NCBI RefSeq assembly: GCF_013085465.1
Contig: NZ_CP049838.1
Coordinates: forward strand, 8,122,001-8,186,000
Reading direction: 5' to 3'
DNA from: Streptomyces asoensis
GTDB taxonomy: Bacteria; Actinomycetota; Actinomycetes; Streptomycetales; Streptomycetaceae
DNA length: 64,000 nt
Below are positions 1 through 64,000 of this stretch, piece after piece. The position numbers and the translations under genes were made by a program. The notes under the pieces are model-generated. The model was not told the DNA's origin and searched no databases. It worked only from the letters and a program-made list of their open reading frames with translations. How positions within the stretch are numbered: the first letter of the stretch is position 1; every line of letters begins with the position of its first letter.

Positions 1-2
1 CC

Positions 3-356
3 GCAGCGCACGCGGACAAGGCCGGCATCGAAGCCCTGGACGAGATCCTGGCCCAGGGCATGCTGGCCGTGGCCGGTGACGACGTGGACACCGCAGTCGC
101 TCTGAACGCCCGCTTCCACGCGAAGATCATCGAGCTCGCGGGCAACGCGGTACTCGCCGAACTCGCGGCCCAGGTGGACCGCCGGGTGCGCTGGTACTAC
201 ACGCCGATCGCCCGGCAGCGCGGCAACCAGTCCTGGATCGAGCACCGCGACCTGATCGCCGCGATCGCCGCCCACGACGAGCAGTTGGCCACCCGGTTGA
301 TGCGTGAACACACCGAGCACACCCGGCGCTCGTATCACGACCGCCCCAAGTCCTGA
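3..356 (+). CDS. GntR-family regulator, C-terminal FCD domain (partial)
   Basis: Only the last 117 codons lie in the window; the frame is open from base 3 and the DNA-binding half is upstream. What remains is all-helical and looks like the FCD effector-binding domain of FadR-type GntR regulators. The spaced histidines in NARFHAKIIELAGN and LMREHTEHTRR match the positions that usually hold the metal or ligand in this domain. It ends 186 bp before the ROK regulator on the same strand. The effector cannot be inferred. Family assignment is fairly safe; the real start is not visible. Confidence 0.8.
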   Translation, partial: AAHADKAGIEALDEILAQGMLAVAGDDVDTAVALNARFHAKIIELAGNAVLAELAAQVDRRVRWYYTPIARQRGNQSWIEHRDLIAAIAAHDEQLATRLMREHTEHTRRSYHDRPKS

Positions 357-542
357 GCCCTCTTGGGATACTTGTCTCACTGGGCTTCGACCTGTTTTGG
401 GTGCGTCTGCTCCGTCCTTTGTCCTGTGAGTGGAGAAAGTTGACGGCAATCCGTGCACAGCTTCTTCCCAGGTTCGGTAGGCGCTGCTACGTTCCCTTCG
501 AAAGCCCGACACTGGTGGCCGAACTGAGGCGGGGAGGGGCTC

Positions 543-1733
543 GTGAGACGTATGACGGCACGACCCGCGAACGCCCACCAGGCCCGTCTGCTCAAGCTGT
601 TGCGGGACGGCGGCCCCAACTCCCGTGCCCAACTGGGTGATCAGGTCGACCTGTCGCGGTCCAAGCTGGCCGTGGAGGTGGACCGGCTCCTGGAGACGGG
701 TCTGGTCGTGGCCGACGGACTCGCCGCGTCGCGCGGCGGCCGCCGCTCCCACAACGTCCGGCTCAACCCCGGGCTGCGCTTCCTCGGCGTCGACATCGGC
801 GCGACCTCGGTCGACGTCGCCGTCACCAACGCCGAACTGGAGACCCTCGGACACCTCAACCAGCCCCTCGACGTACGTGAGGGTCCGGTCGCGGTCTTCG
901 AGCAAGTCCTGTCCATGGCCGCGAAGTTGAGGGCGACGGGACTCGCCGAGGGCTTCGACGGCGCCGGCATCGGCGTACCCGGGCCGGTTCGTTTCCCCGA
1001 AGGCGTGCCGGTGGCACCGCCGATCATGCCCGGCTGGGACGGCTTCCCCGTGCGGGAGGCGCTCAGCCAGGAGCTGGGCTGCCCGGTGATGGTCGACAAC
1101 GACGTGAACCTCATGGCGATGGGGGAGCAGCACGCGGGCGTCGCCCGCACCGTCGCCGACTTCCTCTGCGTCAAGATCGGCACCGGGATCGGCTGCGGCA
1201 TCGTCGTCGGCGGCCATGTCTACCGCGGTACGACCGGCAGCGCGGGCGACATCGGGCACATCCAGGTCGTGCCCGACGGCCGTCCGTGCGCCTGTGGCAA
1301 CCGGGGTTGCCTGGAGGCCTACTTCAGCGGCGCGGCCCTGGCCCGGGACGCGCTGGAGGCGGCCCAGCAGGGTCTCTCGGCGGAACTCGCGGCACGGCTG
1401 GCGACGAACGGCGGCCTCACCGCCGTCGATGTCGCCGCCGCGGCGGCCGCGGGAGACGCCACCTCCCTGGAGATGATCCGTGAGGGCGGCAACCGTGTCG
1501 GCCAGGTCATCGCCGGACTCGTCTCGTTCTTCAACCCCGGCCTGGTGGTGATCGGCGGCGGGGTGACCGGCCTCGGTCACACCCTGCTCGCCGCGATCCG
1601 CACCCAGGTGTACCGCCAGTCGTTGCCCCTGGCGACCGGCAACCTGCCCATCGTTCTCGGGGAGTTGGGCCCCACCGCCGGTGTCATCGGCGCGGCCCGG
1701 CTGATCAGCGACCACCTTTTCTCACCCGCGTAA
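543..1733 (+). CDS. ROK-family transcriptional regulator
   Basis: A 396-residue protein starting at GTG 543, preceded by GGGGAGGGG at about 531-539. Residues 12-65 form a winged helix-turn-helix (LLKLLRDGGPNSRAQLGDQV). Residues 80-390 form the sugar-kinase-like ROK fold, with the phosphate-loop sequence LGVDIGATSVDVAV, the acidic motif DNDVNLMAMGE, and the zinc motif CACGNRGCLEAY after GHIQVVPDG. Such proteins are cytoplasmic repressors or activators controlled by a sugar or sugar phosphate. The position directly ahead of a sugar ABC importer on the same strand suggests it controls that importer and perhaps the genes after it. Because the Asp of DNDVN is kept, some kinase activity cannot be excluded. 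Confidence 0.9.
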   Translation: MRRMTARPANAHQARLLKLLRDGGPNSRAQLGDQVDLSRSKLAVEVDRLLETGLVVADGLAASRGGRRSHNVRLNPGLRFLGVDIGATSVDVAVTNAELETLGHLNQPLDVREGPVAVFEQVLSMAAKLRATGLAEGFDGAGIGVPGPVRFPEGVPVAPPIMPGWDGFPVREALSQELGCPVMVDNDVNLMAMGEQHAGVARTVADFLCVKIGTGIGCGIVVGGHVYRGTTGSAGDIGHIQVVPDGRPCACGNRGCLEAYFSGAALARDALEAAQQGLSAELAARLATNGGLTAVDVAAAAAAGDATSLEMIREGGNRVGQVIAGLVSFFNPGLVVIGGGVTGLGHTLLAAIRTQVYRQSLPLATGNLPIVLGELGPTAGVIGAARLISDHLFSPA

Positions 1734-1812
1734 GCCGCTACCCGGCACGGTCTCAGCAGCACAGCGTGCCGCTGCGCCCTGCCCTGCCCTGCCCCGCTCC
1801 GCCCGTCCCGCC

Positions 1813-1849
1813 TGTTCTGCCCTGAGAACAACGACTTGTTCTGCCCTGA
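1813..1849 (+). promoter_or_regulatory. 13-bp direct repeat, candidate operator of the ABC importer
   Basis: TGTTCTGCCCTGA occurs twice exactly, at 1813-1825 and 1837-1849, so the copies start 24 bp apart. The first is followed by AGAAC, giving the inverted pair GTTCT/AGAAC at 1814-1829. The site is 34 bp before the ATP-binding gene. Position and repetition suggest a regulator site, possibly for the ROK protein; this is inference. Confidence 0.4.
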
Positions 1850-1882
1850 CTCCGGCCCGCACGTCCGCCGAGGGGAACCCAC

Positions 1883-3454
1883 ATGGCAACAGAACCACCC
1901 CTGCTCAGCATGTCCGGCATCACCAAGTCCTTCCCCGGAGTACGGGCGTTGGACGGCGTAGACCTCGCCGTCCAGGCCGGTGAGGTGCACTGCCTGCTCG
2001 GCCAGAACGGTGCCGGGAAGTCCACCCTCATCAAGGTTCTGGCCGGCGCCCACCAGCCCGACGACGGCGTCATCTGCTGGCAGGGCGATCCCGTCACCCT
2101 GCGCTCCCCGATCGCCGCCATGCGCCTCGGCATCGCCACCATCTACCAGGAACTCGACCTGGTGGAGCACCTGTCGGTGGCCGAGAACGTCCACTTGGGA
2201 CATGAACCCACGGCCGCCGGATTCGTCGTACGGGGCAAGGTGGCGCGCGCCTCAACGAGTGCTCTGCTGAAGCGGCTTGGGCATGCCGAGATCGACCCCG
2301 CCCGGTCGGTGGGGGAGTTGTCGGCGGCACAGCAGCAGATCGTCTCCATGGCGCGGGCGCTCTCCCACGACGTACGGCTCATCGTGATGGACGAACCTTC
2401 CGCAGCGCTCGACCCCGACGAGGTCGACAATCTGTTCCGTATCGTCGGCGACCTGACCGCCGACGGAGTGGCCGTCGTCTACATCTCGCACCGGCTGGAG
2501 GAGATCCGCCGCATCGGCGACCGCGTGACCGTACTGAAGGACGGCCGCGCGGTGGCGGGTGGGCTTCCGGCGAAGACGACACCGACCCGCCAGGTCGTCG
2601 CGTTGATGACGGGGCGCAACGTCGAGTACGTCTTCCCCGAGCGGCCCTCGGGTGACGTGGTCGCCGCGACGGACAGTGCCAGGGGCGTGGCCGGCGTCGG
2701 CGCCGGGTCTGCCGACGGGACGCCGGTGCTGGAAGTGCGAGGGCTCGTCAGAGAGGGTGAGTTCGCGGCCCTCGACCTGACCGTGCGGCCCGGAGAGATC
2801 GTCGGGCTCGCCGGACTGGTCGGCTCGGGGCGATCGGAGATCCTGGAGACGATCTACGGAGCGCGGAAGCCGAGCGCCGGTCAAGTCCTCGTCGACGGAC
2901 GGCCGTTGCGTCCCGGCAGTGTGCGGGCGGCCGTACGGGCCGGGCTCGGACTGGCCCCCGAGGAACGCAAGGCGCAGGCCCTGCTGATGCTGGAGTCCGT
3001 CACCCGCAATGTCTCCGTCTCCTCCATGTCCCGCTTCTCGCGCGGGGGTTGGATCGACCGGCGTGCCGAACGGGGAGCGGCGCGGGCCGCGACGCGTGAG
3101 CTGTCGCTGCGCCCCGACAATCCGTCCGTCCCCGTGCGCACGCTGTCCGGCGGCAACCAGCAGAAGGCGGTCCTGGCCCGCTGGCTGCTGCGTGGCTGCC
3201 GGGTCCTGCTCCTCGACGAGCCGACGCGCGGCGTCGACGTCGGCGCCCGCGCCGAACTGTATACAGTCGTCCGTCGACTGGCTGACGAAGGCCTCGCCGT
3301 GCTGTTGGTCTCCAGCGAGGTGCCCGAGGTGCTCGGCCTCTCCGACCGCGTGCTGGTGCTCCGCGAAGGCCGCGTCGTCCACACGGCGCCGGCCCGTGAG
3401 CTGGACGAACACCGCGTACTCGATCTCGTCATGGAAGGAAGCCCGGCGTCATGA
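1883..3454 (+). CDS. Sugar ABC transporter ATP-binding protein (RbsA/MglA type)
   Basis: A 523-residue protein with two fused nucleotide-binding domains, the usual design of CUT2 (ribose/galactose/xylose type) importers. Domain 1 has Walker A GQNGAGKST, signature LSAAQQQIVSMARAL and Walker B LIVMDEPSA. Domain 2 has a degenerate Walker A (GLVGSGRSE), as is normal in this family, with signature LSGGNQQKAVLARWL and LLLDEPTRGVDVGA. It sits on the inner membrane face and powers the permease encoded next, whose ATG overlaps this stop by 4 bases. ATG 1883 follows GAGGGGAACCCAC. The linker between domains (about residues 255-280) is long and Gly/Ala-rich. The substrate is unknown. Confidence 0.93.
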   Translation: MATEPPLLSMSGITKSFPGVRALDGVDLAVQAGEVHCLLGQNGAGKSTLIKVLAGAHQPDDGVICWQGDPVTLRSPIAAMRLGIATIYQELDLVEHLSVAENVHLGHEPTAAGFVVRGKVARASTSALLKRLGHAEIDPARSVGELSAAQQQIVSMARALSHDVRLIVMDEPSAALDPDEVDNLFRIVGDLTADGVAVVYISHRLEEIRRIGDRVTVLKDGRAVAGGLPAKTTPTRQVVALMTGRNVEYVFPERPSGDVVAATDSARGVAGVGAGSADGTPVLEVRGLVREGEFAALDLTVRPGEIVGLAGLVGSGRSEILETIYGARKPSAGQVLVDGRPLRPGSVRAAVRAGLGLAPEERKAQALLMLESVTRNVSVSSMSRFSRGGWIDRRAERGAARAATRELSLRPDNPSVPVRTLSGGNQQKAVLARWLLRGCRVLLLDEPTRGVDVGARAELYTVVRRLADEGLAVLLVSSEVPEVLGLSDRVLVLREGRVVHTAPARELDEHRVLDLVMEGSPAS

Positions 3455-4467
3455 CGCAGCCCGTCTCCCCACCGCGGGACAGCACCGACAAGGTGCCGCA
3501 GATCCCGCTCCCCACCTGGCGCACCGTAATGGCCCGCGCCGACGTCCGTACCCTCTCGCTGCTCGGCGTGCTCGCCGCGCTCATCGTGATCGGCGGGATC
3601 ACCAAACCGGACGAGTTCCTCGACACCCGCAACCTCCAGCTCGTCCTCACCCAGGGGTCCGTGATCGGCGTCGTCACCGTCGGTATGACCTTCGTCATCA
3701 CCTCCGGGGGCATCGACCTCTCGGTCGGTGCGATCGTCGCGCTGGCATCGGTGTGGGCGACCACGGTCGCCACCCAGGAATACGGTTTCGCGGGCATTCT
3801 CTTCACGGCGGTGATCGTCGGACTGGGCTGTGGCCTGGTCAACGGTCTGCTCATCGCGTACGGCGGGATGGTGCCGTTCATCGCGACGCTCGCCATGCTG
3901 GCCTCCGCCCGCGGACTGGCCCTCCAGATCACGGACGGCCGGACGCAGATCGTGACCGTGGACGGCGTCCTCGACCTGGGAGAGCGCGACGCCTATGTGC
4001 TCGGTGTCCCGCCGCTTGTGATCGTCTTCGCGATCGTGACGGTCATCGGCTGGTTGGTGCTGAACCGCACCACGTTCGGCCGCCGCACGGTGGCCGTCGG
4101 CGGTAACGCGGAGGCTGCCCGGCTCGCCGGCATCGACGTACGCCGCCAACGGCTGTACCTCTACCTGCTGTCCGGCCTGTGCTGCGGCATCGCCGCCTTC
4201 CTGCTGATCATCCTGTCCGGCTCGGGACAGAACACCAACGGCAACCTCTACGAACTCGACGCCATCGCGGCCGCGATCATCGGCGGCACGCTGCTCACCG
4301 GGGGGCGCGGCACCATCACCGGCTCCGTGCTCGGCGTACTGATCTTCACCACGATCACCAACATCTTCGCCCTGAACAACCTACAGAGCGACGTCCAGCA
4401 GATCGCCAAGGGCGCGATCATCGTCGCCGCCGTGCTGGTCCAGCGCCGTACCGCGAGCACGACCTGA
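3451..4467 (+). CDS. Sugar ABC transporter permease (RbsC type)
   Basis: A 338-residue integral membrane protein with 8-10 predicted helices, starting in an ATGA overlap with the ATPase gene. It shows the CUT2 permease pattern, with GMTFVITSGGIDLSVGAIVA near residue 75 and GGNAEAARLAGIDVRR near residue 210, the cytoplasmic loop that contacts the ATPase. It would form the sugar channel together with the ATPase and the lipoprotein encoded next. Length is normal for the family (about 320-340). The substrate is not predictable from the sequence, but the downstream oxidoreductase and isomerases suggest a polyol, inositol-like sugar or glycoside. Confidence 0.92.
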   Translation: MTQPVSPPRDSTDKVPQIPLPTWRTVMARADVRTLSLLGVLAALIVIGGITKPDEFLDTRNLQLVLTQGSVIGVVTVGMTFVITSGGIDLSVGAIVALASVWATTVATQEYGFAGILFTAVIVGLGCGLVNGLLIAYGGMVPFIATLAMLASARGLALQITDGRTQIVTVDGVLDLGERDAYVLGVPPLVIVFAIVTVIGWLVLNRTTFGRRTVAVGGNAEAARLAGIDVRRQRLYLYLLSGLCCGIAAFLLIILSGSGQNTNGNLYELDAIAAAIIGGTLLTGGRGTITGSVLGVLIFTTITNIFALNNLQSDVQQIAKGAIIVAAVLVQRRTASTT

Positions 4468-4484
4468 GGAAAGGGTTCACCGTC

Positions 4485-5546
4485 ATGCCAGAGCCGACAC
4501 CGTTCACGAACCGCTTCACCAGTCGCAGAGGAATGCTCTTCGGGGCCGCCGCCGTCTCGGCAGGCACCTTCCTCGTGGGTTGCACCAGCAATGACTCCAA
4601 GGACGAGGAACCGGCCGCGAACGACCAGCCGGCCGCCGACGACAAGCCCGGCAAGCAGGTCACCATCGGCTTCGCCGGACCGCAGGCCGACCACGGCTGG
4701 CTCAACGCCATCAACGACAACGCGGAGAGCCGCGCGAAGAAGTACTCCGACGTGACGCTGGAGATCACCGAGGGCTCGAACGACACCGCCCAGCAGATCG
4801 GCCAGATCGAGACCCTCATCAACAAGAAGGTCGACGTCCTGGTCGTGCTGCCCGCCGACGGCAAGGCCCTCACCCAGGTCGGCCTGAAGGCGATGCGCGC
4901 GGGCATCCCCGTCGTCAACCTCGACCGGATCTTCAACACACCGCAGGCGTACCGGTGTTGGGTCGGCGGCGACAACTACGGGATGGGTCTCAACGCCGGG
5001 CACTACATCGGGGAGAAACTCAAGGGAAAGTCCGACGCCCGCGTGATCGAGCTGGCCGGTCTGGACAACCTGGAGCTCACCAAGCAGCGCACCCAGGGTT
5101 TCGACGACGCCCTGAAGAACTACCCCAACATCAAGAAGGTCGCTCGGCAGGCCGCCGAGTTCACGGTCGAGTCGGGGCAGGCCAAGATGGCCCAACTGCT
5201 CCAGGCTCAGTCCAAGTTCGACGCGCTGTGGAATCACGACGACGACCAGGGTGTGGGCGCGCTGCGCGCCATCGAGCAGGCCGGACGTGACGACTTCCTG
5301 ATGGTCGGCGGCGCGGGTGCCCTTGCCGCGTTCCAGGCGATCAAGCAGGACAACGGTGTCCTGAAGGCAACCGTTCTCTACCCGCCGACCATGGCCGCCT
5401 CCGCCATCGACCTCGCCCGCGCGCTCGGCCAGGGCAAGGGCGTCGGCGGTCTCGCCGAGTACGAGATCCCCGCCTCGATCACCCTCTACTCGGCGGTCGT
5501 CGACAAGACCAACGTCGACCAGTACATGTCCACAGGCTTCAAGTAG
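4485..5546 (+). CDS. Sugar ABC transporter substrate-binding lipoprotein
   Basis: ATG 4485 (MPEPTPFTNRFTSRRGMLFG) is chosen because it follows GAGGAAAGGG and begins a signal sequence; the open frame extends further upstream only inside the permease gene. The protein has 353 residues. A Tat-like TSRRGMLF is followed by the lipobox LVGC, so export by Tat and lipid anchoring are likely. The mature part is a periplasmic-binding-protein type I (RbsB-like) fold, with VTIGFAGPQADHGWLNAIND at its start and IPVVNLDRIF in the middle. It delivers the sugar to the permease encoded 17 bp upstream. Confidence 0.92.
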   Translation: MPEPTPFTNRFTSRRGMLFGAAAVSAGTFLVGCTSNDSKDEEPAANDQPAADDKPGKQVTIGFAGPQADHGWLNAINDNAESRAKKYSDVTLEITEGSNDTAQQIGQIETLINKKVDVLVVLPADGKALTQVGLKAMRAGIPVVNLDRIFNTPQAYRCWVGGDNYGMGLNAGHYIGEKLKGKSDARVIELAGLDNLELTKQRTQGFDDALKNYPNIKKVARQAAEFTVESGQAKMAQLLQAQSKFDALWNHDDDQGVGALRAIEQAGRDDFLMVGGAGALAAFQAIKQDNGVLKATVLYPPTMAASAIDLARALGQGKGVGGLAEYEIPASITLYSAVVDKTNVDQYMSTGFK

Positions 5547-6063
5547 GGCGTGCTCTGTCCGGGGGCGGTCGCACGCCACGGGGTTCGGCCGCGGGGCGCG
5601 GGCTATCGGCTACGGAATACGAAGTACGAGCTACGGGATTCGGGATACGGGCGACGAGCCGGAGGCAACAGGCTCTGTGCGCCGGGTGTTCTGCCGAACG
5701 GCCTGAACCGCAGGCGTGATGCGGGACCACCGACCTCCGTCGCGCTCGCCCGGGCTCCGCACGGCGCGGTCGCAGTCGTCGGCTCTGCCTGTAGGTGCCC
5801 ACCGGGTCCGGGTTCGGTGCCACCGCCCCTTGGGTCGCATCCACCGCATCCACCGCATCCACCCCATCGACCAGGGAAGGCCCGACCCCAACGAGCCTGC
5901 CGCGCCCCAGCAAGCCCCTGTCCGAGCCGAACCCGCCCACTGGACGGCATCAGCCCCGTCCGGCGGCACCAGCTCCCCCTGGGCATGCGCCGGACGGCCC
6001 GGGCCCTCGTGCCCGACGGCGTCCCACCCCCCACCGTGCCACGACGACGAGGAGGACAACCGT
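5547..6063. other. 517-bp intergenic region with short repeats
   Basis: No convincing gene was found. The frame of the next gene is open through most of it but reads as low-complexity sequence without a good start. It contains degenerate TACGG/TACGA steps at about 5608-5650 and three tandem copies of CATCCACCGC-like 9-10-mers at about 5838-5868. The length suggests a separate promoter for the downstream oxidoreductase, though no clear -10/-35 pair was identified. Confidence 0.5.
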
Positions 6064-7272
6064 ATGGAACAGCCGCAGCAGTCAGCAGGACCGGAGGCGG
6101 GCAAGCAGCCGCTCCGTGTGGGGATGGTCGGTTACGCGTTCATGGGCGCTGCCCACTCCCAGGGCTGGCGCACCGCGGGCCGAGTCTTCGATCTTCCCCG
6201 CCGTCCGGTCCTCGCCGTGATCTGCGGCCGCGACCCCTCCGCCGTGCGGGCGGCGGCGGACCGGCACGGCTGGGCGGCGACCGAGACCGACTGGCGTGCT
6301 CTGATCGCCCGGGACGACGTCGACCTCGTCGACATCTGCACCCCCGGCGACTCCCACGCCGAGATCGCAGTGGCGGCGCTGGCCGCCGGCAAGCACGTCC
6401 TGTGCGAGAAGCCCCTCGCGAACACCGTCGAGGAGGCCGAGACCATGGCACGCGCCGCAGAAGCCGCGCACACGCGGGGCCAGTTGGCGATGGTCGGCTT
6501 CAACTACCGCCGGGTCCCGGCCACCGCCCTGGCCCGGCGGATGGTTGCCGAAGGCCGGCTGGGGACGCTGCGCCACGTCCGCGTGACATACCTCCAGGAC
6601 TGGCTGGTCGACCGCGAGTTCCCACTGACGTGGCGACTGCGCAGGGAACTGGCCGGCTCCGGCTCGCTCGGCGACCTGGGCGCGCACATCGTCGACCTCG
6701 CACAGCACCTGGCGGGGGAGCGGCTCGCGGGAGTCTCCGCGATCACCGAGACCTTCGTACGGCAGCGACCGCTGCCCGATGGTCCGACGAGCGGCCTGAG
6801 CGCGCCCTCCGCCGTCGGCACCGGCACGGTCACCGTGGACGACGCCGCCCTGTTCACCGGTCGCTTCACCTCCGGCGCGCTCGCCTCCTTCGAGGCGACC
6901 CGGTTCGCCACCGGACGCAAGAACGCCCTGCGCCTCGAACTCAACGGTGAACGCGGCTCGTTGGCCTTCGATCTGGAGCGCCTCAACGAACTCTGGTTCC
7001 ACGACGCCACCGAACCCAGCACGCACGCCGGCTTCCGCCGCATCCTCGTCACCGAACCCGACCACCCCTACCTGAACGCCTGGTGGCCGCCGGGCCATGG
7101 GCTCGGCTACGAGCACACCTTCGTCCACCAGGTCCGCGACCTGGTGCACGCCGTCGCCGAGGGCAGCCGCCCCGAACCCTCCTTCGCCGACGGGCTACAG
7201 GTTCAGCGCGTCCTGGCGGCGGTCGAGGAGAGCGCCGAGAAGAACTCCGTCTACACCCCGATAGCGGACTGA
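6064..7272 (+). CDS. Gfo/Idh/MocA-family NAD(P)-dependent oxidoreductase
   Basis: A 402-residue protein. ATG 6064 is preceded by GAGGAGG at about 6050. The N-terminal Rossmann domain starts with LRVGMVGYAFMGAAHSQGW and carries the family motif CEKPLANTVEEAE, whose Lys is the usual catalytic or substrate-binding residue. GSGSLGDLGAHIVDLAQHL in the C-terminal domain matches the conserved GGG..DxGxHxxD region. The enzyme should oxidise or reduce a hydroxyl of a sugar, inositol or glycoside in the cytoplasm. It lies 21 bp before a TIM-barrel isomerase, a common pairing for inositol or 3-keto-sugar metabolism. The exact substrate is unknown. Confidence 0.9.
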   Translation: MEQPQQSAGPEAGKQPLRVGMVGYAFMGAAHSQGWRTAGRVFDLPRRPVLAVICGRDPSAVRAAADRHGWAATETDWRALIARDDVDLVDICTPGDSHAEIAVAALAAGKHVLCEKPLANTVEEAETMARAAEAAHTRGQLAMVGFNYRRVPATALARRMVAEGRLGTLRHVRVTYLQDWLVDREFPLTWRLRRELAGSGSLGDLGAHIVDLAQHLAGERLAGVSAITETFVRQRPLPDGPTSGLSAPSAVGTGTVTVDDAALFTGRFTSGALASFEATRFATGRKNALRLELNGERGSLAFDLERLNELWFHDATEPSTHAGFRRILVTEPDHPYLNAWWPPGHGLGYEHTFVHQVRDLVHAVAEGSRPEPSFADGLQVQRVLAAVEESAEKNSVYTPIAD

Positions 7273-7293
7273 GGACCAAGGAGGGCCTGGAGC

Positions 7294-8292
<999 letters not shown>

Positions 8293-8354
8293 GCCGGCCG
8301 AGCAGACCGAGGTAACCGAGCTCCCCACAGGCTCACCTGACTGTGCATCCGTTT

Positions 8355-8376
8355 CCGGGATGACGGCGCATCCCGG
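8355..8376 (+). terminator. Short hairpin between the isomerase and sugar-dehydrogenase genes
   Basis: CCGGGATG (8355-8362) and CATCCCGG (8369-8376) form a perfect 8-bp stem with a 6-base loop, without a U-tract. It may be a weak terminator or an mRNA-processing hairpin in the 128-bp gap. Confidence 0.35.
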
Positions 8377-8420
8377 CATTCGCACCCGCCCGTACAACCA
8401 GCCCCACTCTGGAGGCATCC

Positions 8421-10916
8421 GTGCACGGGAACGACCCCACCACCGGCACCCGCAGAGCAGAGACCCACAGACGACGTCCATCGCTGCGCAGAGCCATCGC
8501 CCTCCTGAGCGGCGCCCTGCTGGCCGGCGCGTCGCTCACCCTCGCCGCACCCGAGGTCGGCGCAGCCGTCGCCGCCCCGCTGGTCGCGGCCGAGGACTTC
8601 CAGCAGGTCACCCTCGCCAAGGGCGAGGCGGAGGTCGGCGAGCCCATGTCGCTCGCCGTGCTGCCCGACCGCTCCGTCCTGCACACCTCACGCGACGGCG
8701 AACTCCGGCTCACCGACGCCGCCGGCAACACGCGACTGGCCGGCAAGCTCGACGTCTACTCCCACGACGAGGAAGGCCTCCAAGGCATCGGGGTGGACCC
8801 GGAGTTCGCGGCCAACCGCTTCATCTACCTCTACTACGCACCGCCGTTGAACACTCCGGCGGGCGACGCCCCCGAGACCGGAACGGCTGCCGACTTCGCT
8901 CCCTTCGACGGGGTCAACCGTCTCTCCCGCTTCGTGCTCGGGACGGACGGGACGCTCGACGTCTCGAGCGAGACGAAGATCCTCGACGTACCCGCCTCAC
9001 GCGGCCTGTGCTGCCACGTCGGCGGCGACATCGACTTCGACGCGGCAGGGAACCTCTACCTGTCCACCGGCGACGACAGCAACCCCTTCCAGTCGGACGG
9101 CTTCACGCCCATCGACGGGCGCGACAACCGCAATCCCGCCTTCGACGCCCGCCGTTCCGCCGGCAACACCAACGACCTGCGCGGCAAGATCCTGCGCATC
9201 AAGGTGAACGCCGATGGCTCGTACGCCGTCCCGGACGGCAACCTGTTCGCGCCCGGCACGGACCGGACACGGCCCGAGATCTACGCGATGGGTTTCCGCA
9301 ACCCGTTCCGCTTCAGCGTCGACAAGGCCACCGGCATCCTCTACGTCGGCGACTACGGCCCCGATGCCGGTGCGGCCGATCCGGCTCGCGGACCGGCCGG
9401 TCAGGTCGAGTTCGCACGTGTCACCGGCCCCGGCAACTTCGGATGGCCGTTCTGCACGGGCGACAATGATCCGTATATCGCATACGATTTCGCGACGGGT
9501 GTATCCGGTGCGCCCTTCGACTGCGCCGCCCCGAAGAACACCTCGCCGCACAACACCGGCCTCACCGACCTGCCCCCGGCCCAACCCGCCTGGATTGCGT
9601 ACAACGGCCCGTCGGTACCCGAGTTCGGTGACGGTTCCGAGTCCCCGATGGGCGGCCCCGTCTACCACTACGACGCCTCGCTCGACTCGCCGGTGAAATT
9701 CCCGGAAGCGTACGACGGGAACTTCTTCGCCGGGGAGTTCGGCCGACGCTGGATCAAGCGCATCGTCAGTGACGCGAACGGCGCCGTGCAGTCGATCAAC
9801 GCCGTCCCGTGGACCGGTACCCAGGTGATGGACATGGCGTTCGGGCCCGACGGGGCGTTGTACGTCCTCGACTACGGCACCGCCTGGTTCGGCGGTGACG
9901 AGCACTCGGGTCTGTACCGCATCGAGAACGCCACCGACGGCCACTCCCCGGTCGCCCAGGCCACAGCCGATCGCACCTCGGGACAGTCCCCTCTGAAGGT
10001 ACGTTTCTCCTCCGCCGGCACGACCGACCAGGACGGCGACGAGCTCACCTACAGCTGGGACTTCGGCGACGGCGGCACCTCGACGGCGGCCGACCCCACG
10101 CACAAGTACAAGAAGAACGGCACGTACACCGCGACCCTGACCGCCGAGGACGGCTCCGGCCGTACCGGCAGCGCGAGCGTGCAGATCGTCGTGGGGAACA
10201 CGGCACCGAAGGTGGTGCTGGAAACGCCGAAGGACGGCCAGTTGTTCAGTTTCGGTGACGCGATCCCGTTCAAGGTGAGGGTCACCGACCCGGAGGACGG
10301 CAGGGCGATCGACTGCTCCAGGGTCGAGGTCACGTTCGTCCTCGGCCACGACAGCCACGGCCACCCGGTGACCTCGGCAAACGGTTGCACCGGCACCCTC
10401 CAGACCAGCGCCGACGGCGGCCACGACGAGGATGCCAACATCTTCGGAGTCCTCGACGCCGAGTACACCGACGGCGGAGGCGGCGGCCAGGCCCCGCTCA
10501 CCTCGCACGACCAGAACGTCCTTCAGCCCCGCCACCGCCAGGCCGAGCATTTCGGTGACTCGTCCGGCGTCACGCTCATCTCCAAGGACGTCGCCCACGG
10601 CGGCAGGACGGTCGGCGACATCGACAACGGTGACTGGATCTCCTTCACGCCGTACGTCCTCGGCAACGCCAAGAAGATCACGGCACGTGTTTCCTCGGGC
10701 GGCGCGGGCGGAACGCTGGAGATCCGCGCCGGCTCGCCGACCGGCACCCTGCTCGGCAAGGCCACCGTCCCGGTGACCGGCGGCTGGGAGACCTTCCAGG
10801 ACGTCAGCGCCGACCTGTCCCGCACCCCGCGCGGCACCACCACGCTCCACCTCGTCTTCAAGGGCGGCTCCGGCGCTCTCTTCGACGTGGACGACTTCAC
10901 CTTCACGACCGGCTGA
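8421..10916 (+). CDS. Secreted PQQ-type sugar dehydrogenase with PKD and CBM6-like domains
   Basis: An 831-residue exported protein. GTG 8421 follows CTGGAGGCATCC. An arginine-rich n-region and hydrophobic stretch (RRAIALLSGALLAGASLTLA) form the signal peptide. Residues about 55-510 resemble the glucose/sorbosone dehydrogenase beta-propeller, with GLQGIGVDPEFAANRFIYLY, RGKILRIKVN, MGFRNPFRFS and VMDMAFGPDGALYVLDYG. A PKD domain follows (YSWDFGDGGTSTAADPTHKY), then a carbohydrate-binding module-like jelly roll at about residues 695-830 (GDIDNGDWISFTPYVLG). It probably oxidises a sugar or glycan end outside the cell. Genes of this type often sit beside ThuA proteins, as here (11 bp downstream). 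Confidence 0.87.
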   Translation: MHGNDPTTGTRRAETHRRRPSLRRAIALLSGALLAGASLTLAAPEVGAAVAAPLVAAEDFQQVTLAKGEAEVGEPMSLAVLPDRSVLHTSRDGELRLTDAAGNTRLAGKLDVYSHDEEGLQGIGVDPEFAANRFIYLYYAPPLNTPAGDAPETGTAADFAPFDGVNRLSRFVLGTDGTLDVSSETKILDVPASRGLCCHVGGDIDFDAAGNLYLSTGDDSNPFQSDGFTPIDGRDNRNPAFDARRSAGNTNDLRGKILRIKVNADGSYAVPDGNLFAPGTDRTRPEIYAMGFRNPFRFSVDKATGILYVGDYGPDAGAADPARGPAGQVEFARVTGPGNFGWPFCTGDNDPYIAYDFATGVSGAPFDCAAPKNTSPHNTGLTDLPPAQPAWIAYNGPSVPEFGDGSESPMGGPVYHYDASLDSPVKFPEAYDGNFFAGEFGRRWIKRIVSDANGAVQSINAVPWTGTQVMDMAFGPDGALYVLDYGTAWFGGDEHSGLYRIENATDGHSPVAQATADRTSGQSPLKVRFSSAGTTDQDGDELTYSWDFGDGGTSTAADPTHKYKKNGTYTATLTAEDGSGRTGSASVQIVVGNTAPKVVLETPKDGQLFSFGDAIPFKVRVTDPEDGRAIDCSRVEVTFVLGHDSHGHPVTSANGCTGTLQTSADGGHDEDANIFGVLDAEYTDGGGGGQAPLTSHDQNVLQPRHRQAEHFGDSSGVTLISKDVAHGGRTVGDIDNGDWISFTPYVLGNAKKITARVSSGGAGGTLEIRAGSPTGTLLGKATVPVTGGWETFQDVSADLSRTPRGTTTLHLVFKGGSGALFDVDDFTFTTG

Positions 10917-10927
10917 GAGGAGGGCAC

Positions 10928-12313
10928 GTGATGCATGCAACCCGCCGACTGGCCACCGTCGTCGTGGGAGCGGCGCTGCTCCTCGGCAGTGTCTCGGGCC
11001 CGGCCGCCTCGCACTCCGGGGACAGCGGGAGCAAGGGCAGCGGAAAGGGAAACAGCGGGAAACGGTTGCTGGTCTTCTCCAAGACGGCCGGTTTCCGGCA
11101 CGACTCGATCCCGGACGGCGTCGCGGCGGTGCGGGAGCTCGGCGCGACGGGCGGCTTCGGAGTCGACGCCACCGAAGACGCGGGCGCGTTCACGCCGGGG
11201 AACCTGCGGCGCTATGACGCCGTCGTCTTCCTGTCGACGACCGGGGATGTCCTGGACGCCGCACAGCAGGCCGCCTTCGAGGGCTACATCCGGCACGGCG
11301 GCGGCTATGTCGGTGTCCACGCGGCGGCCGACACCGAATACGACTGGGAGTTCTACGGCGGCCTCGCCGGCGCCTGGTTCCAGTCGCACCCGGCGATCCA
11401 GCCGGCGACGGTCGACGTCGAGGACCGGGCCCACCCCGCGACCTCGGGACTCGCCGGCACCTGGAACCGCACCGACGAGTGGTACAACTACCGTTCCAAC
11501 CCGCGCGAGCGGGCCCACGTCCTGGCCTCGCTCGACGAGCAGTCGTACACGGGCGGCACCATGAACGGCGACCATCCGATCGCCTGGTGCCAGAAGTATC
11601 AGGGCGGCCGCGCCTTCTACACCGGGGGCGGCCACACGAAGGAGTCCTACGCGGATCCTGCATTCCGTGGACACCTACTGGGCGGCATACTGTATGCGGT
11701 CGCCGATGTCCAGGCCGACTGTCGACCGGAGAACGGATACCGTCCACTCTTCGACGGCACATCCCTGAACGGCTGGCAGCAGGCCGGCCCCGGCTCCTTC
11801 ACCCTCTCCGACGACGGCACGCTGACGTCGACGGGCGGAATGGGTCTGCTCTGGTATGCCGGTCGGAGCTTCGGGGCGTACTCACTGAAGCTCGACTGGA
11901 GGACCACAGCCGCCGGTCCGAGCGACCCCGGCGACGACAACTCCGGTGTGTTCGTGGGCTTCCCGCCGTCGGACGACCCGTGGTCCGCCGTGAACAACGG
12001 CTACGAGATCCAGATCGACGCCACCGACGTCCCCGAGAAGACCACCGGTTCGGTCTACGGCTTCCGGTCCGCCGACCTGAAGAAGCGGGACCGCGCGCTG
12101 AACCCGCCGGGGGAGTGGAACACGTACGAGATCCGGGTGGAGGGCGAACGCCTGCGCGTCTGGCTCAACGGCGTGCAGATCAACGACTTCACCAACACCG
12201 ACCCGGCGCGGAGTCTGCGCGACGGACACCTCGGTCTCCAGAACCACGGAGCCGACGACCAGGTGTCCTTCCGCGACGTCCGGATCAAGGAACTGCCCGG
12301 TCAGGGCGACTGA
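10928..12313 (+). CDS. Secreted ThuA-like / DUF1080 (3-keto-disaccharide hydrolase-like) protein
   Basis: A 461-residue protein. GTG 10928 or the adjacent ATG 10931 serves as start behind GAGAGGAGGG. A signal peptide (LATVVVGAALLLGSVSG) is followed by a short Gly/Ser/Lys linker. Residues about 42-260 are a ThuA/class I glutamine-amidotransferase-like fold (LLVFSKTAGFRHDSIPDG; GGGYVGVHAAADTEYDW). Residues about 268-455 are the DUF1080 concanavalin-like fold (GYRPLFDGTSLNGWQQAG; NNGYEIQIDATD). ThuA proteins are linked to trehalose/disaccharide use, and DUF1080 members cleave 3-keto-glycosides. Beside the secreted dehydrogenase upstream this suggests extracellular oxidation then cleavage of a glycoside. 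Confidence 0.87.
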   Translation: MMHATRRLATVVVGAALLLGSVSGPAASHSGDSGSKGSGKGNSGKRLLVFSKTAGFRHDSIPDGVAAVRELGATGGFGVDATEDAGAFTPGNLRRYDAVVFLSTTGDVLDAAQQAAFEGYIRHGGGYVGVHAAADTEYDWEFYGGLAGAWFQSHPAIQPATVDVEDRAHPATSGLAGTWNRTDEWYNYRSNPRERAHVLASLDEQSYTGGTMNGDHPIAWCQKYQGGRAFYTGGGHTKESYADPAFRGHLLGGILYAVADVQADCRPENGYRPLFDGTSLNGWQQAGPGSFTLSDDGTLTSTGGMGLLWYAGRSFGAYSLKLDWRTTAAGPSDPGDDNSGVFVGFPPSDDPWSAVNNGYEIQIDATDVPEKTTGSVYGFRSADLKKRDRALNPPGEWNTYEIRVEGERLRVWLNGVQINDFTNTDPARSLRDGHLGLQNHGADDQVSFRDVRIKELPGQGD

Positions 12314-12405
12314 ACGGCGGCGGGCGGGGGACGCCGGACCCCCGCCCGCCGTCACCACCCCGATCCATCACCGCGCCGAACTCCCCAGCCCTCTCGGCCC
12401 GTTCG

Positions 12406-12446
12406 TCTTCCTTCCTCCCTCCCTCCCCCCTCCCTCCCTTCCTCCC
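12406..12446 (+). repeat. 41-nt uninterrupted pyrimidine tract
   Basis: Only C and T occur on the + strand for 41 bases, built from CCTCCCT-like steps, in the 174-bp gap before the ebo-type cluster. It ends 42 bases before the inositol-phosphate synthase start. Such a tract could act as an unstructured mRNA leader or Rho-loading site; no role is proven. Confidence 0.7.
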
Positions 12447-12487
12447 GCCTCGTTCTCCGGGGTTCGCGCACGACAAGGAGGCTGCCC

Positions 12488-13702
12488 ATGTCCGCGTCCC
12501 TTTCCCGTCCCCCGCGCGTCGGCGTCTGGCTGATCGGGGCCCGCGGTTCCGTGGCCACCACCGTGGTCGCGGGGTGCGCCGCCGTCACGGCCGGCCTGCA
12601 CCCGCCGACGGGCCTGGTCACCGAGACGCCCGCGTTCGCCGACAGCGGCTTGCCCACCTTGTCCTCCCTCGTCTTCGGCGGACACGACACGACCGACTGC
12701 CCTCTGCCCAAACGCGCTGAGCAACTCGCGGCCGGAGGAGTCCTCCCGGCAGGCCTCCCCGCGGCGGTCGAAGCCGAACTCGCCGCCGCCGACCGGGAGA
12801 TCAGGCCCGGAGGCCCTGTTCCGGGGGACACCCGTAGCGACGAGCGGCTGATCAGCGAGTTCGCCGCCGACCTACGCGACTTCGTACGCCGGTGCGGTCT
12901 CGCGCGTGCGGTGGTGGTGAACGTGGCCTCGACCGAACCGGCGGCGACCGGCTCCGCGCTGCCGCCGAGTTCCCTCTACGCGGCCGCGGCCCTGCGAGCC
13001 GGCTGCCCGTACGTGAACTTCACCCCGTCCACGGGATTGCACCACCCGGGGCTGGCGCCCGTGGCGGAGGCGAGCGGGCTGCCGTACGCCGGCCGGGACG
13101 GCAAGACTGGGCAGACACTGCTGCGCTCCGTCCTGGGGCCGATGTTCGCCCAGCGGGCGCTGGCCGTCCGGGCCTGGTCCGGCACCAACCTCCTGGGCGG
13201 CGGTGACGGAGCGGCCCTGGCCGACCCGGCCGCCGCCGAGGCGAAGAACGCGGGCAAGGAACGCGTCCTCGCCGACACTCTCGGCACCACTCCCGAGGGC
13301 CGGGTCCATATCGACGACGTCCCGGTACTGGGGGACTGGAAGACCGCCTGGGACCACGTCGCCTTCGACGGCTTCCTGGGCACCCGCATGATTCTCCAGA
13401 CCATCTGGCAGGGCTGCGACTCCGCGCTCGCGGCACCCCTCGTCCTCGACCTGGCCCGCCTCGCGGCCCGGGCCCACGAAGCCGGCCTGTCCGGCCCGCT
13501 CAGCGAACTCGCCTTCTTCTTCAAGGACCCCGTGGGCGAAGCGCCGTCGGCCTTGGCGGAGCAGCACGCGCAACTGGAGCGGTTCGCCCGACGGCTGGGG
13601 GGCGGCGGGGGTGTGGGCGGCGAGAGCGCCGAGACCGGCGAACGGGAGACGCCCGGGGGACGGCACGATCGCGCGACGAGGTCAGGCGAGGAGACGGGAT
13701 GA
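12488..13702 (+). CDS. Inositol-3-phosphate synthase-like enzyme, first gene of the ebo-type cluster
   Basis: A 404-residue protein. ATG 12488 has an ideal AAGGAGG at 12475-12481. The Rossmann start RVGVWLIGARGSVATTVVAG, the SGTNLLGGGDGAAL loop, and the motif around KNAGKERVL and WDHVAFDGFLGTRM identify the myo-inositol-phosphate synthase family (NAD-dependent cyclisation of glucose 6-phosphate). The last 35 residues are Gly/Glu-rich and not part of the fold. It overlaps the prenyltransferase start by 4 bases, so it is translationally coupled to an ebo operon. In known ebo operons a 3-dehydroquinate-synthase-like cyclase (EboD) is present; this enzyme probably fills that sugar-cyclase role. 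Confidence 0.87.
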   Translation: MSASLSRPPRVGVWLIGARGSVATTVVAGCAAVTAGLHPPTGLVTETPAFADSGLPTLSSLVFGGHDTTDCPLPKRAEQLAAGGVLPAGLPAAVEAELAAADREIRPGGPVPGDTRSDERLISEFAADLRDFVRRCGLARAVVVNVASTEPAATGSALPPSSLYAAAALRAGCPYVNFTPSTGLHHPGLAPVAEASGLPYAGRDGKTGQTLLRSVLGPMFAQRALAVRAWSGTNLLGGGDGAALADPAAAEAKNAGKERVLADTLGTTPEGRVHIDDVPVLGDWKTAWDHVAFDGFLGTRMILQTIWQGCDSALAAPLVLDLARLAARAHEAGLSGPLSELAFFFKDPVGEAPSALAEQHAQLERFARRLGGGGGVGGESAETGERETPGGRHDRATRSGEETG

Positions 13703-14982
13703 GCGAGGGCGGAGCGGTGCGTGGAGCTGAGGGGCGGGCGGCCGCGGCGGCCACCGTGCCGGACGGGGGGAGGGCGGCGGAGGCCGGCACGTCGGGCGGT
13801 TGTGTGGCTGCGGAGGCCGGTACGTCGGACCGGAGGGTGGCTTCGGAGGCAGGTACGTCGGACCGGAGGGTGGCTTCGGAGGCCGGTACGTCGGACCGGA
13901 GGGTGGCTTCGGAGGCCGGTACGTCGGACCGGAGGATGGCTTCGGAGGCAGGTACGTCGGATGGGCGGGCGGCTGGGGAGACAGGTACGTCGGGAGGGCT
14001 GGCCGATGGGGTGGTCGGCGCCTCGGAGAGGAACCGCGCTCGCGTGCGGGCCTGGGCCGAACTGCTGCGACTGCCCGCCCTGTTCACGGTCCCCGGCGAC
14101 GCGCTGGCGGGCGCCGCCGCGCTCACCGCGCGCCCCGACCACCGGACCCTGCTCGCCATCGGCTCCTCCCTCTGCCTGTACGAGGCCGGCATGGTTCTCA
14201 ACGACTGGGCGGATCGCGCGGAGGACGCCGTCGAACGCCCCCACCGCCCTCTCCCCTCCGGCCGGGTGAGCCCCACCGCCGCCTTCACGGCGGCCTGCGC
14301 CTTCACCGCCGCCGGCCTAGCCCTGGCCACTCGGGCAGGCCGCCCGGCCCTGACGGTCGCGGCTCCGCTCGCGGCCACCGTCTGGTCCTACGACCTGGCC
14401 CTGAAGCACACGCCCGCGGGCCCGTTCGCCATGGCCGCCGCCCGTTGCCTGGATCTCCTCCTCGGCGCCGCGGCCACCGCAGGACGCGCGCGCCCGGCCC
14501 TTCCCTCCGCCGCGCTCCTGGCCACGCACACGCTCGCGGTCACGACCCTGTCCCGCCAGGAAACCCGCGAGGGCACGCCGACGGCAGCCCTGGCAGCTCT
14601 GGCCACGACAGGCGCACTGACCTGGCTGTTGCAGCGTCGACCGACACCCGGCCTGCCAACGAAACGACGGTCACCTGACGGGCAGTTGCACGGTCATCAT
14701 GGGAGGTCAGGGCCAGGGCCAGGATCCCCACACCCCCTGCCCGCGCCGCTGACCGCAGCGCTCGCCGCCACCTACGCCACCACCACGGCCCGCTCCTACC
14801 TGCACGCCTCCCTCAACCCGTCCCCTCCTCTCACCCAACAAGCTGTCGGCGCCGGCATTCGCGGCACCATTCCCCTCCAGGCCGCTCTCATCGCCCGCTC
14901 GGGAGCCACCGCCACCGCGCTGCTCACAGCAGCCCTGGCACCGGTCGCCCGGAGACTCGCGAGGCGGGTGAGCATCACGTGA
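13699..14982 (+). CDS. eboC: UbiA-family prenyltransferase EboC with repeat-rich N-terminus
   Basis: A 427-residue protein in an ATGA overlap with the preceding gene. The membrane domain starts near residue 115 (ARVRAWAELLRLPALFTVPG) and has the UbiA aspartate motif NDWADRAEDAVERPHRPLPS, which binds Mg-diphosphate of the prenyl donor. LDLLLGAAATAGRA takes the place of the second motif. UbiA proteins transfer a prenyl group to an acceptor in the membrane; in ebo clusters EboC is thought to prenylate a small molecule for export. The first 110 residues are unusual: 11-residue repeats (TSDRRVASEAG) encoded by 33-bp units. A later start may be used, but the upstream one is coupled to the previous stop. 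Confidence 0.85.
   Translation: MSEGGAVRGAEGRAAAAATVPDGGRAAEAGTSGGCVAAEAGTSDRRVASEAGTSDRRVASEAGTSDRRVASEAGTSDRRMASEAGTSDGRAAGETGTSGGLADGVVGASERNRARVRAWAELLRLPALFTVPGDALAGAAALTARPDHRTLLAIGSSLCLYEAGMVLNDWADRAEDAVERPHRPLPSGRVSPTAAFTAACAFTAAGLALATRAGRPALTVAAPLAATVWSYDLALKHTPAGPFAMAAARCLDLLLGAAATAGRARPALPSAALLATHTLAVTTLSRQETREGTPTAALAALATTGALTWLLQRRPTPGLPTKRRSPDGQLHGHHGRSGPGPGSPHPLPAPLTAALAATYATTTARSYLHASLNPSPPLTQQAVGAGIRGTIPLQAALIARSGATATALLTAALAPVARRLARRVSIT
13786..14016 (+). repeat. 33-bp in-frame tandem repeat, about 7 copies, in eboC
   Basis: Units start every 33 bp at 13786, 13819, 13852, 13885, 13918, 13951 and 13984. The four central copies (13819-13950) are almost identical and begin GGTACGTCGGACCGGAGG; the outer ones are degenerate. 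Each encodes 11 residues near TSDRRVASEAG. Because the period is a multiple of three, copy-number change would keep the frame. Confidence 0.95.
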
Positions 14983-16082
14983 AGCCCGGACCTACGAGCC
15001 GCGAGAGCGGCCCCAACGAGAAGACCTCGAACGCCATCACCCCGCACCCTCCCTCGCCTTCACTCCCGTCTCCGCCCCCGCCCCCGCGCTCGCTCCCGCT
15101 CCCGCTCCGCTTCGGCTACGGCACGAACGGCCTCGCCGATCTCCGCCTCGACGACGCCCTCGCCCTGCTCGCCGACCTCGGCTACGACGGCGTCGGACTG
15201 ACGCTCGACCACATGCACCTCGACCCGTTCGCCCCGGACCTCGCCGTCCGCATCCGACACATCGCGCACCGACTGGACGCCCTCGGGCTGGACGTCACCG
15301 TCGAGACCGGCGCCCGCTATGTCCTGGACGCGCGCCGCAAGCACGGCCCCTCCCTCCTGGATCCGGAGCCGGACGATCGCGCCCGCCGCGTCGACCTGCT
15401 GCTCCGCGCCGTCCGGATCGCCGGTGATCTCGGTGCGCATGCCGTCCACTGCTTCAGCGGAACCCTCCCGCCAGGCACGGCGGCGGAGACCGCGTGGCAG
15501 CGCCTCGCCGAGACTCTCGCCCCCGTCCTGGACGCCGCCGCGTCCGGCGGCACCCCCCTCGCCATCGAACCCGAACCCGGTCACCTCCTGGCGACTCTCG
15601 CCGACTTCCACCGGCTCCGCCTGGCCCTGGACGGCCCGGCGTCCCTCGGCCTCACTCTCGACATCGGCCACTGCCAGTGCCTCGAGCCGCTCCCGCCCGC
15701 CGACTGCGTACGCGCCGCGGCGCCCTGGCTGCGGCACGTCCAGATCGAGGACATGCGCCGTGATGTCCACGAACACCTTCCCTTCGGGGACGGCGAGATC
15801 GACTTCCCGCCCGTCCTCGCCGCTCTCGCCGACACCGGCTACCGCGGGCTGACAGTGGTTGAACTGCCCCGCCACTCCCACGCCGGCCCCCACTACGCCG
15901 AAGCCTCCCTCCCCTTCCTCCGCCGCGCGGCGGCATCCGCTCAAGTCACCGTCACCGTCACCGACCACGCCGATCCGAAGTCGCCCTCCTCCCCAGTCCC
16001 GAGCCGCCCGTCCCGGGCGGCGAATCTGCCCGTCGCGCCACCTGGCGAGCCCTCCGCCATCCGAGAAGGGAGCACTCCATGA
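14979..16082 (+). CDS. Sugar phosphate isomerase/epimerase-like TIM barrel in the ebo-type cluster
   Basis: A 367-residue protein starting at GTG 14979 in a GTGA overlap with eboC. After about 40 Pro/Ser-rich residues the barrel begins at LRFGYGTNGLADLRLDDALA. Metal-ligand candidates are in LAIEPEPGHLL, GLTLDIGHCQC, RHVQIEDMRRDVHEHLPFGDGEIDF and LTVVELPRHSH, the order expected for xylose-isomerase-like enzymes. It should act on a sugar or cyclitol phosphate intermediate of the cluster. The C-terminal 45 residues are again low-complexity. The 4-base overlaps on both sides (eboC and eboA) make membership of the operon certain; the reaction is not known. Confidence 0.85.
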   Translation: MKPGPTSRESGPNEKTSNAITPHPPSPSLPSPPPPPRSLPLPLRFGYGTNGLADLRLDDALALLADLGYDGVGLTLDHMHLDPFAPDLAVRIRHIAHRLDALGLDVTVETGARYVLDARRKHGPSLLDPEPDDRARRVDLLLRAVRIAGDLGAHAVHCFSGTLPPGTAAETAWQRLAETLAPVLDAAASGGTPLAIEPEPGHLLATLADFHRLRLALDGPASLGLTLDIGHCQCLEPLPPADCVRAAAPWLRHVQIEDMRRDVHEHLPFGDGEIDFPPVLAALADTGYRGLTVVELPRHSHAGPHYAEASLPFLRRAAASAQVTVTVTDHADPKSPSSPVPSRPSRAANLPVAPPGEPSAIREGSTP

Positions 16083-16906
16083 CCCACCCTCACGCCGCCC
16101 TGGCGACCCCGGAAGCGGAACACGCGGGCACCACCCTGGCCCGCACTCCTCTCGACGCCCTGCACAGCCACCTCGACACCCACCTCGAGGCGACCGCCCG
16201 CGTCTGGTTCCGCCGGGCTCTCGACGAGGCCGCCGCCCACCCGGGCACTCATGGGCCCATCTCGGTGTGGGAGTTGCGCCTCGCCGAGGCCGGTCGCCGT
16301 TGCGGCAGCCGTTACGCCGACGCCGCCCGCGTGCTCATCCTCCGCGCGGCCCGCGCCGACCCGGCGTCCCTGGCCCGCGTCTATTTCCAGGGCACCGCCG
16401 AAGAACGTCGAGCGGTCCTGCACGCGCTGCCCCACCTCGTGTCCGGGCCCGACGCCCTCCCGCTGGTCGAGGACGCCCTGCGCACCCATGACACCCGGCT
16501 CCTCGCGGCCGCCGTCGGCCCCTACGCCGCCCGTCACCTCGATGCGCACGCCTGGCGCCACGCCGTCCTGAAATGCCTCTTCGCCGGAGTGCCCGTCGAC
16601 GAGGTGGCGGGCCTCGAACAGCGCGCCCGCGCCGACGCCGAACTCGCCCGCATGCTCGTCGACTACGCCACCGAACGCACCGCCGCGGGCCGCCCCGTCC
16701 CGCGCGATCTGCAACGCGTCCTGACGCTGACCGATCCGGCGGCTCTGACCGATCCGGCGGCTCTGACCGATCCGACGGCTCTGACCGATCCGGCGGCTCT
16801 GACCGCAGCCGACCCGGACGCACCCACCCCACACCTCCACCGCGCGGACCCCCCTGGCGCGGGCAGTCCCCGCCGCCCGGCCCACCCCCACGGCAAGGAG
16901 TCCTGA
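16079..16906 (+). CDS. eboA: EboA-domain protein
   Basis: A 275-residue, mostly helical protein in an ATGA overlap with the TIM-barrel gene. The region from about residue 55 to 215 shows the EboA pattern, especially HAVLKCLFAGVPVDEVAGL followed by ADAELARMLVDYATERTAAG. EboA has no assigned reaction; in ebo operons it is one of the core genes linked to trafficking or export of a metabolite (shown for scytonemin precursors in cyanobacteria). The C-terminal tail holds four hexapeptide repeats (LTDPAA type) encoded by 18-bp units at 16727-16798, plus a Pro-rich end. The stop shares a base with the next start (TGATG). Confidence 0.83.
   Translation: MTHPHAALATPEAEHAGTTLARTPLDALHSHLDTHLEATARVWFRRALDEAAAHPGTHGPISVWELRLAEAGRRCGSRYADAARVLILRAARADPASLARVYFQGTAEERRAVLHALPHLVSGPDALPLVEDALRTHDTRLLAAAVGPYAARHLDAHAWRHAVLKCLFAGVPVDEVAGLEQRARADAELARMLVDYATERTAAGRPVPRDLQRVLTLTDPAALTDPAALTDPTALTDPAALTAADPDAPTPHLHRADPPGAGSPRRPAHPHGKES
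16727..16798 (+). repeat. 18-bp in-frame tandem repeat, 4 copies, in eboA
   Basis: CTGACCGATCCGGCGGCT repeats at 16727, 16745, 16763 (one base different) and 16781, encoding LTDPAA units near the C-terminus of EboA. A fifth partial unit follows. Confidence 0.95.
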
Positions 16907-17754
16907 TGCGCATCTTCGATCCCCACATCCACATGACCTCGCGCACCACCGACGACTACGAGGCGATGCACGCGGCCGGTGTCCGCGCCGTCGTCGAGCC
17001 GTCCTTCTGGCTGGGACAGCCGCGCACCTCGACCGCCTCCTTCCTCGACTACTTCGACTCCCTTCTCGGCTGGGAACCGTTCCGGGCCGCGCAGTACGGC
17101 ATCGCCCATCACTGCGCGCTCGCCCTCAACCCCAAGGAGGCCAACGACCCGCGCTGCGCCGCCGTCCTGGAGGAGCTGCCGCGCTATCTCGTCAAGGACC
17201 ACGTCGTGGCCGTCGGCGAGATCGGCTACGACTCGATGACCCCCGCCGAGGACACCGCCCTGGCCGCCCAGCTCCAGCTGGCCGCCGACCATGCCCTGCC
17301 GGCCCTCGTGCACACCCCGCACCGCGACAAGCTCGCCGGACTGCGCCGCACCCTCGACGTCGTCCGTGAATCCGCCGTGCCGCCGGACCGGGTCCTGCTC
17401 GACCACCTCAACGAGACCACCGTGAAGGAGGCGAAGGACGCCGACTGCTGGCTGGGCTTCTCCGTCTACCCCGACACCAAGATGGACGAGACCCGCATGA
17501 TCGGGATCCTCCGCCTGTACGGGCCGGAGAAGGTCCTGGTGAACAGCGCCGCGGACTGGGGCAGGAGCGACCCGCTCAAGACCCGAAGGGTCGCCGACCT
17601 GATGCTCTCGGAGGGCTTCACCGAGGACGACGTCGATCTCGTCCTGTGGCGCAACCCCGTCGCCTTCTACGGCCTCAGTGGCCGCCTCGCCCTTGAGGTG
17701 ACCGCCCCCGACGCCACCCACGAGGGCAATTCCATCCTGCGCGGAGGGGAGTGA
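16906..17754 (+). CDS. eboB: TatD-family metal-dependent hydrolase EboB
   Basis: A 282-residue protein. ATG 16906 is chosen because it follows GGCAAGGAGTCCTG and starts the amidohydrolase strand MRIFDPHIHMTSRTTDDY; upstream codons lie inside eboA. DPHIHM gives the HxH metal pair. Further ligands are probably E of VVAVGEIGYDSM, H of PALVHTPHRDK, H of LLDHLNET and D of VNSAADWGRSDP. The fold and motifs match the TatD-like hydrolase of ebo operons. The substrate is unknown. It overlaps eboA by one base and is 3 bp before eboE. Confidence 0.87.
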   Translation: MRIFDPHIHMTSRTTDDYEAMHAAGVRAVVEPSFWLGQPRTSTASFLDYFDSLLGWEPFRAAQYGIAHHCALALNPKEANDPRCAAVLEELPRYLVKDHVVAVGEIGYDSMTPAEDTALAAQLQLAADHALPALVHTPHRDKLAGLRRTLDVVRESAVPPDRVLLDHLNETTVKEAKDADCWLGFSVYPDTKMDETRMIGILRLYGPEKVLVNSAADWGRSDPLKTRRVADLMLSEGFTEDDVDLVLWRNPVAFYGLSGRLALEVTAPDATHEGNSILRGGE

Positions 17755-17757
17755 GCG

Positions 17758-18927
17758 ATGCGCTTCCGTCACCCCGACGGCACCACCGTCCACCTCGCCT
17801 ACTGCACCAACGTGCACCCCGCCGAGACCCTCGACGGCGTCCTCGCCCAACTCCGCGACCACTGCGAACCCGTCCGGCGCCGCCTCGGCCGTGACCGGCT
17901 CGGTGTCGGGCTGTGGCTCGCCAGGGATGCCGCCCGGGCCCTGGACACCGACCCGTCGGCCCTGCGCGGCCTGCGCACCGCACTCGACCGGCGTGGCCTC
18001 GAGGTCGTCACCCTCAATGGTTTCCCGTACGAGGGTTTCGGCGCCGAAGAGGTCAAGTACCGTGTGTACAAGCCGGATTGGGCCGACGCTGAACGCCTCG
18101 AGCACACCACCGCACTGGCCCGTGTCCTCGCCGGACTCCTCCCCGACGACGTCACCGAAGGCACCATCTCCACCCTCCCGCTCGGCTGGCGCACCGCCTG
18201 GAACGATGCACGGGCCGCGACGGCCCACTCCGCCCTGCGCACCCTCGCCGAGCGCCTGGACGCGCTGGAGGAGCTGACCGGCCGCTCCGTCCGGGTCGGT
18301 CTGGAACCGGAACCGGGCTGCATCGTCGAGACCACCGCCGACGCCCTCGCCCCGCTCACGGCCGTCGGCCACCCCCGGATCGGTGTCTGCGTCGACACCT
18401 GCCATCTCGCCACCTCCTTCGAAGACCCGCACACCGCGCTGGACGCGCTCGCCGAAGCCCGCGTCCCCGTCGTCAAATCCCAGCTGTCAGCCGCCCTGCA
18501 CGCAGAGCACCCCCGTCTCCCCGCCGTCCGCGAAGTCCTCACCGCGTTCGACGAACCGCGCTTCCTGCACCAGACCCGCACCCTCACCGCCACCGGCCTG
18601 CACGGCACCGACGACCTCGGCGAGGCCCTCGTCGGCACCGCTCTGCCCGACACCGGACCCTGGCGCGCACACTTCCACGTCCCGCTGCACGCGGCCCCCG
18701 CCGCGCCCCTCACCTCCACGCTCCCGGTACTCCAAGCCGCGCTGACCCGCCTGGTCGGCGGTCCGCACCCGCTGACCAGGCACCTCGAGGTCGAGACCTA
18801 CACCTGGCAGGCCCTCCCGCCCGAGCTGCGGCCCCGCGCCCGAGCCCAGCTCGCCGACGGCATCGCCGCCGAACTCGCCCTGGCACGCGACCTCTTGACC
18901 GACCTCGGCCTCAAGGAGCTCCCATGA
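17758..18927 (+). CDS. eboE: Metabolite traffic protein EboE (TIM barrel)
   Basis: A 389-residue protein starting at ATG 17758. It has the characteristic EboE opening VHLAYCTNVHPAETLDGVL and the segment VVTLNGFPYEGFGAEEVKYR followed by VYKPDWADAER. GLEPEPGCIVETT and GVCVDTCHLATSFED are likely metal-binding strands of a xylose-isomerase-like barrel. EboE is the most diagnostic marker of ebo clusters. It presumably isomerises or binds a sugar-like part of the transported metabolite in the cytoplasm. The ATGA overlap with eboF shows coupled translation. Confidence 0.9.
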   Translation: MRFRHPDGTTVHLAYCTNVHPAETLDGVLAQLRDHCEPVRRRLGRDRLGVGLWLARDAARALDTDPSALRGLRTALDRRGLEVVTLNGFPYEGFGAEEVKYRVYKPDWADAERLEHTTALARVLAGLLPDDVTEGTISTLPLGWRTAWNDARAATAHSALRTLAERLDALEELTGRSVRVGLEPEPGCIVETTADALAPLTAVGHPRIGVCVDTCHLATSFEDPHTALDALAEARVPVVKSQLSAALHAEHPRLPAVREVLTAFDEPRFLHQTRTLTATGLHGTDDLGEALVGTALPDTGPWRAHFHVPLHAAPAAPLTSTLPVLQAALTRLVGGPHPLTRHLEVETYTWQALPPELRPRARAQLADGIAAELALARDLLTDLGLKELP

Positions 18928-20372
18928 GCAGCGCGGCATCGGCCGGCGCCGGGCCCCAGGACCGGCCCGGAGCCCACGCCCACGTCCCTGCCCCCAAGGT
19001 GCCTGTTCCCCTCCTCGTCCTCGACGTCGTCGGTCTCACCCCCCGTCTGCTCGATCACATGCCCCATCTCAAGACCCTCGCCCAGGCGGGCTCCCTGGCA
19101 CCGCTCGGGACCGTCCTGCCGGCCGTCACCTGCGCCGCGCAGTCCACCTTCCTCACCGGCACGCTCCCGGCGGAGCACGGCATCGTCGGCAACGGCTGGT
19201 ACTTCCGCGAGCTCGGCGACGTACTGCTGTGGCGGCAGCACAACGGTCTCGTCGCGGGCGACAAGCTGTGGGACGCCGCCCGGCGGGCGTACCCCGGCTA
19301 CACGGTCGCCAACATCTGCTGGTGGTACGCCATGGGCGCCGACACCGACTACACCGTCACCCCCCGTCCGATCTACTACTCCGACGGCCGCAAGGAACCC
19401 GACTGCTACACCCGGCCCCCGGCCCTGCACGACGAACTCACCGAGAAGCTCGGCACCTTCCCCCTCTTCCACTTCTGGGGACCGGGCGCCGACCTGGTCT
19501 CCAGCCGCTGGATCATCGACGCGACCCGCCACATCCTGCGCACCCGTAACCCCGACCTGGCCCTTTGCTACCTCCCTCACCTCGACTACGACCTCCAGCG
19601 TTTCGGCCCCGACGACCCGCGCTCCCTCCGGGCGGCCGCCGTCCTGGACGCTGCCATGGCGCCCCTCCTGGCCGACGCCCGGACGCAGGGCCGTACCGTC
19701 GTCGCGCTGTCCGAGTACGGCATCACCCGGGTGAGCAGGCCCGTCGACATCAACCGTGCCCTGCGCCGCGCGGGCCTGCTCGAGGTGCACACCCAGGACG
19801 GCATGGAGTACCTCGACCCGATGGCGTCCCGTGCCTTCGCGGTCGCTGATCACCAGCTCGCCCACGTCTATGTACGCCGTCCCGAGGACCTGGAGGTCGC
19901 CCGGGCCGCGCTCACCGGACTGCCGGGCATCGAGCTGATCCTCGACGACGAGGGGAAAAAGGCGCACCACCTGGACCACCCGCGCTCCGGCGAACTCGTC
20001 GCCGTGGCGGAGCCGGACGCCTGGTTCACGTACTACTACTGGCTCGACGACGCCCGCGCGCCCGACTTCGCACGACTCGTCGAGATCCACCGCAAACCCG
20101 GCTACGACCCGGTCGAGCTGTTCATGGATCCGCTCGACCCCTATGTGAAGGTCAAGGCGGCCACCGCCCTGGCGCGCAAGAAGCTCGGCCTGCGCTACCG
20201 CATGGCGGTGGTGCCCCTCGATCCGTCACCTATTCGCGGCAGCCACGGCCGCCTTCCCGCGAGCGACGACGACGGTCCGCTCCTCATCTGCTCCACCCCC
20301 CGTTCGCTCGGCGACCGCGTCGCGGCCACCGACGTGAAAGCACTGCTGCTCCAACTGGCCGGTCTGTGCTGA
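18924..20372 (+). CDS. eboF: Alkaline phosphatase/nucleotide pyrophosphatase-like protein EboF
   Basis: A 482-residue protein in an ATGA overlap with eboE. It belongs to the type I phosphodiesterase/nucleotide pyrophosphatase superfamily: an early strand LLVLDVVGLTPRLLDHMPHL, the nucleophile region LGTVLPAVTCAAQSTFLTGT (Thr nucleophile expected in VTCAAQST) and PAEHGIVGNGWYFRE. Later metal ligands are likely in LPHLDYDLQRFGPDDP, VALSEYGITRV and FAVADHQLAHVY. No signal peptide is evident, so it should act in the cytoplasm, removing or hydrolysing a phosphate group of the cluster product. It matches the phosphatase gene that closes known ebo operons. Confidence 0.87.
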   Translation: MSSAASAGAGPQDRPGAHAHVPAPKVPVPLLVLDVVGLTPRLLDHMPHLKTLAQAGSLAPLGTVLPAVTCAAQSTFLTGTLPAEHGIVGNGWYFRELGDVLLWRQHNGLVAGDKLWDAARRAYPGYTVANICWWYAMGADTDYTVTPRPIYYSDGRKEPDCYTRPPALHDELTEKLGTFPLFHFWGPGADLVSSRWIIDATRHILRTRNPDLALCYLPHLDYDLQRFGPDDPRSLRAAAVLDAAMAPLLADARTQGRTVVALSEYGITRVSRPVDINRALRRAGLLEVHTQDGMEYLDPMASRAFAVADHQLAHVYVRRPEDLEVARAALTGLPGIELILDDEGKKAHHLDHPRSGELVAVAEPDAWFTYYYWLDDARAPDFARLVEIHRKPGYDPVELFMDPLDPYVKVKAATALARKKLGLRYRMAVVPLDPSPIRGSHGRLPASDDDGPLLICSTPRSLGDRVAATDVKALLLQLAGLC

Positions 20373-20443
20373 CTGGTTGCCGACTGGTCACAAGTGAAGC
20401 ACTCACCACTGACAACGCCCTCCGATCCCGAGGAGTTCCAGAC

Positions 20444-21490
20444 ATGAGCCGCATCTCCGACATCGACCCCGAACTCACCCACCGCCTGACCAGACGAGGC
20501 ATGCTCGGCGTCGCCGCGGGAGCCACCGCGGCCGCACTGCTGGGGGCCGCCGCCTCGCCCGCCGGCGCGGCACCCGCCACCGGCACCGACGCCTCCGCCA
20601 CCGGCCGCGGCCGTCCCGTCCTGCCCCCCGGCCGGCTCGGCATCCAGCTCTACAGCCTGCGCGACAAGGTCTCCACGCTGGGCTTCGCCGCCGTCTTCGC
20701 CGAGTTGAAGAAGTACGGGTACGACGAGGTCGAGTTCGCCGGCTACACCCAGGGCTCCGCGGGCCCCATCACCCTTGCCCAGCTCAAGCGGCTGGCACGC
20801 AACCACGGCCTGACGCCGATCGGCAGCCACGTCGGCTACTACGCCAGTGACCCGAACGCCTACACCTTCGCCCAGAACCTCACCAAGGTCCTCGACGACG
20901 CCCAGGCCCTCGGCCTCAAGCACATCGGCACCGCCTCCGGCCCGTTCCGCTACGGCTCCACCGTCGACGCGTGGAAGCGCGCGGCCGAGGAGTTCAACAC
21001 GTACGGAGCGGCGGCGCGGGCCCGCGGCATGAAGTTCTACCAGCACAACCACTCCGACGAGTTCGGCTTCGCGACCGACAACCCCAAGGTCCGCCTCTAC
21101 GACGTACTGCTCGCCGAGACCGACCCCGACCTGGTGTTCCTGGAGATGGACATCTTCTGGGCGTACGCCGGCCAGTTCCGTTTCTCGAAGCGGGCCGACG
21201 GTACGGCCGCGCCCTTCGAGCCGCTGGACTACGTACTGAGGCAGCCGCATCGCTATCCGCTCTTCCACGTGAAGGACGGCGTCAGTGACCCCTCGAACGA
21301 GTTCGGGTACCGGATGACCGACGTCGGGGACGGCGACATCGACTACCAGCGGTTCATCTCCGCCGTCACCCGGCTGCGAGGTGAGCGGCCGGCCCACCAC
21401 TGGCAGGCCGAGCACGACAACCCGGTCGAGTCGTTCGCCTTCGCACGGAAGTCGAGTGCGCACCTGCACTCGTTGCGCGAGAAATGCTGA
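20444..21490 (+). CDS. Tat-exported sugar isomerase/epimerase-like TIM barrel
   Basis: A 348-residue protein. ATG 20444 is chosen because of the upstream CCGAGGAG and the signal peptide it opens: LTRRGMLGVAAGATAAALLG, a Tat signal with twin arginine, then an Ala-X-Ala-like site. The mature barrel (LGIQLYSLRDKVSTLGFAAV) has probable metal ligands in KFYQHNHSDEFG, VFLEMDIFWAYAGQ, LFHVKDGVSD and the DGDIDY segment. It resembles exported sugar isomerase/epimerases that pair with Gfo/Idh/MocA enzymes. It is 71 bp after eboF and is the last gene before a strong terminator, so it probably belongs to the same transcription unit. Confidence 0.87.
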   Translation: MSRISDIDPELTHRLTRRGMLGVAAGATAAALLGAAASPAGAAPATGTDASATGRGRPVLPPGRLGIQLYSLRDKVSTLGFAAVFAELKKYGYDEVEFAGYTQGSAGPITLAQLKRLARNHGLTPIGSHVGYYASDPNAYTFAQNLTKVLDDAQALGLKHIGTASGPFRYGSTVDAWKRAAEEFNTYGAAARARGMKFYQHNHSDEFGFATDNPKVRLYDVLLAETDPDLVFLEMDIFWAYAGQFRFSKRADGTAAPFEPLDYVLRQPHRYPLFHVKDGVSDPSNEFGYRMTDVGDGDIDYQRFISAVTRLRGERPAHHWQAEHDNPVESFAFARKSSAHLHSLREKC

Positions 21491-21518
21491 GCACCCGGCG
21501 CGACATGCGCTGAGCGTG

Positions 21519-21580
21519 CGCACGCGCGCGTGGAGGCCCACCCCGGCAGGTGACGGGGTGGGCCTCCACGCGCGCGTGCG
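21519..21580. terminator. Perfect 27-bp stem-loop, bidirectional terminator
   Basis: The arms at 21519-21545 and 21554-21580 are perfectly complementary over 27 bp with an 8-base loop. The hairpin lies between two converging genes (ends at 21490 and 21646) and is far longer than a typical intrinsic terminator. No U-tract follows, as is common in Streptomyces. Confidence 0.85.
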
Positions 21581-21645
21581 TCGTCAGCCCGCGGGCCGCC
21601 GCCGAACAGACCGCTGATCAGCTCGCGAGGGGATCTGCCGTCAGG

Positions 21646-23037
21646 TCAGGCCGTTTCCTCGCCGAGCGGATGCGGGTTGGGGACGATCCGACGACCGGCC
21701 GTCGGCCTGCCGGGTGCCTTCAGGAAGATCGCCAGTACCGCGGAGGCGAGCCCGATACAGCCCGCCAGGACGAACGCGCCCTCGTAGTCCCACACGCCGA
21801 CCACGATCGAGCCGACTCCGGAGCCCACGAGGCCCGAGACGAGCTTGGAGCTGTAGACCATGCCGTAGTTGCTGGCGTTGTTGTTCTCACCGAAGTAGTC
21901 CGCGGTCATCGCGGCGAATAGCGGGAAGATCGCGCCGCCGCCGAAGCCGGACACCATGGAGCAGAACAGGAAGAACGGCATGCTGCCCATCTGGCCGGAG
22001 ACCAGCACACCGAACTGCGCGGTACCGAGCACGAGGCAGACGATGATCAGGGTGTGGCGGCGTCCGTAACGGTCGGAGATCCAGCCGATGATGCCGCGCC
22101 CGGTGCCGTTGACGATCGCCTTCAGGGACATCGCCGTGGCCACGATCCCCCCGGCGAAGCCCATGTCCTTGCCGAACGGCACCTGGAAGGCGATACCGAA
22201 GATGTTGATGCCGGCCGTGCACAGCAGACAGAACCACATCATCCACAGGACGGGTGTACGCGCTGCCTCCTTGGGGGTGTACTGCTTCACGGCCGGCGGG
22301 TTCTTCTGAAGCGCCCGGCGGATCTTCGGGTCGTCGGTGAGCGTGAGCGGGTCGACGTGCGCCGGCCACCAGTTCTTCGGCGGGTCCTTGAAGAACCACC
22401 CCGCGAACGCCACGACGGAGCAGCAGACGAGGCCCACCGCCACCAGCACGCCCTTGTAGTTGCTCAGGTCCATGTACGACGTGAACAGGAACACAAAGGG
22501 CACCGAGCCGTAGGCGAAACCGCCGTTGACCATGCCGGTCTTGCCGCCCTTGCGCTCCGGGTACCACTTGCCGACCATGTTCACGCAGGTCGCGTAGACG
22601 AGGCCGGCGCCGATGCCGCTGCACATGCCGAAGCCGAGATAGGCGACGGTGACGTGCGGCGCGTACGCGAGGGACAGATAGCCGAGGACCGTGCCCAGCG
22701 CGCCGAGCATCATCGCGTACCGCGCGGGCAGTCTGCCGCTCTCCCGCAGTTGCCCGGCCGGGAAGGCCACGGCCGCCTGGAAGAACACCCAGGCGCCCAT
22801 CAGCCAGAAGATGTGCCCACTGCTCCACAGGTGGGCATCGTGCAGTGTGTCCTCGGCCGACGTGAACGCGTACTCCGAGGAGCTGATGCCCAGCATGCCC
22901 ATCCAGGGAAACAGCACCATGGTCCAGCGTGGTCGCCCCATGATGTCCCGGTCGCTCTCGCCGATCCGGTACACACGGCCGTTGCGGTCGGTCACCTCCC
23001 GGTAGGGGAGGGACGTCGAGTAGTCGGTGGTTGTCAT
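21646..23037 (-). CDS. OFA-family MFS transporter (oxalate/formate antiporter-like)
   Basis: A 463-residue membrane protein with about 12 helices. ATG 23037 (MTTTDYSTSLPYREV) is preferred over the in-frame upstream codons because it follows AAGGGG. GRPRWTMVLFPWMGMLGISS at the first helix and the MFS loop GWISDRYGRRHTL fit the OFA (OxlT-like) family of monocarboxylate/oxalate transporters. Its position next to the CoA-transferase, ThDP lyase and acyl-CoA synthetase suggests uptake of oxalate, formate or a related acid. A hairpin at 23113-23147 separates it from the synthetase gene, so it may have its own promoter. Confidence 0.87.
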   Translation of the reverse strand: MTTTDYSTSLPYREVTDRNGRVYRIGESDRDIMGRPRWTMVLFPWMGMLGISSSEYAFTSAEDTLHDAHLWSSGHIFWLMGAWVFFQAAVAFPAGQLRESGRLPARYAMMLGALGTVLGYLSLAYAPHVTVAYLGFGMCSGIGAGLVYATCVNMVGKWYPERKGGKTGMVNGGFAYGSVPFVFLFTSYMDLSNYKGVLVAVGLVCCSVVAFAGWFFKDPPKNWWPAHVDPLTLTDDPKIRRALQKNPPAVKQYTPKEAARTPVLWMMWFCLLCTAGINIFGIAFQVPFGKDMGFAGGIVATAMSLKAIVNGTGRGIIGWISDRYGRRHTLIIVCLVLGTAQFGVLVSGQMGSMPFFLFCSMVSGFGGGAIFPLFAAMTADYFGENNNASNYGMVYSSKLVSGLVGSGVGSIVVGVWDYEGAFVLAGCIGLASAVLAIFLKAPGRPTAGRRIVPNPHPLGEETA

Positions 23038-23112
23038 GTCGCTCAGCACCCCTTGCGTCGAAAGTTCTGGCCAGCGCCCCCTGTCCAATGCCTTTCGTGT
23101 GCGCTCGGGTCC

Positions 23113-23147
23113 CGGGGCCGGCCGACGCGCACCGTCGGCCGACCCCG
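23113..23147 (-). terminator. GC-rich hairpin after the acyl-CoA synthetase gene
   Basis: CGGGGCCGGCCGAC and GTCGGCCGACCCCG form a 14-bp stem with one mismatch and a 7-base loop. It lies just downstream (minus strand) of the synthetase stop at 23161 and before the transporter start, so it probably ends or reduces transcription from the operon upstream. Confidence 0.5.
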
Positions 23148-23160
23148 CGCCTGGGTCACG

Positions 23161-25308
23161 TCATGAACCGCCCCCCAACAGCCCTGCCGCACGCGCCCAC
23201 CGGTACTTGGCGCCGAGTACCGCCACCGGCTGCTCGGTCGTGTACGGGTAGGCCACGACGCCCCGTTCGTAGAGGTACTGGCAGGCCTCCTCGACCTCCA
23301 CGTCACCCGCGAGCGACGCCACGACGGGCTTCTCCACGCCGCGTTCGCGGAACTCGCCCACCACGCGCGCGGTGAGCTCCGCGAAGACCATCGGAGGAGT
23401 GACGATCGTGTGCCAGTAGCCGAGCACCAGCGCGTGGATGCGCGGGTCCTCGAGCCCCAGCCGGAGGGTGGCCTCGTACGTCGACGGCGGCTCGCCCCCG
23501 GTGATGTCGACCGGGTTGCCCGCCGCCCCGAAGGGCGGGATGAACGCGCGGAACGCCGTGTCCAGGTCCGGCGGGATCTCCATCAGGGTGAGGCCGTTGT
23601 CGGTCACGGCGTCCGACAGCAGCACACCGCTGCCGCCCGCGCCCGTGATGATCACGATGTTGTCCCCCTTGGGGGTGGGGAGGACCGGCAACGCGCGCGC
23701 GTACTCCAGCATGTCGTTCAGCCCCGGCGCCCTGATGACGCCCGCCTGCCGCAGGATGTCGTCGTAGACGGCGTCGTCGCCCGCGAGTGCCCCGGTGTGC
23801 GAGCCGGCCGCCTTCGCGCCCGCCGCCGTACGGCCCGCCTTCAGGACGACGACCGGCTTCTTCGGTACGGTCGCGCGCGCGGCCTCGACGAAGGCGCGGC
23901 CGTCCTTGAGGTCCTCCAGGTGCATCGCGATGCAGTCGGTGTGCGGGTCCTCGCCGAACCAGGTCAGCAGGTCGTCCTCGTCCAGATCCGACTTGTTGCC
24001 CAGCCCGACGATCGCCGACACTCCCGTCTTCGTGGTGCGCGCGAAGCCCAGGATGGCCATCCCGATGCCACCGGACTGCGAGGTCAGCGCGACCCCGCCC
24101 TTGACGTCGTACGGCGTGCAGAACGTGGCGCACAGGTCCTGCCAGGTCGAGTAGTAGCCGTAGATGTTCGGCCCGAGCAGCCGGACGCCGTACCGCTCGG
24201 CGATCGCCACGATCTCGTCCTGGAGCGCGTGTTCCCCGGTCTCCGCGAACCCGGAGGGGATCAGCACCGCGTTCGGGATGTTCTTGCGTCCCACCTCCTC
24301 CAGGGCCGAGGCCACGAACTTGGCGGGTATCGCGAAGACCGCCACATCCACCTCTCCGGGAACGTCGGTGACACTCTTGTACGCCTTGCGGCCCAAGATG
24401 TCATCGGCCCGGGGATTCACCGGATGGATGTCCCCGGCGAAACCGCCGTCGACGAGGTTGCGCATCACCGAGTTGCCGATCTTGCCCTGCTCGTTGGAGG
24501 CACCGATCACGGCGACGGACCGCGGCTCCATCAGACGGCGCATCGAGGTGAGGATCTCCGCGCGCGTGTAGCGTCGACGCGCCTTGACCGGCGTGTCGGA
24601 AAGGATCACGCGGATGTCCGCGGCGATCGCGCCCTCGGCCGTGGCGATCACCGGGTTGAGGTCCACCTCGGCGATCTCCGGGAAGTCCGCGACCAGCTGG
24701 GACACCCGGCGGATCTGCTCGGCGACCGCCCACCGGTCCACCCCGGCCTGCCCGCGCACCCCGCGCAGGATCTCCGCCGCCCGGATCGAGTCCAGCATGG
24801 ACAGCGCCTCGTCGGCTTCCACCGGAGCCAGCCGGAAGGTGACGTCCTTGAGCACCTCGACGAGCACCCCGCCGAGCCCGAACGCCACGACCTTGCCGAA
24901 CGTCGGATCGGTGACCGCGCCGACGATGACCTCCTGGCCCTTCGGCAGCAGTTCCTGGATCTGTACGCCCTCGACCCGGGCCCCGGCGTCGTACGCGCGC
25001 GCGTTCTCGACGATCCGGTGGAACGCCGCCCGTACGTCCGACGCCCCCTCCACCCCGACGATCACGCCGCCGGCGTCGGTCTTGTGCAGGATGTCCGGCG
25101 AGACGATCTTCATCACCACGGGGCCGCCGAAGCGCGCCGCGTACGCGACGGCCTCCTCGACGTCCCTCGCCAGTTCCTCGCCGGGTACGGCGATCCCGTA
25201 CGCGTCGGCGATCACCTTGCCCTCGGGCGCGGTCAGCGCGGTCCGCCCGTCGCCACGCACCGAGTCGAGCAGCGCACGCACCCTGAGCATCCGGTCCTCG
25301 GCCATCAT
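23161..25308 (-). CDS. NDP-forming acyl-CoA synthetase (acetate-CoA ligase family), fused beta-alpha
   Basis: A 715-residue protein starting at ATG 25308 or 25305, one base after the Frc stop. Residues about 10-230 are an ATP-grasp domain (EVIVGAVTDPTFGKVVAFGLGG). Residues about 250-370 are a CoA-binding Rossmann domain (SVAVIGASNEQGKIGNSVMR). The rest is the succinyl-CoA-ligase-like region with LTSQSGGIGMAILG and the phosphohistidine motif GSHTGALAGDD. Such enzymes convert an acyl-CoA, ADP (or GDP) and phosphate to acid plus ATP, or the reverse. The beta-before-alpha order is one of several known arrangements. In this operon it could activate an acid or recover energy from formyl-CoA or oxalyl-CoA. 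Confidence 0.87.
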   Translation of the reverse strand: MMAEDRMLRVRALLDSVRGDGRTALTAPEGKVIADAYGIAVPGEELARDVEEAVAYAARFGGPVVMKIVSPDILHKTDAGGVIVGVEGASDVRAAFHRIVENARAYDAGARVEGVQIQELLPKGQEVIVGAVTDPTFGKVVAFGLGGVLVEVLKDVTFRLAPVEADEALSMLDSIRAAEILRGVRGQAGVDRWAVAEQIRRVSQLVADFPEIAEVDLNPVIATAEGAIAADIRVILSDTPVKARRRYTRAEILTSMRRLMEPRSVAVIGASNEQGKIGNSVMRNLVDGGFAGDIHPVNPRADDILGRKAYKSVTDVPGEVDVAVFAIPAKFVASALEEVGRKNIPNAVLIPSGFAETGEHALQDEIVAIAERYGVRLLGPNIYGYYSTWQDLCATFCTPYDVKGGVALTSQSGGIGMAILGFARTTKTGVSAIVGLGNKSDLDEDDLLTWFGEDPHTDCIAMHLEDLKDGRAFVEAARATVPKKPVVVLKAGRTAAGAKAAGSHTGALAGDDAVYDDILRQAGVIRAPGLNDMLEYARALPVLPTPKGDNIVIITGAGGSGVLLSDAVTDNGLTLMEIPPDLDTAFRAFIPPFGAAGNPVDITGGEPPSTYEATLRLGLEDPRIHALVLGYWHTIVTPPMVFAELTARVVGEFRERGVEKPVVASLAGDVEVEEACQYLYERGVVAYPYTTEQPVAVLGAKYRWARAAGLLGGGS

Positions 25309-25309
25309 G

Positions 25310-26560
25310 TCAGATCACCCCGTTCGACTTGAGCAGGCGCAGCTCCTCGTCCCCGAGGCCGAGTTCGCCGACGTACACCTCTTCGTTGTGTTCGCCGAGC
25401 AGCGGTGAGCCGGTCACCTCGACGGGGGAGTCGGAGAGCTTGAGGGGGCTGCCGACGGTCACGAACTCGCCGCGCCGCGGGTGCGGTACGCGGACCACCA
25501 TCTCGTTGGCGACCAGCGACTCGTCCTCGATGATCTCCTTGGTGGACAGGATCGGCCCGCACGGGATGTTGTGGGCGTTGAGCCTCTCCAGCACCTCCCA
25601 CTTGGGCAGTGTCGAGGACCACTCCTCGATCAGCTGGAACATCTTGCCGAGCTTGGGCAGCCGGGCCTCGGGCGTCGCCCACTCGGGGGCGTCGGCCAGC
25701 TCGGGCCGGCCGATCAGCTCACTGAGCGGCTGCCAGCCGACGGGCTGCACGATGACGTACACGTAGTCGTTGGGGCCGCCCGGCGCGCACTTGACCGCCC
25801 AGCCGGGCTGCCCGCCGCCGGACGCGTTTCCCGATCGGGGAACCTCGTCGCCGAAGTCCTCGTTGGGATATTCAGCGAGCGGTCCGTGTGCCAGGCGTTG
25901 CTGGTCCCGCAGTTTCACCCGGCACAGGTTGAGTACGGCGTGCTGCATGGCCACGTTGACCCGCTGCCCGCGCCCGGTGTTCTCCCGCTGGTACAGCGCC
26001 GCGAGAATCCCCGCCACGGCGTGCACACCCGTCCCCGAGTCCCCGATCTGGGCTCCCGTCGCCAGCGGCGGCCCGTCCTCGAATCCGGTGGTCGACATCG
26101 ACCCGCCCATGGCCTGTGCGACGACCTCGTACGCCTTGAAGTTGGTGTACGGGCCGTCCCCGAACCCCTTGATGGAGGCATAGACGATCCGCGGATTGAT
26201 CTCCTGGATGCGGTCCCAGGTGAACCCCATGCGGTCGACCGCGCCCGGACCGAAGTTCTCGACCATGACGTCGGAGCGCCGGATGAGCTCGGTGAGGATC
26301 TCCTTGCCGCGTTCGGTCTTGGTGTTGAGGGTGATGCTCCGCTTGTTGCAGTTGAGCATCGTGAAGTAGAGGGAGTCGACGTCCGGGAGGTCGCGCAACT
26401 GCTTGCGCGTGATGTCACCCGACGGCGCCTCCAGTTTGACGACGTCCGCGCCGAGCCAGGCGAGCAGCTGGGTCGCGGACGGGCCGGACTGGACGTGCGT
26501 CATGTCGAGGACGCGGATGCCTTCGAGAGCCTTGGCCGTTGTTCCTGTCGTGGGGGTCAT
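25310..26560 (-). CDS. frc: Formyl-CoA:oxalate CoA-transferase (class III, CaiB/BaiF)
   Basis: A 416-residue protein. ATG 26560 ([18 protein letters not shown]) is preferred; a GTG three codons upstream is possible. Class III CoA-transferase features are clear: [36 protein letters not shown], the catalytic Asp in [17 protein letters not shown] (about residue 174; Asp169 in the Oxalobacter enzyme) and the glycine loop [12 protein letters not shown] that closes over the active site in Frc. It moves CoA from formyl-CoA to oxalate, giving oxalyl-CoA. It lies 10 bp after the ThDP lyase and 1 bp before the synthetase. Other oxalate or carboxylate acceptors are possible. Confidence 0.88.
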
Positions 26561-26570
26561 GGGGGGCACC

Positions 26571-28253
26571 TCACTTGTACATCGTCTGGTTCATCGTTCC
26601 GGGGGCGTAGGCGTCCGGGTCGACCCAGACGTTGATCAGCGAGGGCTTCCCGGACTCGCGGGCGCGTCGCAGCGCGGGGCCGATGTCCGCGGGGTCGCGC
26701 ACCTCCTCGCCGTGACCGCCCAGCATCTGCGCGAACTTGTCGTAGTGGACGTCGCCGAGGGTGTTGCCGACCCGCTCGCGCTCGAGGCCGTACTTGGCGG
26801 CCTGGCCGTAACGGATCTGGTTCATGGAGGAGTTGTTGCCGACGATCCCGACGAAGGGGAGGTCGTAGCGCACGAGGGTCTCGAAGTCCCAGCCGGTGAG
26901 CGAGAACGCGCCGTCGCCGAAGAGGGCGACGACCTCCTTGTCGGGCCGTGCCTGCTTGGCCGCCAGCACGAAGGGGACGCCGACGCCGAGGGTGCCCAGC
27001 GGACCCGGGTCCATCCAGTGGCCCGGCGACTTGGGCTGTACGACCTGGCCGGAGAAGGTGACGATGTCGCCGCCGTCGCCGATGTAGATCGAGTCCTCGG
27101 TGAGGAAGTCGTTGATCTCGCTCACCAGGCGGTAGGGGTGGATGGGGGAGGCGTCCGACCGCAGGTGCGGCAGCCGCTTGTCGATGGCGCTCCGCTCGGC
27201 CGCGCGCAGCTCGTCGAGCCATTCCTTGCGCTTGGACGCACCCCCGTTGATGCGCCCGGAGGCGGCCTCGGTCACCGACTTCAGCACCAGTGAGGCGTCG
27301 CCGACGATCCCGAGGTCGATGTCGCGGTTCTTGCCGACGGTGCGGTAGTCGAGGTCGATCTGGACGACCGTCGCGTCCGGCGACAGCCGCTTGCCGTACC
27401 CCATGCGGAAGTCGAAGGGCGTGCCGACGATCACGATGACGTCGGCGCCCGAGAAGGCGTAGCGGCGGGACAGCTGGAAGTGGTGCGGGTCGCCCGGGGG
27501 CAGGGTGCCGCGGCCGGCGCCGTTCATGTAGGCGGGGATGTTCAGGGTGCGCACCAGCTCGATGGCGGCCGCGGTGCCCCGGGTCGTCCAGACCTGGCTG
27601 CCCAGCAGGATCGCGGGCTTCTCGGCGTGCACGAGCAGGTCGGCGAGCTTGTCGACCGCCTCGGGGTCGCCGGCCGAGCGGGTCGAGGCGCGGTAGGCGC
27701 CGGGCCGCGGCACCCGGGCCTTCGCCGCCGGCACCTTGGCGTCGAGGACGTCGCGTGGGATCTCCAGGAAGGCGGGGCCGGGCGCGCCGTGATAGCACTC
27801 ACGGAACGCCATCGACACCATGTCCGCCGCGCGCGCCGTGTCCGGTACCGCCGCGGCGAACTTGGTGATCGGCGTCATCATGTCGACGTGCGGCAGGTCC
27901 TGGAGCGACCCCATCTTGTGCTGGGTGAGCGCCCCCTGGCCGCCGATCAGCAGCATCGGGGACTCCGCGCGGAAGGCGTTGGCGACACCGGTGACGGCGT
28001 CGGTGGTGCCGGGTCCTGCCGTGACGACCGCGCAGCCGGGCTTGCCGGTGATGCGCGCGTAGCCGTCGGCGGCGTGGGCGGCGACCTGTTCGTGGCGTAC
28101 GTCGACGACTTCTATGCCCTCGTCGACGCAGCCGTCGTAGATGTCGATGATGTGGCCGCCGCACAAGGTGTAGATGCGGTCGACCCCCTCTGCCTTGAGT
28201 GCCTTGGCAACGAGATGACCACCGGAAATCAGGTCCTGGGTGTCGTCGGGCAT
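26571..28253 (-). CDS. ThDP-dependent enzyme, oxalyl-CoA decarboxylase / 2-hydroxyacyl-CoA lyase-like
   Basis: A 560-residue protein. ATG 28253 ([20 protein letters not shown]) is chosen over codons 16 triplets upstream because the family domain starts here. The three domains of acetolactate-synthase-like enzymes are visible: [20 protein letters not shown] with the Glu that activates ThDP, a central nucleotide-binding-like domain ([20 protein letters not shown]), and the ThDP-Mg motif [20 protein letters not shown] ending in GNN. The neighbouring frc suggests oxalyl-CoA decarboxylase. However, the region [12 protein letters not shown] does not carry the Tyr-Glu pair of the Oxalobacter enzyme and looks closer to 2-hydroxyacyl-CoA lyase or acetolactate synthase. 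Confidence 0.8.
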
Positions 28254-28304
28254 GGCGAAGTCCCGTCCCTTCGTAGGGGGTGGAAGGCTCTCGCGGTACA
28301 TTGC

Positions 28305-28326
28305 ATACAGTCGACGAATACTGTAT
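28305..28326. promoter_or_regulatory. ATACAGT-N8-ACTGTAT operator in the divergent promoter region
   Basis: ATACAGT at 28305-28311 and ACTGTAT at 28320-28326 form a perfect 7-bp inverted repeat with an 8-base spacer, AT-rich against its surroundings. It lies 52 bp before the ThDP gene start and 124 bp before sucC on the other strand, so one regulator could control both operons. TAC/GTA half-sites of this type are usual for GntR-family proteins; the regulator itself is not adjacent. Confidence 0.6.
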
Positions 28327-28449
28327 GAAGCTTGTTATCCCGCATCCGATGGGTGGTGTCCAGGGGGCGTGCGGCACTTTCGGTCATCGGAGTTCGGCCT
28401 CGGGACGGCTCGGCGGACTTCGGATTCGACTTCACAGACGGGAGCCGAG

Positions 28450-29580
28450 ATGGACCTGTACGAACACCAGGCAAGGGAACTCTTCGCGGAACACGGCATC
28501 GCGGTCCCCCGGGCCGAGGTGACCGACTCGCCCAAGGAGGCGCGCGAGATAGCTCGTCGGCTCGGTGGGCGAGTGGTGGTGAAGGCCCAGGTCAAGACGG
28601 GTGGCCGGGGCAAGGCGGGCGGCGTCGGGCTCGCCGCCGATCCGGCCGCGGCCGAACTGACGGCACGACAGATCCTCGGCATGGACATCAAGGGGCACAC
28701 GGTCGGCACGGTGATGCTGGCCCAACCCGCCGACATCGAGACGGAGTTCTACGTCTCCTATGTGCTGGACCGCGCAGCCGGCCGTTTCCTCGCGATCGCC
28801 TCCGCCGAGGGGGGCATGGAGATCGAGGAGGTCGCCGCCACCCGGCCCGCGGCGGTCGCCCGCATCCCCGTAGACCCGGCGGAGGGCGTCACCTCGGCGA
28901 AGGCCGGCGAGATCGCCGCCGCGGCCGGACTGCCCGCGCAGACCGCGGACGTACTCGTCCGGCTGTGGCAGGTGCTGATCCGGGAGGACGCCCTCCTCGT
29001 CGAGGTCAACCCGCTCGTCCGCACCCGGCAGGGGCAGATCCTCGCCCTCGACGGCAAGGTCACCCTCGACGACAACGCGTCCTTCCGGCAGTCACGTTGG
29101 GGTGCTCAGGCCGCGGAGCACGGGGACCCGCTGGAGGCGGCGGCCGCGGCCAAGGGCCTCAACTACGTGAAACTGGACGGCGAGGTCGGCATCATCGGCA
29201 ACGGCGCAGGACTCGTCATGTCGACCCTCGACGTCGTGGCGGGCTGCGGCGCCCGCCCGGCCAACTTTCTCGACATCGGTGGCGGCGCGTCCGCCGAGAT
29301 CATGGCCGACGGACTGTCGGTCATCCTCTCCGACCCCGCCGTGAAGTCGGTCTTCGTCAACGTCTTCGGTGGCATCACCGCGTGCGACGCGGTCGCCGAG
29401 GGCATCGTGCGCGCCCTGGACGCCGTACGGCTGACCAAGCCGCTCGTCGTCCGGCTCGACGGGAACAACGCGGCCCGGGGGCGGGCGATCCTCGACACCC
29501 ACCGGCATCCGCTGGTCCAGCAGGCCACCACCATGGACGGCGCCGCCCGCCGTGCCGCCGAACTCGCCACCGCAGTCTGA
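28450..29580 (+). CDS. sucC: Succinate-CoA ligase (ADP-forming) beta subunit
   Basis: A 376-residue protein. ATG 28450 ([17 protein letters not shown]) matches the universal SucC start and follows GGGAGCCGAG. ATP-grasp features include [20 protein letters not shown] and [20 protein letters not shown] (metal site), and the C-terminal [18 protein letters not shown] and [18 protein letters not shown]. With SucD it links succinyl-CoA to substrate-level phosphorylation in the TCA cycle, or activates a similar acid. This is probably a second copy, since the context is the oxalate-type module rather than TCA genes. It is divergent from the ThDP lyase. Confidence 0.93.
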
Positions 29581-29592
29581 GGAGACGACACC

Positions 29593-30477
29593 ATGGCCAT
29601 CTACCTCACCAAGGAGAGCAAGGTCCTCGTCCAGGGCATGACCGGTGTCGAGGGTATGAAGCACACCCGGCGCATGCTCGCGGCCGGCACGAACATCGTC
29701 GGCGGCGTCAACCCGCGCAAGGCGGGCCGGGCCGTCGACTTCGACGACCGTGCGGTGCCCGTCTTCGGGTCGGTCGTCGACGGTATGCAGTCGACCGGCG
29801 CCGACGTCACCGTCGTCTTCGTGCCGCCCGCCTTCACCAAGACCGCCGTCATCGAGGCAGCCGACGCCGGGATCGGTCTCGCCGTCGTCATCACCGAGGG
29901 CATCCCGGTCCATGACTCCGTCGCCTTCACCACCCACGCCGCGGCACGCGGAACGCGCGTCATCGGCCCCAACTGCCCCGGTCTGATCACCCCCGGCCAG
30001 TCCAACGCGGGCATCATCCCGGCCGACATCACCAAGCCGGGCCGCATCGGCCTGGTCTCCAAGTCCGGCACGCTCACCTACCAACTCATGTACGAACTGC
30101 GTGACATCGGCTTCTCGACCTGCGTCGGCATCGGCGGCGACCCGGTCATCGGCACCAGCCACATCGACTGCCTGGCCGCCTTCGAGAAGGACCCCGACAC
30201 CGAACTCGTCGTCCTCATCGGCGAGATCGGCGGCGACGCGGAGGAGCGAGCAGCCGCCTACGTCCGCGAGCACGTCACCAAACCCGTCGTCGGCTACGTC
30301 GCCGGCTTCACCGCTCCCGAGGGCAGGACCATGGGGCACGCGGGCGCGATCGTCTCCGGCTCCTCGGGGACCGCGCAGGCGAAGAAGGCGGCGCTGGAAG
30401 CGGCGGGGGTACGGGTGGGCGCCACGCCGACCGAGACCGCGCGTCTCGTACTCGCCGTACTGGACGAAGGAGCCTGA
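29593..30477 (+). CDS. sucD: Succinate-CoA ligase alpha subunit
   Basis: A 294-residue protein, 12 bp after sucC, with GAGGAGACGACACC before ATG 29593. The CoA-binding domain has [20 protein letters not shown] and [13 protein letters not shown]. The ligase domain has [40 protein letters not shown] and the active-site His in [17 protein letters not shown]. It forms the catalytic heterodimer with SucC. Beside frc and the ThDP enzyme it might instead handle an oxalyl-, formyl- or hydroxyacyl-CoA; the sequence alone does not decide. Confidence 0.93.
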
Positions 30478-30488
30478 CCCGACCGAAG

Positions 30489-30505
30489 GGTGACGTGCCG
30501 TCACC
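30489..30505. promoter_or_regulatory. Perfect inverted repeat GGTGACG-TGC-CGTCACC
   Basis: Two 7-bp arms with a 3-base centre lie 11 bp after sucD and 85 bp before the aldehyde dehydrogenase start. The short loop favours a DNA operator over an RNA terminator. No regulator was assigned; the MarR gene downstream is a candidate. Confidence 0.4.
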
Positions 30506-30590
30506 TCACGCAGCCGCCGTGCCTCGCCGGCGTCTCCGTAGCCATGCACCACCCCGCCCCCGACTGTGCACCGAGAGCGGAGCAGCCCAA

Positions 30591-32141
30591 ATGGCAACCA
30601 CCCTCACCCTCAAATCCGGAACCTCCTGGCCCGACACCTGGCAGCGGTGCCTCTCCGTCGCCCCCGAGGCCTTCCGCGACGACCGTGTCCTCAACCTCTG
30701 GAACGCCTCCTGGCAGGCCGACGGCCGTACGCTGCCGGCCACCAGCCCGGTCGACGGCAGCCCGATCGCCGGCCCGCCCCGACTGGACGGGGTCACCGCC
30801 CACCAAGCCGTCCGCGCCGGCCTGGACCAGCACCGCGCCTGGCGGCACGTCCCGCTGGAGGAGCGGCGCGCCCGCATCGCCGCCACCCTCGACGCCCTCG
30901 CCGAACACCGCGAACTCCTCGCCGTCCTCCTCGTCTGGGAGATCGGCAAGCCCTGGCGGCTCGCGCAGGCCGATGTCGACCGGGCCGTCGACGGCGTGCG
31001 CTGGTACGTCGACGGCATCGAACCCATGCTGGACGGGCGGGCACCGCTGGACGGCCCGGTATCCAACATCGCGAGCTGGAACTACCCGATGAGCGTGCTC
31101 GTTCACGCATTGCTGGTACAGGCACTGGCAGGCAACGCGGTCATCGCCAAGACCCCGACCGACGGCGGTGTCGCCACTCTGACACTGGCCTGTGCGCTCG
31201 CCGCACGCGAGGGCGTCCCGATCACCCTCGTCAGCGGCAGCGGCGGCGAGCTGTCCCAGGCGCTGGTCCGGGCGCCCGAGATCGGCTGTGTCTCCTTCGT
31301 CGGCGGCCGCGACACCGGCGCCGCGGTGGCCACGGCCGTCGCCGACCTCGGCAAGCGACACATACTCGAACAGGAAGGACTCAACACCTGGGGCATCTGG
31401 AACTACTCGGACTGGGACACCCTCTCCGCGGTCGTGCCCAAGCTCTTCGACTACGGCAAACAACGGTGCACGGCGTACCCGCGATTCGTCGTCCAGCGCG
31501 CCCTGTTCGACGAGTTCCTGGCGGCATACCTCCCGGCGGTGCGCACGCTGACCCTCGGGCACCCGCTCGCCGTGGACAAGCGTGACGACCCGTATCCCCG
31601 GCTGGACTTCGGACCGGTGATCAACGCGGCCAAGGCCAAGGAACTGCACGACCAGATCGCCGAGGCCATCGACCGGGGCGCGGTCCCGCTGTACCGCGGC
31701 AGGCCGGCCGAGGCCCGTTTCCTGCCCGGCCAGGACACCTCGGCGTACGTCCAGCCCGTCACGCTCCTCGGACCACCGCCGTCCTCTCCGCTGCACCACG
31801 CGGAGCCGTTCGGGCCGGTCGACACCATCGTCCTGGTCGACACCGAGGCGGAGCTGCTGGCCGCCATGAACGCGTCCAACGGCGCACTCGTCGCCACGCT
31901 GTCCACGGACGACCGGAGCACCTACGACCGGCTGGCCCCGCAGATCCGCGCGTTCAAGGTCGGCCACGGCACAGCCCGCTCCCGCGGGGACCGCGACGAG
32001 CTCTTCGGCGGTTTCGGCGCGTCCTGGCGGGGCGCGTTCGTCGGCGGGGAGCTGCTGGTGCGCGCGGTGACACAGGGGCCGGCGGGGGAGAGGCTGCCCG
32101 GGAACTTCCCGGACTACCAGCTGATGCCCTCTGTCGGCTGA
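30591..32141 (+). CDS. NAD(P)-dependent aldehyde dehydrogenase family protein
   Basis: A 516-residue protein. ATG 30591 (MATTLTLKSGTSWPDTW) is chosen because the ALDH fold begins after it and the upstream frame is low-complexity; GAGAGCGGAGC precedes it. Signatures are IASWNYPMSVLVHALLVQAL (the N of the oxyanion hole), SFVGGRDTGAAVA, the general base Glu in ILEQEGLNTWG and the nucleophile Cys in YGKQRCTAYPRF. It should oxidise an aldehyde to an acid or CoA ester in the cytoplasm. It is on the same strand as sucCD and 113 bp downstream, so it may belong to the same metabolic module, for example for glyoxylate- or formyl-derived aldehydes. Confidence 0.87.
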   Translation: MATTLTLKSGTSWPDTWQRCLSVAPEAFRDDRVLNLWNASWQADGRTLPATSPVDGSPIAGPPRLDGVTAHQAVRAGLDQHRAWRHVPLEERRARIAATLDALAEHRELLAVLLVWEIGKPWRLAQADVDRAVDGVRWYVDGIEPMLDGRAPLDGPVSNIASWNYPMSVLVHALLVQALAGNAVIAKTPTDGGVATLTLACALAAREGVPITLVSGSGGELSQALVRAPEIGCVSFVGGRDTGAAVATAVADLGKRHILEQEGLNTWGIWNYSDWDTLSAVVPKLFDYGKQRCTAYPRFVVQRALFDEFLAAYLPAVRTLTLGHPLAVDKRDDPYPRLDFGPVINAAKAKELHDQIAEAIDRGAVPLYRGRPAEARFLPGQDTSAYVQPVTLLGPPPSSPLHHAEPFGPVDTIVLVDTEAELLAAMNASNGALVATLSTDDRSTYDRLAPQIRAFKVGHGTARSRGDRDELFGGFGASWRGAFVGGELLVRAVTQGPAGERLPGNFPDYQLMPSVG

Positions 32142-32278
32142 TGCCCCGACCGCACACGTCCGGCCGGGTCCCGCAGGTCAGGGCAGGTCCGGCAGGTCGG
32201 GCCAGGGGAGCGTCCCCACGGTTCGATCATCAGTGCAGCGGACGATCAGTGGTTGGTACGGACCGATATTCTCGGGGC

Positions 32279-32734
32279 ATGGTGAGTGATCGAGAAGCGC
32301 AGTCCGGGCCCCAGGAGTACCGGCTCGGCCACCTCCTCCAGCACGCACAGGCCAAACTGGCCAGGAAGTCCGCGGAAGCACTCGTCCCGTACGGGGTCGA
32401 CGGCCGCGAGTTGGCGGTCCTGGTCGTGCTCGCCGATGAAGAAACGTTGTCGCAGGCCGAGGCGGCGGGCCGGCTCGGCGTCGATCGCACCACGATGGTG
32501 GCGCTCGTCGACGGCCTGGAGGACCACGGCCTGGTGGAACGGCGGCGCGACCCTCAAGACCGCCGCCGGAACATCGTCCGGCTCACGGACGCCGGTCTGG
32601 TCTGCCTGGAGCGGGCCGAGGAGGCGCGCCGGGCCGCGGAGCGCCGGTTCCTCGCCCCGCTGGACGAGCAGGCGGCGGCCGCGTTGCTGCGGGCGCTGCG
32701 GATGCTCGTCGTCGAGGAGCCGACGGTGAAGTGA
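32279..32734 (+). CDS. MarR-family transcriptional regulator
   Basis: A 151-residue protein. ATG 32279 (MVSDREAQSGPQEY) is preferred over the longer open frame. It may be leaderless, since GATATT stands 8 bases before the start and no ribosome site is seen. The winged helix is LVVLADEETLSQAEAAGRLG with the recognition helix DRTTMVALVDGLEDHGLVER and wing RRDPQDRRRNIVRLT, typical of MarR. It probably binds DNA as a dimer and responds to a small aromatic or acid ligand. Its target may be the aldehyde dehydrogenase gene or itself; GATCATCAGTG and GATCAGTGG half-sites lie at 32225-32253. Confidence 0.88.
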   Translation: MVSDREAQSGPQEYRLGHLLQHAQAKLARKSAEALVPYGVDGRELAVLVVLADEETLSQAEAAGRLGVDRTTMVALVDGLEDHGLVERRRDPQDRRRNIVRLTDAGLVCLERAEEARRAAERRFLAPLDEQAAAALLRALRMLVVEEPTVK

Positions 32735-32877
32735 TCGTCCGGTCACCCGGTGTGAGGTGCCCGCGCGGCGGTCCCGTCACCCGTGCGGCCAGCGGATATG
32801 CAGGTGAGAGGCACCGCGAAAGCTTGGTATTGTTGTGCCTGTCGCCGCGGGGAGAACTCACGCAGCGGCAACACCTT

Positions 32878-32962
32878 GTCCGGGTGGCGGAATGGCAGAC
32901 GCGCTAGCTTGAGGTGCTAGTGCCCTTTATCGGGCGTGGGGGTTCAAGTCCCCCCTCGGACA
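32878..32962 (+). tRNA. tRNA-Leu (anticodon GAG)
   Basis: An 85-nt cloverleaf without encoded CCA. Acceptor GTCCGGG (32878-32884) pairs with CTCGGAC (32955-32961, one G-U) and A is the discriminator. The anticodon stem CTAGC/GCTAG encloses TTGAGGT, giving anticodon GAG. A long variable arm (TGCCCTTTATCGGGCG) marks a class II tRNA, and the T arm has GGTTCAAGTCC. A TATTGT about 45 bases upstream may be its -10 box. Confidence 0.96.
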
Positions 32963-33010
32963 CTCTCACTCTCCGTACCGAGCGACTTCCGCTCGGTGAG
33001 CGGCCAATTG

Positions 33011-33049
33011 CCCGCATTCGGCGTTCTGCCGGATGCGGGTTTTGTTGTT
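33011..33049 (+). terminator. Intrinsic terminator after tRNA-Leu
   Basis: CCCGCATTCGGC and GCCGGATGCGGG form a 12-bp stem with one G-U pair and a GTTCT loop, followed by TTTTGTTGTTT. This is a canonical Rho-independent terminator with a real U-tract, which is rare in such GC-rich DNA. Confidence 0.9.
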
Positions 33050-33394
33050 TCCGTAACCCTTGGCTCCGGAATGTCGCGGAAGCCCGTTTATCGGTTGTCC
33101 CGTCGGGCTGTGCGCCATCCCGCTTGCGGGGTCACTTCCCGGTCACTCCGCCGTTGCTTGCCGGCATCGCTGACGATCCGTCAATGTTCACCTCAGTCAG
33201 CATATTGACGGTCTGTGACTCCATCTTGTGGTGATACGATCACGCTCGCTTGTAGAGCGGGCGGATGGGTGCAAGACGACATCTCCGACTACGGGGACAG
33301 TCCGGGCGGTCACCCGTCAATGCGGGCGGTCCGCCGGTCCACCCGCGTTGACGGGAATTCAGCAACTGGCCGTCAGTCGCCTGAAGAGAGTCTT
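33050..33394 (+). promoter_or_regulatory. Regulatory region upstream of the conservon
   Basis: No gene is seen in these 345 bp. It contains TTGACG at 33205-33210 (a possible -35 box, but no good -10 at 17 bp), the inverted repeat GTGAT-ACG-ATCAC at 33231-33243, and a wider pair GTCAAT/ATTGAC at about 33179-33209. A 14-bp stem, CCCGTCAATGCGGG (33313-33326) with CCCGCGTTGACGGG (33342-33355, one G-U), probably forms in the mRNA leader about 40 bases before the cvnA start. Confidence 0.5.
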
Positions 33395-34561
33395 ATGACG
33401 CATTACATACAGAACCCGGTACTCTGGGCTCTCCTCGTGGCCGTACTCGTCGCAGTCGCCCTCATTGTTCGCCAGCGCAGGGCGGCGCGTGCCTTGAGGC
33501 AGGAGATCGCGGGGCTCAGGTCTCACTACTCCGCGTTGGAAAACGAGTACGCGCAATCCGTAGAGGCAGCTCAGGAACAAGCCGAAGAGGCTACGAAAAC
33601 GGTCCTCAAGTCCGCGATGCGGACCCTTCAGGGCCTTGCCGCGGAACAGCAGTTGATTGTTTCCCGGCTTCAGAACAAATATGGCGAGTCGGTCATCCTC
33701 CAGGACCTCCTGGAGATCGACCACACGAACTCGCAGTTCGGTCGGCGGGCCCAGTCCATCGCCGTTCTCTGCGACGGCTGGCTGGGGCGCGCACGTGATG
33801 TCGCGTCCGTGTACGACGTGGTACGCAGTGCGCAGGGCAGGGTTCGCCATTACCGGCGGGTGGAAATTCTCTCGCAGGTCGACTTCGGCATCACGAGCCG
33901 TGCGGTCGAACCGGTCGCACTGGCCCTCGCCGAACTGCTCGACAACGCCACGAGCTATTCCAGCCCGGACACCGTCGTCGAAATCAACATTCGTACCGTG
34001 CCCAAGGGTATTTGCATCGTCGTCGACGACGCCGGTGTCGGTATGAATGACGAAGAGCGCGCCCGTGCCGACAAACTCCTGTCGAGCCAGCGGGTCTCGG
34101 GTGTTTCCGCACTCGGCAACCCGCCGCAGTTCGGTTTCGCGGTGATCGGTGTGCTCAGCGAGCGCTTCGGCTTCGAGGTGTCGGTGGACTCCACCTCCCC
34201 CTACGGAGGCGTCCGGGCGGTCCTCCTCCTGCCGCACGACCTGCTCACCAACGCGCCCGAGCAGAAGGAACCGGCTCCGGTCGTTCCCGCCGCCGCCGCC
34301 CCGGCCCGCAGCGGCCCCGAAGGCGGGCTTTCCACCAGCACCACCGCCGACGGCCTGCCGAAGCGGCGTCGCAAGCGGCCCATGGCCATCGTGCCCGGCA
34401 GTGCGTCCGCGTCCACTCCCGCCCGCACGGGCGCCGAGACGGCGGCGATCATGGGCGCCTTCCAGCGAGGCACCCAGTCGGGCCGGGCCACGCCTGCGAG
34501 TCCCGCGGAAAAGTCGAGCAGCACCCGTGGTGCTGGCAGCGAAGGGCATGAGGTCTCGTGA
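33395..34561 (+). CDS. cvnA: Conservon sensor-kinase-like ATPase CvnA
   Basis: A 388-residue membrane protein. ATG 33395 (MTHYIQNPVLWALLVAVL) follows GAAGAGAG and opens a single transmembrane helix (residues 8-26). A coiled-coil (residues 30-90) and a histidine-kinase-type ATPase follow: N-box ALAELLDNATSYSSPDT, G1 VVDDAGVGMNDEE and a G2-like FGFAVIGVLSERFGF. The phosphoacceptor His box is not evident, as in known CvnA proteins. It is thought to act as receptor-like partner of the roadblock protein and GTPase encoded next. The C-terminal 100 residues are Pro/Ala-rich and basic. GTGA overlap with cvnB. Confidence 0.9.
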   Translation: MTHYIQNPVLWALLVAVLVAVALIVRQRRAARALRQEIAGLRSHYSALENEYAQSVEAAQEQAEEATKTVLKSAMRTLQGLAAEQQLIVSRLQNKYGESVILQDLLEIDHTNSQFGRRAQSIAVLCDGWLGRARDVASVYDVVRSAQGRVRHYRRVEILSQVDFGITSRAVEPVALALAELLDNATSYSSPDTVVEINIRTVPKGICIVVDDAGVGMNDEERARADKLLSSQRVSGVSALGNPPQFGFAVIGVLSERFGFEVSVDSTSPYGGVRAVLLLPHDLLTNAPEQKEPAPVVPAAAAPARSGPEGGLSTSTTADGLPKRRRKRPMAIVPGSASASTPARTGAETAAIMGAFQRGTQSGRATPASPAEKSSSTRGAGSEGHEVS

Positions 34562-34959
34562 ACGACGATCTGTCATGGATGCTTGACAGTGCCTTGGAGA
34601 TACCTGGGGCCCTGCACGCAGTCCTGATCTCCGCGGACGGCCTGCTGATGGCGCGGACGCAGGACTTCGACAAGGACGACGCGGACCGGGTGGCCGCCGC
34701 GATGAGCGGTGTGCAGTCGCTCAGCCGCTCGCTCGCGTTCTTCTGCGAGGACCCGCAGATGGGGTGGCGTCAGACGCTGGTCGAGTTCGACGGGGGATGG
34801 GTCTTCCTGATCTCCGCCGGCGAGGGTGCCTACCTCGGCGTCTCCGCCTCGCCGGACGTCGACATGGCGGACATCACCTTCCGGATGCAGCAGCTCGTCG
34901 GCCAGCTCGGCAAGGCGCTGACGACACCGCCGCGCGAGAACCTCGGCGCGCGGTCATGA
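34558..34959 (+). CDS. cvnB: Roadblock/LC7 domain protein CvnB
   Basis: A 133-residue protein starting at GTG 34558 in a GTGA overlap with cvnA. One roadblock domain fills it: LDSALEIPGALHAVLISADG, a central MSGVQSLSRSLAFFCED and VFLISAGEGAYLGVSASPD. Such small MglB-like proteins bind and regulate the partner GTPase. In conservons CvnB, CvnC and CvnD form a membrane-associated complex with CvnA, resembling a eukaryotic G-protein relay. Overlap with cvnC is again 4 bases. Confidence 0.93.
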   Translation: MNDDLSWMLDSALEIPGALHAVLISADGLLMARTQDFDKDDADRVAAAMSGVQSLSRSLAFFCEDPQMGWRQTLVEFDGGWVFLISAGEGAYLGVSASPDVDMADITFRMQQLVGQLGKALTTPPRENLGARS

Positions 34960-35333
34960 ACGGCTTCGACGAACTGGAGCCGCAGACGCCGGAGTTAGTG
35001 CGTCCGTACGTCATCACCAAGGGACGCGGGCTGCCCGACGAAGGGCAGATCTCCCTCATCACCCTGGTCACGGCGGCCGCCGATCACGAGCAGCGGCCGA
35101 CCCGTCTGTCCCCCGAGGAACAGAACCTGTTGGACCTGTGCTCGGCCGGCTACCTGTCGGTCGCCGAGATCGCCGGGCACACCCAACTCCCCCTGGGCGT
35201 GGTGAAGATCCTCCTCGCCGCCCTCACCGAAGGCGGCTACCTCATCACCCGCCCGCCCGTGCAGCGGGCTCCGCTCGCCGACCGGGACATCCTGGAGGAG
35301 GTGCTGAATGGTCTCAGGGCCAAGTTTGGATGA
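34956..35333 (+). CDS. cvnC: DUF742 protein CvnC
   Basis: A 125-residue protein. ATG 34956 lies in the ATGA overlap with cvnB; the longer open frame upstream is inside cvnB. The DUF742 pattern is LVRPYVITKGRGLPDEGQIS, then a helix-turn-helix-like stretch LCSAGYLSVAEIAGHTQLPL followed by KILLAALTEGGYL. It is the third fixed component of conservons; its biochemical role is not established. Its end overlaps the start of the GTPase gene by 26 bases. Confidence 0.93.
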   Translation: MNGFDELEPQTPELVRPYVITKGRGLPDEGQISLITLVTAAADHEQRPTRLSPEEQNLLDLCSAGYLSVAEIAGHTQLPLGVVKILLAALTEGGYLITRPPVQRAPLADRDILEEVLNGLRAKFG

Positions 35334-35901
35334 GCAGGCCTACGTCCGCGACGGGGCCACGCAGACGGCGGTGAAGATCCTCGTCGTCGGTCACTTCGCG
35401 GTCGGCAAGACCACGTTCATCGGAGCGATCTCCGAGATCGAGCCGCTGACCACCGAGGAGACGATGACTCGGGCAGCCGAGTCGGTCGACGACCTCAAGG
35501 GAGTCCAGGGCAAGACCACCACCACGGTCGCCATGGACTTCGGCCGTCTGACCATCAGCGACCGTGTCGTGCTGTACCTGTTCGGAACGCCGGGCCAGCA
35601 GCGTTTCGTGCAGATGTGGGAGGACATGGCGCGCGGTGCCCTCGGCGCGCTGGTGCTCGTGGACCCCGAGCGGCTCGCGGACTCCTTCGCCGTGATCGAC
35701 CTGATCGAGCAGTACGGACTCGACTACGCCATCGCCGTCAACCACTTCGACGGCGCCCCCCTGCGGGACGAGATGGCTCTGCGCGACGCACTGGATTTGC
35801 TCGACGACACCCCCGTCGTCACCTGCGACGCGCGAGACGAGCGGTCGTCGGCGGATGCGCTGATCACCCTCGTCCGCCACCTCCAGGACCGTGCACACTA
35901 G
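35308..35901 (+). CDS. cvnD: Conservon GTPase CvnD (MglA/Ras-like)
   Basis: A 197-residue small GTPase. ATG 35308 lies inside the end of cvnC, as usual for these operons. G1 is VVGHFAVGKTTFIGAISEIE, switch I includes GKTTTTVAMDFG, G3 is LYLFGTPGQQRF (TPGQ in place of DxxG) and the base-recognition region is AIAVNHFDG, a weak NKxD. It should cycle GTP under control of CvnB. It is 8 bp before the P450 gene, completing the A-B-C-D order typical of Streptomyces conservons. Confidence 0.93.
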   Translation: MVSGPSLDEQAYVRDGATQTAVKILVVGHFAVGKTTFIGAISEIEPLTTEETMTRAAESVDDLKGVQGKTTTTVAMDFGRLTISDRVVLYLFGTPGQQRFVQMWEDMARGALGALVLVDPERLADSFAVIDLIEQYGLDYAIAVNHFDGAPLRDEMALRDALDLLDDTPVVTCDARDERSSADALITLVRHLQDRAH

Positions 35902-35909
35902 GAGCAGAC

Positions 35910-37253
35910 ATGGACCAACCCACCGCACCCGTGCCCCCGCCCGGGTGCCCGGCGCATCAGGCCGGCGGCAAAGTGCCGCTGTACGGGACGGAGTTCGCCG
36001 CCGACCCGCAGGCCTACTACACCTACCTGCGCCACTTCGGGCCGACCGCGCCGGTCGAACTCGCTCCGGGCGTCGAGGCGACCCTCATCACGGACTACGC
36101 CTTCGCCCTCCAACTGCTCCAGGACTCCGGCGCGTTCCGCAAGGACGCGCGCCGCTGGCGTGACCTCAACGAAGGACAGGTCCCCCCGGACAGCCCGGTC
36201 GTGCCCCTGCTGTCGTACCGGCCCAACGCCATGTTCAGTGACGGCGCCGAGCACCTGAGGCTCCGTCAGGCGATCACGGACAGCATGGCGCGCGTCGACT
36301 CGCGCAAACTGAGCCGGACCACCGAGCAGGTCTCCAACTACCTGATCTCGCAGTTCGGTTCGCGCGGCTCGGCCGACCTGCTCGGCGACTACGCCAAGCA
36401 GCTGCCGCTCTTCGTGTTCAACGAACTCTTCGGCTGCACCGCCGACATCGGCGACCGCGTCGTGTTCGGCATCACCGGCATGTTCGACGGCGTGAACGCC
36501 GAGCAGGCGGTCGGAGTCATGTTCGGGGCCATCGGCGAACTGGTGGCCCTCAAGCGGGCCAAGCCGGGCGACGACGTCCCTTCCTGGCTGATGGAACATC
36601 AGGCCAAGCTCACCGACGAGGAGTTGGTCCACCAGATCGCGCTCCTGCTGGTGGCCGGCAACGAGCCGCTGCGCAACCTCATAGGCAACACCCTGCACCG
36701 GCTGCTCACCCACGACGCGTACGCCCACCAGGGCGGTCTGATCGACGAGGCGATCGACGACACGCTGTGGGAGAACCCGCCGATGCAGAACCTCGCGCCG
36801 CACTACCCGGCGTCCGACATGGAGTTCGCCGGTCAGAAGCTGCACGCCGGTGACCTGGTCATGGTCAGCTTCGCCGCGGCCAACACCGGCCCGGCACTGA
36901 CGGCGGCCCGCCAGGCGGGCAGCAACCGCGCCCACCTGGCGTGGAGCGCGGGCCCGCACGCCTGCCCGTCCAAGGAGCCGGCCCGGCAGATCACCGTGAC
37001 GGCCATCGAGAACCTGCTCAACAGGCTTCCGGACGTCGAACTCGCCGTACCGTCGGAGAGTCTGACGTGGCGGCCCGGTCCCTTCAACCGGGGTCTTACC
37101 GTGCTGCCCGCCAAGTTCACCCCGGTGCAGAACGTGCACAGGCCCGCCCCGGCACGCAAGGAAGCACCCGTGCGTCAGGAGCCGACCGCGACGGGAGGCA
37201 GGGGTGAACGCGGGGGTGTGTGGAGCCAGTTCCTCAACTGGCTGACGAGGTGA
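35910..37253 (+). CDS. Conservon cytochrome P450 lacking the ExxR motif (CYP157-like)
   Basis: A 447-residue protein. ATG 35910 follows CTAGGAGCAGAC. The heme Cys is in WSAGPHACPSKEPA (about residue 352). The I-helix motif reads LLVAGNEPLRNL, with Pro where Thr normally follows the acidic residue. In the K-helix the expected ExxR is AIDDTLWENPP, so Glu and Arg are replaced by Asp284 and Trp287. Loss of ExxR is a known mark of the CYP157 family, whose members lie in conservons. The protein may receive signals from, or be tethered by, the CvnA-D complex; its substrate is unknown. The C-terminal 50 residues are basic and low-complexity, ending in WSQFLNWLTR. Confidence 0.9.
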   Translation: MDQPTAPVPPPGCPAHQAGGKVPLYGTEFAADPQAYYTYLRHFGPTAPVELAPGVEATLITDYAFALQLLQDSGAFRKDARRWRDLNEGQVPPDSPVVPLLSYRPNAMFSDGAEHLRLRQAITDSMARVDSRKLSRTTEQVSNYLISQFGSRGSADLLGDYAKQLPLFVFNELFGCTADIGDRVVFGITGMFDGVNAEQAVGVMFGAIGELVALKRAKPGDDVPSWLMEHQAKLTDEELVHQIALLLVAGNEPLRNLIGNTLHRLLTHDAYAHQGGLIDEAIDDTLWENPPMQNLAPHYPASDMEFAGQKLHAGDLVMVSFAAANTGPALTAARQAGSNRAHLAWSAGPHACPSKEPARQITVTAIENLLNRLPDVELAVPSESLTWRPGPFNRGLTVLPAKFTPVQNVHRPAPARKEAPVRQEPTATGGRGERGGVWSQFLNWLTR

Positions 37254-37356
37254 TTCACGCAACATCCGTCAACTCTCCACCACTGCATGACGATTCAACC
37301 TCAGGGGTAGTGAGGAACGCGGCATTCCGTGTTGCTCACACACCAGAGGAGGTGTC

Positions 37357-37479
37357 GTGGACCACATATCCACCGACGCCGTTTTCATACAACATCCGAC
37401 CGTCGTGCACCCCTTGATACCCGCCTCACCAGGCGGGTATCTTCTTGCCCGCCTATTCCCCGGAGGAGAGGCCCGATGA
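37357..37479 (+). CDS. Possible 40-residue leader peptide coupled to the prenyltransferase
   Basis: GTG 37357 follows AGAGGAGG (spacing 4, a little short). The frame encodes MDHISTDAVFIQHPTVVHPL and 20 further residues and stops with TGA at 37477-37479, overlapping the ATG of the next gene by 4 bases. A perfect hairpin lies inside the frame (37416-37441). Layout resembles an attenuation leader or a short coupled ORF. No match to a known peptide family was recognised; it could be non-coding 5' UTR. Confidence 0.4.
   Translation: MDHISTDAVFIQHPTVVHPLIPASPGGYLLARLFPGGEAR
37416..37447 (+). terminator. Attenuator-like hairpin upstream of the prenyltransferase
   Basis: GATACCCGCCT (37416-37426) and AGGCGGGTATC (37431-37441) form a perfect 11-bp stem with a CACC loop, followed by TTCTTG. 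It lies 35-60 bases before the prenyltransferase start and within the possible leader ORF, so it could stop transcription unless translation or a factor prevents it. Confidence 0.6.
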
Positions 37480-38717
37480 CCGCCGTCGGTCCCGAGGCTC
37501 CGGGCGCTCCGGACCCGGAGACGCTCGGCGGTCACACGGCACGTCAGCTGCTGAGACTGGGCGAGATCGCGGGGCTGTCCGGAGCCGACTCCAAGGTCTA
37601 CGCGCGCACACTCGTCGAGGCCTTGGGTCCCGTCGCGCAGCGGCCCCTGAAGCTGCCGCCGCCCAGCCGCAGCTTCCTCTCCGACGACCACACCCCGGTG
37701 GAGTTCTCCCTCTCCTGCGAACCGGGCGCGGCGCCGATCCTGCGGGTACTGCTGGAGCCGGGAGCCGGCGCCGGCGACCTGGTCGAAGAGGGCCGCACCG
37801 GTCTGCGGGTGCTGCGCGAGATGGGGCGGCGCTGGGGCTTCGCCACCGACCGGCTCGACGAGCTGGCGGACCTGTTCTTCCCGTCCTCACCGGAAGGCCC
37901 CCTGGCGCTGTGGTGCGCGCTGGAGCTGCGTCCTGGTGGCGTCCCCAAGGTCAAGGCCTATCTGAATCCTGCGGCATCCGGGGAGAGACGTGCCGCCAAA
38001 ACGGTACGGAAGGCGTTAAAACGACTCGGGTACCGGGAGGCGTTCGACGCGCTGCCCGAAGGTGACCGTCACCTGTTCTTCGCCCTGGACCTGGGCGACT
38101 GGACGGATCCACGGGCCAAGGTCTACCTCGCGCACCATGACCTGTCGGCGGCAGAGGCGTGCACCCTGTCCCGTATGGACGGCGGGCCCGGCCGCGCGGA
38201 GATCGAGGAGTTCTTCCGCATCGCGGCCGGGCCCGACACCGACGGCGACGCCGTCGGCCTCGGAGGTGGAGCGGGTGCCGGAGCCGGGGAGGGGGCCGGG
38301 GGAGGAGGGGAACCGCGGCTCGTGCGCCGGCCCGTCCAGACCTGCCATGCCTTCACCGACACGGGGAACGGTCTGCCGAGCGGATTCACCCTCTACATCC
38401 CGGTGCGGGACTACGCCCGGCACGACGGTGAGGCCCTGGACCGGGCGACGGCGCTGCTCGGCCACTACGGCATCGACCCGGCACCGGTGCTGCGCGCCTC
38501 CGCCGCCGTCACCTCGCGGCGGCCGGAGGACGGTGTGGGGCTGGTCGCCTACCTGGGCCTGGCCCATCAGCAGGGCCGTCAGCCCCGGGTCATGACCTAC
38601 CTCTCCTCGGAGGCCTACGAGGTCCGGCCGCCGACGGCTGCGCTCCCCGCCGTTCCCCTGTCCGCCGCCGCCCTGTCCACCGTCTCTCTGCCTGCCGCGG
38701 CCGTGACCGGAGGGTAG
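37476..38717 (+). CDS. ABBA/DMATS-type aromatic prenyltransferase
   Basis: A 413-residue protein. ATG 37476 follows GGAGGAGAGG; the longer open frame upstream has no ribosome site. It looks like a tryptophan dimethylallyltransferase: EFSLSCEPGAAPILRVLLEP, ALWCALELRPGGVPKVKAYL, FFALDLGDWTDPRAKVYLAH and GFTLYIPVRDYARHDGEALD are repeating beta strands of the ABBA barrel, with Lys and Tyr residues that shield the diphosphate. The convergent flavin monooxygenase nearby matches the arrangement of a known Streptomyces coelicolor pair (SCO7467/SCO7468) that makes a prenylated indole-3-acetonitrile. A Gly/Ala/Glu-rich insertion occurs near residues 263-283. Confidence 0.87.
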   Translation: MTAVGPEAPGAPDPETLGGHTARQLLRLGEIAGLSGADSKVYARTLVEALGPVAQRPLKLPPPSRSFLSDDHTPVEFSLSCEPGAAPILRVLLEPGAGAGDLVEEGRTGLRVLREMGRRWGFATDRLDELADLFFPSSPEGPLALWCALELRPGGVPKVKAYLNPAASGERRAAKTVRKALKRLGYREAFDALPEGDRHLFFALDLGDWTDPRAKVYLAHHDLSAAEACTLSRMDGGPGRAEIEEFFRIAAGPDTDGDAVGLGGGAGAGAGEGAGGGGEPRLVRRPVQTCHAFTDTGNGLPSGFTLYIPVRDYARHDGEALDRATALLGHYGIDPAPVLRASAAVTSRRPEDGVGLVAYLGLAHQQGRQPRVMTYLSSEAYEVRPPTAALPAVPLSAAALSTVSLPAAAVTGG

Positions 38718-39017
38718 TCGCCCGCCGAACCTGCGGGATCAGCGCCGTCCACAGACCGCGGGGACCCCGTACAGCGGGGTACCTGTAAAACACCGGCACC
38801 CGTAGAACAGGCACCCGTAGAACAGCGGCATCCGCAGAACCAGCGGTACAACAGCACCCGCGGAACAGAACCTCGGGGGGAGCCGTACGCCGACGTCGTC
38901 GAACCGCTCCCCTCGTCCCACGAGAAGTGCACGCGTGAGCCGCCCAGACCGCCCGGGCGGCCTCTCGGCGCATGACGCCGGCTCCGGTGCCTGACCCGCA
39001 TCGTCGCTGACGGATCG
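38718..39017. repeat. 300-bp convergent intergenic region with tandem repeats
   Basis: GGCACCCGTAGAACA occurs twice in direct tandem (38795-38809, 38810-38824). Degenerate copies follow (GCATCCGCAGAACCA, GCACCCGCGGAACA) up to about 38870 and a related CACC/CTGTAAAAC unit lies before. No gene is seen. The region separates the converging prenyltransferase and monooxygenase genes and may act as terminator. Confidence 0.75.
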
Positions 39018-40316
39018 TCACTCGTTGCGTAGTTCCTCCAGGTAAGGCGCCACATCGACTTGGATCGACGCGCCCTGCGTCTGGCCGTACTGGCCGGCGA
39101 TGCCCCCCAGATATGTGCCGATCTCCTTGCGCATGACGTCCGGCTCCGGCAGGGTCGCCTTGCCGGCGACGACCCGGGCGACCCATCGCGCCTGAGCCTC
39201 CACGAGCCGGGTGATGGAGCCGTGTGGGCGGACCAGGCCGATGAAGTGCAGACCGGGATGGTCGGGCGCGACCACCCGCTTGTACAGCTCGACCGAGCCC
39301 TGCGGGCCGATCGGGCAGCCCGGCGGCAGGAAGGGATAGGCCATCCGGTACCCGGTGCAGTAGACGATCACGTCGGCGGGCACCGATGTGCCGTCGGCGA
39401 AGACCACCCGGCCGTCGTCGACGAAGTCGATCGCGGGCTTGGGGACGACCCCGCCGTGGCGTATGCGGGTGAGGATCTCGTCGGAGATGGTCACGGCCGA
39501 GGCGAAGACCGGGTGGTCCGGCTCGGGCAGGCCGTAGTCCGAGAGCTTGCCGCGGGCGACGAGCAGGGCCTGCTCGATGAACCGGCGCTGCTCCGCCAGG
39601 GACATGGTCGTCCACCACGGTGCCTCGGCGACGTCGTCCAGGGGTATGCCGAAGAGCTGCTTGGGCAGGATGTGCAGGCCTCGGCGCACGGAGAGGACGG
39701 TCTGCGCTGCGTACCGGGAGAGGTCGGCGGCGATGTCCACCGCCGAGGCGCCGAGCCCCACGACGACGACATTCCGTCCCGCGTAGTCGCTGCCGTCACG
39801 GTAGTCCAGCGCGTGGAGAATCGTTCCATTGAAGGTCTCGGAACCCGGCACGGGAGCGGGCAGGACCGGCTCGGTGTTGTGCCCCGAGGCGACGATCACC
39901 TGGGTGAAGTCCCGTGTGGTGCGCGTGCCCTGGGCATCCCGGCTGACGACCGTCCAGGAACCGTCGGCCGTCCGGCGCACCGACTCGACGGTCGTCTCCA
40001 ACTCGATGTGGTCCAGCAGGCCGGCCCACTCGGCGAAGGAGCGCAGGTAGTCGGCGAGTTGGCTGTGCCGGGGGTAGACGGGATACCCGGCCGGCATCGG
40101 ATGGTCGGCGTAACCGGTGAGCTGCTTGTTGGTGTTGAGGTGGAGCGACAGGTAGCCCGGACCGCGTTCGCCGGCCCCCGGCTGCCGCCAGAGCCCGCCG
40201 ACGTCGGATGCCTTCTCGAGGCAGACGAAGTCGAGGCCCTCGGACTTCAGGGCGTGCGCCATGGCCAGCCCGGACAGACCCGCACCGATCAGACACAGGC
40301 TCACACGTTCCCCCAC
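39018..40316 (-). CDS. Flavin-containing monooxygenase (FMO-like)
   Basis: A 432-residue protein. GTG 40316 ([16 protein letters not shown]) is preferred because the FAD-binding strand starts immediately; the longer frame upstream is Pro/Arg-rich and unlikely to be coding. FAD motif [19 protein letters not shown] motif [19 protein letters not shown], and the FMO signature [13 protein letters not shown] (FxGxxxHxxxY) are all present, with [14 protein letters not shown] as the ATG-like C-terminal motif. FMOs N- or S-oxygenate amines and sulfides. Convergent to the prenyltransferase, it may oxidise the amine of prenyl-tryptophan on the way to an oxime or nitrile. Confidence 0.9.
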
Positions 40317-40492
40317 GGAATCGACACCATCCTTTCGCGCACGGGCAGTTGAATGCCCGTTCGGCACTCTCTCCACGCGCCGCGCACCAGCGACAAGGAT
40401 CACAGGCGAGATCTCCGGGCCGAGGTGGCGGGAGGAAGGGGGACGGGTAGCGGGGACGTCGTGGGGCGAGCCGCCCACTCCGGGGCGAGTCG

Positions 40493-41236
40493 CTACTCGC
40501 GAGCGGAGGCCCACAGCCCCCGCACATGCCCCAGATGGCGTGTCATGACCGCGTGCACGACCCGCTCGTCGCGGGACAGCAGGGCGTCCAGCAGCTCAAG
40601 GTGCTCTTCGGCGGAGGCCAGCAGACGGCCCGAGGCGGAGAGCGCGGTCAGGCCGTACAGCCGCGCCCGGCCGCGCAGTTCGCGGACGACCTCGACCAGG
40701 TGGGCGTTGCCGGCCAGTGCGAGCAGGCCCAGGTGGAACCGGGTGTCGGCCTCGACGTAGGCGATGAGGTCGCCCGCCACCGCCGCGGCGACGATCTCCC
40801 GGGCGGCCGGCCGCAGCGCCTCCAGGGACACCGGGTCGGCGGTCGTCGACAGCGCCACCACCGTGGGGATCTCGATGAGGGCGCGGACGTGGGTGTACTC
40901 GTCCAACTGCTGGTCGGAGACCTCGGTGACCCGGAACCCCTTGTTCGGGACGGCATCGACCAGGCCCTCCTTCGCCAGGTCGAGCATCGCCTCGCGCACG
41001 GGTGTCGCCGAGACACCGAAGCGGGCGGCCAGGGTCGGCGCCGAGTAGACCTCGCCGGGCAGCAGTTCACCCGCGATCAGCGCGGCCCGCAGGGCATCGG
41101 CGACCCGCTCGCGGTAGCTGCTCCGCCGACCGCCGAGCACGGGGAGGGTGGGTGCCGATGCGGGTGTCGACGCGGGTGTGGCGGGTGCGTCGGGTACGGC
41201 GGGTGTCTGGCTGCTGGTGGGCCGGGCGGCGGCCAT
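40493..41236 (-). CDS. GntR/FCD regulator of hydroxyproline catabolism
   Basis: A 247-residue protein. ATG 41236 ([15 protein letters not shown]) is chosen for its GAGGAG ribosome site; earlier ATG and TTG codons would place the start inside a candidate operator. After 35 Ala/Pro-rich residues the winged helix is visible ([40 protein letters not shown]), then the helical FCD domain with [14 protein letters not shown] and the His-rich [12 protein letters not shown]. It is the last gene of the hydroxyproline operon. Two copies of a 14-bp motif lie 23-64 bp upstream, and further copies precede other operon genes, so it is probably the local autoregulated repressor. Confidence 0.88.
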
Positions 41237-41258
41237 GGTGGGTCTCCTCGGTGCGGAC

Positions 41259-41300
41259 TGTGCCATCTCACTCTGAACCAGTGCACTGTGCCATGTCACG
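41259..41300. promoter_or_regulatory. Two candidate GntR operators upstream of the regulator gene
   Basis: TGTGCCATCTCACT (41259-41272) and TGTGCCATGTCACG (41287-41300) start 28 bp apart, matching the sites at 43365 and 46284 at 12 and 11 of 14 positions. They sit between the epimerase end and the GntR gene start. Confidence 0.6.
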
Positions 41301-41355
41301 TCTCACCCCTGCCTGCGACGCCTGCTGCCTACGACGTCGGCCGGCTGCGGTGTCG

Positions 41356-42357
41356 TCAGAGTACGAAGCCCGCCGGGAACGGGTCCGTCGGGTCCAGAAG
41401 GTACTGGGCCGTCCCCGTGATCCAGGCACGGCCGGTGAAACTGGGCAGTACCGCCGGGCGGCCGGCGACTTCCGTCGTGCCGAGGAGCCGGCCCGTGAAG
41501 CGGGTGCCGATGAAGGACTCGTTGACGAACTCGGTGTGCAACGGCAGTTCACCCCGCGCGTGCAGTTGCGCCATGCGGGCGCTCGTCCCCGTACCGCAGG
41601 GCGAGCGGTCGAACCAGCCAGGGTGGATGGCCATCGCGTGCCGGGAATGACGGGCGGTGGCACCGGGTGCGTACAGGTGGACGTGGTGACAGCCACGGAT
41701 GGAGGGGTCTTCGGGGTGTACCGGCTCCTGCTCGGAGTTGATCACCTCCATGAGTGACAGGCCGGCGCGCAGGATGTCGTCCTTGCGTGCGCGGTCGAAG
41801 GGCAGCCCGAATTCCTCCAGCGGCAGGATCGCGTAGAAGTTGCCGCCGTACGCCAGGTCGTACGTCACCGTACGGCCGTCGGGCAGCGTGGCTCTGCGAT
41901 CCAGCGCGACCGCGAAGGAGGGGACGTTCCGCAAGGTCACGGATGTGGCCGCGCCGTCCTCGACCGCCACCTCGGCGACGACGGGCCCGGCCGGGGTGTC
42001 CAGCCGGATGGTGGTGACCGGTTCGACGACCTCGACCATGCCCGTCTCTACGAGTACCGTCGCCACCCCGATCGTGCCGTGCCCGCACATCGGCAGATAG
42101 CCCGAGACCTCGATGTAGAGGACGCCCCAGTCGCAGTCCGGTCGGGTGGACGGCTGGAGGATCGCGCCGCTCATGGCGGAGTGGCCCCGCGGCTCGTTCA
42201 TCAGCAACTGCTTGATGTCGTCGCGGTGTTCACGGAAATAGAGCCGCCGCTCGTTCATCGTCGCGCCGGGGATGGTCCCGACCCCACCGGTGATCACCCG
42301 GGTGGGCATGCCCTCGGTGTGCGAGTCGACGGCGTGCAGGACGAGCTTGCTGCGCAC
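41356..42357 (-). CDS. Proline racemase / 4-hydroxyproline 2-epimerase
   Basis: A 333-residue protein. GTG 42357 (VRSKLVLHAVDSHTEGMP) follows AGGGAGTAGGGGA; the longer frame upstream lies in the next gene. The start HAVDSHTEGMPTRVITGGV and both catalytic cysteines are typical: Cys91 in YLPMCGHGTIG and Cys254 in DRSPCGTGTSA. A Cys-Cys pair means racemase or epimerase rather than dehydratase, which has Thr at the second site. In this operon it most likely converts trans-4-hydroxy-L-proline to cis-4-hydroxy-D-proline, the first step of the pathway, in the cytoplasm. Confidence 0.92.
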   Translation of the reverse strand: MRSKLVLHAVDSHTEGMPTRVITGGVGTIPGATMNERRLYFREHRDDIKQLLMNEPRGHSAMSGAILQPSTRPDCDWGVLYIEVSGYLPMCGHGTIGVATVLVETGMVEVVEPVTTIRLDTPAGPVVAEVAVEDGAATSVTLRNVPSFAVALDRRATLPDGRTVTYDLAYGGNFYAILPLEEFGLPFDRARKDDILRAGLSLMEVINSEQEPVHPEDPSIRGCHHVHLYAPGATARHSRHAMAIHPGWFDRSPCGTGTSARMAQLHARGELPLHTEFVNESFIGTRFTGRLLGTTEVAGRPAVLPSFTGRAWITGTAQYLLDPTDPFPAGFVL

Positions 42358-42397
42358 GAAGTCCCCTACTCCCTTTCGAAGTTGAGCGGTTCGGTCA

Positions 42398-43339
42398 TTA
42401 CGCCAGACCGGCCGCGACGGCCTTCTCGGTGGACGCGCGGACGGCCGCCTCGTGGTCCGGCAGCAGCGGGACCCGTGGTGGGCGGCAGCCACCGCCGTGG
42501 CGCCCCACGACGTCCATCGAGAGTTTGATCGCCTGGACGAACTCCACCCGCGAGTCCCAGCGCAGCAGCGGGTGAAGCTGACGGTAGAGGGGGAGCGCGG
42601 TGGTGAGATCACCGGCGACGGCCGCCCGGTACAGCTCCACCGAGGACCTCGGCAGCGCGTTGGGGTATCCGGCCACCCAGCCCTTGGCGCCGGCCACGGC
42701 CAGTTCCAGCAGCACATCGTCGGCACCGATCAACAGGTCCAGCTCCGGCGCGAGTTCGGCGATCCGGTAGGCGCGGCGGACGTCGCCCGAGAACTCCTTG
42801 ACGCCTTGGACATGGCCCTCGCCGTGCAGCCGGGCCAGCAGTTCGGGGACGAGGTCGACCTTGGTGTCGATCGGGTTGTTGTACGCCACGACCGGCAGAC
42901 CCGCCCCGGCGACCTCCGCGTAGTGGGCCACGACGGCTCGCTCGTCCGCGCGGTAGGCGTTGGGCGGGAGCAGCATCACCGCCGCGCAGCCCGCTTCGGC
43001 CGCCTGCTCGGTCCAACGGCGGGCCTCCGCCGAGCCGTAGGCGGCGACGCCGGGCATCACCCGGTCCCCGCCGATCGCGGCCACCGCGGTCTCCACCACC
43101 CTGGCGCGCTCCTCGGGCGTGAGTACCTGGTACTCGCCCAGGGAGCCGTTGGGTACGACGCCGTCACAGCCGTTCGCCACCAGCCAGGCGCAGTGCTCGG
43201 CGTACCGGTCGTAGTCGACGGAGAGGTCGTCGCGGAGCGGGATCGCGGTGGCGACGAGGACGCCATGCCAGGGGCGGTGTGGGGAGGTGACGGGAGCAGG
43301 GGGAGTGGTGGGGGCGGTGTGGGCGGTGGAGGCGGCCAT
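42398..43339 (-). CDS. DapA-family lyase, probable 1-pyrroline-4-hydroxy-2-carboxylate deaminase
   Basis: A 313-residue protein. ATG 43339 (MAASTAHTAPTTPPAP) follows GAAGGGACTCG; an ATG 11 codons earlier lies inside the operator copy and is less likely. The (beta/alpha)8 dihydrodipicolinate synthase family is shown by GVLVATAIPLRDDLSVDYDR, NGSLGEYQVLTPEERARVVE, the catalytic Tyr153 in VVAYNNP and Schiff-base Lys181 in QGVKEFSGDV. In hydroxyproline pathways this family member deaminates and dehydrates the pyrroline made by the D-hydroxyproline dehydrogenase to 2-oxoglutarate semialdehyde. It lies between the dehydrogenase and epimerase genes. Residues 1-20 are Thr/Pro-rich. Confidence 0.87.
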   Translation of the reverse strand: MAASTAHTAPTTPPAPVTSPHRPWHGVLVATAIPLRDDLSVDYDRYAEHCAWLVANGCDGVVPNGSLGEYQVLTPEERARVVETAVAAIGGDRVMPGVAAYGSAEARRWTEQAAEAGCAAVMLLPPNAYRADERAVVAHYAEVAGAGLPVVAYNNPIDTKVDLVPELLARLHGEGHVQGVKEFSGDVRRAYRIAELAPELDLLIGADDVLLELAVAGAKGWVAGYPNALPRSSVELYRAAVAGDLTTALPLYRQLHPLLRWDSRVEFVQAIKLSMDVVGRHGGGCRPPRVPLLPDHEAAVRASTEKAVAAGLA

Positions 43340-43364
43340 GCGGCGAGTCCCTTCGTGTGTGGCG

Positions 43365-43378
43365 TGTGACATATCACT
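43365..43378. promoter_or_regulatory. Candidate GntR operator before the DapA-like gene
   Basis: TGTGACATATCACT, with the GTGA-N4-TCAC core, lies 26 bp upstream of the DapA-like start and overlaps the stop of the preceding gene. It differs at one of 14 positions from the site before the first gene of the operon. Confidence 0.6.
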
Positions 43379-44780
43379 GTGGGGCCGTGGGATCGGCCGG
43401 GGCGGCGAGCACCCCCAGGGGTACGGGGCGGGCCAGCAGTCGTCGTGCCGGAGTGAGCGTGCAGCCCGCGACACCGGCCACTCCGGGCTCGCACATGCGG
43501 CCCTGGCACCAGCCCATTCCGGCCCGGGTCAGCAGCTTCACGGTGCGCAGGTCACCCGCGCCGAGCGCGCCGACGGCCTCGCGGACGGCGCCGGCGGTGA
43601 CCTCCTCGCAGCGGCACACGACCGTCTCGTCGGTGACCTGCTCCGTCCACCGGACGGGCCGGGCGGCATACGCGGCGTCCAGTGCCGCGAAGAACGACCG
43701 CAGCCGGGTACGGGCCCGCGCGGCCGGGGCCCACTCCCGCGGGTCGGGGACGGTGTCCGTCAGCCTTGCCGCCGCCGACCGTCCGGCGATGTGCCCCTCG
43801 GCGAGCGACAACGCCGAGCCGCCGATCCCCGTGGCCTCGCCGGCGGCCCAGACGCCGGGGACGTCGGTGCGCTGTTCGTCGTCGACGCGAACGCTCGGCC
43901 CGTCGAGGCGGCAGCCGAGCCCCTCCGCGAGGTCGGTGTGCGGCAGCAGGCCGTGGCCTACGGCGAGGGTGTCGCAGGCGATACGTCGTTGTGTGCCGGG
44001 CGCCGGTCGGCCTTCGGAGTCCAGCGCGGCGACGGTGACGGCCTCCAGCCGCTCGGTACCGTGCGCCTCCACCACAACATGACGGGTCATCACTGAAACG
44101 CGCTGACGCAGGAGTTGGGCCGCGCACACGGCCCCCTCTGCGAGCTTCGCGGGGGCGCCTGCCCAGGTCCGCGCCCGACGTGTGAAATCCCTCGGACCGG
44201 CCGACTCCACCAGGGCGACGACCTGGGCGCCCGCAGCCGCGAGGCCGGTGGCGACGGGGAGCAGCAGAGGGCCCGTGCCGGCCACGACCGCCGTACGGCC
44301 GGGCAGGACGAGCCCGCCCTTCAGCAGTGCCTGGGCGCCGCCCGCGGTGACCACGCCGGGCAGTGTCCAGCCGGAGAACGGCAGGACCTTCTCGTAGCCG
44401 CCGGTCGCCAGCAACACCCCGTCGGCGCGGACCGCGACGGACTCCTCCTGCTCCGGACCGATCAGCGCGTGCACGGAGAACCCGCTCGATTTCCTTTCCA
44501 CGCACCACACATGACGATCACTCAGGTGAGTGATGCGGCCGGCGGCGAGGTGGGTGTCGAGCCCGGCACGCAGTCGCTCCCAGGTGCGCCACTGGTGATG
44601 GAGGGCCTGTGGGCGCCGCGCGCCGAGCCCCTTCGCGGGCTGCCGATAGAACTGCCCGCCCGCCTCGGTGGCGGAGTCGATCAACACCACCCGCACGCCA
44701 CGGGCAGCGGCTGCCAGGGCGCCGGCGAGGCCGGCCGGTCCCGCGCCGATCACCGCCAGCACCGGGCGGTGCTCAGTCAT
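43374..44780 (-). CDS. FAD/NAD-binding subunit with [2Fe-2S] domain, D-hydroxyproline dehydrogenase type
   Basis: A 468-residue protein starting at ATG 44780 and overlapping the small ferredoxin-like gene by 8 bases. The FAD site is VIGAGPAGLAGALAAAARGV followed by LIDSATEAGGQFYRQPAKG. A second Rossmann site is TAVVAGTGPLLLPVATGLAA. The C-terminal part holds a BFD-like [2Fe-2S] cluster motif with Cys in VVCRCEEVTAGAV and GWCQGRMCEPGV. This matches the alpha subunit of three-component D-amino-acid or D-hydroxyproline dehydrogenases, which pass electrons from the DadA-like subunit to the quinone pool or another acceptor. Confidence 0.9.
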   Translation of the reverse strand: MTEHRPVLAVIGAGPAGLAGALAAAARGVRVVLIDSATEAGGQFYRQPAKGLGARRPQALHHQWRTWERLRAGLDTHLAAGRITHLSDRHVWCVERKSSGFSVHALIGPEQEESVAVRADGVLLATGGYEKVLPFSGWTLPGVVTAGGAQALLKGGLVLPGRTAVVAGTGPLLLPVATGLAAAGAQVVALVESAGPRDFTRRARTWAGAPAKLAEGAVCAAQLLRQRVSVMTRHVVVEAHGTERLEAVTVAALDSEGRPAPGTQRRIACDTLAVGHGLLPHTDLAEGLGCRLDGPSVRVDDEQRTDVPGVWAAGEATGIGGSALSLAEGHIAGRSAAARLTDTVPDPREWAPAARARTRLRSFFAALDAAYAARPVRWTEQVTDETVVCRCEEVTAGAVREAVGALGAGDLRTVKLLTRAGMGWCQGRMCEPGVAGVAGCTLTPARRLLARPVPLGVLAAPADPTAPQ

Positions 44781-45102
44781 CGTGGCCCGTCCCCTCGTGA
44801 CCCGCTCCCTCGTGGCCCGTCCCCACCTGCGTGCGGACGTCGGCGCCCGGCACGGCCGCTACCAGACAGGCCCGTTGGCCGGGGCGGCCGTCGACGGTCA
44901 CCAGACAGTCGAAGCACACGCCGATCCCGCAGAAGACCCCGCGCGCACGCCCCTCGCCCCGCGTGGTGCGCCAGGCCGTGACGCCGGACGCCCACAGTGC
45001 GGCGGCGATCGTCTGACCGGGCAACGCCTCGATCTCCCGGCCGTCGAAGGTCACGGTGAACGGGGCGCCGGGGCGGGCCCGGGTCAGCTTCAGGGGGTTC
45101 AC
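44773..45102 (-). CDS. [2Fe-2S] ferredoxin-like subunit of the dehydrogenase
   Basis: A 109-residue protein starting at GTG 45102 in a GTGA overlap with the DadA-like gene. The plant-ferredoxin-like domain has FTVTFDGREIEALPGQTIAA and cluster ligands in FCGIGVCFDCLV plus Cys of QRACLVAAV. It is the small gamma-type subunit found between the two flavin subunits in D-hydroxyproline dehydrogenase operons. The C-terminus carries a three-fold GHEG-like repeat (GHEGAGHEGTGHDD) that is not part of the fold. Confidence 0.9.
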   Translation of the reverse strand: MNPLKLTRARPGAPFTVTFDGREIEALPGQTIAAALWASGVTAWRTTRGEGRARGVFCGIGVCFDCLVTVDGRPGQRACLVAAVPGADVRTQVGTGHEGAGHEGTGHDD

Positions 45103-46280
45103 GGCGTGGCCTCCTCGGCGCAGCGGTCAAGGTGGTCGGGGCGGTCGAAGCGGTCGGGGCGGAACGGTGTCAGGTCCAGCTCCGGGCGTCGGCCGGTGAG
45201 GGTCTGCGCGATCAGGTGACCGGTGCCGGTCGCGAGCCCGATGCCCGCGCCCTCGTGCCCGCAGGCGTGGAACAGCCCGGGCACACGAGGGTCGGGCCCG
45301 ACGGCGGGCAGATGGTCGGGCAGGTAGGGGCGGAAGCCGAGGTAGGTGCGCATCGCCCGTACGTGTTCCAGGAACGGGAACAGGCGCGTCGCGCCCGCCG
45401 CCAGGGCGCGTACGACCGGCAGCGAGAAGGACCGGTCGAAGCCGACCCGTTCACGGCTCGCGCCGATCAGCACGGGCCCGGCGGCGGTCCCCTCGACGAC
45501 CGGTGAGGTGTGCAGGGCGGCCGAGTCGCTCGCCACGTCGGCCACGTAGTCGGCGGCGTACACCTTGTGCCGCACCCGGCGCGGCAGCGGTTCGGTGACC
45601 AGGACGAAGCCGCGGCGGGGGAGTACGGGCAGCCGGACCCCCGCCAGCGCGGCCACCTCGGCCCCCCAGGTCCCGGCCGCGTTCACCACGGCCGGCGCCA
45701 GGATGTCGCCCCGGTCGGTACGTACGCCCCGTACGGCACCGGCGGTGTCGCGCAGTACCCGTGTCACCGTGCGACCCGTCTCCAGACGCGCACCCGAGGC
45801 CCGTACGAGGTGGGCTGCGGCCAGGGTGGGCATCACCTGGGCGTCCTGCGGGTACAGCACGCCGCCCGCGAGACCGTGTGCCAAGTACGGCTCCAGTGCG
45901 TGGAGTTGATCCGCCTGGACATGGACCGCCGACACCCCGGCCGTGCGCTGTCCGGTCGCCAGATCCGTCAGGGCGGTGAGCGATTCGGGCGTGGAGGCGA
46001 CGACGAGACCGCCCTTGGGTTCGTACTCGACGGCCGCGCCCAGCTCTTGAGCCAGCTCGCCCCACAACCGAGCCGACAGCAGGGCCAGTCGGAGTTCGGG
46101 TCCGGGCTCCTTGTCGGAGACGAGGAGATTCCCCTCACCCGCGCCGGTCGTGCCGCCGGCCACCGGACCCCGGTCGACCAGGATCACGTCCAGTCCGGCA
46201 CGGGCCGCGTACAGCGCGCAGGCGGCACCCACCATGCCGGCGCCGACGACCACGACGTCACCGCTCGGTCGCTTGGTCAC
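45099..46280 (-). CDS. DadA-like FAD oxidoreductase, D-hydroxyproline dehydrogenase catalytic subunit
   Basis: A 393-residue protein starting at GTG 46280. The FAD-binding start is DVVVVGAGMVGAACALYAAR, followed by GPVAGGTTGAGEGNLLVSDK. PAVVNAAGTWGAEVAALAGV and the C-terminal HACGHEGAGIGLATGTGHLI complete the DAAO/glycine-oxidase pattern. It should oxidise cis-4-hydroxy-D-proline to the pyrroline. It is the promoter-proximal gene of the six-gene operon. No ribosome site is seen; CATATT lies 6 bases before the GTG, so the mRNA may be leaderless, with the operator overlapping the -10 box. Confidence 0.88.
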   Translation of the reverse strand: MTKRPSGDVVVVGAGMVGAACALYAARAGLDVILVDRGPVAGGTTGAGEGNLLVSDKEPGPELRLALLSARLWGELAQELGAAVEYEPKGGLVVASTPESLTALTDLATGQRTAGVSAVHVQADQLHALEPYLAHGLAGGVLYPQDAQVMPTLAAAHLVRASGARLETGRTVTRVLRDTAGAVRGVRTDRGDILAPAVVNAAGTWGAEVAALAGVRLPVLPRRGFVLVTEPLPRRVRHKVYAADYVADVASDSAALHTSPVVEGTAAGPVLIGASRERVGFDRSFSLPVVRALAAGATRLFPFLEHVRAMRTYLGFRPYLPDHLPAVGPDPRVPGLFHACGHEGAGIGLATGTGHLIAQTLTGRRPELDLTPFRPDRFDRPDHLDRCAEEATP

Positions 46281-46283
46281 ACC

Positions 46284-46297
46284 AGTAATATGTCACA
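46284..46297. promoter_or_regulatory. Candidate GntR operator/promoter of the hydroxyproline operon
   Basis: Read on the minus strand, TGTGACATATTACT lies 3 bases before the first start codon of the operon and contains CATATT at the distance of a -10 box for a leaderless transcript. It matches 43365-43378 at 13 of 14 bases. Confidence 0.65.
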
Positions 46298-46357
46298 TAG
46301 TGCTGAGCGGAGGAAGAAGGCCGGAGCAGGGAGGCACACTCGGCCGAACCGGTGCGC

Positions 46358-47251
46358 TCAGTCGAACTCGCTGGGCTCCGGCGCCGGTGTACGGCCTTCC
46401 CGTACGTCCTTGAGTCGTGTGGTGCCGTGGCTGACCGCGTCCTCGGTGCTGTCGTGGTCCGCTCCGTCGGTACCGCCGTTGGTGACCGTGATCGCGTCGT
46501 CCCCGACCCGTACGACGGCGACGTCCAGGGTGAGGGTGACCGGGGTGCCGCCGGAGGGGCCGGCCACCGTCACGGTGAGGCCCTGCCGGGTGTCGCCGGC
46601 CTTGGGCAGGGAGGCCTCGACGACCTGCACGGTGCGGGTGGAGCCGTCGGAGGCGACCGCGTTGAACTGGTCGCACGCGGTCGGCAGGGTTTTGAGCCAG
46701 TCGAACGACTGGTCCAGGCTGGCCGGTTGGTAGGCGGCGACCTGGTAGAGCAGCCGGGAGTTGCCCTCGGTGAAGCCGGTGAGCGCCGACGGGCCGGGCG
46801 GGGGTCCCAGGAGGTCTTCGTCGTAGAGCCCGTCGAGCAGGCGCTGGCAGTCCGCCGCCTGCGTCTTGCCGGTGAGGAACTGGGCGGCGTCGACCGTGCC
46901 GATGAGCAGCCGGTTCCGCCAGCTGGCCGCGGTCTTCACCTGCGTCCAGTTGTCCTCGAGGTCTCCCGCGGTGATCAGCGCCGTCTGTGCGCCGGCCGAG
47001 GTGAGCGGAGTGATGGTGGGGGACGCGGTGGCGGTCCGTTCGCCGGCGGACGAGGTCGCGGTGCTCGCGTCGGTCGACGCGCTGTCGTCCCCGTCGTCGG
47101 AGCAGGCCGCCGTGGCGAGCAGCGTTCCGACGGCCAGGGCGACGGCCAGCACCCGGGTCGGACGGCCGGGACGCGTCGGCCCCGCCGGACCGGACGGCCC
47201 GGCGGGACGGGGTGGGGTGGACGGGCGGGACGACAGACGAGGGCTGGTCAC
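46358..47251 (-). CDS. Putative secreted lipoprotein of unknown function
   Basis: A 297-residue protein. GTG 47251 is chosen for its excellent CAGGAGGT ribosome site; the longer upstream frame is non-coding in appearance. After a Pro/Arg-rich start comes a hydrophobic stretch and lipobox-like LAVGTLLATAACSDDGDD, then a Ser/Thr-rich linker and a folded domain (AGDLEDNWTQVKTAASWRNR to the C-terminus) with no recognised family. DGSTRTVQVVEASLPKAGDT and VTLTLDVAVVRVGDDAITV suggest an alpha/beta sensor-like domain. It is probably anchored outside the membrane. It is divergent from the nucleotidyltransferase gene. Confidence 0.78.
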   Translation of the reverse strand: MTSPRLSSRPSTPPRPAGPSGPAGPTRPGRPTRVLAVALAVGTLLATAACSDDGDDSASTDASTATSSAGERTATASPTITPLTSAGAQTALITAGDLEDNWTQVKTAASWRNRLLIGTVDAAQFLTGKTQAADCQRLLDGLYDEDLLGPPPGPSALTGFTEGNSRLLYQVAAYQPASLDQSFDWLKTLPTACDQFNAVASDGSTRTVQVVEASLPKAGDTRQGLTVTVAGPSGGTPVTLTLDVAVVRVGDDAITVTNGGTDGADHDSTEDAVSHGTTRLKDVREGRTPAPEPSEFD

Positions 47252-47580
47252 GAATACCTCCTGAGGACGGTTCGGGGACGGGGCGGGGCGGGGCCGGTCC
47301 CCGCGTGGGCGCGCCCCGGGCGGGTTCCCGAGGGATTCCTCTCGTCGACCTGGGTGCTTGCCGGGCACCCCGTGGGCTCTACTGCTGCTACCTCTGCCCC
47401 TACACGGCACCACCGGCCGGGCCGCTCGACCAGCGCACTGATCCGTACGGGTGAAGCGGCGGGCGGGACGGGTCACGGGGTCGAGCACGGGCGGAGCAGG
47501 CCGTCCGGCCGGAAAATGCGAGGTGGGCCGGGCCGGAGCCGGGGCATCATGGCGGTCCTGCCACCCGGCCACGGGGGCGG
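47252..47580. other. 329-bp divergent intergenic region, no feature recognised
   Basis: It separates the lipoprotein gene (minus strand) from the nucleotidyltransferase gene (plus strand) and must hold promoters for both. No convincing -10/-35 pair, operator or small gene was recognised in this very GC-rich stretch. Confidence 0.4.
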
Positions 47581-48318
47581 ATGATCACCATCAGGGAACG
47601 ACCGGGGGCACCTGTGACCGTCACCAACATCCTGCTGTCCGGAATCGTCGGCTCGACCGCCTACGGGCTCGCCCACGAAGGCTCCGACGTGGACCGCCTC
47701 GGCATGTTCGCCGCCCCCACCGAGGACCTGCACGGCCTGCGCCGGCCGAAGGAGTCGCACGTCAGCACGGCACCCGACCGCACCCTGCACGAGGCCGCGA
47801 AGTGGTGCCGGCTGGCCCTCGGCGGCAACCCGACCGTGATGGAACTCGTCTGGCTGCCGGACGAGTTGTACGAGGTGCGGACCCCGCTCGGCAACGAACT
47901 CATCGCTCTCCGCGAGACGTTGCTCAGCGCCCGCCGGGTCCGGGACGCCTATCTCGGCTACGCCACGCAGCAGTTCCGGAGGCTGCGGAACCGCAGCGAA
48001 GGCCCCCTCACCGCGGACACCCGCAAACGAACCGCCAAACACGCCCGTCACCTCAAACGACTGTGCACCCAGGGCTACGAGCTGTATGCCACCGGCCGGT
48101 TGACGATCCGCGTCGACGACCCCGAGAGCTACCACAAGTTCGGTGAACAGGTCGCGGCCGATCCCGAAGCCGCGATGCCGCTGCTGCGCGGCTTCGAGGA
48201 GGCGTTCGCCGAGACGCGCAGCGTGCTGCCCGAACAGCCCGACGAGACGGCCGCCGACGCGTGGCTGCGCCGGGTGCGGAGGCAGTTCTACCCGGCGACG
48301 CAGGCCACGCCCGTGTGA
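47581..48318 (+). CDS. RlaP-like nucleotidyltransferase (DNA polymerase beta superfamily)
   Basis: A 245-residue protein from ATG 47581; GTG 47614 (giving 234 residues) is an equally possible start, since the domain begins right after it. The nucleotidyltransferase motif is SGIVGSTAYGLAHEGSDVDR, with GS and DxD catalytic elements, followed by GMFAAPTEDLHGLRRPKESH. A helical C-terminal region (RKRTAKHARHLKRLCTQGYE) resembles the RlaP-type family associated with RNA repair. It would add a nucleotide to RNA or another acceptor using metal ions. No RNA ligase partner is present in the window. Confidence 0.8.
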   Translation: MITIRERPGAPVTVTNILLSGIVGSTAYGLAHEGSDVDRLGMFAAPTEDLHGLRRPKESHVSTAPDRTLHEAAKWCRLALGGNPTVMELVWLPDELYEVRTPLGNELIALRETLLSARRVRDAYLGYATQQFRRLRNRSEGPLTADTRKRTAKHARHLKRLCTQGYELYATGRLTIRVDDPESYHKFGEQVAADPEAAMPLLRGFEEAFAETRSVLPEQPDETAADAWLRRVRRQFYPATQATPV

Positions 48319-48381
48319 CCGACGGACGCCCTCCCGCCGCGCCGGGAGGCGGAGCCGCGCCGGGACAGCCGCGGGACGAGT

Positions 48382-48423
48382 GCGATAAATCGCGTGCGGA
48401 GCGGGCCCGTTCGCTCCTACACT
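48382..48423 (+). promoter_or_regulatory. Palindrome and possible promoter for the EF-G-like gene
   Basis: GCGATAAATCGC (48382-48393) is a perfect 12-bp palindrome, AT-rich for this genome, 25 bp before TACACT (48418-48423), a plausible -10 box. The small ORF at 48491 and the EF-G-like gene follow. No regulator is adjacent. Confidence 0.35.
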
Positions 48424-48490
48424 CGCCAGGACCGAGCGCGGCCCACGACACGGGCAGCGCGGTACCGAGACGAACGAGGGGAGCCCGGCC

Positions 48491-48595
48491 ATGCGTGACC
48501 ACACCGCTGTCGTCGCTCCCCGCTCCCGCTACGAGGTGATCCTCGTGTCTCCGTCCGTCCGGTGCTCGCTGCGCGGCCGGCACCGGAAGTCCTGA
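48491..48595 (+). CDS. Possible 34-residue leader peptide of the EF-G-like gene
   Basis: ATG 48491 follows GAGGGGAGCCCGGCC and encodes MRDHTAVVAPRSRYEVILVS and 14 more residues (basic, Ser/Arg-rich, one Cys). It stops 25 bases before a strong hairpin and 141 bases before the EF-G-like start. This order (leader ORF, hairpin, translation-factor gene) is seen in attenuation control of ribosome-protection genes. It could also be a chance ORF. Confidence 0.4.
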   Translation: MRDHTAVVAPRSRYEVILVSPSVRCSLRGRHRKS

Positions 48596-48620
48596 CGGAC
48601 GCCTGACCACCACAATGCGT

Positions 48621-48653
48621 CGCTGATGTGCCGTATCTGACGGCACATCAGCG
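48621..48653 (+). promoter_or_regulatory. Strong hairpin in the leader of the EF-G-like gene
   Basis: CGCTGATGTGCCGT (48621-48634) and ACGGCACATCAGCG (48640-48653) form a perfect 14-bp stem with an ATCTG loop; AATG/CATT flanks extend it past a 3-base bulge. No U-tract follows. It may be an attenuator, or an operator if read as DNA. Confidence 0.65.
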
Positions 48654-48736
48654 CATTGCCACGTCGACCATGCACCTCGGCGTTCGTCCGGAAATCGCGC
48701 TGCCCGTCTCGGAAACACCCCGAAAGGCCAAGGGCC

Positions 48737-50935
48737 GTGCGCAACCACCTCGACCGTCATCTCTCCGCCGTGCGCAACCTGGGCATCCTCGCCCATGTCG
48801 ACGCCGGCAAGACCACCGTCACGGAGCGGATCCTGTATGCCACCGGGACCACGCACAAGCGCGGCGAGGTCCACGACGGCACGACCATCACCGACTTCGA
48901 CCCTCAGGAGCGCGACCGTGGAATCACCATCTTCGCCGCGGCCGTCAGCTGCGACTGGGACGGTCACCGCATCAACCTGATCGACACTCCGGGGCACGTC
49001 GACTTCGCCGACGAGGTGGAGCGATCCCTGCGGGTGCTCGACGGGGCGGTGGCGGTGTTCGACGCCGTCGCGGGCGTGGAACCGCAGAGCGAGTCCGTGT
49101 GGCGGCAGGCCGACCGGCACGGCGTACCGAGGATCGCGTTCGTCAACAAGCTGGACCGGGTGGGCGCCGACCTCGATGCCGCGGTGGCGTCGATCCGGGA
49201 ACGGCTCCATCCGGTCCCGCTGGTCGTGCACCTGCCGATCGGCACGGAGGACGGCTTCACCGGCGTCGTCGACCTGCTGCGCATGCGGGCTCTGACCTGG
49301 AGCGACGGCGGCGGGACGGCCGTCGAGGACGTCGTACCGGAGGATCTTCGCGAGGAGGCGCTGCGTCGGCGCCGCCTGCTGGAGGAAGCCGTGGCGGAGC
49401 GGCACCCGGCCGCCCTGGAGGAGTTCTGCGACCGCGAGACACTCTCCGCCGAGACCCTCTCCAGTACCCTGCGCGAGCTGACCCGCACGGGCGACGCAGT
49501 GGTCGTGCTGTGCGGCTCGGCCTACCGCAATCGCGGGATCGAGCCGCTGCTCGACGCCGTCGTCGCCTATCTGCCGTCGCCGTTGGACGTGCCGCCGGTA
49601 TGCGGTATGCCTGGTGGCGCCGCCGGTATGCGAAATACCAAGGGCGGTATGCGTGACGCCGTCGACGGTATGCACGGCACTGTCCACGGTATGCACGAAG
49701 GTGCCGACACTCAGCGCGAGACTGCCGACCGTATACAGGATGCCGTCGGCGAACAACGACCCGCCGACCCCACCGCACCGTTCGCGGCGCTCGCGTTCAA
49801 GGTCGCCGCGACCCCCACGGGCCGGCTCACCTATCTGCGGGTGTACTCGGGCACGATCGAGAAAGGAGACGCGGTATGGGAGTCCGGCGCGCGGCGCATC
49901 GAGCGGATCGGCCGGATCCTGCGTGTGCAGGCCGACCGGCATGCGCAGCTGGAGCGCGCGGTCGCCGGGGACATCGTGGCCGTGATCGGGCTGAAGTCGG
50001 CCCGTGCGGGTTCGACGCTGAGCGCGCCGGGGGCACCGGTCGTTCTCGAACCGCCCGGGGTCGCCGACCCGGTCGTCTCCGTGGCGGTCGAGGCACGCAC
50101 GAGCACCGACGCCGACCGGCTGGCCTCGGCACTTGCCCGGCTGGCCGAGGAGGACCCCTCGCTGGTCGTCCGGACCGACCCGGAGACGGGTCAGACGGTG
50201 CTGTCGGGCATGGGTGAACTGCACCTGGAGGTAGCGGTGGAGAAGATCCGTCGCAGCCTCGGTCTGGAGGTCAACGTGGGTCGTCCGAGGGTGACCTACC
50301 GCGAGACGGTCGCCCGTGGAGTGTCCGGCCGGGTCTTCCGGCATGTCAAACAGGACGGTGGGGCCGGGCAGTTCGCGCAGATCGTGCTCGACGTCGAGCC
50401 ACTCGGCGCGGACGAGACGGGGGGTGCTGCTGAAACCGGTTTCACGTTCCGATCGACCGTCGTCGGAGGACGGGTGCCGCAGGAGTACGTCCGTGCGGTC
50501 GAGGCCGGCTGCCGGGACGCCCTCGCCGAGGGCCCCGTGGGCGGGCACCCGGTCACCGGGCTGCGGGTCACCCTGACCGACGGGGCGACCCATGTGAAGG
50601 ACTCCTCCGAGATGGCCTTCCGCACGGCCGGTCGGCTCGGGCTGCGGGAAGCCCTGCGCGGCTGTGCGATGGTCGTGCTGGAACCGGTTGTCGAGGTCAC
50701 GGTAACCGTTCCCGAGGACGCCGTAGGCGGGGTCCTCGGCGACCTGGCAGCACGGCGCGGGCGGGTCACCGACTCGGCCGTGCGCGGCGGTTCGGCGGTG
50801 GTCACCGCCACCGTGCCGCTGGCCGAACTGTTCGGCTACGCGACCCGGCTGCGCAGCCGAACCCAGGGCCGAGGCACCTTCTCGGCCCGGCCGACGGGGT
50901 ACGCCCCGGCGCCGGCGGTGGCGACGACGCGGTAG
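48737..50935 (+). CDS. Elongation factor G paralogue (EF-G2-like) with repeat insertion
   Basis: A 732-residue protein. GTG 48737 ([17 protein letters not shown]) follows AAGGCCAAGGG. GTPase motifs are [20 protein letters not shown] (G1), [14 protein letters not shown] (switch I), [10 protein letters not shown] (G3) and FVNKLD (G4). Domains II-V follow the EF-G order ([52 protein letters not shown]). The switch region resembles EF-G2-type factors linked to ribosome recycling more than the main EF-G. Between domains I and II there are about 58 extra residues made of seven-residue repeats (see 49604). It may be a conditional or protective ribosome factor; whether it still translocates is unknown. 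Confidence 0.88.
49604..49750 (+). repeat. 21-bp in-frame tandem repeat, 7 units, inside the EF-G-like gene
   Basis: GGTATGC recurs at 49604, 49625, 49646, 49667 and 49688, with degenerate units at 49709 and 49730; an extra GGTATGC precedes at 49597. The encoded heptads run [49 protein letters not shown]. The period keeps the frame. Confidence 0.93.
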
Positions 50936-50978
50936 GCCCACGCCTTCCCGCGAGGTCGTAGGCGCAGGCCACCGTGTC

Positions 50979-51018
50979 GGTCCGTGCCACGAACACCTGG
51001 GCGTTCGTGGCACGGACC
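50979..51018. terminator. Perfect 16-bp stem-loop, bidirectional terminator
   Basis: GGTCCGTGCCACGAAC (50979-50994) and GTTCGTGGCACGGACC (51003-51018) pair perfectly with an 8-base loop. It lies between the converging EF-G-like and GH55 genes. Confidence 0.85.
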
Positions 51019-51091
51019 CGAGGCCGATGCCACCCTTCCGGCACATGGGGCGCCGGCCGCGGCCCGTCAGGTTCGTCGCCCCACCGGCAGA

Positions 51092-52888
51092 TCAGGGATA
51101 CGACACCACGGTCGACGGCACCGTCGACGTACCGGAAGTCGGCGCCCCGAGGTCGTTGATGACGTGCTCGTACTGGCCTTGGCCGCCCAGGGAGACCACC
51201 AGCAGGTCGTGGAACTTCACACCGGGTACGTTCGGGGCGGCGAAGCCGTGGTGCTGGACGATCGTCGGGTCGACGTTGTAGTAGCAGTAACTGCCCAGCC
51301 CCCAGCCCTCGTGCGCGGTGACGGCGGCGCCGACCTTGTAGGCGGCGTAACCCTTTACCGAGCCGTTCTGGATCGCCGCCTGGCTCGGCGCGTCGTAGGC
51401 CTTCTCGTTCTGGAAGAAGATCGTGCGGCCGCGCTGGCCGTTCCACTGCACGTCGTACTTGTTGAAGTGTTCCACGAACAGGCCCGTGGCCAGCACGTCG
51501 TGGCCGTTGACGACGACGCCGTAGTCGGCCCGGTTGGTCTCCCAGCCGACGCCCTCGCCATGGTCGGCGCGCCAGACCCAGGTGTGGTCGACGATCGTGT
51601 GACGGTTGTTGATCACCATGCTGGTGGTGGCCTTGCCGGCACCCGCCCCGCCGATCCGGACGAACACGTCCTGGACGGTGGTGGGGTTGGCGGAGTGGTC
51701 GCGCGATGCGCCGGACGGACCGACTTCCAGCAGGACCGAGGAGTTGACGGGTCCGGCGTCGACGAGGAAGCTCGCCAGCCGGACCCCGTCGACGTCGGCC
51801 ACCTTCAGCGCGGTGACGCCGTTGTCCGGGATCAGGGTGGCGTAACCCAGGCCCAGCACGACGGTGTCGGCGCGGTTCACCTGAATCGGCCGGTCGAGGT
51901 GGTAGATCCCCGGTGTCAGCAGCAGGTTCAGGCCCTGCGCGAGCGCCTGGTTGAGCGTGGCGGCGGTGACGCCCGGCTTGGCGACGTAGAACCGCGACAG
52001 GGGCAGTGAGCTGCCGCGCGGTGTGCCGTTGCCCCACGTGACCCCGCGCGCGTTCGTGCGCTTGGCGGGCAGGAAGACGCGGAACGCGCCGGCGCCGTCG
52101 ACGTACAGGAACGGCTTCTCCCGCGAGACCGGGGTGGTGTCGAGCGTGGTGTACGGCGGGTTGGGGAAGCTCTGGGCGGGGGCGCCCTCCACCCCGGAGA
52201 ACACCATGTTCCACACGCCGTTGAGCCAGCTGCCGATCGCACTGTCCCGGGTGTACCACTGCTGCTGCGAGTACGGGCCGATCTCGCCTTCGATACGGCT
52301 GTCGGCGATGTAGCCGCCACTGGCCCAACCGTAGCCGGACGGGGCGAGGTTGAGGCCGCCGCGTATGTGCATCCGGCGGAAGGGGGCGGCCTGGGCGACC
52401 GCCCACCGGTTGGTGCCGCTGACCGGGACGAGCGCGAGGTTCTCCGCCGAACGCCAGAAGTTCTGCGTGGCGTTGCCGCCGAACCAGCCCGCGTCGACGG
52501 TCACGTCCCCGTTGATGGTCGTGTCGTCGGGGGAGAGGCCCAGGCCGGCGATCGAGGTGTAGAAGCCGAGTTGGGCGTTGAGGCCGTGGTAGGTACCGGG
52601 GCGGAACAGCAACGCGTGGCGCCCGGTGTCGAATTGGGCCGCCTCCTGTTGCCGGAACACCGCGTCCAGCCGGGCCTGGATGTCCGGGGTCGACGGGTCG
52701 AAGACGAGGACGTTCGGGCCGAGGTCGCCACCGCCCGGAAGGGCGCGCAACCGCTTTCCGCGCGGGGCGGCGGAGACCGGCGCGGCGGCGAGTCCGGCGA
52801 GTGCGGGGGCTGCCGCGACCGTGGCGGCTGCGGCGAGGACTGCTCTGCGGCGCACGGCGGGCGTCTCCGACGACGGAGTGTGGGGCAT
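51092..52888 (-). CDS. Secreted GH55-like beta-1,3-glucanase (parallel beta-helix)
   Basis: A 598-residue exported protein. ATG 52888 has GAGGAG 9 bases upstream. A Tat-like signal (AVRRRAVLAAAATVAAAPAL) is followed by two right-handed beta-helix halves, the first opening with LGPNVLVFDPSTPDIQARLD and the second near ATLNQALAQGLNLLLTPGIY. VTAHEGWGLGSYCYYNVDP near residue 527 holds a Glu suitable as catalytic acid. Size and layout resemble Streptomyces GH55 exo-beta-1,3-glucanases, often wrongly named adenylyl cyclase. Beside GH16, GH1 and a sugar importer, laminarin or fungal cell-wall glucan is the likely substrate. Confidence 0.83.
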   Translation of the reverse strand: MPHTPSSETPAVRRRAVLAAAATVAAAPALAGLAAAPVSAAPRGKRLRALPGGGDLGPNVLVFDPSTPDIQARLDAVFRQQEAAQFDTGRHALLFRPGTYHGLNAQLGFYTSIAGLGLSPDDTTINGDVTVDAGWFGGNATQNFWRSAENLALVPVSGTNRWAVAQAAPFRRMHIRGGLNLAPSGYGWASGGYIADSRIEGEIGPYSQQQWYTRDSAIGSWLNGVWNMVFSGVEGAPAQSFPNPPYTTLDTTPVSREKPFLYVDGAGAFRVFLPAKRTNARGVTWGNGTPRGSSLPLSRFYVAKPGVTAATLNQALAQGLNLLLTPGIYHLDRPIQVNRADTVVLGLGYATLIPDNGVTALKVADVDGVRLASFLVDAGPVNSSVLLEVGPSGASRDHSANPTTVQDVFVRIGGAGAGKATTSMVINNRHTIVDHTWVWRADHGEGVGWETNRADYGVVVNGHDVLATGLFVEHFNKYDVQWNGQRGRTIFFQNEKAYDAPSQAAIQNGSVKGYAAYKVGAAVTAHEGWGLGSYCYYNVDPTIVQHHGFAAPNVPGVKFHDLLVVSLGGQGQYEHVINDLGAPTSGTSTVPSTVVSYP

Positions 52889-52943
52889 GGGCGGCTCTCC
52901 TCGGTCCAGGCCGCTCGAAGTGAACGGCTGATTTAAGGAAGTG

Positions 52944-52990
52944 AACGATCGTTGGCTTGAGAGCGCTCTCTCAGCGTTGAATGCTTCAAC
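52944..52990. promoter_or_regulatory. LacI-type operator and flanking palindromes in the glucan cluster
   Basis: GAGAGCGCTCTC (52959-52970) is a perfect 12-bp palindrome like LacI/CebR-type operators (TGGGAGCGCTCCCA). It is flanked by AACGATCGTT (52944-52953) and by GTTGAA-TGC-TTCAAC (52976-52990). They lie 56-102 bp from the GH55 start and 129-175 bp from the transporter gene on the other strand, suited to control both. No LacI gene lies in the window. Confidence 0.7.
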
Positions 52991-53048
52991 TACCTGAACG
53001 GGCGCGTCAAGTGGTGGGACCTGAGTTCCCCGGACTGTGCCGGAACTC

Positions 53049-53077
53049 TTGACGCGGCCCTCTTCCAGGGTTTAACT
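53049..53077 (+). promoter_or_regulatory. Possible promoter of the glucan ABC transporter operon
   Basis: TTGACG (53049-53054) and TTAACT (53072-53077) are 17 bp apart, a fair housekeeping-type match, 42 bp before the binding-protein start. The LacI-type operator lies about 80 bp upstream of the -35 box. Confidence 0.5.
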
Positions 53078-53118
53078 CACGTCCTAAATTAAGCCCTGAT
53101 GACACCGGGAGCCGACCC

Positions 53119-54438
53119 ATGCGCACCATCCGAGCCGCGGCCACAGGCGCCGTCGTCATGTCACTCGCCCTCGCGGCCACGGCCTGTGGAGGCGGCACCT
53201 CGACGGACGGCGGAGGCTCCAACGACTCGCCGAAGACCCTGACGTACTGGGCCTCGAACCAGGGCGCGAGCATCGAGGTGGACAAGAAGGTCCTCCAGCC
53301 GGAACTCGACAAGTTCGAGAAGCAGACCGGGATCAAGGTGAAGCTGGAGGTCGTCCCCTGGTCGGACCTGCTCAACCGGATCCTCACGGCGACCACGTCC
53401 GGCCAGGGCCCCGACGTCCTCAACATCGGCAACACCTGGTCGGCCTCGCTCCAGGCCACGGGCGCGCTGCTGCCCTGGGACGAGGCGAACCTCGCGAAGA
53501 TCGGCGGCAGAAACCGTTTCGTCGATTCCGCGCTCGGCTCGACCGGAGCGGAGGGCAAGGACCCGGCCGCGGTGCCGCTGTACTCGATGGCCTACGCCCT
53601 CTACTACAACAAGCAGATCTTCGCCGACGCCGGCATAGCCCAACCGCCCGCCACCTGGGCCGAGTTGGTGGCCGACGGCAAGAAGATCCAGGCGAAGGGC
53701 AAGCAGGTTCTGGGCGCCGAGGGCGCGAACGTCTCGGAAAACGTCCATCACGTCTTCGTCTTCGCCAAGCAGCACGGCGCCGACTTCTTCGCCGCCGACG
53801 GAAAGCCCGACTTCACGTCCGACGGCGCGGTCGCGGCGGTCAAGCAGTACGTCGACCTGATGGCGAAGGACAAGGCCATCCCGCAGGGCAACGCCGAGTA
53901 CGCGCAGAACCAGTCCGTGAGCGACTTCGCCAAGGGGAAGACGGCGATGCTGCTGTGGCAGTCCGCCTCCTCCAACCTCAAGTCCCAGGGCATGAGCGAG
54001 GACAAGTACGGCATCGCCCCGGTGCCCGTGCAGTCCGGCACCCCCGGCACCGGCGCCCAGGTCAACTCGATGGTCGCGGGCATCAACCTGGCGGTCTTCA
54101 AGAACACCGACAACCTCGACGGCGCCACCGAGTTCGTGAAGTTCATGACCGGCGACGAGGAGCAGAAGATCCTCAACAAGGCCTACAGCACCATCCCGCC
54201 CGTCGCCTCCGCCCAGTCGGACGCCGGGTTCAACTCCGCCGCGAACGCGGTCCTGAAGGACACCCTCGCCAAGAGCGCCGCCGCGCTGCCGCAGGTCGCC
54301 GACGAGTCCCAGTTCGAGACCGTGGTCGGTACGGCCGTCAAGGAACTGTTCGCCGACGCGGCCGCCGGCCGCCCGGTGACCACCGAGTCGGTCAAGGCCA
54401 AGCTCGCCAAGGCCCAGCAGCAGATGCCGACGAAGTGA
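53119..54438 (+). CDS. Sugar ABC transporter substrate-binding lipoprotein (CUT1 type)
   Basis: A 439-residue protein. ATG 53119 follows GGGAGCCGACCC. The signal sequence ends in ALAATACGGGTSTDGGGS, a lipobox-like site with Cys at about residue 23. The mature part is a MalE-like solute-binding fold: TLTYWASNQGASIEVDKKVL, LEVVPWSDLLNRILTATTSG, GPDVLNIGNTWSASLQATG and YSMAYALYYNKQIFADAGIA. It would capture gluco-oligosaccharides released by the GH55 and GH16 enzymes. It is the first gene of a four-gene unit with two permeases and a GH1 enzyme; the ATPase is probably the shared MsiK type encoded elsewhere. Confidence 0.93.
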   Translation: MRTIRAAATGAVVMSLALAATACGGGTSTDGGGSNDSPKTLTYWASNQGASIEVDKKVLQPELDKFEKQTGIKVKLEVVPWSDLLNRILTATTSGQGPDVLNIGNTWSASLQATGALLPWDEANLAKIGGRNRFVDSALGSTGAEGKDPAAVPLYSMAYALYYNKQIFADAGIAQPPATWAELVADGKKIQAKGKQVLGAEGANVSENVHHVFVFAKQHGADFFAADGKPDFTSDGAVAAVKQYVDLMAKDKAIPQGNAEYAQNQSVSDFAKGKTAMLLWQSASSNLKSQGMSEDKYGIAPVPVQSGTPGTGAQVNSMVAGINLAVFKNTDNLDGATEFVKFMTGDEEQKILNKAYSTIPPVASAQSDAGFNSAANAVLKDTLAKSAAALPQVADESQFETVVGTAVKELFADAAAGRPVTTESVKAKLAKAQQQMPTK

Positions 54439-54448
54439 GCCGGACGAA

Positions 54449-55444
54449 GTGAGCCAGATGACCACCACAGCCGAGGTCGAAAAGCCTCGCGCAGACCCTG
54501 GCACCGGCCGGGCCCCGCGCCCGCGTCCCGGCCGGATCCGCCGTATCGGACTGCCCTACCTGCTGCTCCTGCCCGCTCTCGTCCTCGAACTCCTCGTCCA
54601 CCTCGTGCCGATGGCGATCGGCATCGTGATGAGCTTCAAGGAGCTCACCCAGTTCTACATCCGTGACTGGGGCACGGCTCCCTGGTCCGGCCTCGACAAC
54701 TACCGGGTGTCGGTGGACTTCGACGCGCCCGTCGGCGAGGCCCTGCTGCACTCCTTCCTCGTCACCGTCGGCTTCACCTTGCTCTCGGTGGGCCTGTGCT
54801 GGCTCATCGGCACCGCGGCGGCGATCTTCATGCAGGACACCTTCCGCGGCCGGGGGCTGCTGAGGGCGCTCTTCCTGGTGCCGTACGCCCTGCCGGTCTA
54901 CGCGGCCGTGATCACCTGGGTCTTCATGTTCCAGCACGACAACGGCCTGGTGAACCACGTCCTGCACGATCAGCTGCACCTCACCGACAAGCCCTCCTTC
55001 TGGCTGATCGGCGACAACAGTTTCTACGCGTTGCTCACCGTGTCGGTGTGGAAGGGCTGGCCGTTCGCCTTCCTCATCGTGATGGCCGGCCTACAGAACA
55101 TCCCCGGCGAGCTGTACGAGGCGGCCGCGCTGGACGGCGCGGGCATGTGGCAGCAGATCCGCCGGATCACCCTTCCGTCCCTGGGCCCGGTCAACCAGGT
55201 CCTGGTCCTGGTCCTGTTCCTGTGGACGTTCAACGACTTCAACACGCCGTTCGTCCTGTTCGGCAGGGCCGCCCCGGAGGCCGCGGATCTCATCTCGGTC
55301 CACATCTACCAAGCCTCCTTCGTGACCTGGAACTTCGGCACGGGATCGGCGATGTCGGTCCTGCTGCTCCTCTTCCTGCTGGCCGTGACGGGCGTCTACC
55401 TGGCCGTCACCTCGCGCGGACGGAGGGCTTCGCATGCGCGGTAA
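54449..55444 (+). CDS. Sugar ABC transporter permease (MalF type)
   Basis: A 331-residue membrane protein; GTG 54449 or ATG 54458 may start it. Six helices follow an N-terminal basic segment (RPGRIRRIGLPYLLLLPALV). The EAA loop, GELYEAAALDGAGMWQQIRR, lies near residue 225 and would contact the ATPase. It pairs with the second permease, whose ATG overlaps this stop by 11 bases. Together with the binding protein it forms a CUT1 importer for oligosaccharides. Confidence 0.92.
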   Translation: MSQMTTTAEVEKPRADPGTGRAPRPRPGRIRRIGLPYLLLLPALVLELLVHLVPMAIGIVMSFKELTQFYIRDWGTAPWSGLDNYRVSVDFDAPVGEALLHSFLVTVGFTLLSVGLCWLIGTAAAIFMQDTFRGRGLLRALFLVPYALPVYAAVITWVFMFQHDNGLVNHVLHDQLHLTDKPSFWLIGDNSFYALLTVSVWKGWPFAFLIVMAGLQNIPGELYEAAALDGAGMWQQIRRITLPSLGPVNQVLVLVLFLWTFNDFNTPFVLFGRAAPEAADLISVHIYQASFVTWNFGTGSAMSVLLLLFLLAVTGVYLAVTSRGRRASHAR

Positions 55445-56291
55445 CTCCCCTATGGCACCACCTAGTTCGTTCCTCTGGTCCCGACGGATCTTCCTCACCC
55501 TGCTCACCGGCTTCGTGCTGCTGCCGGTGTACGTGATGGTCTCCAGCTCTCTGAAACCCCTTGCCGACGTCACGGGCGAGTTCCGCTGGCTGCCCAGCGG
55601 TCTGACGATCCGCCCGTACATCGACATCTGGTCGACGGTCCCGCTCGCCAGGTACTTCGTGAACTCGCTGGTCGTGGCAGGCGCGGCGACGGTCTGCTCC
55701 GTGGTGATCGCCGTGTTCAGCGCCTACGCGGTAAGCCGTTACGACTTCCGTGGGAAACGGGCTTTCACGGTCACCGTGCTGTCGACGCAGATGTTCCCGG
55801 GCATCCTCTTCCTCCTCCCGCTGTTTTTGCTCTACGTCAACATCGGCAACGCCACCGGCATCGCGCTGTTCGGTTCGCGCGGCGGCCTGATCCTGACGTA
55901 TCTGACCTTCTCCCTCCCCTTCTCCATCTGGATGCTGATCGGTTACTTCGACTCGGTGCCGCGCGACCTCGACGAGGCGGCGCTGGTGGACGGCTGCGGT
56001 CCGCTCGGCGCGCTCTTCCGGATCGTCGTACCGGCCGCGATCCCCGGCATCGTGGCGGTCGCCGTCTACGCCTTCATGACCGCCTGGGGCGAGGTGCTGT
56101 TCGCCTCCGTCATGACCAACGACACCACCCGCACGCTCGCCGTCGGACTCCAGGGCTACTCCACCCTCAACGACGTCTACTGGAACCAGATCATGGCCGC
56201 CTCGCTGGTCGTCAGTGTGCCGGTGGTGGCCGGCTTCCTGCTGCTCCAGCGCTATCTCGTCGCCGGGCTGACGGCCGGAGCCGTGAAGTGA
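55434..56291 (+). CDS. Sugar ABC transporter permease (MalG type)
   Basis: A 285-residue membrane protein starting at ATG 55434, with GGACGGAGGGC before it, inside the end of the first permease gene. Six helices are visible ([20 protein letters not shown] is the first) and the EAA loop is [20 protein letters not shown]. It completes the transmembrane pore. Its stop overlaps the GH1 start by 4 bases (GTGA), so uptake and intracellular hydrolysis are translated from the same message. Confidence 0.92.
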
Positions 56292-57679
56292 GCAACCGCC
56301 CCGATTCCGAGAGGACTTCAGTGACCATCGACTTTGCCGCCCTGCCCCAGGACTTCCTGTGGGGGACCGCCACCTCGGCGTACCAGATCGAGGGAGCCGT
56401 GGCGGAGGACGGCCGTTCGCCGTCGATCTGGGACACCTTCTCGCACACTCCCGGAAAGATCGCGGACGACGACCACGGTGATGTCGCCTGCGACCACTAC
56501 CACCGCTGGCGCGAGGACATCGGCCTGATGCGTCAACTCGGCGCCAACGCTTACCGGTTGTCGATCTCGTGGCCCCGGGTGGTGCCGGGCGGCGACGGTC
56601 CGGCGAACCCCAAGGGCCTCGACTTCTACGACAAGTTGATCGACGGCCTGTTGGAGGCGGGCATCACCCCGTCCGTCACCCTCTACCACTGGGACCTTCC
56701 GCAGGTACTCCAGGACCGCGGCGGCTGGCCCGAGCGCGAGACCGCGGAGCACTTCGCCGCGTACGCGTCGGTCGTCGCCGAGCGGCTGGGCGACCGCGTG
56801 ACCCACTGGGCCACCCTGAACGAACCCCTGTGCTCGGCCTGGATCGGCCACCTCGAAGGCAAGATGGCCCCGGGCCTCACGGACCTGACGGCAGCCGTCC
56901 GTGCCTCCTACCATCTGCTCCTCGGCCACGGACTTGCCGTCCAGGCCATCCGGGCGGCGGTCCCGCGCGCCGAGGTCGGCATCGTCAACAACCTCTCCAC
57001 CGTTCACCCCGCCACCGATCGCCCCGAGGACATCGCCGCCGCCCACCGCATGGACGGCCACACCAACCGCTGGTGGCTCGACCCGGTACACGGCCGAGGC
57101 TTCCCCGCCGACATGCGGGAGGTGTACGGCGTCGAACTCCCCGAACAGCCCGGTGACTTGAGGACGATCGGCGCACCGTTGGACTGGCTGGGCCTGAACT
57201 ACTACTTCCCGGCCACGGTGAGCGACGACCCCAACGGGCCCGCCCCGCACGTCCGTTCAGTCCGCCGGGACGGTGTCCCGCGCACCGGTATGGACTGGGA
57301 GGTCGATGCGAGCGGCATCGAGACACTGCTGCTGCGCCTGACCGACGAGTACGGCGCGCGTCGGCTGTACGTCACGGAAAACGGTTCCGCGTACCCGGAC
57401 ATCGTCCGCCCCGACGGTACCGTCGACGACCCCGAGCGCCAGGCCTACCTGACCGGCCATCTCGCCGCCTGCGCCTCCGCCGCCCGCAAGGGCGCCCCCC
57501 TGGCCGGCTACTTCGCCTGGTCCCTGCTGGACAACTTCGAGTGGGCGTACGGCTACGACAAGCGCTTCGGCCTCGTCCACGTCGACTACCGGACCCAGGC
57601 CCGCACGATCAAGGGCACCGGACGCCACTACGCGGAGATCATCCGCCGCCACCGGGAAGGGGTGGCGAAGGCCGCCTGA
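56288..57679 (+). CDS. GH1 family beta-glucosidase
   Basis: A 463-residue cytoplasmic enzyme. GTG 56288 lies in the overlap; a second GTG at codon 12 with GAGAGGAC upstream is an alternative start. GH1 signatures are [20 protein letters not shown], the acid/base Glu in [15 protein letters not shown] (about residue 179) and the nucleophile Glu in [13 protein letters not shown] (about residue 364). [20 protein letters not shown] is the usual C-terminal substrate-binding region. It should split imported laminari- or cello-oligosaccharides to glucose. Confidence 0.95.
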
Positions 57680-57790
57680 GGGCGCGGGGCGCGGCGGGCG
57701 CGGGTGGGGGAGCGCGCGCCCGCCAGCCCCAGGTCCCTGAATGTCATGAGCGCGACATTCCTGTCACCTGTTTCCACCGAGGAGAGCCGC

Positions 57791-59683
57791 ATGTCACCAC
57801 GCACCGCTCGCACTCCCCGTACCCTGCTGACCGCCGTGGCCGCCCTGGCCCTGCTGAGCGCGGGTCCGGCCCTCGTGGCCCCGGCCGCGGCCGCGGCGCC
57901 CGCCGCCGACGCACCCGCCTGGGACGCCGACCGCGCCGCGGGCGCGTACGCCGTGAACCCGGCTGCCGTCACCGCCTCCGGCAGCGAGAACGGCGGTACG
58001 GCACCCGGCCTCGCCTTCGACGGCGACGGCGCGACCCGCTGGTCCAGCAACTTCGCCGACGACGCCTGGATCCGCCTCGACCTCGGCACGACCCTCCGCG
58101 TCGACCGGGTCGTCCTGGACTGGGAGGCCGCGTACGGCAAGCGCTACGTCCTGGAGGTGTCGAAGAACGGCACCGACTGGACGCCCTTCTACACGGAGAC
58201 CGCGGGCACCGGAGGCTCGGTCACCGCACACACCCATCCCCAGGAGGTGACGGGCCGATACCTCCGCCTGCGCGGCCTGGAACGCGCCACGCCGTACGGC
58301 TACTCGCTCTACTCCTTCAAGGTCTACGGCGGCGAACCGGCCCCCGCCTCCACCTTGCGTACCAACCTCGCCCTGAACCACCCGGCCTACACCGACTACT
58401 ACCAACACGCGGGAAATTCACCGGCGTTCGTCACGGACGGCGGCCATCCCGCCAACCTGAAGGACGACGCCACCCGTTGGTCGAGCGACTGGAACGCGGA
58501 CCGGTGGGTCACCGTCGACCTCGGCGCGACGTCGACGATCGACACGGTCGAGCTGTACTGGGAAGCGGCCTACGCCGTCGACTACCAGCTCCAGGTCTCC
58601 GACGACAACCGCACCTGGCGTACCGTGTACCAGCCGTCCGCCGCCGAGGTCGCCACGCGCCGGGCGAACGTGAAGTCCCCGTCCGAGGCGGTCGGCGTGC
58701 ACGACAGCGTGCGACTGCCGCAGCCGGCGACCGGACGCTACGTCCGGATGCTCGGCAAGGAACGCCGTTCCTTCTACAACCCGGCCCCCGCCACCGCCCG
58801 GTTCGGCTACTCCCTCTACGAGTTCGAGGTCTGGGGCACCGGCGGCAGCGCCTCCGCCGTCTACCCCGCCCTCCCCGGCGAGCAACAGGGCACCTACCGG
58901 ACGACGTTCTTCGACGACTTCACCGCCACGTCTCTCGACCGCTCCAAGTGGCGTGTCGTACGCACCGGAACGGAGATGGGCTCCGTCAACGGAGAGGCGC
59001 AGGCGTACGTCGACTCGACCGAGAACCTCCGCACCGAGAACGGCGCCCTCGTCCTGCGGGCCAAGTACTGCAAGGGATGCACCCAGGCGGGCGGCGGCAC
59101 CTACGACTTCACCTCCGGCCGCGTGGACACCAACACCAAGTTCGACTTCACCTACGGCCGGGTCAGCGCCCGGATGAAACTGCCCGTCGGCGACGGATTC
59201 TGGCCCGCTTTCTGGCTGCTGGGCAGCAACGTCGACGACCCGTCCGTGTCCTGGCCCGCCTCCGGCGAGACCGACATCATGGAGAACATCGGCTACGCCG
59301 ACTGGACCAGCTCCGCCCTGCACGGCCCCGGCTACTCCGCGGACGGCAACATCGGCGCCCGCCAGACGTACCCGAACGGCGGCCGGGCCGACGACTGGCA
59401 CACGTATGCCGTGGAGTGGACGCCGACCGGCATGCGCTTCTACGTCGACGACCGCCTCGTCCAGGAGACGACCCGCAACAAGCTGGAGTCCACCCGCGGG
59501 CAGTGGGTCTACGGCCACAACCAGTACGTGATCCTCAACCTCGCCCTCGGCGGCGCGTACCCCGCCGGCTGGAACCAGGTCACGACCCCGTACTGGGGCC
59601 TGCCCCAGTCGAGCGTGGACCGGATCGCCGGCGGGGGAGTGCAGGCGGAGGTGGACTGGGTGCGGGTGGAGCAGAAGGGGTAG
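57791..59683 (+). CDS. Secreted GH16 laminarinase with two F5/8-type carbohydrate-binding domains
   Basis: A 630-residue exported protein. ATG 57791 (MSPRTARTPRTLLTAV) follows GAGGAGAGCCGC; upstream in-frame codons lack a ribosome site. After the signal peptide come two discoidin-like (F5/8 type C, CBM32) domains, about residues 50-185 (GTAPGLAFDGDGATRWSSNF) and 192-355 (DDATRWSSDWNADRWVTVDL). The GH16 catalytic domain covers about 370-630 with SGETDIMENIGYADW, giving nucleophile Glu493, Asp495 and acid/base Glu498. It should cut beta-1,3-glucan internally outside the cell. It follows the GH1 gene by 111 bp and is likely co-regulated. Confidence 0.92.
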   Translation: MSPRTARTPRTLLTAVAALALLSAGPALVAPAAAAAPAADAPAWDADRAAGAYAVNPAAVTASGSENGGTAPGLAFDGDGATRWSSNFADDAWIRLDLGTTLRVDRVVLDWEAAYGKRYVLEVSKNGTDWTPFYTETAGTGGSVTAHTHPQEVTGRYLRLRGLERATPYGYSLYSFKVYGGEPAPASTLRTNLALNHPAYTDYYQHAGNSPAFVTDGGHPANLKDDATRWSSDWNADRWVTVDLGATSTIDTVELYWEAAYAVDYQLQVSDDNRTWRTVYQPSAAEVATRRANVKSPSEAVGVHDSVRLPQPATGRYVRMLGKERRSFYNPAPATARFGYSLYEFEVWGTGGSASAVYPALPGEQQGTYRTTFFDDFTATSLDRSKWRVVRTGTEMGSVNGEAQAYVDSTENLRTENGALVLRAKYCKGCTQAGGGTYDFTSGRVDTNTKFDFTYGRVSARMKLPVGDGFWPAFWLLGSNVDDPSVSWPASGETDIMENIGYADWTSSALHGPGYSADGNIGARQTYPNGGRADDWHTYAVEWTPTGMRFYVDDRLVQETTRNKLESTRGQWVYGHNQYVILNLALGGAYPAGWNQVTTPYWGLPQSSVDRIAGGGVQAEVDWVRVEQKG

Positions 59684-59744
59684 CCGCGGTCGATTCCGGA
59701 CGCGGCGTCGACAGGACGCTTCTGCCACCACGAGCGGTGAGCCG

Positions 59745-59900
59745 GTGGACCCGCCGGAGGAGGTGCGTCGTGCTGACGAACGCCTGGCCGACGAAGTCGC
59801 CGTCCTCGTCGAAGCCGTTCACGATCATGGCGTAGTCGGCCGGCTCGTCGCCCTCGTTCGTGATCTTGCTCCTGGTCGGTGAGGCTGGTGCCGGGGAGTC
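59745..59900 (-). pseudogene. Remnant of a secreted FxLYD-like protein
   Basis: On the minus strand one frame reads KITNEGDEPADYAMIVNGFD then EDGDFVGQAFVSTTHL. This looks like the core of the small FxLYD/DUF-type beta domain common in Streptomyces lipoproteins. There is no signal peptide or start in front and the frame continues into unrelated Arg-rich sequence. It is best read as a decayed gene fragment between the GH16 gene and the next gene. Confidence 0.45.
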
Positions 59901-59923
59901 GGCGGGGGGAGGGGGGTGGTGGA

Positions 59924-61420
59924 TCAGCTGAAGGGGGTGGTCGTCCGGCCTTCTCCGCGCTGCCGCACCTTCCAGCGCAGATGGGCCCCCGTCACGAGCA
60001 GTGAGGCGGCGAGGACGGACGTGACACAGGCGACCAGGAACACGTCGGACTTCTCGTCCGCGAACATGCCGGCGGCGGTGAGGGCGAGAAACACCCCGGA
60101 GGCTTGCGGGCCCGTCCCGGAGGGCATCGGGCTCGGCGTCCGCCAGTTCCTGCGGGGGATCCACAGGCGCAGCAGTTCCGCGGTGGCCGCGAAGGCGAAG
60201 AGCCTGGAGCAGATCATCAGCGCCGGGGGAGCGGTGTTGTCGCCCAGTTCGCCCACGCCGACGAGGGTCGTGAAACCGAAGTAGAGGATCGGCAGCAGCC
60301 AGCCGAGGCTTGCCCGGGTGCCGGGGGTGGGCGGCGTGGCCGTGCTCATGGCCGTGCCCATGCGCGTGCCCGTGCCCATGCGCGTGGCCATGCGCGTGGC
60401 CGTGCCCGCCTTGGTGAGGTCGACGGGTGTACGCGGAGCCGGGATCACTGCGGGGATGGGCGCGCTCTCCGGGAGAGGACGCAGCGCTCGCGTCTGGGCG
60501 CGGCGGATGCGGCGGCCGGCGTCGCCGTGCTGGTCCATGTGGGCGGACAGTTCGGCCTGGAGGGTGAGCAACTGCTCCGCCATCGCGTCGAACTCGGCTC
60601 GGCGTTCGGCGGCGAGGTGCGCGGCCTCGCGTTCGGCGTCGGTGAGGCGTTCGACGGCCTCGGCGTGGAGCTGTGCGGCCTCCGCGCGGGCGGCCTCTGC
60701 TGTGCTGGGCGCCTGGGCCAGTTCGCCTTGCAGGCGGGTGCGTTCGGCCTCGATGATCTCGGCGATGCGATGACGTTCGTCCGGCGGGAGCTCGCGCGGG
60801 GCGCGGGCCTCGGCGCGGGCGAGAGCGGCTCGGCGCCACTCCATCAGCGGTCGACCCCGGTGCTCGCCGATGCCGTTGATGTGCACCTTACGGCCGTGGG
60901 CGCGGTGGATGTAGAGGACCTCACCGCCCTTGCCGTTGGGCGCCTTGCCCCAGCTGACGCGGGTGAAGTCCGCGGCCGTGGTGATGCCTTGGGCCGCGAG
61001 GGCGCGAACGAGGCCGCTGCCGATGCCGTTCACCTCGCTTGCGGTGAGGCGGCTGCCGTTGAGTGTGCGCTGGACGGACTCTCGGCGCAGGACGGCGAGG
61101 GCCTGTCTTTCCTGATGGTCACGTTTGCCGTCGAGGCCGTTCAGCCGGCGTGAGAGGGAACGCTCTTGGCGTATCTGCTGCTCGAGGATGCGTTGCAGTG
61201 ACTTGCCGTGGGTGGCTTCCGCGCGGCCTCGGTTCCTCGCCTCGTGGTTCAGGCGGCGACGGTCGGCGAGCTCGAAGGGGCGGCGCCTGTCGAGGAGGCG
61301 GCGGAGGGCACGGATGGCTTCGATCAGTCGGCGTCGGTCCGCACGGACGTCGGGGAGGGCGGGAGGGACGGATGCGAGCCCGTCTCGGTGGGAGTGGTGG
61401 GAAGTCGTGCTGTTGATCAA
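59924..61420 (-). CDS. Unknown protein: HhH motifs, coiled coil and C-terminal membrane helices
   Basis: A 498-residue protein; the only in-frame start near the beginning is TTG 61420, so the start is uncertain. Residues 20-130 are Arg-rich and helical (RRLIEAIRALRRLLDRRRPF). Two helix-hairpin-helix-like motifs follow, SEVNGIGSGLVRALAAQGIT with TAADFTRVSWGK, and KVHINGIGEHRGRPLMEWRR, as seen in DNA-binding HhH proteins attached to kinase domains. Residues about 200-310 form a coiled coil (AARAEAAQLHAEAVERLTDA). A repetitive Thr/Arg/Met/Gly segment near residue 350 precedes three or four hydrophobic helices (LGWLLPILYFGFTTLVGVGE). It may tether DNA or another protein to the membrane. No family was recognised. 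Confidence 0.7.
   Translation of the reverse strand: MINSTTSHHSHRDGLASVPPALPDVRADRRRLIEAIRALRRLLDRRRPFELADRRRLNHEARNRGRAEATHGKSLQRILEQQIRQERSLSRRLNGLDGKRDHQERQALAVLRRESVQRTLNGSRLTASEVNGIGSGLVRALAAQGITTAADFTRVSWGKAPNGKGGEVLYIHRAHGRKVHINGIGEHRGRPLMEWRRAALARAEARAPRELPPDERHRIAEIIEAERTRLQGELAQAPSTAEAARAEAAQLHAEAVERLTDAEREAAHLAAERRAEFDAMAEQLLTLQAELSAHMDQHGDAGRRIRRAQTRALRPLPESAPIPAVIPAPRTPVDLTKAGTATRMATRMGTGTRMGTAMSTATPPTPGTRASLGWLLPILYFGFTTLVGVGELGDNTAPPALMICSRLFAFAATAELLRLWIPRRNWRTPSPMPSGTGPQASGVFLALTAAGMFADEKSDVFLVACVTSVLAASLLVTGAHLRWKVRQRGEGRTTTPFS
60344..60415 (-). repeat. GC-rich degenerate repeat (CGTGCCCATGCG type) in the unknown gene
   Basis: CGTGCCCATGCG and CGTGGCCATGCG units alternate over about 70 bp and encode TRMATRMGTGTRMGTAM on the minus strand; another frame reads as His-Gly-Ala repeats. 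It lies just before the membrane helices. Confidence 0.8.
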
Positions 61421-61667
61421 CGGGGACTCACTCGGAGGACGGGGCGTCGGGGCCGTGGCCCGCGGCGGGCTGTGCGGTCGGGGCGAGTCGGCCCGCAGGG
61501 GCCTGCCTGTTCAGGACGTGCGCGTACATATAGACGCGGACTCTCCGGATGTGGGAAAGGTTGCATGAAACCGTGAAGGAAATGCGTGCATGTGTGCGAG
61601 CGGGGTCTCGGCTTCGAACGGTCGAATCCGCTTGTTCCGCGCTCACCGCCCTGAAACGCTCCGGCGC

Positions 61668-61880
61668 ATGGTCACCTTCACCGCCCGCGACGGAACCCGC
61701 CTCGCCTACCACGAGTCGGGAGACGGGCCGCCTCTGGTCTGTCTGCCCGGCGGGCCCATGCAGTCCGCCGCCCACCTGGGTGACCTGGGCGGGCTCACCT
61801 CTCACCGCCGACTGATCGGGCTGGATCCGAGGGGCACGGGGGAGTCGGCGATTCCGAGGGACACGTCTCCGCGGGGCTGA
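61668..61880 (+). pseudogene. Truncated alpha/beta-hydrolase gene
   Basis: ATG 61668 opens MVTFTARDGTRLAYHESGDG, followed by PPLVCLPGGPMQSAAHLGDL and LIGLDPRGTGESAIPRDT. This is the clear N-terminus of a proline-iminopeptidase-like hydrolase (oxyanion-hole HGGP-like GGP and DxRGxG). The frame stops after 70 codons instead of about 270, just before the nucleophile elbow, and repetitive DNA follows. It is a 3'-truncated remnant. Confidence 0.75.
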
Positions 61881-61885
61881 CCCCC

Positions 61886-61945
61886 GCCGGGCCGACCGTC
61901 GCCGGGCCGACCGTCGCCGGGCCGGCCGCCGCCGGACCGACCGTG
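61886..61945 (+). repeat. 15-bp tandem repeat, 4 copies, at the breakpoint of the truncated hydrolase
   Basis: GCCGGGCCGACCGTC at 61886 and 61901 are exact; GCCGGGCCGGCCGCC (61916) and GCCGGACCGACCGTG (61931) are variants. The array begins 6 bases after the truncated hydrolase stop and ends 34 bp before the next gene. Confidence 0.9.
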
Positions 61946-61978
61946 AGGGGGATCCGGTCGGCCCGACGGCTGGGCGAA

Positions 61979-62371
61979 TCAGCAGTCCCGCAGTTCCGCC
62001 GACTGGTTCAGTACCTGCGCCCGCGTCGAGGTGAACCGCGCGTACGTGGACCCGCTTCGTGCCTCCGGGCGGAAGGCCGCCACCCGGTGGCAGTTCTGGA
62101 AGGCCAGGGTCACGTCGAAGTGGCGTTCCAGGCTGCCGCGGATGGCGTCGCTGGCGAGGGCGCGCAGGAGTTGGCCGCGCTCCTGCTCGGACGGGGGAGG
62201 AGTCTGATTGTCGGTGAACTCGCCGATACCGGCGTGCAGTTCGGTGGCGAGACCGGCGATGAGGCCGTAGGCGTAGGGGAGGGATGCGCGGATCGTGTCC
62301 ACGAAGTCCTCTTCGCGGATGTCACCGGCCTCGGCCTCGGAGAGGAGCTTCGGGGAGACGTCGAGAGACAT
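61979..62371 (-). CDS. Conserved hypothetical protein, 130 residues
   Basis: ATG 62371 opens MSLDVSPKLLSEAEAGDIRE. The protein is mostly helical (DTIRASLPYAYGLIAGLATE; GQLLRALASDAIRGSLERHF) and ends in RAQVLNQSAELRDC, with Cys as last residue and another in FQNCHRVAAF. It looks like a small conserved actinobacterial protein, but no named domain was recognised. It lies 83 bp after the CooC-like ATPase gene on the same strand, which suggests shared transcription and possibly a client or partner role. Confidence 0.8.
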   Translation of the reverse strand: MSLDVSPKLLSEAEAGDIREEDFVDTIRASLPYAYGLIAGLATELHAGIGEFTDNQTPPPSEQERGQLLRALASDAIRGSLERHFDVTLAFQNCHRVAAFRPEARSGSTYARFTSTRAQVLNQSAELRDC

Positions 62372-62454
62372 GGGTGTCCTGTTCCTGTGGAGGGTGGGGT
62401 TCTTGTGGAGGGTGGGGCAGGGGCCGCGCCCGCCTCGACGCGCGCGGGGTCTTC

Positions 62455-63408
62455 TCAGGTCAGTGACACCGGGCCCGGGACGAACTCCGGGTCCACCTGG
62501 GCGGCCAGGTCCTGACCGGTCGCCGCGTCCGCCCAGGCGCCGGCGTTGCGGAGGTGGAACTCCACGGCGTGGCGGTGGAGGGCCGGCCAGTTCTTCTCGC
62601 GGGCGTCGACCGTCTCGCGCAGGAGGTTGAGGGCGTGACGGTTGGCTTCTTCCAACTCACCCTGGGGATTGCCCCGTTCGGCCGAGCGGACCCAGGGGGA
62701 GAGGCCGAGGTGGGTGAGGAGGTCGTCGCCCACCTCCTCCTTGAGGAAGAGCAGGTCGTCCTCGCCGGTCACCTTGTTGCCGACCACGGCGAGAGGGATG
62801 CCGAACTCGCGGGCGTGGTCGCGGTACTGGCGGTAGACGGAGACGCCCTTGCGGGTGGGTTCGGCCACCAGGAACGTCATGTCGAAACGGGTGAACAGGC
62901 CGGAGGCGAAGGCGTCCGCGCCGGCCGTCATGTCCATCACCAGGTATTCGCCGGGGCCGTCCACCAGGTGGCTCAGATAGAGCTCCACCGCGCCCAGTTT
63001 GGAGTGGTAGCAGGCCACTCCCAGGTCGCTCTCGTCGAACTCGCCCGTCACCATCAACGGCACGCCACCGACCCGCTGGACGTGACGCGTGTGCAGTTCG
63101 TCGTCGCCCAGCAGGCGCAGCAGCCGGGAGCCGCGGCCCGGTGGGGTCGTCTTGACCATCGCCTCGCGGGAGGTGATCCGCGCGTTGGTGCCGCGCAGCA
63201 GGTCCTTGATGTCGCCCAGTCGCGCGGCCAGGGGCGGGGCCGTGAAGGGCGTCGTGCCCGCCGTGGGGTCCAGGGCCTCGGACAGATGCTGGTTGATGTC
63301 GCCGTCCACGGCCAGTACCGGTGCGCCGGATCGCGCCAACTGCCGGGCGAACAGGGCCGACAGAGTCGTCTTGCCGCTGCCGCCCTTCCCCACGAACGCG
63401 ACGCGCAT
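62455..63408 (-). CDS. CooC/MinD-family P-loop ATPase
   Basis: A 317-residue protein. ATG 63408 follows AAGGGGG; GTG 63411 directly before it is an alternative. The deviant Walker A is VAFVGKGGSGKTTLSALFAR and the start of the Walker-B-like region is VLAVDGDINQHLSEAL; YLVMDMTAGADAFASGLF and VVGNKVTGEDD complete the SIMIBI-class pattern. CooC-type members load metals (nickel) into enzymes, while MinD types act in positioning. The similarity to Zur boxes 17 bp upstream favours a metal-related role. It is divergent from a GNAT gene. Confidence 0.87.
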   Translation of the reverse strand: MRVAFVGKGGSGKTTLSALFARQLARSGAPVLAVDGDINQHLSEALDPTAGTTPFTAPPLAARLGDIKDLLRGTNARITSREAMVKTTPPGRGSRLLRLLGDDELHTRHVQRVGGVPLMVTGEFDESDLGVACYHSKLGAVELYLSHLVDGPGEYLVMDMTAGADAFASGLFTRFDMTFLVAEPTRKGVSVYRQYRDHAREFGIPLAVVGNKVTGEDDLLFLKEEVGDDLLTHLGLSPWVRSAERGNPQGELEEANRHALNLLRETVDAREKNWPALHRHAVEFHLRNAGAWADAATGQDLAAQVDPEFVPGPVSLT

Positions 63409-63424
63409 CACAGCACCCCCTTGT

Positions 63425-63439
63425 TGAAAATGAATGTCA
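63425..63439 (-). promoter_or_regulatory. Zur-like box upstream of the CooC-like ATPase
   Basis: TGAAAATGAATGTCA matches the Streptomyces Zur operator consensus TGAAAATGATTTTCA at 13 of 15 positions. It is 17 bp before the ATPase start in an AT-rich patch. The comparison was made from memory of the consensus. Confidence 0.45.
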
Positions 63440-63534
63440 TGTGGCTAGATTTAGGGGCGCGCTGCGATCTCTGTCAAATCCGGGAGTGGTGGTTAAGTGA
63501 TCAACTTGTTTCGCTTAATGCATATGATGCGCAA

Positions 63535-64000
63535 GTGCGTGACTACTGCATCAGGCCCGCGGGCCCCGAGGACCTCGACGGCGCCCGAGCCGTCATGCTC
63601 GACACCGTCTACCGCGATTTCGGTACCGGTTACGTGCCTCGGTGGCACGGCGACATCATCGATCCCGTCGCCGCCTACCTCGCCCCGGCCCGCCACACCC
63701 TGCTGGTCGCGCTCGACGGCGAGGACGGCGAGGTCGTCGCCACCGCGGCCCTGGACTCCCGGGGTCCCGCGCACCCGCCGAACCCGCGCCATGTCGCCGA
63801 GCGCTACCCCTCCGGCACGACCGCGCAACTGCGCCGCGTCTACGTCCGCCGGGAGCACCGCCGGCGCGGCCTCGCCCGGCGGCTGGTGGCCGAACTCCTC
63901 GCCTTCGCGGCCGCGGACGGCGGCTATCGATCCGTCTATCTGCACACGGACCCGGCCGTGGAGGGGGCCGAGGGGTTCTGGCGGTCGCTCGGCACGGTCG
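63535..64000 (+). CDS. GNAT-family N-acetyltransferase (partial, runs off the window)
   Basis: GTG 63535 opens MRDYCIRPAGPEDLDGARAV, and the frame stays open to the end of the window (155 codons). The acetyl-CoA loop is LRRVYVRREHRRRGLARRLV, a good RRxGxA-type motif, followed by AELLAFAAADGGYRSVYLHT. TATGAT lies 6 bases before the GTG and no ribosome site is seen, so the transcript may be leaderless. AAGT-GATC-AACTT at about 63495-63507 is a near-palindrome that may be an operator. The acetylated substrate is unknown. Confidence 0.85.
   Translation, partial: MRDYCIRPAGPEDLDGARAVMLDTVYRDFGTGYVPRWHGDIIDPVAAYLAPARHTLLVALDGEDGEVVATAALDSRGPAHPPNPRHVAERYPSGTTAQLRRVYVRREHRRRGLARRLVAELLAFAAADGGYRSVYLHTDPAVEGAEGFWRSLGTV

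Follow-up and report, generated by a model that had tools for sequence, protein, structure and literature searches.

A seven-gene cluster of Streptomyces asoensis would represent an actinobacterial form of the ebo operon, in which a module of a myo-inositol-phosphate synthase (MIPS) and a xylose-isomerase-like TIM barrel (TIM) stands where other bacteria carry EboD, an unrelated sugar-phosphate cyclase. The exchange of MIPS for EboD is systematic, and the cluster is widespread in Streptomyces and not peculiar to this strain. We consider it fairly probable that MIPS and TIM together replace EboD as the cyclitol-forming step of one prenyl-cyclitol pathway.

The core genes occupy 12488-20372 of the window, i.e. 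the whole stretch of 64,000 nucleotides analysed (Table 1). Gene boundaries at 12488-21490 are those of the original prediction, read from the sequence and its open reading frames. The close coupling of seven genes claimed there was borne out: MIPS/UbiA, UbiA/TIM, TIM/EboA and EboE/EboF overlap by 4 bases, EboA and EboB by 1 base, and EboB and EboE are separated by only 3 bases. A further putative Tat-exported TIM barrel (Tat-TIM) starts about 65 bases past EboF, or overlaps EboF if the alternative start is used. The order MIPS-UbiA-TIM-EboA-EboB-EboE-EboF was found again in many Streptomyces loci among the matches listed, and the S. asoensis genome carries the seven genes a second time, some 1.44 Mb away, with a MIPS that is 74% identical. 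The cluster is therefore not a chance arrangement.

Table 1. Genes of the ebo-type cluster and its flanks (window positions)
Feature	Position	Strand	Basis
GSDH-type sugar dehydrogenase with PKD and CBM6 domains, upstream flank	8421-10916	+	PF07995, PF18911, PF03422
ThuA + 3-keto-disaccharide hydrolase protein, upstream flank	10928-12313	+	PF06283, PF06439
MIPS, archaeal-like, first core gene	12488-13702	+	PF07994, PF01658
UbiA-family prenyltransferase, SCO3242 family, EboC counterpart	13699-14982	+	NF045897
TIM, xylose-isomerase-like TIM barrel, core, companion of MIPS	14979-16082	+	PF01261
EboA	16079-16906	+	NF035938
EboB, TatD-like metal-dependent hydrolase	16906-17754	+	PF01026; start codon read
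EboE, TIM barrel	17758-18927	+	NF035939
EboF, type I phosphodiesterase/nucleotide pyrophosphatase family	18924-20372	+	PF01663
Tat-TIM, putative Tat-exported TIM barrel, flank, non-core	20438-21490 (alternative start 20366)	+	PF01261; twin-arginine signal by eye

A failure of the EboA and EboE profiles, named in the original prediction as an argument against an ebo operon, was looked for; both profiles match, EboE with 423.5 bits (NF035939, cut-off 250) and EboA with 161.6 bits (NF035938, cut-off 50). EboA stays below the narrower family model NF035937 (65.3 vs 320 bits). Its AlphaFold-type model is all-helical (pLDDT 94), and naming the protein from its fold was rejected, the best PDB match having an E-value of 0.23 and none being significant. 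EboB and EboF fall into broad Pfam families (PF01026, 46.7 bits, and PF01663, 228.4 bits) and reached no dedicated EboB or EboF model in the profile search. Both align nearly full length and collinearly with annotated TatD and phosphodiesterase neighbours of ebo operons.

The prenyltransferase passes the model of the SCO3242 family (390.7 bits, cut-off 260, the match beginning at residue 118) and reaches 124.8 bits on the EboC model (cut-off 250). An annotated ebo-operon prenyltransferase of Azospirillum is likewise below the EboC cut-off (89.1). The SCO3242 and EboC families are reciprocal second matches among the proteins scanned, and hhalign gave 99.8% for the UbiA profile against an EboC-type set. 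The protein contains the motifs NDxxDxxxD and T-x-x-(S/A)-(R/K)-x-E, the latter deviating from the Asp pair that is the norm for the second UbiA motif, which makes the reaction of this enzyme less certain. Owing to a 33-bp repeat array within the 5' part of the gene, translation may actually begin near 14000. The closest solved relative by sequence is the digeranylgeranylglyceryl phosphate synthase 6m31 (E 4e-4), and geranylgeranylglycerol-phosphate prenyltransferases, enzymes with a polar phosphate acceptor, are among the best matches outside the ebo families.

EboD was searched with NF004852, the profile that fits this protein and on which two EboDs from ebo operons score 571 and 531. The best of five DHQ-synthase-like proteins in the S. 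asoensis genome reached 199.5 bits (cut-off 333), and none of 199 Streptomyces genomes had a protein over the cut-off, 11 of them showing weaker matches of 209-224 bits. A normal eboD elsewhere in the genome, the second objection raised beforehand, is thereby ruled out for S. asoensis and these Streptomyces genomes. As the authors of the ebo family also record operons lacking eboD, we file the cluster as an ebo variant. Together with the MIPS scores, these profile results uphold the prediction of an ebo-type operon that has an inositol-phosphate synthase but lacks EboD.

MIPS exceeded the cut-offs of Pfam PF07994 and PF01658, and its best solved relative is the Archaeoglobus fulgidus MIPS 1u1i (5.3e-58). 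N234, K253, K257, K285, D311 and K346 are invariant in 20 aligned sequences and are equivalent to A. fulgidus N255, K274, K278, K306, D332 and K367. N255, K278 and K367 are mutated in solved A. fulgidus MIPS chains and all are conserved in the alignment; K274, K306 and D332 likewise belong to the active site. Since the active-site residues are conserved, MIPS is predicted to convert glucose 6-phosphate to inositol 1-phosphate. Another solved relative, 6k96 (4e-11), makes a five-membered cyclitol phosphate. We rejected the possibility that MIPS is a copy of INO1 of mycothiol synthesis, on whose model it reaches only 33 bits (cut-off 638); the INO1 of S. asoensis is a separate gene (737 bits), 28% identical to MIPS over the matched part.

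For comparison 136 loci were classed: 100 contain MIPS, 8 EboD and 12 neither ("none"), and 16 at sequence edges were counted neither way. Duplicates and single-gene loci (L001-L004, L006-L010, L012-L017, L021-L040) had been left out. The EboD set is small and the sample uneven, since most MIPS loci come from a best-match list consisting nearly entirely of Streptomyces (80 loci kept), 20 Streptomyces neighbourhoods were chosen as odd cases and not at random, and the 100 MIPS loci include three pairs with identical EboE (L051/L158, L074/L163, L081/L173). None of the 108 loci with one cyclase carried both: MIPS loci had no EboD match and EboD loci no MIPS match. MIPS lies on the strand of EboE in 99 of the 100 MIPS loci, and TIM matched with more than 100 bits in 99 of 100, compared to none of the 8 EboD loci. 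This joint exchange suggests that the ebo product contains a ring-shaped sugar alcohol. In 7 of the 100 MIPS loci, which represent six places since L074 and L163 coincide, a UbiA match was missing, and a second search there gave nothing or a 39-residue piece; an essential role of prenylation thereby becomes less certain.

Alternatively, it might be that the shared ebo proteins were recruited into another pathway, so that MIPS-type and EboD-type operons yield chemically and functionally different products and MIPS is no stand-in for EboD. TIM occurs only with MIPS or in clusters that appear to be relics of such loci, indicating that the step is not exchanged one for one. Furthermore, the product of MIPS is a phosphorylated six-carbon polyol while the substrate proposed for EboD is sedoheptulose 7-phosphate (PMC5133447), and the SCO3242-type prenyltransferase remains under the EboC cut-off. 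However, the two cyclases exclude each other, and Gemmatirosa (Gemmatimonadota) combines MIPS and TIM with EboB, EboE, EboF and UbiA, its EboE falling on the EboD side of a branch with 100/100 support in the EboE tree. The Gemmatirosa prenyltransferase is intermediate between the SCO3242 and EboC families (172 and 136 bits), and in the MIPS tree this organism branches between the MIPS of the ebo set and the remaining MIPS. We regard separate products as rather unlikely. The EboE tree (41 of 120 rows after thinning at 80% identity, with the broken frame of L059 on a very long branch) implies that the MIPS label changed 6 times, gene loss perhaps accounting for some of these events, and the MIPS association may have arisen once or repeatedly.

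Whole-genome searches covered Actinomycetota; other phyla were represented by plasmid records only. EboE was detected by profile search in 19 of 396 Actinomycetota genomes, 17 of which contain an ebo-type MIPS 4.3-5.3 kb from EboE, and no ebo-type MIPS was found in those of the 396 lacking EboE. The sole genome with EboD over the cut-off is an EboE genome without ebo-type MIPS. In G279, EboE is broken and below the cut-off, and a different MIPS subfamily directly abuts a TIM gene on another contig. Among 199 sampled Streptomyces genomes 138 have EboE; 133 contain EboE and MIPS, 5 EboE only, 2 MIPS only and 59 neither. The co-occurrence proposed for checking in the original prediction thus holds for 17 of 19 Actinomycetota and 133 of 138 Streptomyces EboE genomes.

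Eight Streptomyces places possess ebo genes and TIM, lacking both MIPS and EboD (L042, L067, L068, L077, L078, L079, L084, L085), and in two of the genomes concerned (G408, G460) no ebo-type MIPS was found anywhere. A dedicated MIPS is therefore dispensable or replaced by the housekeeping INO1. The other "none" loci are L020 (EboE alone), L059 (from G279), L083 (cluster doubled, sequence interrupted by runs of N) and L110, which keeps EboA to EboF and has no MIPS, UbiA or clear TIM. That MIPS-free clusters retain the other ebo genes would also fit MIPS merely boosting the supply of inositol for phosphatidylinositol, mycothiol or an osmolyte and hitch-hiking with ebo after loss of the EboD step; the presence of INO1 for mycothiol in the S. 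asoensis genome is counted in favour of this, too. Against it, all 17 Actinomycetota genomes having the ebo-type MIPS have it tied to EboE, the gene keeps the strand of EboE in 99 of 100 loci and overlaps the next gene in S. asoensis, and G279 retains a MIPS-TIM pair away from its ebo genes. An inositol-supply role appears improbable to us.

TIM reaches 147.8 bits on PF01261. The closest solved folds to its AlphaFold model (pLDDT 94) are SCO6571 and sugar 3-epimerases, and the fold also resembles 3-keto-glucoside 4-epimerase; many sugar epimerases match about equally, so that the fold favours no single reaction. Tat-TIM (61 bits) had been predicted as a second extra TIM barrel of the cluster. 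Only TIM at 14979-16082 holds as a core gene following MIPS, whereas Tat-TIM is a frequent flank: it matched in 75 of 100 MIPS loci (47 at at least 60% identity, 28 below 40%) and was missing in 25, including the second S. asoensis copy. Like Tat-TIM, the GSDH and ThuA genes are frequent flanks outside the ebo core, GSDH matching at most 9 kb from EboE in 73 and ThuA (PF06283, 270 bits; PF06439, 158 bits) near 68 of 100 MIPS loci. Both proteins are apparently secreted, signal peptides of all three flank proteins having been read by eye. These recurrent upstream genes and the second copy of the cluster were absent from the original prediction.

The frequency of the three flanks and the likeness of TIM to sugar 3-epimerases and 3-keto-glucoside 4-epimerase could indicate that 8421-21490 is a catabolic system, in which oxidases and keto-sugar hydrolases are secreted and supply an intracellular pathway linked to inositol. 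We hold this to be very unlikely: 20 of 100 MIPS loci lack all three flanks, several of these adjoining antibiotic-type clusters, and MIPS and a prenyltransferase suit synthesis better than breakdown. In favour of the prenyl-cyclitol reading, some cassettes adjoin metabolite clusters of the type II PKS or NRPS type. A gene of the ScyD/ScyE family and one for a multicopper oxidase lie beside three Streptomyces plasmid copies, with an aromatic prenyltransferase also present; no other scytonemin genes are annotated there.

In the prenyl-cyclitol pathway that we favour, the inositol 1-phosphate formed by MIPS would undergo a ring rearrangement by TIM, which EboA may hold in place, the two genes overlapping. 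The SCO3242/EboC membrane prenyltransferase would then add a prenyl chain, and EboB, EboE and EboF may trim or dephosphorylate the compound. Such a pathway would yield a prenylated cyclitol that acts at the membrane, in agreement with the EboD model already published, and its task would probably be to pass other metabolites from the cell interior to the outside, where they mature. Such an export role, also named in the original prediction, is suggested by analogy to the Nostoc scytonemin work and by the NCBI naming; that ebo is needed to bring a metabolite out of the cytoplasm is shown only in Nostoc, for scytonemin (Klicki 2018, PMC6282210). There, ebo genes lie near genes for the extracytoplasmic maturation of an aromatic metabolite, comparable to the Streptomyces plasmid copies. 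More speculatively, Streptomyces and related bacteria might assemble an inositol-headed isoprenoid lipid with the archaeal-like MIPS and with a prenyltransferase akin to an archaeal ether-lipid enzyme. This lipid would be a membrane carrier handing out antibiotics and pigments, and EboD organisms would have a carrier of the same kind based on another cyclitol; we consider this unlikely. 1u1i and 6m31, the nearest solved relatives of the two enzymes by sequence, are distant, and Streptomyces lacks the archaeal lipid context.

The ebo operon, a gene set widespread in bacteria, was named in 2016 from eustigmatophyte plastids, Bacteroidetes and cyanobacteria (Yurchenko 2016, PMC5133447). EboA, EboB, EboE, EboF and UbiA in one operon and the logic of cyclitol plus prenyl chain are shared with the Streptomyces cluster, which differs by the missing EboD, the added MIPS and TIM and its gene order. 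The predicted new product class does not hold in full: a cyclitol-isoprenoid was already proposed for EboD in 2016, so that the novelty would be confined to the route via inositol. In mainly open literature we found no publication joining MIPS to ebo among the matches listed. In S. coelicolor, SCO3243 and SCO3242, the latter being the namesake of the prenyltransferase family, are listed as MIPS and transferase under neighbouring tags with the CDA cluster (PMC3610822).

When two unrelated ring-forming enzymes alternate in one operon, they are most simply read as serving a single cyclitol-forming step. If true, the exchange ties the EboD hypothesis to a class of enzymes whose chemistry is known, from glucose 6-phosphate to inositol phosphate, and opens the pathway to isotope feeding and single deletions in Streptomyces. 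A system present in 138 of 199 Streptomyces genomes, sometimes beside antibiotic-type clusters, may affect the maturation or release of natural products.

Neighbouring genes of the seven-gene core in the window overlap by 1-4 bases or are separated by a 3-base gap, and in a profile search EboE and EboA passed the cut-offs of their curated models. NF004852 (cut-off 333) served as EboD model; two EboDs of annotated ebo operons pass it with 571 and 531 bits, and none of the five genes of the S. asoensis genome resembling 3-dehydroquinate (DHQ) synthase reached it. This confirms the original prediction of an ebo-type cluster with a myo-inositol-phosphate synthase (MIPS) and without EboD, the DHQ-synthase-like cyclase of other ebo operons. 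An 18-bp tandem repeat of 4.4 copies (16727-16805) lies in the 3' part of eboA, beyond the match to the EboA model.

Features of the ebo-type region (window positions)
Feature	Position	Arrangement	Content
Sugar-oxidation genes	8421-12313	ahead of the core	two genes, apparently secreted products
Seven-gene core	12488-20372	head to tail	MIPS, UbiA prenyltransferase, xylose-isomerase-like TIM barrel (TIM), EboA, EboB (TatD-like), EboE, EboF (phosphodiesterase family)
Tat-exported TIM barrel	20438 (or 20366) to 21490	after the core	

The window corresponds to positions 8,122,001-8,186,000 on one contig of 10.04 Mb. The seven-gene core is present a second time, near 9.57 Mb; the MIPS there shares 74% identity with that of the window, and upstream lies a divergent regulator-like gene, which we read as SARP type. 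No matches to the sugar dehydrogenase (GSDH), the ThuA/3-keto-disaccharide hydrolase (ThuA) or the Tat-exported barrel (Tat-TIM) were found at this second copy. The mycothiol INO1 is a third MIPS homologue in the genome.

We searched a sample of 396 Actinomycetota genomes for EboE, EboD and the MIPS of the window. EboE was present in 19 (18 over cut-off), including G381, the single genome with an EboD over cut-off. Window-type MIPS was detected in 17 genomes with E-values of 1.2e-63 or better (next-best match 2.1e-55, 40% identity), and all 17 carry EboE, by coordinates 4.3-5.3 kb from MIPS. The remaining EboE genome, G279, has an ebo locus without MIPS and TIM, with EboE in two pieces and UbiA in pieces, which looks broken; on another contig (L176:3249-5336) a TIM gene and a MIPS from another subfamily abut each other directly as a free-standing pair. 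Of 199 Streptomyces genomes, 138 carry EboE (135 over cut-off) and 135 give a strong match to MIPS; the two coincide in 133. Three of the five genomes with EboE only are fragmented or incomplete (G444, G537, G583), and in the other two, G408 and G460, MIPS is missing from clusters whose contigs are of sufficient length; MIPS only was seen in G480 and in G526, where the locus runs to the contig edge. The co-occurrence of MIPS with EboE, originally suggested as a check, applies to 17/19 Actinomycetota and 133/138 Streptomyces EboE genomes. A normal eboD elsewhere was encountered neither among the five DHQ-synthase-like genes of S. asoensis nor, over cut-off, in any of the 199 Streptomyces genomes.

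The 136 loci classed by neighbourhood fell into 100 with MIPS near EboE, eight with EboD, 12 with neither and 16 ending at a contig edge. EboD matches were absent from all 100 MIPS loci and MIPS matches from all eight EboD loci. MIPS and EboE share one strand in 99 of the 100, at a median distance of 4.8 kb. TIM exceeded 100 bits in 99 MIPS loci (76 bits in the remaining one, L112) and was missing from 8/8 EboD loci. As a genomic regularity, the position of MIPS in the place of EboD has good support; the original reading needs correction in that MIPS and TIM jointly mark the replacement.

All seven core genes occur in 92 of the 100 MIPS loci. A recognisable EboA is missing in one, from the gemmatimonadote Gemmatirosa, and UbiA in seven (L090, L097, L112, L125, L154 and L074/L163, the last two being the same of six places), where other UbiA queries retrieved nothing or a 39-residue piece (L074/L163). 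Such losses argue against prenylation by a cluster-encoded enzyme being strictly required. Flanking genes near EboE were GSDH in 73, ThuA in 68 and Tat-TIM in 75 MIPS loci (28 of the Tat-TIM matches under 40% identity), and 20 loci had none of the three. One Streptomyces locus, L110, kept GSDH, ThuA and EboA-EboF, lacks MIPS and UbiA and has a TIM match of only 47 bits, reflecting either deletion or misassembly.

Eight Streptomyces places (L042, L067, L068, L077, L078, L079, L084, L085) contain UbiA-TIM-EboA-EboB-EboE-EboF without MIPS or EboD. Upstream of five of them (L042, L067, L078, L079, L084) we detected a carotenoid-desaturase-like FAD enzyme, accompanied in four by a phosphatase of the inositol monophosphatase superfamily. 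In L042 (13912-16808), the one locus scanned, the FAD enzyme matched CrtO best and the phosphatase histidinol-phosphatase, both under cut-off. Six of the eight genomes have an ebo-type MIPS elsewhere; a genome search revealed none in G408 and G460. MIPS-free clusters may draw inositol phosphate from the other MIPS copy or from INO1.

The prenyltransferase of the window belongs to the NCBI SCO3242 family and falls outside the NCBI EboC model. Within the set of scanned proteins, whichever of the two families matched best, the other came second, and the two can be aligned over nearly their entire length. Of the 110 prenyltransferases from fetched loci with the first motif NDxxDxxxD, 99 contain T-x-x-(S/A)-(R/K)-x-E further along, among them five of the eight from EboD loci, and one shows D-x-x-[GKD]-D at the place of the second motif. 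The annotated 5' part of the window gene holds a 33-bp tandem repeat array (13778-14027; about 6.5 copies, then diverged ones), either an unusual repeated N-terminal stretch or a sign of a mis-called start. The Gemmatirosa enzyme scored 172 on the SCO3242 and 136 on the EboC model, under both cut-offs.

In the EboE tree, a 100/100 branch sets the eight EboD loci apart together with the MIPS-TIM locus of Gemmatirosa. This placement, the Gemmatirosa scores and the separate MIPS subfamily of G279 suggest that MIPS and TIM came to be linked with the ebo genes on more than one occasion, although the EboE tree could also result from losses and transfers. The nearest solved structure to the window MIPS is that of Archaeoglobus. 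All 20 sequences aligned, Gemmatirosa included, agree at N255, K278 and K367, the positions altered by mutation in solved archaeal chains, and at further lysine and aspartate positions, which we take to be catalytic. As a solved relative, 6k96, forms a five-membered cyclitol phosphate, homology does not fix the exact product of the ebo MIPS.

On Streptomyces plasmid records the cassette adjoins NRPS genes or a type II PKS cluster, presumably kinamycin-like, accompanied by additional oxidoreductase, amidase, glutamine-synthetase-like and purB genes. In L020 (11995-13173) EboE occurs alone in a type II PKS cluster, the other core genes missing from the fetched stretch. Three plasmid records (L018, L171, L172) combine the cassette with a ScyD/ScyE-family gene, a multicopper oxidase, an aromatic prenyltransferase and cytochrome bd genes; a SARP-family regulator is also present in two of these records and a type III PKS in one. 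In the L172 plasmid record a 2Fe-2S protein gene (L172:20469-20792) is labelled, at 100% identity, as a tetracycline-resistance gene, apparently in error.

Yurchenko et al. 2016 proposed an isoprenoid-cyclitol product via EboD and already noted operons without eboD (PMC5133447); the term "inositol" is absent from its text. The actinobacterial fusion of EboA to a xylose-isomerase-like domain noted there fits the TIM-EboA adjacency in the window. A listing of the CDA cluster gives SCO3242 as transferase and SCO3243 as MIPS (PMC3610822), and Ubi-297, the product of a gene in an ebo-type set, reportedly prefers farnesylation (PMC9235831). The Pseudomonas EDB cluster contains a full ebo cluster (PMC6282210), and E. 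coli carrying it yields indole products according to a 2022 review. In Nostoc ebo mutants the scytonemin monomer stays in the cytoplasm (PMC6282210); on three Streptomyces plasmid records a ScyD/ScyE-family gene and a multicopper oxidase stand beside the cassette, a parallel that is suggestive but no proof. We infer that the MIPS-type ebo cluster would make a product of the cyclitol-based class originally predicted and may serve in metabolite export.
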